Part shown: positions 1-23,438 of the stretch, one piece after another
Position numbering within the stretch: position 1 is the first letter of the stretch
How the letters are laid out: each line of letters starts with the position of its first letter
Source: a virus
Virus record (IMG/VR): IMGVR_UViG_3300025583_000011
Location: 1 to 23,438 of that record
Length of the DNA stretch: 23,438 nucleotides
Direction: 5' to 3' (one strand)
Position numbers and translations under genes: made by a program
Notes under the pieces: model-generated
Told to the model about the DNA's origin: nothing
Seen by the model: the letters and a program-made list of their open reading frames with translations, nothing else
The model's database searches: none

Positions 1-39
1 GTGTCTGTTTTTTGTCCCGACGCCCCCAGGGGGACCCCG
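1..39. other. Left-end leader, probable genome terminus
   Basis: This is non-coding sequence before the small terminase start. It opens with GTGTCTG followed by a run of six T, then GTCCC...GGGAC arms around a C5AG5 core. GTGTCTG nearly repeats GTGTCCG at 23402-23408 and is the imperfect inverse of CGGACAC at the very right end. If the ends are joined, the junction reads GACAC|GTGTC, a perfect 10-base palindrome. A position just ahead of the terminase genes is where cos/packaging sites normally lie. That this is a cos end is inference; it could also be an arbitrary contig break. Confidence 0.4.
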
Positions 40-426
40 ATGGCCTCTCGATCTCCCAGCTTGACCCGCGCAGTGTCCGCCGCGATCCGAGAGGCCCAGC
101 TCGGACCGGTGGATTCGGGTGCTGCCGCCCTCGCCCGGCGGTACGCCGCCCTGATCGAGGACGCGGAACGGATCTCCCGCGAGCTCGCCGAGATCCAGGC
201 GGAGGACGACGGCCAGAGACAGGTCCTGGCCGGACTGCGGGCGGCCGTGCACGCGCAGACGGTAGCCGCGGACCTCGGACCCAAGTTGCTGGCGGCCCTG
301 GCGGCCCTCGGACTCACCCCGGCGGCCCGGGCCGCCGGGAAGGGAGGTGGCGCCGGTGGATCAGCGGCGGGCGGCGGCCGGGACGTCCTCGCCGAACTCC
401 GCGCGAAGCGTGGCAAGTCCGGGTGA
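40..426 (+). CDS. Terminase small subunit (probable)
   Basis: A 128-residue protein from ATG 40; a GTG at position 1 is in frame, but ATG 40 follows a G-rich stretch at 28-32 and better fits the gene. The middle (about residues 25-80) is helical and charged (ARRYAALIEDAERI, LAEIQAEDDGQ), followed by an Ala/Gly-rich tail ending in a basic AKRGKSG. Small terminases bind the packaging site and load DNA onto the large subunit. The call rests on size, composition and the position directly before the large terminase, since no diagnostic motif is visible. The large-subunit gene begins inside it, overlapping by about 71 bases, so the two are translationally coupled. Confidence 0.65.
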   Translation: MASRSPSLTRAVSAAIREAQLGPVDSGAAALARRYAALIEDAERISRELAEIQAEDDGQRQVLAGLRAAVHAQTVAADLGPKLLAALAALGLTPAARAAGKGGGAGGSAAGGGRDVLAELRAKRGKSG

Positions 427-2008
427 GGTCCTCGGCCGGACCGTCCCGAGGATCTGGACGCCGCCGCTGGTGCAGGGGCCGCCGGGCCCGTGCGGGTGCG
501 GATGCGCGCTGACCCCGGAGACGTCCGACGGGTTCGATCAGATCGAGTTCGCCGCGGACGTGGTGTGCCGGCCCTTCGATCCCTGGCAGCGATGGCTGGT
601 CATCCACGCCGGGGAACTGCTCCCGGACGGGTCGTTGCGGTTCCGCCACGTCCTGGTCGTCGTCGCCCGGCAGAACGGCAAGAGCGAGGTCCCGATCGTC
701 CTCGGTTTGTTCTGGATCTTCGTCGATGAAGTGCCGTGCATGCTCTGGACGTCCACCCAGCTGAAGTACGCCGACGCGGCCCTGGCCAAGGCCGAGCGGT
801 ACGCCCGGGCGTCGCCCCGGCTGCGGGATCTCATCCCTACCAAGAAGTGGAAGCGGGTCATCCTCGGGTCGTCGGTCCTGCCCCTGGCCGACAGCGAGTG
901 GTGGACCGCCACCGCGAACGAGGAGGGCGGCCGGTCGATGACGACGCAGCGCCTGGTGCAGGACGAACTGCGGGAGCACCGCGACTACGCCGCGTGGGGC
1001 GCGGCCGTGCCGACGCTGCGACCGTCCGGCCAGGCGTGGCACCTGTCGAACGCGGGCGAAGATCATTCCGTGGTGTTGAACGAGCAGCAGGACGCCGCCC
1101 GCAAGGCCATCGCGGACGGGACGACCGCTGAGGTGGACACGTTCCTGGCGGAGTGGTCGTCGGTGTCCGGGGCCGACCCGATGGACCTCGGATCGCTGGC
1201 CCAGTCCAACCCGGGCCTCGGCTACCACGGGCCGTCGGCCAGGGACTTGCTCGGCGAGGCCAGGACCGCCGTCGCGGCCGGGGGGCAGGCCCTGGCCAAG
1301 TTCCGGACCGAGAAGATGTGCATCCGGGTCCGGCACCTGGACGCCGCCGTAGACGAGGACTCCTGGACGGCGTGCGGGGTGGACGAGCAGACCTGGGAGG
1401 CGACCGGATCCCTCGCCGCGTACCGCAGGCGGGTGGTCGGGTGCCTGGACGTGTCCCCGGACGGCCTACACGCCACGCTCGCCGCCGCGGCCGTGGTCGA
1501 GGGCGAGGTGGCGCGGGTAGAGATCGTGCAGGCGTGGTCCGGGGCCGGGGCGATGGAGCAACTGCGAGCCGCGCTCCCCGCGTGGATCAAGAAGGTGCGG
1601 CCGAAAGCGCTCGGGTGGTTCCCGGCGGGCCCGGCCGCGGCCCTGGTCACCGAACTCGGCAAGCGCCGGGACGGACAGGGCCGGTCCCCGCTAGAGCGGG
1701 TGATGCGCCGCAAGCCGGAGCCGATCAAGGCGGACGTGTCCGCCGTGTGCATGGCCTTCTCGGCCGAGGTGCTCGCACGGCGGGTCGCCCATCCCGAAGA
1801 CGATCTGCTCACGGCGCACGTGGTCGGATCCGAGAAGCTGCGGATGGGCGACACGTGGCGGTTCTCCCGCCGCGGCGAGGGGCACTGCGATGCCGCGTAC
1901 GCCGCGGCCGGGGCCGTGCACCTGGCGCGGATGCTCCCGACCCCGGTCCGCGGCGGGATCGTCCTGCCGTCCTCCGCGGCGCCCGACGGCGACCGTAGCG
2001 CCACCTGA
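356..2008 (+). CDS. Terminase large subunit (packaging ATPase/nuclease)
   Basis: This is the motor that pumps DNA into the prohead and cuts it. I chose GTG 356 because GGGAAGGGAGG lies 8-9 bases upstream; GTG 347 and GTG 410 are in-frame alternatives. An N-terminal GCGCALTP...PWQRWL segment typical of actinophage terminases is followed by Walker A ARQNGKS (codons from 665, about residue 104) and Walker B LVQDE (about 954-968). The C-terminal nuclease half shows acidic positions in CLDVSPDG (about 1443-1466) and HCDAAYAAAG (about 1882-1911). At about 550 residues it has the usual length and appears complete. It is followed by the portal frame after a 24-base gap. Confidence is high. Confidence 0.95.
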   Translation: MDQRRAAAGTSSPNSARSVASPGEVLGRTVPRIWTPPLVQGPPGPCGCGCALTPETSDGFDQIEFAADVVCRPFDPWQRWLVIHAGELLPDGSLRFRHVLVVVARQNGKSEVPIVLGLFWIFVDEVPCMLWTSTQLKYADAALAKAERYARASPRLRDLIPTKKWKRVILGSSVLPLADSEWWTATANEEGGRSMTTQRLVQDELREHRDYAAWGAAVPTLRPSGQAWHLSNAGEDHSVVLNEQQDAARKAIADGTTAEVDTFLAEWSSVSGADPMDLGSLAQSNPGLGYHGPSARDLLGEARTAVAAGGQALAKFRTEKMCIRVRHLDAAVDEDSWTACGVDEQTWEATGSLAAYRRRVVGCLDVSPDGLHATLAAAAVVEGEVARVEIVQAWSGAGAMEQLRAALPAWIKKVRPKALGWFPAGPAAALVTELGKRRDGQGRSPLERVMRRKPEPIKADVSAVCMAFSAEVLARRVAHPEDDLLTAHVVGSEKLRMGDTWRFSRRGEGHCDAAYAAAGAVHLARMLPTPVRGGIVLPSSAAPDGDRSAT

Positions 2009-2032
2009 CGGCGGGCCCGTACTCTGTGAGCT

Positions 2033-5000
2033 GTGGGTTTGCTGCGCTGGTGGCGTACGGGTCGCCGCTCGTCCGCCAAGGACGTCGTCCGGCGCGACAC
2101 CCACGACTCCCGCCGCCGCCCCGGGCCCGCCCCGGACCGCGAGGACTTCTCCCTCTTGCAGGGGCCGTGGTCCCCGGGCGGGATCTGGGGCGGCACCCAC
2201 GCCGTAGCGCTCGCCGCACGGATCAGTCGCGAGGAGGCCCTGGAGGTCCCGGCCGTGATCCGGGGCAGAAACCTGATCTGTGGCACCGTGTCGTCGTTGC
2301 CGCTGCGGACGATCGACGCGCAGAATCGGCCGGTCGCTAGCCGGCTGCTCCAGCAGATCGACCCGACGGCGGGGAACTGCGTGACGCTGTCGCAGACGCT
2401 GGAGGATCTGATCTTCGAGGCGTCCGCGCTCTGGAAGATCACCGAATTCGGGTGGGACGGCTACCCGGTGGCCGCCGAGCACGTGGCCACGGAGCGCTGG
2501 TCGACGAACCCGCCCGAGGGCGTCATGCGGCAGCTCCCGTCCGGGGTGTTCCCCGGCGGGTCGATATGGATCGACGGAGTCGAGGTCGGCTCCGCCGAGG
2601 TGATCCGGTTCGATTCGCCGTTGCCGCCGCTGCTGGTCCACGGGGCGCGGGCGATCCGCCGGGCCCGGCGGATCGAGAAGACGGCCGAGACGTACGCCGA
2701 GGACCCGCGGGCCCTCGGCTACTTCCAGCCCGACGAGGACACCCCGTTCGACGGGGACGACGACCAGGACGCCGAGGTCCGGAAGATCCTCGACGCGTGG
2801 GCCGAGGCCCGCCGCACCCGCGCGACCGGCTATGTCCCCGGGTGGCTGAAGTACCAGGAGGCGGGCAGCCTGTCACCGGCCGAACTCCAGCTTGGCCAGC
2901 TCCAGCAGCGCGCGGCATTGGACGTCGTCAATCTCATGGGCCTGGACGCCGAGGACTTCGGGATCAACGTCACGTCCAGGACGTACCAGAACGCCGTCGA
3001 GCGCCGCCTAGACAAGATCAACGAGGTATACGGCCCGTATATGCGCGCCATTACGGACCGGCTATCCCTCGGCGACGTGACCAAGCGCGGACAGGTCGTC
3101 CATTTCGTCCTGGACGACTTCCTGAAAGCGGATCCGAAGGCCCGCGCGGAGATAAACCGCACCTATATCGACGCGAGGGTTCTCGACGTCGACGAGGTCC
3201 GGGCGCGGGAGGGATATCCGCGCCGTACGACGCCGATCGCCGCTGCGCCGTCCGCCGCGCCGCAGGATGCCCCGCGGGACGGTGCCGGGGCCGTGCAGCA
3301 GGAGGCCGCCACCATGTCGCGTCACCTCGGAGTCGTGAGCTTCTCCGGCGACGACACCGCCCGCCAGACGATCACGTTCTCCGCCGCCGACTTCCGGGCC
3401 TCGGCGGCCACCCGTACCGTGTCCGGGACCTTGGTCCCGTACGGGCCGGTGGGGGTGAACCGACGGGGCAAGTGGCGGTTCGCGCCCGGGTCGATCTACT
3501 GGACGAAGTCCGCGGTGTCCCGGGTGAAGCTGAACCGGGAGCACGACCGCGTGGGGAGCCTGCTCGGCTCGGCCCGGGTCGTCCGCGGCAGTGACTCCGG
3601 CGTCGACGCCGAGTTCAAGGTCGGCCGTCACCCGGCCGGGGACGAAGCGCTCCACCTGGCCGAGGACGAGATCCTCGACGGGCTGTCCGCCGAGGTCGAG
3701 GTGGAGGAGTGGCGGCCGGACCCGGTCGAGGACGACGTGATCCTCGTGACCAGGGCACTGCTCACCGGGGCGGCACTAACCGCCACCCCGGGATTCACCG
3801 ACGCGCGGCTCACCCACGTGGCCGCGTCCCAACACGCTGGAGGGCGAGACATGCACTGCACGATGTGCGGCCACGATCACGCGCCGGGCACGCCGTGCGT
3901 GCAGACCGGCGGCGGCAACGTCCAGATGTCCGGTGGCCAGGGCGGCCAGCAGGGTGTCCAGGGCGGCGGCCAGGGCGGCCAGCAGGGTGTCCAGGGCGGC
4001 GGCCAGGGTGGCCAGCAGGGTGTCCAGGGCGGCGGCCAGGGTGGCCAGCAGGGCGGCGGCAACGTCCAGATGTCCGGCGGCCAGGGCGGCCTGCAGGGTG
4101 GCCAGCAGGGCGGCCAGGGCAGCACGGAGGAACGCTTCACCAGGGCCGTGGAGGCATTCACGGCCGCGGTCGAGGCCCTCGGCCAGGTGCCGCAGGAGCA
4201 GCGGCAGATCGTCCCGGCCGGGCGGGCCCGGGTCCGGGAGCCGCTGGTCTACTCCCTCGACGGCCGGGGCAATTCGTACGTCCGCGACGCCTGGGAGGTG
4301 AAGCGCGGCGCGTACGGGTCGCCCGCGACCGCCGAAGCCTTCGCCAGGCTGAAGAAGTACGAGGAGCAGACGCAGGACCTCGCCCGGGTCTCGTTCAATG
4401 CCCGTTTGGACGCGCAGATGTTCGCGAACGCGGGCAACACCACCGATCAGGCCCAGATCATCCCGCCCGGGTACCGGCCCGACCTGTACGTCGGACAGAT
4501 CCCCCAGGGAAGGCCGTTGTTCGAGGCCATGTCGCGCGGATCCATCGCCAACGCGACCCCGTTCAAGGTCCCGGTGTGGGTGGGCAGTTCGGGCCTGTCC
4601 GGCACCAACTCCGAGGGGACCGGGCCCAGCACGGGGACGATCACCGACCACACCTACCGGACCGTCACCCCCACCGCGCAGAGCGGGGAGTTCATCATCA
4701 CGAGGGAGCTGGTCGACTCCGCGAACCCTGCGATCGACCAGATCGCGCTCGCCGCGATGCGCGAGGAGTACTCCCAGGACACCGAGGGGGTCATTTCGAC
4801 CGCGCTCGCCGCGGCGACCGACGACGGGACCCCGACCCAGGGCACCGCGTCGGCCACCTCGACCGAGGGGTGCTACGTCTACGTCGTGACCGGCACCGGG
4901 AACGACCTGGCCGCCGAGGGGATCAGGTTCGTTGAGGCGGAGTTTCCTTTCCATCGCTTCACGGTCGCTCCCGACCGGTGCCTGCTGTCCTCGCAGGGCT

Positions 5001-5332
5001 GGGGCGGCCTGATCCGGTCCGTGGACGACGTCGGTCGCCCTCTCTTCCCCTTCACCGGGGCGCAGAACGGCTACGGCACGGTCGGCCAGGCCGCGCAGAC
5101 CATGAACGTCGACGGCTTGCCCGGGATGCCCGCGTGGGCCCTGGACACCGATTACGACGACGTCGTGATGTTCAACCACGTGGACGCCTGGGCCTGGGAG
5201 TCCCCCTTGCTGTCGTTCCGGTTCGAGGAGAAGCAGGGCCCGGAGAACATCTGCCTCAACATCTGGGGGTACTTCGCCTTCCAGATCCTGCGTTACCCGG
5301 GCATCCACGTCATCCGCTACGCGGCGGCCTGA
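2033..5332 (+). CDS. Portal-prohead protease-major capsid fusion frame
   Basis: One 1099-codon frame (GTG 2033, no stop until 5330) holds three head proteins. Residues 1-427 read as an HK97-type portal (VIRGRNLICGTVSSLPLR, GINVTSRTYQNAVERRL). Residues 428-606 read as an HK97-type S78 prohead protease, with VSGTLVPYGPV, candidate catalytic His504 in LNREHD and Ser552 in DGLSAEV; the usual acidic residue near LTGAALTATPGF is not obvious. From Met607 comes CTMCGHDHAPGTPC, a Gln/Gly-rich repeat, then an HK97-fold capsid protein (about 690-1099). Each junction has an in-frame ATG with a strong ribosome site (3314 and 3851). Nested translation could therefore give a protease-capsid of 672 residues and a capsid of 493. 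Otherwise it is a self-cleaving polyprotein. Protease-capsid fusions are known in small actinophages; the three-way fusion is the odd part. Confidence 0.9.
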   Translation: MGLLRWWRTGRRSSAKDVVRRDTHDSRRRPGPAPDREDFSLLQGPWSPGGIWGGTHAVALAARISREEALEVPAVIRGRNLICGTVSSLPLRTIDAQNRPVASRLLQQIDPTAGNCVTLSQTLEDLIFEASALWKITEFGWDGYPVAAEHVATERWSTNPPEGVMRQLPSGVFPGGSIWIDGVEVGSAEVIRFDSPLPPLLVHGARAIRRARRIEKTAETYAEDPRALGYFQPDEDTPFDGDDDQDAEVRKILDAWAEARRTRATGYVPGWLKYQEAGSLSPAELQLGQLQQRAALDVVNLMGLDAEDFGINVTSRTYQNAVERRLDKINEVYGPYMRAITDRLSLGDVTKRGQVVHFVLDDFLKADPKARAEINRTYIDARVLDVDEVRAREGYPRRTTPIAAAPSAAPQDAPRDGAGAVQQEAATMSRHLGVVSFSGDDTARQTITFSAADFRASAATRTVSGTLVPYGPVGVNRRGKWRFAPGSIYWTKSAVSRVKLNREHDRVGSLLGSARVVRGSDSGVDAEFKVGRHPAGDEALHLAEDEILDGLSAEVEVEEWRPDPVEDDVILVTRALLTGAALTATPGFTDARLTHVAASQHAGGRDMHCTMCGHDHAPGTPCVQTGGGNVQMSGGQGGQQGVQGGGQGGQQGVQGGGQGGQQGVQGGGQGGQQGGGNVQMSGGQGGLQGGQQGGQGSTEERFTRAVEAFTAAVEALGQVPQEQRQIVPAGRARVREPLVYSLDGRGNSYVRDAWEVKRGAYGSPATAEAFARLKKYEEQTQDLARVSFNARLDAQMFANAGNTTDQAQIIPPGYRPDLYVGQIPQGRPLFEAMSRGSIANATPFKVPVWVGSSGLSGTNSEGTGPSTGTITDHTYRTVTPTAQSGEFIITRELVDSANPAIDQIALAAMREEYSQDTEGVISTALAAATDDGTPTQGTASATSTEGCYVYVVTGTGNDLAAEGIRFVEAEFPFHRFTVAPDRCLLSSQGWGGLIRSVDDVGRPLFPFTGAQNGYGTVGQAAQTMNVDGLPGMPAWALDTDYDDVVMFNHVDAWAWESPLLSFRFEEKQGPENICLNIWGYFAFQILRYPGIHVIRYAAA
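3299..3316 (+). promoter_or_regulatory. Internal ribosome site and ATG for prohead protease
   Basis: GCAGGAGG at about 3298-3305 lies 8 bases before an in-frame ATG at 3314 (MSRHLGVVSF). The start falls exactly where portal-like sequence ends and protease-like sequence begins, after an Ala/Pro/Gln linker. This is the spacing of a genuine start, so an independent protease-capsid product is likely. Expression is inferred. Confidence 0.6.
3839..3853 (+). promoter_or_regulatory. Internal ribosome site and ATG for major capsid
   Basis: GGAGG at 3839-3843 lies 7 bases before an in-frame ATG at 3851 (MHCTMCGHDH). It sits just after the protease C-terminus (TDARLTHVAASQHAGGRD). Strong initiation here would supply capsid subunits in excess of portal, matching the stoichiometry a phage head needs. 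This is inferred from sequence only. Confidence 0.6.
3910..4113 (+). repeat. Tandem 33-base repeats coding for Gln/Gly linker
   Basis: Three consecutive 33-base units start at 3953, 3986 and 4019, each beginning GGTGTCCAGGGCGG and encoding an 11-residue GVQGGGQGGQQ unit with only C/T wobble differences. The block is bracketed by two copies of a GGCGGCAACGTCCAGATGTC segment (about 3911 and 4057), encoding GGNVQMSGGQGG. The result is a flexible, probably disordered linker of about 70 residues between the Cys/His N-terminus and the capsid fold. Copy number probably varies among relatives by slippage. Confidence 0.9.
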
Positions 5333-5344
5333 GAGGAGCACGGC

Positions 5345-5815
5345 ATGTCTCGCGCGACCCGCGCACGCACCACCGTCCAAGGGGTCTTCGTCCCCCGGAC
5401 GGCGGCCGTGCCCCCGGCGACCGGCGAGTCGGAGGACCTGTTCTCGGTCTCCGGCCGCGTCCTGCTCACGGGGTTCTTCGGCCGCGTCACCGCGGCCATC
5501 CCGAACCAGTCCCTCGACTTCGACCTGGCCCTGGACCCGGACGACGGCGGGTCGGACGTCGCCCTGGCCACCCTGCTCGCCGTGGACAACACCGCGGTCG
5601 GCACGTGGCTGGTGCTCAACGCCACCACGGGCGGGGCCCTGGTCGCGGACCTCGACGTCTCCGACGGCGTCGACTTGGAGAAGCCCCTCGCGCTGGCCGC
5701 GGGCGACATCAAGCTCAACGTCGCGGGCGGCGGGGCGATCGGCACCACCGCCCGGGTCGAGTGGGGCCTGACCTACGTCCCGCTGTCCAACGACGGCGCG
5801 GTCGCGGCCGTCTGA
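5345..5815 (+). CDS. Probable capsid decoration or head protein
   Basis: A 156-residue protein; GAGAGGAG lies 8 bases upstream of ATG 5345, 12 bases after the capsid stop. It is rich in beta-branched residues with alternating hydrophobic stretches (FSVSGRVLLTGFFGRV, GTWLVLNATTGGALV, ARVEWGLTYVPL), consistent with a compact beta-sandwich, and has no membrane segment or signal peptide. Its place directly after the capsid and its size fit a head decoration protein. I do not recognise a specific family, so the role is inferred from position and composition. Confidence 0.5.
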   Translation: MSRATRARTTVQGVFVPRTAAVPPATGESEDLFSVSGRVLLTGFFGRVTAAIPNQSLDFDLALDPDDGGSDVALATLLAVDNTAVGTWLVLNATTGGALVADLDVSDGVDLEKPLALAAGDIKLNVAGGGAIGTTARVEWGLTYVPLSNDGAVAAV

Positions 5816-5831
5816 CCGAGGGAGGTCCGCC

Positions 5832-6698
5832 GTGGACGTCGTGATACCCGTGGGGCCCGACTGTGCGTCCGAGTTGCGGTACTGCCTGCGCTCGATCGCG
5901 GCGCACATGCCGACCACCGAGCGGGTGTGGCTGGTCGGGACGCCGCCCTCGTGGGCGGAGGGCACCACCCGCATCGACGTCCCGCAGGACGCGCACAAGG
6001 TCGCCAACTCGCGCCGGAACCTCAGGACCGCGTGCGAGCACCCGGACGTCCCGGAGGAGTTCCTGCTGTTCAACGACGACTTCTTCGTGATGACGCGGGT
6101 CGACGACGTCCCGGTGCTGCACGCCGGTCCCCTGGGCGCGCACTACGCCCGGGTCCACGCCAGGGTCGGCCGATCGGCCTTCGCCCGGATGCTCCACTCC
6201 ACCGCGGACCTGTTGCACACCCGGATGCCGCAGGACGCGGACGTGCTGTCCTACGCGCTGCACCTGCCGATGCCGGTCAACAAGGCCGGGATGCTGGAGG
6301 CCATCGCGGCCGTAGACGGCCTGAAGTGGCCGGTGTCCCTGCGCACGGTCTACGGCAACCTCGCCGGGATCGGGGGCACCAGGGCGATCGACGTGAAGGT
6401 GGCGACCAGGGACCACCCGCCGGTCAAGGGCCCCTTCCTGTCCGTCTCGGATCGGGCCTGGGCGCTGTACCCCGTCGGCCGCGTGATCCGGGCGGCCTTC
6501 TCCGAGCCATGTGCTTTCGAGCGCCCGTCCTCTCCGGGCCCTGTCTCCCGGAGAGGGCGGGTCCGCAAGACTGCCCCGGTCCCCTCGAAGACGCCGGAGC
6601 AGCCGGCCCCCGACCCGGCACCCCTCATGGCCGGGTCGGGGACCGCGGCGGGGGAGGTGACCGAGGATGGCGGTAGCGACGGCGGAGGCGACGACTGA
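5832..6698 (+). CDS. Stealth-type sugar/sugar-phosphate transferase
   Basis: A 288-residue protein from GTG 5832 with GGGAGG 8 bases upstream. The N-terminus MDVVIPVGPDC and RVWLVGTPP look like a glycosyltransferase beta-strand and loop. Asn81-Asp-Asp-Phe-Phe in LLFNDDFFVM matches the catalytic NDD region of Stealth CR2 proteins, which transfer hexose-1-phosphate or sugars. The segment HLPMPVNKAGMLEAI...RTVYGNLAGI continues the family pattern to about residue 190; the tail from 225 is Pro/Arg-rich and low complexity. It lies between a probable decoration protein and the head-tail connector, so its target may be the virion itself; glycosylated capsids and tails are known in some actinophages. 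The 3' end overlaps the next gene by 32 bases. The acceptor is unknown. Confidence 0.72.
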   Translation: MDVVIPVGPDCASELRYCLRSIAAHMPTTERVWLVGTPPSWAEGTTRIDVPQDAHKVANSRRNLRTACEHPDVPEEFLLFNDDFFVMTRVDDVPVLHAGPLGAHYARVHARVGRSAFARMLHSTADLLHTRMPQDADVLSYALHLPMPVNKAGMLEAIAAVDGLKWPVSLRTVYGNLAGIGGTRAIDVKVATRDHPPVKGPFLSVSDRAWALYPVGRVIRAAFSEPCAFERPSSPGPVSRRGRVRKTAPVPSKTPEQPAPDPAPLMAGSGTAAGEVTEDGGSDGGGDD

Positions 6699-7293
6699 GC
6701 AGTCGGTCGCCCTCGGGGTGGGTGACGTCTGGGAGATCGGGGTCATCACCCTCGACGACGAGTACGACGGGGTCGCGGCCACGGTGGCCGTGACCGTCAC
6801 CGACCCGGACGGGGACGTGACGACCCCCGCCGTCAGCGCTGACACCGACACCGGGATCGGCTACTACACCACGACGGTGACACTCGACGTCGCCGGGCGA
6901 TGGCTGGCCGTGGCCGCCGTGTCCGGCGCCGTCGTCGCCGTGGTCCCGTACACGTGCTGGGCATCGGAGCCGACCACCGCGGCCGGGATGCCGGACTTGG
7001 CCGCGGTGAAGGCGTACCTCGGCGACACGTCCTGGACGGACGCGGAGATCACCTCGGCCCTGACGGCGGAGACGGCCGCGCAGCAGGCTCGGTGCAGGAT
7101 CCCGGCGACCTACGGCCCGGACCTGGCCGAGGCCCTGAAGCGGCGCGTCGCCCGGAACCTCGCCGCGCGCGCGGTCCCGCTGGCCACGTACACGTCGTTC
7201 GAGGGCGGCGGCGGGACGTCGACCAAGGTCCCGTGGACGGACCCGGAGATACGTCGTCTGGAGTCGAGGTACCGGCGATGGGCGGTGGGGTAG
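6667..7293 (+). CDS. Head-tail connector with N-terminal beta domain
   Basis: A 208-residue protein from ATG 6667, with GGGGGAGG about 10 bases upstream inside the previous gene. Residues about 15-105 form an Ig-like beta-rich domain (VAVTVTDPDGDVTTPAVS, GIGYYTTTVTLDVAGRWLAV). Residues about 112-208 look like a gp6/gp15-type connector: short helices, DLAAVKAYLGDTSWTDAEITSALTAETAAQQARCRIP, and a terminal RRLESRYRRWAVG. Such proteins form the ring under the portal. The extra N-terminal domain makes it longer than a minimal connector. The next gene starts immediately after its stop. Confidence 0.72.
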   Translation: MAVATAEATTEQSVALGVGDVWEIGVITLDDEYDGVAATVAVTVTDPDGDVTTPAVSADTDTGIGYYTTTVTLDVAGRWLAVAAVSGAVVAVVPYTCWASEPTTAAGMPDLAAVKAYLGDTSWTDAEITSALTAETAAQQARCRIPATYGPDLAEALKRRVARNLAARAVPLATYTSFEGGGGTSTKVPWTDPEIRRLESRYRRWAVG

Positions 7294-7662
7294 GTGACCA
7301 TCGCCGAGGCCCGCGCGGCCATCGCCGCGGCCCTGTCCACGGTCGACGGGTACGACGTCCGGGCACGGCCGTGGCGGGCGGCGGAGCGTCCGGGCGACGG
7401 GTGGGTCGTCATCACCAGCGTCCGGCCGGGTGAGTTCTTCTCCGCCGTCTCCGTGACGTTCCGCGCCGTGCTCCTGCTCTCCGCCGATCAGCTGGTCGCC
7501 GAGGAGTCCCTGGAGACGGACGCCGCCGCGCTGGTCCTCGCCGTCACCAAGGCGGAGACCTTGCTCCCGGCGAACGTCGACCTCAGCCCGGTGGAAATCC
7601 CGGTAGGCACCGCGCGCACCCCGTATTTCGCCGCCGTTCTGACCCTGACCATGGAGGTGTGA
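7294..7662 (+). CDS. Tail terminator or head-tail stopper protein
   Basis: A 122-residue protein whose GTG start directly abuts the upstream TAG. It has an N-terminal helix (TIAEARAAIAAALSTVDGYDVRARPW) followed by alternating strands (GDGWVVITSVRPGEFFSAVSVTFRAVLLLS), ending in a strand (TPYFAAVLTLTMEV). This layout and size are common in tail terminator proteins that close the tail tube at the connector, and the gene sits between connector and major tail protein as expected. The exact role, terminator or stopper, cannot be settled from sequence reading. Confidence 0.6.
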   Translation: MTIAEARAAIAAALSTVDGYDVRARPWRAAERPGDGWVVITSVRPGEFFSAVSVTFRAVLLLSADQLVAEESLETDAAALVLAVTKAETLLPANVDLSPVEIPVGTARTPYFAAVLTLTMEV

Positions 7663-7665
7663 ACC

Positions 7666-8097
7666 GTGCCCGATCTCGGTTCCCGCAAACTCGTCCTGTA
7701 CGTCGACAGCATCGACTTCACCGACTCGGTTTCCGACGTCCGAATTACCGCGGGCGACAAGGACTCCGACTTCATGTCCTTCGCCGAGGCCCTCGCCGGG
7801 GGAGCCCGCCAGTACCAATTGCTGATGACCCTGAAGCAGAACACGGACGCGGCCAGTCTCTGGTCGTACGCCTGGGTCGAGGCCGGGACCGACGTGGCGG
7901 TGGAGGTGTGGCCGAACGGCTACAATTCCGGCGTCCAGTCCACCACGTATCCGCAGATCAGCGGGACCGTCACGGTGGTCGAGCCGGACGGGGACTTCAT
8001 CGGCGGCGCGGCGAACAAGTCCACCACCGCTAGGTTCACGACACAGTTCTCGTGGACGTTCACGGCAAAGCCGACGCTGGACGACGGCACTAGCTGA
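7666..8097 (+). CDS. Major tail (tube) protein, short form
   Basis: A 143-residue protein from GTG 7666, with GGAGG about 10 bases upstream (7653-7657). It begins MPDLGSRKLVLYVDSIDFTDSVSDVRITAG and continues SFAEALAGGARQYQLLMTLKQNTDAASLWSYAW, the pattern of small siphophage tube proteins; the centre contains VEVWPNGYNSGVQSTTYPQISGTVTVV. Tube proteins polymerise around the tape measure. It is short for the family but intact. Its TGA overlaps the next ATG (TGATG), coupling translation. Confidence 0.75.
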   Translation: MPDLGSRKLVLYVDSIDFTDSVSDVRITAGDKDSDFMSFAEALAGGARQYQLLMTLKQNTDAASLWSYAWVEAGTDVAVEVWPNGYNSGVQSTTYPQISGTVTVVEPDGDFIGGAANKSTTARFTTQFSWTFTAKPTLDDGTS

Positions 8098-8528
8098 TGG
8101 CGGTCGGGGGAGGTGTCAGGGTCGACGGACTCAACCGGACGGTCCGTGACCTGCAATCCCTCGGCCTGGAAGTCGACGACCTGAAAGAGGCATTCGGCGA
8201 CCTGTCGGCCGAGGGCGCGCAACTGGCGTCCTCGTTCGCACCTCAGGTAAGTGGTGACCTCTCGCGGACGATCCGCGGGAACCGCGCCAAGAACAAGGCC
8301 GTGATCACGGCCGGGAAGAAAAAGGTCGCGTACGCGGGCCCGGTCAACTACGGGTGGCCGGAAGGCCGCAAGAACTGGTCGGCCGTCCCGAGGAAACGCG
8401 GCGGATGGCCGATCGGAATAGAGGCTGCCGGGTTCATGGAAAAGGCGGACGAAGAGTTACGGCCCCGCGCACTCGCCGAACTCGAAACCGCTATCGACAG
8501 GAAAATCAGGGAGAGGGGACTTGGATGA
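8097..8528 (+). CDS. HK97 gp10-like tail completion protein
   Basis: A 143-residue protein from ATG 8097 in a TGATG overlap. It starts VRVDGLNRTVRDLQSLGLEVDDLKEAFGDLSAEGAQLASSFAP, continues SGDLSRTIRGN and has VAYAGPVNYGWPEG. This is the familiar gp10-type arrangement: helix, then 'tG.L..si', then a YA..v..G turn. These proteins help join head and tail. In many phages the gene is before the tube gene; here it follows it. The 3' end overlaps the chaperone gene start in an ATGA. Confidence 0.75.
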   Translation: MAVGGGVRVDGLNRTVRDLQSLGLEVDDLKEAFGDLSAEGAQLASSFAPQVSGDLSRTIRGNRAKNKAVITAGKKKVAYAGPVNYGWPEGRKNWSAVPRKRGGWPIGIEAAGFMEKADEELRPRALAELETAIDRKIRERGLG

Positions 8529-8863
8529 GCGACCTGTTCGTGCCGGAGGTGGAGCCGACGGGGGAACCGACTGGGGAACCGACGGGGGAACCGGCGGCTA
8601 AGTTGTTGAATGCGTCGGACATTCTTAACTCAATGACAGGGTTCGACGAAATCGTTGTTGCCCAACGGTTCGGGAAGGATGTCCAGGCCCTTTCCAACAC
8701 GATGACGTTGCGGGCCGCGCTTTTCTTGCACCTGCGCCGCGCCGGTGCCAAGGACACCGAGGCGTTCAAGGAATGCATGCACCTGCCCATCGGCGCCGTG
8801 AGCGACATGTTCCAGGACGAGTCCGAGGGCGCTAAGGCGGCGGAGGACCCGGGGGAAGACTGA
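8525..8863 (+). CDS. Tail assembly chaperone, unshifted (G-like) product
   Basis: A 112-residue protein from ATG 8525. The N-terminus carries a short repeat (three TGEP units, about 8554-8592). The body has a phage chaperone pattern: LNASDILNSMTGFDEIVVAQRFG, LRAALFLHLRRAGAKDTEAFKECMHLP. These proteins coat the tape measure during tail assembly and are absent from the virion. It lies directly before the tape measure, as in lambda G/T. Codon use is noticeably more AT-leaning (8600-8720) than in neighbours. A slippery stretch near the 3' end allows the longer product described separately. Confidence 0.85.
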   Translation: MSDLFVPEVEPTGEPTGEPTGEPAAKLLNASDILNSMTGFDEIVVAQRFGKDVQALSNTMTLRAALFLHLRRAGAKDTEAFKECMHLPIGAVSDMFQDESEGAKAAEDPGED

Positions 8864-8991
8864 GCCGCGTACTCGATCAGGAGTACGCGGAATTCGTCAT
8901 CCGGACCCAGCTGCCGTACACGTTCCCCGAGTACATGTCCCTGACGCGGCGCCAGCGTGACCTACTCGTCGCCGAGGCGAATCGGAGGTAG
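8525..8991 (+). CDS. Tail assembly chaperone, -1 frameshift (GT-like) product
   Basis: Reading -1 from about 8854 enters a frame that is open to TAG 8989-8991. It adds about 45 residues, beginning GRLSRVLDQEYAEFVIRT and ending RQRDLLVAEANRR. This segment has no start codon or ribosome site of its own, yet reads as a typical C-terminal T domain (FPEYMSLTRRQRDLLVAE). The product would be about 155 residues. The region between the G stop and the tape measure start is otherwise empty, which fits the standard siphophage programmed frameshift. Confidence 0.8.
8848..8857 (+). promoter_or_regulatory. Programmed -1 frameshift slippery site
   Basis: CCCGGGG at 8848-8854 is a perfect X_XXY_YYZ heptamer in the zero frame (C CCG GGG). 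It overlaps GGGGGAA at 8851-8857, and both would give the same protein. It lies 7 bases before the zero-frame TGA at 8861. Which of the two overlapping sites is used cannot be told from sequence. Confidence 0.7.
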
Positions 8992-8996
8992 CAGTC

Positions 8997-11726
8997 GTGG
9001 GCGCCACGATCAGGATTGCCGTCCTGGCCCAGACGGCCAAGGCCAGGGCCGGGGTCAAGGGCTTGGGCGAGGACCTCGGCGGCCTGGGCACCCGGGCCAA
9101 GGACACCGGGTCGAAGGTCAAAGCGTCCTTCGCGAAGATCGGCACGGCGGCCAAGGCCGGGGCCGCTACGGCCGGACTGGCCGCCGGATCCGCCCTGGCC
9201 GCCGGGGCTCTGACCGGATTCCAGCAGGAGAAGCTTCAGGCGAAGCTCGGCGTGCAGCTCGGCCTCGGCAAGGCCGAGGCGGAGAAGCTCGGGAAGACCA
9301 CCGGGAAGATCTACGCCGCCGGGTTCGGCGAGGATCTCGGCCAGGTCAACCAAGCCGTGAAAAGCGTTTTCCAGAACATCGGGAAAGGCGGCACGGCCTG
9401 GACGGAGGACATCACCAAGAAGGTCCTCACCGTCTCCGACGCTTTCGACCAGGACCTGGGAAAGACCACGGCCGCGGTCGGCCAGCTCATGAAAACCGGC
9501 CTCGCCAAGAACGCGACCGAGGCCCTGGACGTCATCACCGTCGGTTTCCAGTCCGGGGCCGACAAGGCCGAGGACCTCCTGGACACGTACAACGAGTACG
9601 GGACCCAATTCCGGGAGCTCGGTGTTACGGGCAAGCAAGCTACGGGACTGTTATCGCAAGGGCTGAAAGCCGGTGCCCGGGATGCGGATAAGGTCGCGGA
9701 CGCGCTGAAAGAGTTCACGATCCGTGCGAAGGACGGATCGAAAACCACGGCCGAGGGATTCAAGGCCCTCGGCCTATCCGGAAAAACAATGGCCGCCGAC
9801 ATCGCCAAGGGCGGGCCCAAGGCCAACGCAGCGCTGGACAAGACCCTTGACCGCCTACGGGCCGTGAAGGACCCCGTGAAGCGGTCCCAGATCGCCGTCA
9901 AGCTGTTCGGCACCCAGGCCGAGGACCTCGGGGACGCCCTGTACGCGCTGGACCCGTCCCAGGCCGTGGAGAGCCTCGGGAAGGTCGGCGGGGCGGCGAA
10001 GGACGCCGTCTCGTCGATGGACGAGACCCAGGCCCAGAAGATCGAGCGATTCAAGCGGAAGGTCACGCAGGGCTTCACCGACGCCGCGGCATCGGCGATC
10101 GAATTCGGGGAGACGAATCAGAAGTGGCTCATGCCGATCGCCGGGTCCGTGGCCGCCGTCGGCGGGGCGATCCTGGTCGCCAACGCGGCGACGAAGGCGT
10201 GGCAGGCGACACAGATAGTGATCAAGGGAGTCACGGCCACGTGGACGGCCGCGCAATGGCTCCTGAACGCAGCGCTCACGGCGAACCCGATCGGGATCGT
10301 GATCGTTCTCGTCGCTGCATTCGTGGCAGCGATCGTCATTGCCTGGAAGAAATCCGACACATTCCGTGAGGTAGTGACGAATGCTTTCAGGAAGGTAGGC
10401 GAGGGTGCGGGGTGGCTCTGGGACAAGATAGTAGCCGCGAAAGACGGAATAGTCGGGGCCTGGCATACGACGCAAACCAAGTTCTCCGACGGGTGGAATT
10501 GGATAGACAGGAAGGTAATTAAGCCTTTCAACCGTGGCATCGACGATATGCAAGTCGGGTTCAAGCGCGGTACCGATGCCATAGGGAAGGGATGGAACGA
10601 AATCCAGGAAGCGGCGAAGAAACCCGTCCGATTCACCGTGAACACGGTGATCGGCGGCCTGGTGTCGCAATTCAACAAGATCTCCGGGAAGGTCGGGATA
10701 CCGGCCCTGCCGGTGCCGCACGTGAACTTCGCCCGGGGCGGGAGGATCTACGGGCCCGGCACCGGGACCTCCGACGACGTCCCGATCCGCGCGAGCGCGG
10801 GGGAGTGGATCATCCGGGAGAAGGCGGCCAAGAAGTTGGGGCCGCGGCTCATGGAGAAGATCAACAACGCGGACCGGCTCGACGTGGCCGGGGACATCGG
10901 GACCGCGGTGGTCCGCCGGTATGCGTCCGGCGGGGAGATCGGCGGGGCCGCGGCCGGGCGGGTGGCGGCCACCCGGGGGTGGCTGCCCTCGGTGGATCCG
11001 CTGCCGTACGTGTGGGGCGGGGTCGGCCCCCGGGGGTACGACTGCTCCGGTCTGGTGGGGGAGGTGTGGGCCCGCCTGACGGGGCGCTCGTCGTACCGGC
11101 GGTACATGACCACCTCGACGATCCTGTCCGACCCGCGGGGCCTCGGCCTGGCGCCGGGGCCCGGCCTGTACTCGATCGGGGTGAGCTCGACGCACACCGC
11201 CGGGAACCTGGCCGGCCTCGGATTCGAGGCCGCGAGCAGCAGGTCCGGGATCAAGATCGGCGGGGCGGCCAAGTCACCCGCGTCCTTCCCGAGGGTCTAC
11301 CACCTGGCGTCGCTGGGGACCGCCGGGGCGGACGCCGGTGGGGACTCGGGGTGGTGGCCGCTGGGGTGGGTCAAGTCCGCCGCCAAGGCCGCGACGAAGA
11401 GCCTGCTCGGACCGTGGCTGCGCACGCTCGGGGACATGGGGATCGTCGGAGACCTCGGGATCGGCGCCACCAAGAAGATCATGGGCGGGATCTTCGACAC
11501 CGGGGGGTACCTCCAGCCCGGGTACACCCTCGCGTACAACGGGACCGGCCGCCCGGAGAAGGTGATCCCGCCGGGCGGGGACACGCCGCCGGTCCGCATC
11601 ACCCTCACGTTCGAGGCCTCCGGTGACCCGCTGGTCGACGTGATGTTCGAGGAGCTCAAGAAGCGGATCCGGGTCGAGGGAGGAGGAGACGTGCAGGTTG
11701 CGCTCGGGACGGGTGATGCACGGTGA
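8997..11726 (+). CDS. Tape measure protein with NlpC/P60-like domain
   Basis: A 909-residue protein from GTG 8997, with GGAGG at 8985-8989. Residues 1-380 are helical, Ala/Lys/Gly-rich tape-measure sequence. A membrane-like segment (NPIGIVIVLVAAFVAAIVIAW) lies near 430-450. Residues about 660-780 contain LPYVWGGVGPRGYDCSGLVGEVW with Cys683 and, 50 residues on, STHTAGNL with His733, an NlpC/P60-type cysteine peptidase pattern seen in many actinophage tape measures. It sets tail length and probably opens the cell wall during DNA entry. By the usual 1.5 angstrom per residue the tail would be roughly 130 nm. The 10380-10650 stretch uses more AT-ending codons than its surroundings. Its stop overlaps the next GTG. 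Confidence 0.93.
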   Translation: MGATIRIAVLAQTAKARAGVKGLGEDLGGLGTRAKDTGSKVKASFAKIGTAAKAGAATAGLAAGSALAAGALTGFQQEKLQAKLGVQLGLGKAEAEKLGKTTGKIYAAGFGEDLGQVNQAVKSVFQNIGKGGTAWTEDITKKVLTVSDAFDQDLGKTTAAVGQLMKTGLAKNATEALDVITVGFQSGADKAEDLLDTYNEYGTQFRELGVTGKQATGLLSQGLKAGARDADKVADALKEFTIRAKDGSKTTAEGFKALGLSGKTMAADIAKGGPKANAALDKTLDRLRAVKDPVKRSQIAVKLFGTQAEDLGDALYALDPSQAVESLGKVGGAAKDAVSSMDETQAQKIERFKRKVTQGFTDAAASAIEFGETNQKWLMPIAGSVAAVGGAILVANAATKAWQATQIVIKGVTATWTAAQWLLNAALTANPIGIVIVLVAAFVAAIVIAWKKSDTFREVVTNAFRKVGEGAGWLWDKIVAAKDGIVGAWHTTQTKFSDGWNWIDRKVIKPFNRGIDDMQVGFKRGTDAIGKGWNEIQEAAKKPVRFTVNTVIGGLVSQFNKISGKVGIPALPVPHVNFARGGRIYGPGTGTSDDVPIRASAGEWIIREKAAKKLGPRLMEKINNADRLDVAGDIGTAVVRRYASGGEIGGAAAGRVAATRGWLPSVDPLPYVWGGVGPRGYDCSGLVGEVWARLTGRSSYRRYMTTSTILSDPRGLGLAPGPGLYSIGVSSTHTAGNLAGLGFEAASSRSGIKIGGAAKSPASFPRVYHLASLGTAGADAGGDSGWWPLGWVKSAAKAATKSLLGPWLRTLGDMGIVGDLGIGATKKIMGGIFDTGGYLQPGYTLAYNGTGRPEKVIPPGGDTPPVRITLTFEASGDPLVDVMFEELKKRIRVEGGGDVQVALGTGDAR

Positions 11727-14700
11727 CCTTCTCCGTCGGCCTGGAGCTCTTCGTGGACGGGGCGTGGGCGGACATCACCGACGACCTGTCCGACGACGGC
11801 GTGCAGATCACCCGGGGACGGTCCGCCGAGGGGAGCCGCGTCACCCCGTCCCGGATGACGTGCCAGGTGCGGAACAACGCCGGGACCTACAGCCCGAGGA
11901 ACCCGCGCTCGTCGTTGTTCGGGAAGATCGGCCGGAACACCCCGGTCAGGTTCTGGGTGGAGACCGGGTCCGTGCGCCTGGTCCAGGACCAGGGCACCCA
12001 GTGGCTGTGCGACGACTCGGCGGGCCTGTCGATCACGGGTGACATCGACCTACGGGTCGACGTCGCGCCGAGGACCTGGCGGCCGGAGTCGACGACCTTC
12101 CTGGGCCTGGTCAAGGGGGGCGCGTACTGGCTGACCCTGCACCCGTCCGGGCAGGTCACGATCGGGTGGAACGACGGCGCCGACGATCAGGCCCTCACCT
12201 CGACGGTGCCGGTCCCGGGCGGGATCACCGGGCGGAAGGCCGTCCGCGCGACGCTGGACGTCGACACCGGCGACGGGACGGCCGCGGCGACCTTCTACGC
12301 CGCCGACACCCTGACGGGTAGCTGGACCCAGGTCGGGGCCGTGGTGGAGCTGGGGGAGACCACCGCCATCGCGGACTCGGCGGAGACCCTCGGTACCTAC
12401 CTCGACGTCGCGGCCGAGGTGTTCGGCCTGTCGGTGCTGGATGGTATCGGCGGGACCACGCGGGCCTCCGTCGACTGGACGGCCGTGTCTTCCGGGGCCA
12501 CCACGTACACCGACGGACAGTCCAACGTGTGGAGCCCCTACGGGGACGCCGTCGTCACCGCCAGGCGGTACCGGTTCGTCGGCGGGGTGGCCGCGTGGCC
12601 GACCAGGTGGGGACTGAAGGGCGCGCCGACGGCCCGGACCCTGATCGAGGCGGGCGGGATCCTGCGACGCCTGGGACAGGGCGCCAGCCCCGTGCAGTCG
12701 GCCCTGCGCCGGGGCTGCGACGCGCTTCCCTACGCCGCGGCGTACTGGCCGCTGGAGGACGGCGCCAAGGCCGCCGCGTTCCTCGGCACCGCCGCGGCCC
12801 CGCCGGGCCGGCTACTGGGCGCCGTCACCCCGGCCGGGTACTCGGACTTCGACGGGTCCGGACCGGTGCCTACCATCGGCGACGGCGGGCGCCTGGCGTT
12901 CACGGTCCCGCCCTACGCCAACTCCGGCGAGGTGGCCGTCCGGTTCCTTTTGGCGGTCCCCGAGGACGGGATCACCTCCGACGCCATGCTGCTCAAGGCG
13001 TGGACGAGCGGGACCCTCGGGTGGGCGGAGCTGTGGCTCACCACCACCGGTGGCCTCTACACCAAGCTCTACAGCCACCTCGGCGTCCTCGGCCACACCA
13101 CGTCCACCGTCGCCTTCGCCCTCAACGGCCAGCGGGTGCGCTGCTCGCTGGAACTGGTGCAGGACGGCGCGGACGTCGACATCACGATGGCCACGCTGGC
13201 CCCCGGGGCGTCGTCGGCCGCGGTGGGCACCGACACCAAGAGCGGACTCACCCTCGGCGCGGTCACCGGCATCACGGTCAACTTCTCCCAGGCGGACCTC
13301 GGCGGCACCGCGGTCGGCCACCTCACCGTCGAGCGGCAGGTCGTCTCGCTGTTCGGGCTGGCCGAGCAGATGACCGCCTACGCGGGCGAGCGCGCCGATA
13401 CCCGGCTCTTGCGCCTGGCCGCGGAGAACGACATCGCGCTCGGCGTGGTCGGGGCCGGGGCCGGGGCCGAGCGGGTCGGCACGCAGGGGATCGGCACCCT
13501 CGCGAACCTGCTCGGCGAGGCCGCCGACGCCGACGGTGGCCTCTTGTTCGAGGCCCGCAACGACGACGCGCTGCGGTACCGGTCGCTGGAGTCCCTGTGG
13601 GGCCAGGACCCCGCCGTGACGATCACCTACGTCGACAACCTCCTGAACCCGCTCGATCCGGTGGACGACGACTCCGCGCTTGCGAACCGGGTGACGGTCA
13701 CCAGGGCGGGCGGCGGGTCGTACACCGCCGAGGACGCCACGGGGCCTCTCGGGACGGCGGCCCCGCCGGACGGGGTCGGGGTGTACGAGTCGTCGGTCAC
13801 GCTGTCCCTGGCGGGCGATGCCCAGGCCGAGCAGCAGGCCGGGTGGCGGCTCCACCTCGGGACGGTGGACGAAGCGAGGTGGCCGAAGGTCGGCCTCGAC
13901 TTGGCTCACCCGGTGTTCCTGGCCGACCAGGACCTCACCGGCCAGGTCCTGGCCCTGGACCTCGGAGACCGGCTCGACGTCACCGACATCCCGGAGTGGC
14001 TCCCGCCGGGCCCGGTGTCGCTGCTCGTCGTCGGCTGCACCGAGACGATCACCCCACCGGCCAAGGGCGAGCGCGGGAGGTCCTCGGCGGATCCACCGTT
14101 CCATCACAAGATCGTTTTCACCTGCGTTCCGGCCGGGCCGTACCGGATCGGCACGTTCGTGGCGTCCGGGTACGAGACGTCGACCACGGGGACGGCCGGG
14201 GACCCGGACACCGTGCTGATGTCCGACGACGGCACCGGGGAAACCAACGGCACGGGCTGGGACTCCGGGAACTGGACGGCCGACGGGACCGGGTCCGGCG
14301 GGGGAGCGACGTACGAGTCGGAGGCGCTGCGCCTGGCGTCCGGCACCGCCGGGGGGTACGCGAGCGCCGCGCGCACGACGCGCACCGCGAACATCTCGGA
14401 CCCCACCACCGTCGACATCTCCGGCACGTGGTCGCCGGACGCAAACGAGCCGTACGGCGCGGCCTTCATCAGAGGCAACATGTCCGGGGCCGACCTGGTC
14501 GACGGTTACTTGCTGTCACTGGGCAAGGACGCTACGGCGTACGTCTACCAGATCACCGACTACGGCGGGACCGGGACGGTGGAGCTGGGATCCTTCTCGT
14601 TCTCCGCGTCGTCCGGGAGCACGTACGGATTCCGGCTCCGCGCCGAGGGGACCCGGATCATGGCCCGGCTCTGGTCCGGCGCCGAGGGGTACGACCCGGT

Positions 14701-16435
14701 GGACGACGCCGCGACGTACCCGTGGGACGTCGACGAGACGGACGCGACCTGGTCATCGGGGCCGGTCGGGGTGACCGTCGGCGCCGGGAACGCCGCCGTG
14801 CAGCACGCCATCACCTTCGACGACATCGTGGTGACCGCGGCGGACGGCACGGCGGAGTCCACCGAGACGACGCTCACGCCGATCGCGGCGGGGCCGTCGG
14901 ACACCCGCTACGGCACGGGCGGGTCCGTGCTGGACGACGCCCTGACGATCGACGGGACGTCCGCGGACGTCCTGGTCGTCTACGGGCCCGCCTGGACCGA
15001 GGACGAGGACGACCTGCCGCTGGACCTGGTGATCGGCGGCGAGCGGGTGACCTGTACCGCCGTGGGGTCGCCGAGCAGCGGCGTGCAGACCCTCACCCTC
15101 ACCCGGGCGGTGAGCGGGATCCACCTCGCCCACGCGGCCGGGACCGCGGTGGACCTGGCAGACCCGTCGTACTGGGGCGCCCGCCCACTGGGCGGGGACC
15201 TGTACGTGGACTCCTCCGGCTCGACGTCCGGGGACACCGGTGGCGGCGGCGGGGACCCGGTCGACACCGAGACCCCGAACACGGTCCGGATCGGAGCCGA
15301 CACGTACCCGCTGTCCGGGGTCGACCCGGGCACCGAGGGCGGGTGGGGCGGCGACCCGGCCTACCCCGGGGACCGCGGCGTGGACCAGCTGATCGTCTAC
15401 ACCGACGCCTACGGAAGCGAGACGGACACCAACCAATGGGGCGCCGAATGCCCCGCCGACGACGATCTGATCGTCAACTCCGTGAACGACAGGGAAGCGA
15501 CGCAGGATCTGGACGGCACGGCGATCCCGGACCCCGGGTACGTGCTCTCCGGGCACAACGCGGCCCGCCAGTGGCTGCTCGCGCACGCGACCGTGGGCGC
15601 CCAGGCAGAGTTGATCTACGTAGCGCCCGGCGGTGACCCGGGCGGCGGCGAGGGCGGCGGCGGCGAGGGCGGCGGGGAGATCGGCCCCTACCCGTCAAAG
15701 ATGATCTCCATCTACAAAATGATCTTCTCGTCGACCGGGGTCGACCTGGACACCCTGGACCCGCCCATCGGCGAGGTCAGGTTGGCCTTCGCCAACGGCT
15801 CCCCCCTCGGCCTGGTCGGCTACGGCGCCGAGGGCGAGTCCTCCCTCAAGGCCGCCGTCGCCAGCCAGCGAGCGCTCGGCGTCCGGATCGTCGTCAGCAT
15901 CGGCGGGGCCGGCTACACCGTGAGCCTGTCGAACACGTCCGCGTTCGTCTCCCAGTTCCAGGCCATCGTGACCGACCTCGGAGGATGCGACGGAATCGAC
16001 TGGGACATCGAATCTTCGGCATTCAACCGGTCCAACGTCGTGACGATTTCCAAGGCCCTCAAGAACATTTACGGGTCGGAGTTCGCAATCACCATGGCTC
16101 CGAACGGATCGAATGTCGGCACGTACCTTCCGGCAGCGGTGGAACTACACCAGAACAATGCCCTCGACAACTACGGGCAGCAATTCTACGATGCCCCGGT
16201 TTCACTGGCAGCAGCCAAGGGCAGGATCGCCGAGGCTATCAACGCCGGTATTCCCGCGTCGAAACTCAGCGTCGGCATGATGATTGCCAACGACTCGAGT
16301 CATTGGACCAACACACAATGCGCCGACTACATGGCCGACATCAAGGCCACGTACGGCGTGACCAAGGCGTACCTGTGGGAATCCCAGCGCGCAGGGACGT
16401 CCCAATGGATCAGCGACATGAATAATATTCTGTGA
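11723..16435 (+). CDS. Giant tail-tip protein with C-terminal GH18 domain
   Basis: A 1570-residue protein, GTG 11723 overlapping the tape-measure stop. The N-terminus is the actinophage minor-tail pattern (VQITRGRSAEGSRVTPSR, NPRSSLFGKIGRNTPVRF). LamG-like beta sandwiches follow at about 100-250 and 330-540, then baseplate-like sequence, further lectin-like segments, and a TNQWGAE...GYVLSGH module at about 1215-1300. A Gly/Glu linker leads to a GH18 domain (1327-1570) with SIGG (1392-1395) and the catalytic DxxDxDxE as D1423-G-I-D1426-W-D1428-I-E1430. GH18 enzymes cut beta-1,4 GlcNAc bonds (chitin, some peptidoglycan or glycans). It probably combines distal-tail, receptor-binding and depolymerase roles that other siphophages spread over several genes. 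The GH18 part is less GC-rich, suggesting later acquisition. The substrate is unknown. Confidence 0.88.
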   Translation: MTFSVGLELFVDGAWADITDDLSDDGVQITRGRSAEGSRVTPSRMTCQVRNNAGTYSPRNPRSSLFGKIGRNTPVRFWVETGSVRLVQDQGTQWLCDDSAGLSITGDIDLRVDVAPRTWRPESTTFLGLVKGGAYWLTLHPSGQVTIGWNDGADDQALTSTVPVPGGITGRKAVRATLDVDTGDGTAAATFYAADTLTGSWTQVGAVVELGETTAIADSAETLGTYLDVAAEVFGLSVLDGIGGTTRASVDWTAVSSGATTYTDGQSNVWSPYGDAVVTARRYRFVGGVAAWPTRWGLKGAPTARTLIEAGGILRRLGQGASPVQSALRRGCDALPYAAAYWPLEDGAKAAAFLGTAAAPPGRLLGAVTPAGYSDFDGSGPVPTIGDGGRLAFTVPPYANSGEVAVRFLLAVPEDGITSDAMLLKAWTSGTLGWAELWLTTTGGLYTKLYSHLGVLGHTTSTVAFALNGQRVRCSLELVQDGADVDITMATLAPGASSAAVGTDTKSGLTLGAVTGITVNFSQADLGGTAVGHLTVERQVVSLFGLAEQMTAYAGERADTRLLRLAAENDIALGVVGAGAGAERVGTQGIGTLANLLGEAADADGGLLFEARNDDALRYRSLESLWGQDPAVTITYVDNLLNPLDPVDDDSALANRVTVTRAGGGSYTAEDATGPLGTAAPPDGVGVYESSVTLSLAGDAQAEQQAGWRLHLGTVDEARWPKVGLDLAHPVFLADQDLTGQVLALDLGDRLDVTDIPEWLPPGPVSLLVVGCTETITPPAKGERGRSSADPPFHHKIVFTCVPAGPYRIGTFVASGYETSTTGTAGDPDTVLMSDDGTGETNGTGWDSGNWTADGTGSGGGATYESEALRLASGTAGGYASAARTTRTANISDPTTVDISGTWSPDANEPYGAAFIRGNMSGADLVDGYLLSLGKDATAYVYQITDYGGTGTVELGSFSFSASSGSTYGFRLRAEGTRIMARLWSGAEGYDPVDDAATYPWDVDETDATWSSGPVGVTVGAGNAAVQHAITFDDIVVTAADGTAESTETTLTPIAAGPSDTRYGTGGSVLDDALTIDGTSADVLVVYGPAWTEDEDDLPLDLVIGGERVTCTAVGSPSSGVQTLTLTRAVSGIHLAHAAGTAVDLADPSYWGARPLGGDLYVDSSGSTSGDTGGGGGDPVDTETPNTVRIGADTYPLSGVDPGTEGGWGGDPAYPGDRGVDQLIVYTDAYGSETDTNQWGAECPADDDLIVNSVNDREATQDLDGTAIPDPGYVLSGHNAARQWLLAHATVGAQAELIYVAPGGDPGGGEGGGGEGGGEIGPYPSKMISIYKMIFSSTGVDLDTLDPPIGEVRLAFANGSPLGLVGYGAEGESSLKAAVASQRALGVRIVVSIGGAGYTVSLSNTSAFVSQFQAIVTDLGGCDGIDWDIESSAFNRSNVVTISKALKNIYGSEFAITMAPNGSNVGTYLPAAVELHQNNALDNYGQQFYDAPVSLAAAKGRIAEAINAGIPASKLSVGMMIANDSSHWTNTQCADYMADIKATYGVTKAYLWESQRAGTSQWISDMNNIL

Positions 16436-16445
16436 GGAGGATCCG

Positions 16446-16925
16446 TTGACGATCCGTGCCGGGGCCCGGCTCGACGCCACCGACTTCGACCTACCCGCCG
16501 CGGTGACCGCCTACGGCGCCGGGCAGAACACCGTCACCGCCACGTCCTTCGCCGACCTGCCGACGTACCCGTGCGAGGGCGAGCTCACCAACCCCCACCC
16601 CACCCTTCCCCTGCTCGTGCTGGTCACCTACTCCGCGTGGATGAACTGCTCCGCCGGAGTGGGGGTCCGCGCGGCGCTCGCCATCTCCGGCTCGACGACC
16701 GTCGTCGCCGGGATCGGCGGGGGGGCCGCGGCCGGGTGGGGCGAGGTGCTGTACGAGGGCGACAACGGCACGAACTCCCAGCACTCCGCGTCCTACACGG
16801 TGGAGCTGCCCGTCAGCGCCAACGCTGCGACCTTCACGTTCCAGGCGTACCGGGACTCCGCCAGCGGAACGCAGCAGGTCAACTACCCGACCTTGCGCCT
16901 GATCCCGCTGCGGTACGTGAGCTGA
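16446..16925 (+). CDS. Small tail-type structural protein
   Basis: A 159-residue protein starting at TTG 16446, chosen because GAGGAGG at 16434-16440 is ideally spaced. It opens TIRAGARLDATDFDLPAAVTAYG and is beta-rich throughout (LPLLVLVTYSAWMNCSAGVGVRAALAI, ASYTVELPVSANAATFTFQAYR), ending in NYPTLRLIPLRYVS. Short beta-sandwich proteins with this opening are often encoded after the tail fibre in actinophages and are called minor tail proteins. No catalytic motif is seen. The role as a tail-tip accessory or fibre cap is inferred from position. Confidence 0.6.
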   Translation: MTIRAGARLDATDFDLPAAVTAYGAGQNTVTATSFADLPTYPCEGELTNPHPTLPLLVLVTYSAWMNCSAGVGVRAALAISGSTTVVAGIGGGAAAGWGEVLYEGDNGTNSQHSASYTVELPVSANAATFTFQAYRDSASGTQQVNYPTLRLIPLRYVS

Positions 16926-16928
16926 CCG

Positions 16929-17288
16929 GTGGACGCCGATGCGTGGGTGTTCCTCGGCGGGACCGTCACCACGGTCGGGGCGGTCCTGGTCGCCCACATC
17001 AACGCCACCCGCCGCCAGGACGCGGTCGAGGGCAAGGTGGACGAGACCATGGCGCTGTCCCGGCCCACCGGCAACGGCTTCGCCCAGTGCGTCCGGGAGA
17101 GCCTGTCCCGCCTGGAACACACCCAAGCGGCGCTCGCCGCCGACGTGGCCTCCCTGAAGGGCCAGGTAGCCGACCAGGCCGTCGCACACGCCCGCCTGGA
17201 GGGCAAGCTGGACGGGCACCTGGTCAACCTCGGGATCTCGGCCGCCGTCGGGACGCGCCCCGACCCCGGCCCGGTTGTCGACTCATAA
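16929..17288 (+). CDS. Membrane protein with coiled-coil tail
   Basis: A 119-residue protein, GTG 16929, four bases after the previous stop and without a clear ribosome site. Residues 5-26 form one membrane span (AWVFLGGTVTTVGAVLVAHINA). Then comes TRRQDAVEGKVDETM, a Gly-containing turn and a probable coiled coil (SRLEHTQAALAADVASLKGQVADQAVAHARLEGKLDGHL). This resembles the DUF2746-type membrane proteins common near the lysis region of actinophages. It could be a holin partner or a host-membrane factor; function is unproven. Its last codons overlap the promoter of the next operon. Confidence 0.65.
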   Translation: MDADAWVFLGGTVTTVGAVLVAHINATRRQDAVEGKVDETMALSRPTGNGFAQCVRESLSRLEHTQAALAADVASLKGQVADQAVAHARLEGKLDGHLVNLGISAAVGTRPDPGPVVDS

Positions 17289-17304
17289 CACAGTCCTCTA
17301 TTGT
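17275..17304 (+). promoter_or_regulatory. Sigma70-like promoter P1, leaderless
   Basis: TTGTCG (17275-17280) and TATTGT (17299-17304) are separated by 18 bases. Six bases after the -10 comes the A of ATG 17311, so the predicted start of transcription is the start codon itself and no ribosome site is present. It overlaps the end of the upstream gene. Leaderless mRNAs are common in actinobacteria. Promoter 18648-18676 has the same layout. Confidence 0.6.
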
Positions 17305-17310
17305 TGTGCC

Positions 17311-17493
17311 ATGACGTCCACACCGACCGAGGGAATGACCCCTCACCAGCAGCGAGCAGCGCACGCACGCGCCGTCCGGATCCGCCGGGCGGACGAGAAG
17401 TACGCCGACAGGCTCCGCGGCCACGGATGGCAGTGTGTGGCCCCGGAGGACGTCGACCCGGCCGAGGACGGCACCGGGCGTGGCGACCGATGA
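17311..17493 (+). CDS. Small basic/charged protein, first gene of right arm
   Basis: A 60-residue protein from ATG 17311. A TTG at 17275 is in frame but lies in the -35 box, so it is unlikely. The sequence MTPHQQRAAHARAVRIRRADEKYADRLRGHGWQCVAPEDVDPAEDGTG has a basic amphipathic helix (about 10-42) and an acidic tail. I do not recognise it. As the first gene behind a likely leaderless promoter it is a candidate early protein, perhaps acting on nucleic acid given the basic helix. Its TGA overlaps the next ATG. Confidence 0.6.
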   Translation: MTSTPTEGMTPHQQRAAHARAVRIRRADEKYADRLRGHGWQCVAPEDVDPAEDGTGRGDR

Positions 17494-17654
17494 GGTTGAC
17501 CCTGCGGCGCCGGATCCGCATCGGCCGGGGCCGGCACCTGAACGTGACCCGGGCGGGGGCAACCGCCTCGCAGCGCATCGGGCCACTGACGATCACCAGC
17601 GGGGGGAGGGTCTACCTGCGGCTCTGCCGAGGGATCGTCCTGCGGATCAAGTAG
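17490..17654 (+). CDS. Short DUF4236-like protein
   Basis: A 54-residue protein from ATG 17490 in an ATGA overlap with the preceding gene. The pattern MRLTLRRRIRIGRGRHLNVTRAG...ASQRIGPLTIT...GRVYLRL resembles the start of DUF4236 proteins ('R+..+.G.+LN.S+.G.S.S.G'), small basic beta-rich proteins of unknown role found in bacteria and phages. It is very basic (many Arg) and has no membrane span. It is shorter than typical DUF4236 members, so it may be a minimal version. The assignment is from memory of the family pattern, with moderate confidence. Confidence 0.55.
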   Translation: MRLTLRRRIRIGRGRHLNVTRAGATASQRIGPLTITSGGRVYLRLCRGIVLRIK

Positions 17655-17705
17655 TTGTCGGTCGGCAGGGCAGTTCCGGTCCGTCGTCGCCGCCCCACCG
17701 ACCTT

Positions 17706-17726
17706 CGGAGCCTCGCAGAGCCTCCG
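17706..17726. other. Imperfect hairpin upstream of CRISPR-like element
   Basis: CGGAG-c-CTC-gca-GAG-c-CTCCG forms an 8-pair stem with one C.C mismatch and a three-base loop. It shares its last base with the next hairpin (17726-17754). Together they form a two-stem RNA in the only sizeable non-coding gap of the right arm (17655-17788). There is no U-run, so it is not a classical terminator; the role is unknown. Confidence 0.45.
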
Positions 17727-17754
17727 GTGAGCGCCCCGCCTGCGCGGGGAGCAC
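17726..17754 (-). ncRNA. Solitary type I-E CRISPR-repeat-like hairpin (candidate)
   Basis: Read on the - strand this 29-base stretch begins GTGCTCCCCGCGC and has a perfect six-pair stem CCCCGC/GCGGGG around a GCAG loop. Type I-E repeats are 28-29 bases and share this TCCCCGCGC...GCGGGG core; the actinobacterial versions often start GTGCTCCCCGC. The last eight bases (CGCTCACC) differ from the usual handle. There is one copy only and no spacers. Phages are known to carry solitary repeat units that act as RNA anti-CRISPRs. A GC-rich attenuator hairpin is the main alternative. Transcription in either direction is not shown. Confidence 0.35.
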
Positions 17755-17788
17755 CACGCAACCGCCCCAAGCCAAGGGAGATAGTCAC

Positions 17789-17878
17789 GTGATCGTCACG
17801 GTAACCGCTCCACCGCGGTCCCTTCAACACGCAGCGGATAAGAACGCTCGCATCCCGGTCAAGGAATCCGCTTCATGA
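17789..17878 (+). CDS. Possible 29-residue leader peptide
   Basis: From GTG 17789, preceded by AAGGGAG about 9 bases upstream, a 29-codon frame (MIVTVTAPPRSLQHAADKNA, ending VKESAS) runs to TGA 17876-17878, which overlaps ATG 17875 of the next gene in ATGA. The next gene has no other good ribosome site, so this short frame could deliver ribosomes to it by coupling. No homology is recognised. It may be a regulatory leader rather than a functional protein. Confidence 0.4.
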   Translation: MIVTVTAPPRSLQHAADKNARIPVKESAS

Positions 17879-18651
17879 ACGCGGCGGAGGGCACGCTCAC
17901 CCGCCGCCGGCGCTTCGTGCAACTGCCCGACGACCTGGTGTTCGACTCCCGCGTCAGCGCCCACGCGGTGCGGCTCTGGGCCTGCCTGGACAAGTACGCC
18001 GGGGCCGACGGACGCGCCTTCCCGAAGGTCGCCACCCTCGCCGCCGACCTGCACACCTCCACCGCCACCATCGACCGCGCACTGAGGTGCCTGGTCACCA
18101 CGGGCTGGATCACCAGGCGGCGCCGCGGCTTCAGCAACGTGATCGACACCGTCCTGAACGACGAACCGACACCGCCGGCCACCACGGAAACCTCACCCGT
18201 GACGCGACCGGAAACCTCACCCGTGACGTGTCCAGAGAAGGACACCCACTTGAAGGACAAACCCCCCTACCCCCCGGCCCGCCCCGCCGGACGAGCCACC
18301 ACCAGAACACCGCTCCGGTACCCGAGCGCTCGCGGACCGCTCACCGAGCGCTCACCCGCACCGAGCGCTCGCCGCTCACGAGCGCTCACCACCCCGGCCG
18401 GACCCGAGGGAACCGACGGCCACCCCGAGCACCCCCACCACCCCAACGCCGCTCGAGTTTGCGCCCGACTCCACCGCGCGCGCCGTCTCCCGCTCACCCC
18501 GGAGCAGCTGCTCGCGTGGTGCTACCGACTCGGCGGCGGCGACCCGTGGACCGGGCAGGACGTGCTCAAGCAGGCGACGGACCGGGAGCTGGACACCGCC
18601 CGCGACCCGGGCGCCGCTCTCCGCGCGCGGCTGGCCCGACAGTCCCCTTGA
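17875..18651 (+). CDS. Winged-helix protein, candidate replication initiator
   Basis: A 258-residue protein from ATG 17875. Residues 12-85 form a helix-turn-helix of the HTH_36 type common in plasmid and phage initiators: FVQLPDDLVFDSRVSAHAVRLWACLDKYA, GRAFPKVATLAADLHTSTATIDRALRCLVTTGWITRRRRG. Residues 95-195 are Pro/Thr/Ser-rich and probably disordered. Residues 200-258 form a second helical domain (RRLPLTPEQLLAWCYRLGG). The linker-coding DNA holds four palindromic 8-mers in different codon phases, plus a 20-base direct repeat. An initiator gene containing its own origin repeats is the lambda O arrangement. The alternative is a transcriptional regulator. No other replication gene is in the window, which favours the initiator reading. 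Confidence 0.6.
   Translation: MNAAEGTLTRRRRFVQLPDDLVFDSRVSAHAVRLWACLDKYAGADGRAFPKVATLAADLHTSTATIDRALRCLVTTGWITRRRRGFSNVIDTVLNDEPTPPATTETSPVTRPETSPVTCPEKDTHLKDKPPYPPARPAGRATTRTPLRYPSARGPLTERSPAPSARRSRALTTPAGPEGTDGHPEHPHHPNAARVCARLHRARRLPLTPEQLLAWCYRLGGGDPWTGQDVLKQATDRELDTARDPGAALRARLARQSP
18185..18228. repeat. Two 20-base direct repeats in initiator gene
   Basis: CGGAAACCTCACCCGTGACG occurs exactly at 18185-18204 and 18209-18228, 24 bases apart. The spacing is in frame and encodes a duplicated ETSPVTRP-like unit, so it could be a protein-level or a DNA-level repeat. It lies about 100 bases upstream of the palindromic 8-mers and could be part of the same binding region. Confidence 0.75.
18324..18387. 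repeat. Four GAGCGCTC palindromes, candidate origin iterons
   Basis: GAGCGCTC occurs at 18324, 18346, 18363 and 18380 (spacings 22, 17, 17). Two copies extend to CACCGAGCGCTC (18342-18353 and 18359-18370), and two are followed by ACC. The spacings put the copies in all three codon phases (read as PSAR, TERS, PSAR and RAL), so the repetition is a DNA property, not a protein repeat. A site density of four in 64 bases inside an initiator-like gene suggests origin iterons or an autoregulatory operator. Confidence 0.6.
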
Positions 18652-18676
18652 TATGGCATGCGCTATCTGATAGGCT
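18648..18676 (+). promoter_or_regulatory. Sigma70-like promoter P2, leaderless
   Basis: TTGATA (18648-18653) and TAGGCT (18671-18676) are spaced by exactly 17 bases. ATG 18683 follows after six bases, so the predicted +1 is the start codon and no ribosome site precedes it. The -35 box overlaps the stop of the upstream gene. This is the better of the two promoters by consensus and likely drives the small-gene and lysis operon. Confidence 0.65.
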
Positions 18677-18682
18677 CACGCT

Positions 18683-18931
18683 ATGAGCAGTCGCACCGAG
18701 GTCAAATTCCAGGGGGGGCCCCTGGACGGGACCACCTACAGCAAGCGGCTCCCGGGCCGCCACCCGATCTACCGCGACATCGACGGGTACCCCATGGACG
18801 TCGCGACCGGCGACCGGATCATGGGCGGCCGATCGCACATCGGCCAGTGCTACCGGCTGGTCTCCGACCACGCCGCCCCGGACCTGCGCACCGTCACATA
18901 CAAGATCGCCACGACCGACAACCAGGAGTGA
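18683..18931 (+). CDS. Small protein of the 'GGPLDG' type, unknown role
   Basis: An 82-residue protein whose ATG coincides with the predicted +1 of promoter P2. It begins MSSRTEVKFQGGPLDGTTYS, the GGPLDG opening seen in many small actinobacterial and phage proteins, and ends in YRLVSDHAAPDLRTVTYKIATT. It is soluble with no membrane span and mixed strand/helix character. No function is known to me. Leaderless expression suggests it is made early. AGGAG near its 3' end serves the next gene. Confidence 0.6.
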   Translation: MSSRTEVKFQGGPLDGTTYSKRLPGRHPIYRDIDGYPMDVATGDRIMGGRSHIGQCYRLVSDHAAPDLRTVTYKIATTDNQE

Positions 18932-18933
18932 TC

Positions 18934-19233
18934 ATGCCGACCACCGAGCGCATCCTGACGTGGGACGTCCTCGAATCCGCGGGGATCGACACCGAGCGCG
19001 TGGACCGTGGGACGAACCCGCAGGACACGTCGCGGGAGCTGTACCACGCTCGCTCGACCGACGGCCAGAGCCGGCTCATGTTCACCGAGGACGAAGACGG
19101 CTGGACGGTCATGGAGTACGAGCGGGAAGAAGCATGGTTCACCTACTGGGCACCCGCGGGGCAGGCCCCGGAGTTCTTCACCGACACGCAGGACCTGCTC
19201 GCGCACGTGCGCGAGTGGCTCAGCAAGAACTGA
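18934..19233 (+). CDS. Acidic protein of unknown function
   Basis: A 99-residue protein from ATG 18934, with AGGAG at 18923-18927; it starts three bases after the previous stop. It is strongly acidic (TEDEDGWTVMEYEREEAWFTYW), with a probable N-terminal helix (RILTWDVLESAGIDTERV) and a C-terminal helix (DTQDLLAHVREWLSKN). Small acidic phage proteins can be DNA mimics or inhibitors of host factors, but nothing here proves that. It is followed by a strong hairpin at 19251-19276. Confidence 0.6.
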   Translation: MPTTERILTWDVLESAGIDTERVDRGTNPQDTSRELYHARSTDGQSRLMFTEDEDGWTVMEYEREEAWFTYWAPAGQAPEFFTDTQDLLAHVREWLSKN

Positions 19234-19250
19234 TGACCCGTCCGCTACGT

Positions 19251-19276
19251 CCGGGGCCGCGTCACCGCGGCCCCGG
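19251..19276 (+). terminator. Strong 11-pair GC hairpin
   Basis: CCGGGGCCGCG, loop TCAC, CGCGGCCCCGG: a perfect 11-base inverted repeat just after the stop of the 18934 gene. There is no U-run, so it is either a U-less actinobacterial terminator/attenuator or an mRNA-stabilising stem. A GGAGGAG ribosome site follows at 19287, which argues that the next gene starts after the hairpin. Confidence 0.5.
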
Positions 19277-19295
19277 CCAGACGATCGGAGGAGAA

Positions 19296-19403
19296 GTGTT
19301 CAAGAGGCTATTCGCGTGGCTCAACAAGTGCGAGATCTGCGGGACGCCGTACTGCCACGACCGCACCTGCGACGAACTGAAACTAGACCTGAGGGCATGG
19401 TGA
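19296..19403 (+). CDS. 35-residue putative zinc-binding protein
   Basis: From GTG 19296, with GGAGG at 19287-19291, a short frame encodes MFKRLFAWLNKCEICGTPYC followed by HDRTCDELKLDLRAW. The Cys/His spacing CxxC-x4-C-H-x3-C is suitable for one zinc ion. An upstream ATG at 19233 (TGATG overlap) would add 21 Arg/Pro/Gly-rich residues but would be read through the 11-pair hairpin, so the shorter form is preferred. No function is recognised; single-zinc minis often bind protein or nucleic acid. The stop overlaps the next start. Confidence 0.5.
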   Translation: MFKRLFAWLNKCEICGTPYCHDRTCDELKLDLRAW

Positions 19404-19870
19404 TTCCCGTGCAAGGAGATCGGCGGTACTTCGACAGCTACCTATCGGCCATCGACGAGTTCGGTGTCACCAGCCATGAAGCGAACGTCGCGATTACCGC
19501 GGCGGTCGCGAACGGCTGGTCCTGGTCGGGCATCACCCTGGCCCTGATCGAGGGTGACCAGCCCGTCGTCGGCACCTGGCCGACCGAGGGGGACCGCCGA
19601 TCCGGCGAGCGGCGTGGCGAGGACAGGCGCTGCGGCGAGCGACGGAGGCAGGACCGGCGGGAGAGCGACGTGTCCGACCACCCGCGCCCGGGAGACATGG
19701 CCGAGCCCATCTTCGGGGATCTCGACCCACGGCGGGTGACCAAGGTGGTCCACGCGACGTCCGACGGCGACTTCAACTTCTCCGAGGACCTGATCTGGCT
19801 GGACATGGCCGGAGTGGAAGTCGGCCCGTTCCTCGCGGAGAAATACACCTACAGGCGGGGGGACAAGTGA
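19397..19870 (+). CDS. Unknown protein with Arg-rich central repeat
   Basis: A 157-residue protein from ATG 19397 (GTG 19400 and GTG 19409 are alternatives). Residues 10-58 look like a small helical domain (YLSAIDEFGVTSHEANVAITAAVANGWSWSG). A central block of imperfect GERR/EDRR repeats (about 68-92) is extremely charged and probably a long single helix or disordered. The C-terminal half, RRVTKVVHATSDGDFNFSEDLIWLDMAGVEVGPFLAEKY, may be a beta domain. I do not recognise a family. Its TGA overlaps the following GTG. Confidence 0.6.
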   Translation: MVIPVQGDRRYFDSYLSAIDEFGVTSHEANVAITAAVANGWSWSGITLALIEGDQPVVGTWPTEGDRRSGERRGEDRRCGERRRQDRRESDVSDHPRPGDMAEPIFGDLDPRRVTKVVHATSDGDFNFSEDLIWLDMAGVEVGPFLAEKYTYRRGDK

Positions 19871-20544
19871 ACGAGATGACCAAACAAGAGCTCACGAAGG
19901 ACCTGTTCGCCGGGTACCTGGCAGCGAAGAGGCACCAGACCCGCGCGATGGGCTCCCTGTGGGCCCGGACGCGGACCGCACGGGAAGCCGCGTTCGCGGC
20001 GGCCTGGGACGCCGCGGACATGCACGGCATCGCCCACCGAGCCCCCCAGGTGGCCGCCCGGGCGTACCGGGCGGCACCTGTCCCCCTGTACGCCCCCTGG
20101 CACCGCATCGACACGTGGCGGGGCCGTGCCGCCGACGCCGTGGAGTGCCTGACGGCCGCGCTGGTCGCCGCGGCCACGACCACCGCGACCATCTACCTCC
20201 TGACCCTCATCCCGCCGTTCGGGCGGATCCGGGACGTCCTGCTGGACGCCCCCGGCCCGGGCGCAGACTTCATGAAGGCCGTCGTGACCGCAGGGATCAT
20301 CCCCCTCACCATCGGACTCGGTGTCACCGCAGGGACCACGCTCTGGGTCCACCGCACGGTCACGTCAGGGCAGCGTGCCAGGGACGCGCAGGACGCCATC
20401 TCCGGGGCACAGTTGGCCATCTGGACCAGGGACCTGATCGGGACGACCCCGTACTGGACGTGGTCGCAGTACCGGATGCTCACCTTCCCCGTGGCGGCCA
20501 TCCTCGGCCCGGTCCACCCCGGGGATCCGAGACAGCACCGATGA
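19867..20544 (+). CDS. Two-span membrane protein, possible holin
   Basis: A 225-residue protein from GTG 19867, with GGGGGG 5 bases upstream; ATG 19876 is the in-frame alternative. The first 75 residues are soluble and helical. The spans are about 98-118 (ALVAAATTTATIYLLTLIPP) and about 138-162 (AVVTAGIIPLTIGLGVTAGTT), separated by a short loop. The tail is helical and soluble. Two spans shortly upstream of the lysin could mean a holin or antiholin. The large soluble ends are atypical, so a host-membrane or exclusion protein is also possible. Its stop overlaps the HNH start. Confidence 0.6.
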   Translation: MNEMTKQELTKDLFAGYLAAKRHQTRAMGSLWARTRTAREAAFAAAWDAADMHGIAHRAPQVAARAYRAAPVPLYAPWHRIDTWRGRAADAVECLTAALVAAATTTATIYLLTLIPPFGRIRDVLLDAPGPGADFMKAVVTAGIIPLTIGLGVTAGTTLWVHRTVTSGQRARDAQDAISGAQLAIWTRDLIGTTPYWTWSQYRMLTFPVAAILGPVHPGDPRQHR

Positions 20545-20804
20545 CGAGCGGCGGCTGGCGCGGAGGCTCCACCTCCGCGTGGCGGCGCCTACGTGTGCTC
20601 GTCCTGGACCGGGACGAGCACACGTGCAAGGTCCGGCTCCCTGGCTGCACCGGCGTGGCTACCCACGTCGACCACATCGTTGCCAAGGTCCACGGCGGGA
20701 CCGACCACCCGGGAAATCTCCGCGCCAGCTGCCGGGAATGTAATCTCCGCCGGGGCACCGGCCCCGACCCCGACCCATCCCCGAAAAGGATCACGAAGTG
20801 GTGA
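20541..20804 (+). CDS. HNH endonuclease
   Basis: An 87-residue protein from ATG 20541 (ATGA overlap). After WRGGSTSAWRRLRVLVLDRDEHTCKV comes the HNH core: Cys in TCKVRLPGC, HVDHIVAKVHGG (the first His pair), GNLRASCRECNLRRG (Asn and the CxxC). All metal and catalytic positions look intact. Small HNH proteins near cos ends are usually packaging partners of the terminase, nicking DNA at cos; on a circular map this gene is about 2.6 kb before the terminases. A free-standing homing-type nuclease is less likely given the tight operon overlaps. Confidence 0.9.
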   Translation: MTSGGWRGGSTSAWRRLRVLVLDRDEHTCKVRLPGCTGVATHVDHIVAKVHGGTDHPGNLRASCRECNLRRGTGPDPDPSPKRITKW

Positions 20805-21148
20805 TTAATCCGTGGTTCGTGTGTCACGAACACACCACCGAAACCACCGAAGGAAAGCCGAATACCTTGCGTGAATGGCCTGCACGCCGCACATACTCAG
20901 TCTCCATGATGTTCCACCCGAAAGAATACGCACAGATCGGTTCACTCATCATCCACCGATTCGACGAGGAGGTTAATTCGGAATGCATGACTAAGGGCTA
21001 CCCGAAACCTCCCGCAGACACCCAGAAAACCATCATCGGTCTACGTGAGAACGACGGACCGGACAAAGACCAAAAGGCGTTCGTCGAATGCGAAACATTC
21101 GACGAACGAGCCTTATTCGTGCAGATCTACACGACATGGACCAGCTGA
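20798..21148 (+). CDS. Unknown protein, less GC-rich gene
   Basis: A 116-residue protein from GTG 20798 (GTG 20801 also possible), with AAGGA at 20785-20789. Its opening, NPWFVCHEHTTETTEGKPNTLREWPARRTYSVSMMFHPKEYAQIG, looks mixed alpha/beta and soluble. No family is recognised. The third-codon-position base use is clearly more AT than in neighbours, suggesting recent acquisition. The gene carries two inverted repeats sharing a GTTCGT core: 20815-20831 near the start and a perfect 13-pair stem at 21078-21108. A short GTG/TGA overlap links it to the HNH gene, and its TGA overlaps the next ATG. Confidence 0.6.
   Translation: MVINPWFVCHEHTTETTEGKPNTLREWPARRTYSVSMMFHPKEYAQIGSLIIHRFDEEVNSECMTKGYPKPPADTQKTIIGLRENDGPDKDQKAFVECETFDERALFVQIYTTWTS
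20815..20831. repeat. Inverted repeat near start of 20798 gene
   Basis: GTTCGTG-tgt-CACGAAC, perfect seven-base arms, lies five codons into the gene. Its GTTCGT core recurs in the larger inverted repeat at 21078-21108. It could be an operator or an mRNA stem that modulates initiation. Confidence 0.5.
21078..21108. repeat. Perfect 13-pair inverted repeat inside a coding region
   Basis: CGTTCGTCGAATG, loop CGAAA, CATTCGACGAACG. Chance occurrence of a perfect 13-base inverted repeat with a five-base loop is low, and the arms are not pure G/C, unlike most stems here. It encodes part of ...KAFVECETFDERALF. Candidate roles are an RNA hairpin that attenuates transcription before the lysis genes, or a protein-binding site. 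Confidence 0.6.
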
Positions 21149-21276
21149 TGAGAGCTACCGCCCGCCCCTACGTCCTGGACCACGACCAGGACGGAGCCGC
21201 CGCCGCCGCCGCGCTCGCCGCGCTCGCCGCCGCCGCCGCCGCGCTCGCCGTACTGATCACCAGGAGGAGAAGGTGA
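21148..21276 (+). CDS. Tiny poly-alanine membrane protein, holin candidate
   Basis: A 42-residue protein from ATG 21148 (TGATG overlap). Its first 15 residues are polar (MRATARPYVLDHDQD). A single Ala/Leu membrane span of about 21 residues made from imperfect GCCGCC/GCGCTC repeats follows, ending in LITRRRR. A short outer part, one span and a basic cytoplasmic end, two genes before the lysin, matches small class III-type holins or pinholins in design. An alternative is a small membrane regulator. The repetitive coding DNA (21197-21249) is prone to length change. Confidence 0.5.
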   Translation: MRATARPYVLDHDQDGAAAAAALAALAAAAAALAVLITRRRR

Positions 21277-21419
21277 CCGAGACCATCGACGTCCCAGACC
21301 GGGGCCGGGGGGACATCCCGGAGGACCACGGTCGACCGGACTGGCACGACGGCGTCCCCGTGGACGACCACGCGGAGCCGGACGACGCCGGATGCGGGCC
21401 GGACCAGGCAATCCGATGA
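21273..21419 (+). CDS. Small acidic protein upstream of lysin
   Basis: A 48-residue protein from GTG 21273, with GGAGG at 21263-21267 (spacing 5). It is rich in Asp, Glu, Pro and His (VPDRGRGDIPEDHGRPDWHD, GVPVDDHAEPDDAG) and probably disordered. No family is recognised. It overlaps both neighbours by four bases (GTGA and ATGA), so it is translated with the holin candidate and endolysin. It may be a lysis accessory or simply a linker gene. Confidence 0.5.
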   Translation: MTETIDVPDRGRGDIPEDHGRPDWHDGVPVDDHAEPDDAGCGPDQAIR

Positions 21420-22177
21420 CACCGACCCCCCGGGCCGCCGGGAAGCGCAGCCGCGCCGACCTGGGGCTACGCCCACCACTGTCCCGGTCACGGCGGATCG
21501 AACCCGGCCAAGGCGGATGCACCCTGCACTGGGGAGGCCCACCGGCGTCGATCCGCACCCACGCGGACTGCGAACGAACCTGGCGCGGATGGCAGACCTT
21601 CCACACGAAGGTCCGCGGCTGGGTCGACATCGCCTACACGGCCGGTGTCTGCCAGCACGGGTACGTGCTGGCAGGACGCGGATACGGCGTCCGTACCGCG
21701 GCCCAAGGCACGAACCGCGGCAACGAGATCAGCTACGCCTTCTGCCACATCAACGACACCACCAACAAGCCGACCCAACAGGCCCTCGACGCGATGACCT
21801 GGCTAGTGGCCGACGCCAGGGCCCACGGCGGCGCAGGGACCCGCGTGTGGCCGCACAAGGCGTGGCACTCCACCGCCTGTCCTGGGAACACCCTCGCCGC
21901 GCTCGCGGCCCACCTCGACCGGGAACCGATCGCACCGGCCCACCTACGGAAGGACGACGACATGCCTACGGCACGAGAGATCGCGGACGCCATCCTGGAC
22001 ACCCCGGTCCCCGGCGGAGACGTCGGGACCGACGAGCAGCCCCTCACCTTCCGGTGGATGCTCCGCCGGGACTACCACGCGGACTTCGCCGCGCTCCCGC
22101 TACTCGGAGAGATCAAGGCCCTGCAGGACCAGATCCTGACGGAGCTGCGGGCGCTCGCAGAGAGGACCACCCGATGA
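21416..22177 (+). CDS. Endolysin: PGRP-type N-acetylmuramoyl-L-alanine amidase
   Basis: A 253-residue protein from ATG 21416 (ATGA overlap; ATG 21392 is possible). The amidase domain (about 25-170) shows CTLHWGGP with His38, the strand AYTAGVCQHGYVLAGRG and YAFCHINDTTNKPTQQAL. The final motif WPHKAWHSTACPGN supplies His147 and Cys155, giving a PGRP/Amidase_2 zinc triad (His, His, Cys). It would cleave the MurNAc-L-Ala bond of peptidoglycan to free progeny. There is no signal peptide, so it depends on a holin. The C-terminal 71 residues from Met182 have their own ribosome site and could be made separately as a wall-binding or oligomerising subunit. Confidence 0.9.
   Translation: MTPTPRAAGKRSRADLGLRPPLSRSRRIEPGQGGCTLHWGGPPASIRTHADCERTWRGWQTFHTKVRGWVDIAYTAGVCQHGYVLAGRGYGVRTAAQGTNRGNEISYAFCHINDTTNKPTQQALDAMTWLVADARAHGGAGTRVWPHKAWHSTACPGNTLAALAAHLDREPIAPAHLRKDDDMPTAREIADAILDTPVPGGDVGTDEQPLTFRWMLRRDYHADFAALPLLGEIKALQDQILTELRALAERTTR
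21948..21964 (+). promoter_or_regulatory. In-frame internal start in endolysin
   Basis: GGAAGGA at 21948-21954 is seven bases before an in-frame ATG at 21962 (MPTAREIADAILDTP). The start falls at the domain boundary after the amidase. A 71-residue product would result. Several phage endolysins make such secondary C-terminal products that assemble with the full-length enzyme. Confidence 0.5.
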
Positions 22178-22623
22178 CGGACATGCAGGATCAGAGAGCG
22201 ATCGACCACCCTGCGACGAAGCACCTGCTGAGGTACTTCGCCGCCGATCATCTACCGCCCGGCCTACGCCAGGTGTCAGAGCCAATGCACGAACTCGCAA
22301 TGACCCTGGCCGAGACGCTCCCGCCCGGCCCTGAGGCCCTCACCGCACTACGCAAACTCTTGGAGGCCCAGGACTGCATCATGCTCGCCGCTCTCGACGA
22401 GACCAGCACCACCATCGGCCAGGCGGCGGACACCGCCGCCGCGGCCCCGCCGGAGCGGCGGCTGCTGAGGGATCGGCACGGGGACCTGTGGCTGACCTAC
22501 CCCGAACGACCCGGACTGCTGTGGTTCTCGGCCGATCGGGACTGTCTAGCGGTGGACGTGGAGCAGGTGGAGAAGCTGTACGGGCCGCTGCGCCAGGTCC
22601 CCTGGCCGCACTGCAACGACTGA
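22174..22623 (+). CDS. Tandem paralogue 1, 'DQRAIDHPA' protein
   Basis: A 149-residue protein from ATG 22174 (ATGA overlap with the lysin). The N-terminal module DQRAIDHPATKHLLRYF...HLPPGLRQVSEPMHELA resembles a helical family frequent in actinophage genomes. A middle helix (PEALTALRKLLEAQDCIMLAAL) and a C-terminal beta module (LLRDRHGDLWLTYPERPGLLWF, ending YGPLRQVPWPHCND) follow. It is about the same length as the next gene and very similar throughout. The function is unknown; family members are small soluble proteins often present in several copies. Confidence 0.75.
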   Translation: MTDMQDQRAIDHPATKHLLRYFAADHLPPGLRQVSEPMHELAMTLAETLPPGPEALTALRKLLEAQDCIMLAALDETSTTIGQAADTAAAAPPERRLLRDRHGDLWLTYPERPGLLWFSADRDCLAVDVEQVEKLYGPLRQVPWPHCND

Positions 22624-22632
22624 GGGGACCAG

Positions 22633-23085
22633 ATGACGGACACGCAGGATCAGAGAGCGATCGACCACCCTGCGACGAAGCACCTGCTGAGGTACTTCGT
22701 CGCCGAGCATCTACCGCCCGTCCTACGCCAGGTGTCGGAGCCGATGTGTGAGCTTGCAGTGAGCCTGGCCAAGACGCTCCCGCCCGGCCCTGAGGCCCTC
22801 GCCGCACTGCGCAAGCTCTTGGAGGCCAAGGACTGCGCCGTACGCGCCGCTCTCGACGAGGCCAACACCACCATCGGCCAGGCGACGGATACCGCCGCCG
22901 CCTGCCTGCCGGAGCGGCGGCTGCTGAGGGATCGGCACGGAGACCTGTGGCTGACCTTCCCCGAGCGGCCCGGATTGCTGTGGTTCTGGGGCGAGCAGGA
23001 CTCCAGGGCGGTGGACATGAAGCAGATAGAGGAGTTGTACGGGCCGCTGCGCCAGGTCCCCTGGCCGCACTACATCGACGACTGA
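22633..23085 (+). CDS. Tandem paralogue 2, 'DQRAIDHPA' protein
   Basis: A 150-residue protein from ATG 22633, with GAGGGG at 22622-22627. It is a full-length duplicate of the preceding gene: the first 66 bases differ at one position, and similarity continues to the common end YGPLRQVPWPH. Differences are concentrated in the helical middle (KDCAVRAALDEANTTIG) and at the residues after LLWF (WGEQDSRAVDMKQ). High DNA identity points to a recent duplication, with some divergence already in amino acids. The role is unknown. Confidence 0.75.
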   Translation: MTDTQDQRAIDHPATKHLLRYFVAEHLPPVLRQVSEPMCELAVSLAKTLPPGPEALAALRKLLEAKDCAVRAALDEANTTIGQATDTAAACLPERRLLRDRHGDLWLTFPERPGLLWFWGEQDSRAVDMKQIEELYGPLRQVPWPHYIDD

Positions 23086-23094
23086 GGGGACCAG

Positions 23095-23391
23095 ATGACG
23101 AACGCACATGATCAGAGAGCGATCGACCACCCCGCGGTCAAGCACCTGCTGAGGTACTTCACCTGCAACGACCCGAACCACTCCCTCGCCGATCCCTGGA
23201 TGACGCGCCAGGAGGGCGGGACGATCACCCTGGAATGGCCACCCGGCGGCGGGGACTACGCGCTGTGCTCGCGCGAACTGATTGAGCAGATGGTGAACAT
23301 GCACAACGAGATGATCGCCGAGCGCGACGAGAGCAAGCGCAGGTTCGACGCGCTATTCGATCGGACCGAACATCTGATCTGGCCAGGCTGA
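23095..23391 (+). CDS. Paralogue 3, shared N-terminus with different C-terminus
   Basis: A 98-residue protein from ATG 23095, preceded by the same TGAGGGGACCAG spacer as the previous paralogue. Residues 1-22 (DQRAIDHPAVKHLLRYF) match the two upstream genes. It then switches to unrelated sequence: a short region with WMTRQEGGTITLEWPPGGGDYALCSRE and a C-terminal coiled helix (LIEQMVNMHNEMIAERDESKRRFDALFDRTEHLI). It looks like a mosaic in which the common leader was joined to a new C-terminus. This is the last gene before the terminus. The function is unknown. Confidence 0.7.
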   Translation: MTNAHDQRAIDHPAVKHLLRYFTCNDPNHSLADPWMTRQEGGTITLEWPPGGGDYALCSRELIEQMVNMHNEMIAERDESKRRFDALFDRTEHLIWPG

Positions 23392-23438
23392 CGCCGAGGG
23401 GGTGTCCGTTTTCCCCTCCCCGGGGGGGGCGCGGACAC
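23392..23438. other. Right terminus: hairpin-forming, cos-like end
   Basis: After the last stop comes GTGTCCG (23402-23408), TTTT, CCCCTCCCC, eight G, CG, and CGGACAC (23432-23438). The outer arms are perfect inverse repeats, and the inner C4/G4 can pair, giving a two-part stem. A terminator for the right operon and a packaging-end element are both possible. GTGTCYG is repeated at base 1. Confidence 0.5.

Follow-up and report, generated by a model that had tools for sequence, protein, structure and literature searches.

How a phage could build a head when its portal, prohead protease and major capsid protein (MCP) are all encoded by one uninterrupted reading frame is the question raised by the locus described here. 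The locus lies in a window of 23,438 nucleotides, the whole of the stretch of DNA that was analysed, which corresponds to positions 1 to 23,438 of the IMG/VR virus record IMGVR_UViG_3300025583_000011. A first-pass annotation, made from the sequence of this window alone, had proposed that a stop-free frame of 1099 codons carries the three head proteins in order. We examined this proposal using domain and structure matches, the arrangement of the same genes in relatives and the distribution of candidate translation starts within the frame.

One frame for three head proteins

The ORF listing and its translation place the frame at 2033..5332 on the plus strand, from a GTG at 2033, the alignment partner of an ATG in the relatives L013 and L014, to a TGA at 5330-5332, giving 1099 amino acids with no internal stop under table 11. 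Directly upstream is the gene for the terminase large subunit (347..2008, plus strand; PHROG 9, E 2e-51), and tail genes follow downstream in this record of 23.4 kb. Given that the DNA is 71% GC and that an antisense frame of 765 amino acids overlapping the 2033-5332 frame is likewise open, the openness of the 1099 codons is in itself weak evidence. The portal and capsid content of the frame is not attributable to chance, as it is recognized by Phage_portal (PF04860) with E 3e-18 and by the PHROG 2263 major head protein family with E 6e-37, the latter over residues 424-1098. The order portal, protease and capsid along one frame is thereby borne out by both translation and domain matches.

The HK97-family portal domain spans residues 73-394 (2249..3214, plus strand), where PF04860 scores 66.5 bits against a cut-off of 39.1; structure prediction followed by a fold search retrieved the portal 3kdr with E 5e-19 and also the HK97 portal 8cez. 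The portal profile TIGR01537 matches all 23 fused members that were compared, with the window itself falling below the curated cut-off. The portal domain is followed by a Pro/Ala-rich linker of variable length (3215..3313, plus strand), which is modeled with low predicted confidence. The next segment (3314..3850, plus strand) is a prohead protease domain of the S78 type. Its match to TIGR01543 in the window (E 0.0018) is below the curated cut-off, and among the fused members this profile is found in 23/23 and PF04586 in 18/23. Two residues, His504 (codon 3542-3544) and Ser552 (codon 3686-3688), are invariant in all 95 relatives described below, and are predicted to be catalytic by reference to the S78 family. 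The fold search with the second of our structure models recovered no protease structure among its best 50 matches.

The remainder of the frame (3851..5332, plus strand) encodes the MCP, which consists of a Cys/His and Gly/Gln-rich N-terminal segment (3851-4130) and a core with the HK97 fold (about 4133-5329). By sequence profiles both the protease and the capsid of the window itself are weak, and of the 23 fused relatives 16 match PF05065 and 14 match TIGR01554. Likewise, a sequence search against the PDB identified portals and missed the capsid (8eck, E 0.42), which was recovered by the fold search. Of the two structure models, the first covers the full length of the product at pLDDT 60 and is weak except in the portal and protease, and the second, built from 64 rows at pLDDT 74, is the basis of the capsid matches: its residues 428-1099 retrieve the capsids of D3, GTA and HK97 with E values from 9e-11 to 1e-8. 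Structure prediction, which the first-pass annotation had named as a check, has returned HK97-type portals and HK97-fold capsids.

Relatives and the retention of the frame

When IMG/VR was scanned with profiles of the portal, of protease-capsid and of the whole length, 132 usable loci were obtained, and clustering at 95% nucleotide identity reduced these to 95. All three genes share one frame in 50 of these 95; in another 6 the portal and protease are fused and the capsid is separate, lying one frame over; and in the remaining 39 the portal is separate and the protease and capsid are fused. Judging from these sequences, the single-frame arrangement of portal, protease and capsid is present in this phage and in at least 49 other virus species. 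None of the 95 has both junctions split. A rule that the protease is always tethered to either the portal or the capsid was considered on this basis and set aside, as the absence of doubly split loci is not significant (P=0.08) and offers just a hint. Three loci (L063, L071 and L073) stand outside these counts as they gave no protease match in a tblastn screen; by eye, each has a split portal and, in the frame of its MCP, a divergent segment resembling a His/Ser protease. A scan of genome contigs found a single distant case, an alphaproteobacterial MAG in which the genes are split.

A frame of this kind could arise from a sequencing or assembly error between portal and protease, such as a missed stop or an indel, and the first junction of the window was indeed read from a single metagenomic contig. 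Another contig matches the final 609 residues at 100% identity, also in one frame, and begins downstream of this junction; an exact-match search of viral contigs for the portal-protease junction of the window found no further copy. Against such an error, the codon-position signature is continuous, with GC3 at 0.83-0.93 over 3173-3382 (portal-protease junction) and 0.77-0.87 over 3773-3922 (protease-capsid junction), giving no indication of a hidden frameshift. Moreover, the nearest relatives (L013, L014, L119, L122 and L124) all belong to the three-in-one-frame type, which makes the first junction credible. Portal and protease also share a frame in 56/95 non-redundant relatives, including five loci from records that bear the names of IMG genomes and not of metagenomes (L015, L091, L144, L155 and L162). 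An artefact is hence refuted for the family and exceedingly improbable for the window. An alternative genetic code was also rejected, as the standard code keeps the frame open, the coding signature is continuous and many relatives concur. The first-pass annotation had held that relatives with separate genes would speak against the fusion; such relatives do exist, as a sister clade, and with more than 50 relatives keeping the fusion it stands.

To trace the two states we used a 95-row tree built by a quick method under a simple model; its root was set by five split outgroup rows, which are odd in composition. The fused or split state changes 3 times on this tree, against about 30 times when shuffled. 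The fused state is found on all early ingroup branches and split portals belong mainly to one clade of 31. In the split clade, 13 changes in the frame relation of portal and protease fall on 5.9 branch-length units, and elsewhere in the ingroup 2 changes fall on 20.0 units (P=3e-7), i.e. the relation is about 22-fold slower to change outside the split clade. A smaller 64-row tree under a mixture model leads to the same conclusion. Some relatives that are closely placed on the tree nevertheless flip between the fused and the split state (L069 and L081). The interval from R371 to F454, which contains the linker, has 31 different lengths among the 56 fused loci, every one of them a whole number of codons, and in the split loci the same interval falls in mixed frames (21/13/5). 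The linker is thus free in length and always in whole codons, which implies that indels are common and that those breaking the frame are removed.

These observations bear on whether the missing stops might be accidental, the locus comprising three ordinary genes with their own starts whose long products are tolerated by-products. Stops are rare in DNA of 71% GC, a start that lies one frame over can become fused by chance, isolated phages have 4-base overlaps at the portal-protease junction, and the flips at L069 and L081 are of the kind that such accidents would produce. The far tighter hold on the frame in fused lineages despite the changing length of the linker, and the existence of fused lineages that lack a start at the first junction and hence would obtain their protease from the fusion (see below), make this neutral account unlikely. 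Hence, the comparative sequence evidence suggests that the fusion is probably maintained by selection, and that the arrangement has persisted over a long period. Retention of the frame could in part reflect harm from out-of-frame portal tails instead of a benefit of the fusion, although six relatives tolerate a protease with such an out-of-frame tail.

Nested starts at both junctions

The boundaries that had been proposed between the three proteins, 427/428 and 606/607, coincide exactly with in-frame ATGs, each preceded by a strong Shine-Dalgarno sequence, for which we computed the energy of pairing with the 16S tail and took values of -8 kcal/mol or below as strong. At the first junction AGGAGG (3300..3305, plus strand; -10.3 kcal/mol), whose position is conserved in relatives, lies 8 nt before the ATG of residue 428 (3314..3316, plus strand), a candidate start for the protease or for a protease-MCP product of 672 amino acids. 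At the second, GGAGGG (3839..3844, plus strand; -9.8 kcal/mol) lies 6 nt before the ATG of residue 607 (3851..3853, plus strand), from which the MCP alone, of 493 amino acids, could be made. The GTG at 2033, in comparison, has a weak Shine-Dalgarno sequence of -2.1 kcal/mol, a feature limited to the window and some relatives, as it is strong in L014 and L013. A sigma-70 scan for internal promoters, using a model that may not suit the host, found none.

In the fused relatives strong Shine-Dalgarno sequences accompany 17/45 (38%) of the in-frame ATGs at junction 1 and 22/53 (42%) at junction 2, against 10/412 (2%) in the domain cores (P 1e-12 and 6e-16, respectively). Taking the best start of each locus in which all three genes are fused, 34/50 reach -8 or below at junction 1 and 49/50 at junction 2, as opposed to 11% of control windows. 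A start at junction 2 was found in all 50 of these loci. The Shine-Dalgarno sequence of junction 1 is weak or missing in about 8 of the 56 fused loci, and around the protease of two of the relatives, L143 and L136, no in-frame start that could be used is left, so that the protease would apparently be made there only as a portal fusion. That the start of junction 2 is universal and that of junction 1 sometimes lost fits a capsid protein needed in hundreds and a protease needed in few copies.

A natural test comes from relatives in which these starts are obligatory because the genes are out of frame. When the portal is split, the protease starts at or within the end of the portal gene, mostly with a Shine-Dalgarno sequence; and in the six relatives whose MCP lies out of frame, it has its own ATG, with Shine-Dalgarno energies of -9 to -14, located 73-97 nt before the stop of the protease. 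These obligatory starts occupy the same place as the nested ATGs of the fused frames. The first-pass annotation had reasoned that the ratio of the head proteins must be adjusted, either by nested initiation or by processing, and for nested initiation this is upheld by the conserved Shine-Dalgarno sequences and starts at both junctions together with the obligatory out-of-frame starts.

The same observations weigh on the possibility that the locus encodes a polyprotein without internal initiation, with one start and one product of 1099 residues that cuts itself into portal, protease and capsid. The single open frame with an intact protease between portal and capsid is what such a polyprotein would have, and a self-cleaving protease-capsid fusion has been proposed for PAJU2, according to a citation in PMC8306868. 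It would yield portal and capsid in equimolar amounts, from which a head cannot be built; the strong nested starts are conserved at both junctions far above chance; and the relatives with an out-of-frame MCP must initiate internally at the homologous ATG. We accordingly regard it as very unlikely, and the classical definition of a viral polyprotein, with a single start and release by proteolysis only, does not describe this locus. Proteolytic processing of the fused chain is still likely, since the protease keeps its predicted catalytic His and Ser.

We favor instead, with a probability of roughly 70%, a nested series of genes with one stop and three starts, predicted to give products of 1099, 672 and 493 amino acids, in which the portal would always be linked and the MCP of the shell would come from the inner start. 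This reading builds on what can be taken from the sequences themselves, i.e. the frame and its retention, the nested starts and their conservation, and the conserved catalytic residues.

Known head modules and a possible covalent initiator

In HK97 the portal, protease and MCP are the products of three separate genes. Its head module (portal gp3, protease gp4, MCP gp5) has the same three proteins as the frame in the window, in the same order and with matching portal and capsid folds. In phage lambda, two head proteins, C and Nu3, one of them a protease, are made from one frame via an internal start. This start resembles those proposed here in being in frame and having its own ribosome binding site; in contrast, the portal and capsid of lambda are separate genes, and its short nested product is a scaffold as opposed to the capsid protein.

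Fusions of protease and capsid have been described in small actinophages (PMC5513430, PMC7302621), confirming the first-pass annotation in calling them familiar. Those of Arthrobacter AN, Microbacterium EE, Gordonia CW/DM and Rhodococcus RRH1 phages, and the curated fusion model NF045541, resemble the window in having an S78-type protease in frame with an HK97-fold capsid. They differ from it in that the portal is separate, usually with a 4-base overlap, and identity is about 30% or less; NF045541 itself matches 2/23 fused members and not the window. In most of the isolates checked, the protease-capsid junction likewise contains a nested, in-frame start, an ATG with a Shine-Dalgarno sequence, which lies at residue 160 in Decurro, 176 in Kels, 172 in MooKitty, 162 in Hadban, 265 in GMA5, 166 in Maneater, 163 in KayPaulus and 307 in Coeur; it is weaker in Atraxa and McGonagall and not evident in Emperor and EpicDab. 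We did not find this nested start mentioned in PMC5513430 or PMC7302621. The single gene gp9 of Gordonia phage EpicDab comprises a holin-like segment, the protease and the capsid, and has an internal ATG (PMC9671378). It resembles the window in that the protease-capsid unit continues in frame from an upstream gene and that the joint has an internal ATG with a Shine-Dalgarno sequence; what lies upstream of the joint, however, is a membrane segment and not a portal. Emperor too has an upstream membrane segment in frame with protease-capsid and an internal ATG with a site at the joint. Together with the other isolates, these two cases indicate that in-frame joining with nested starts recurs in small phages. 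Portal-MuF and MuF-protease fusions are also known from actinophages (PMC5513430, PMC7302621), in which the portal or protease is likewise joined to an adjoining head gene; there the partner is MuF and the frame lacks a capsid.

In the isolated-phage collection no record reaches 80% coverage of the fused product, and among the matches listed the portal is its own gene; a search of open-licence papers found no description of a portal-protease-capsid single frame. Extension of the frame upstream through the portal is therefore as unusual as had been suggested, and it is this arrangement that appears to be new, the protease-capsid, portal-MuF and MuF-protease fusions being already known.

Under the nested arrangement, initiation at the weak portal start would produce the portal-protease-MCP chain of 1099 residues, initiation at ATG 3314 the protease-MCP of 672 and initiation at ATG 3851 the MCP alone, of 493, the last being the source of the hundreds of shell copies. 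As there is no stop after the portal, each portal chain would be covalently joined to a protease and an MCP. Through the link, the portal ring could thus be supplied with 12 copies each of protease and MCP; the link would act as a covalent initiator of assembly and a carrier of protease, and the protease might afterwards cut the joints of the fused chain. The relative amounts of the products, this role of the link and the cutting of the joints are what we infer from the arrangement. The C-terminus of the portal and the N-terminus of the MCP both point into the interior of the prohead, where the protease works, and the order portal-protease-capsid would consequently place the protease inside. 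The head initiator of phage lambda is a complex of portal (B), protease (C) and scaffold (Nu3) (PMC3224144). For HK97, the scaffold domain of the MCP contacts the portal, nucleation by the portal being the working hypothesis (PMC10275583). By analogy, the covalent portal-protease-capsid chain may be a linked version of an initiator of the lambda/HK97 type.

We tentatively extend this, at somewhat less than even odds, to a scheme in which every portal subunit is a covalent initiator: the ring would carry proteases and the first capsid subunits, such that a single translation product would nucleate the head, bring in the protease and afterwards be cleaved apart, with the portal as the sole carrier of protease where the inner start has been lost. 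With regard to known phages, our findings suggest that many annotated protease-capsid "fusions" of isolated small phages are nested genes, with the capsid made mainly alone. If the scheme is true, this family would provide a natural covalent initiator whose stoichiometry is set by nested ribosome binding sites, and would bear on how a head obtains exactly one portal and enough protease in tailed phages and herpesvirus.

Other features of the window

The ORF at 5832-6698, located between the capsid and neck genes, matches PHROG 7999 (unknown), and its match to Stealth_CR2 is sub-threshold; it is possibly a glycosyl- or sugar-phosphate transferase-like protein within a structural operon. ARAGORN called a tRNA-Arg(ccg) at 14601-14688, within the long tail ORF 11723-16435, and this call is probably spurious. 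Near the end of the window a 459-bp unit is tandemly duplicated (22169-23160; 2.2 copies, 87%), covering two ORFs that each match PHROG 1761/5120, of unknown function.

N-terminal segments of the capsid and protease-capsid frames

The N-terminal segment of the capsid (window 3851-4130) opens with a Cys/His cluster, MHCTMCGHDHAPGTPC; after it come tandem repeats rich in Gly and Gln (33-bp x 3.7 and 66-bp x 3.0). Its CxxC...C motif is retained in L013 and L014, which are among the nearest relatives, and similar motifs are also found in two other compared loci, L016 and L027. It is possibly a scaffold segment that binds metal. An N-terminal membrane-like segment in frame with the protease-capsid is seen in the Gordonia phages Emperor (L010, 4789-5149), EpicDab (L114, 1339-1687) and Coeur (L109, 3449 onward), with an internal ATG and Shine-Dalgarno at the joint in Emperor and EpicDab.

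A divergent protease-like segment

Three loci lacking a protease match in the tblastn screen (L063, L071 and L073) encode a portal and capsid of the same family as those of the window. Between these lies a very divergent protease-like segment (about 2800-3580) that retains the DH and VSAE motifs. This suggests that the protease of these loci was replaced or has diverged fast.
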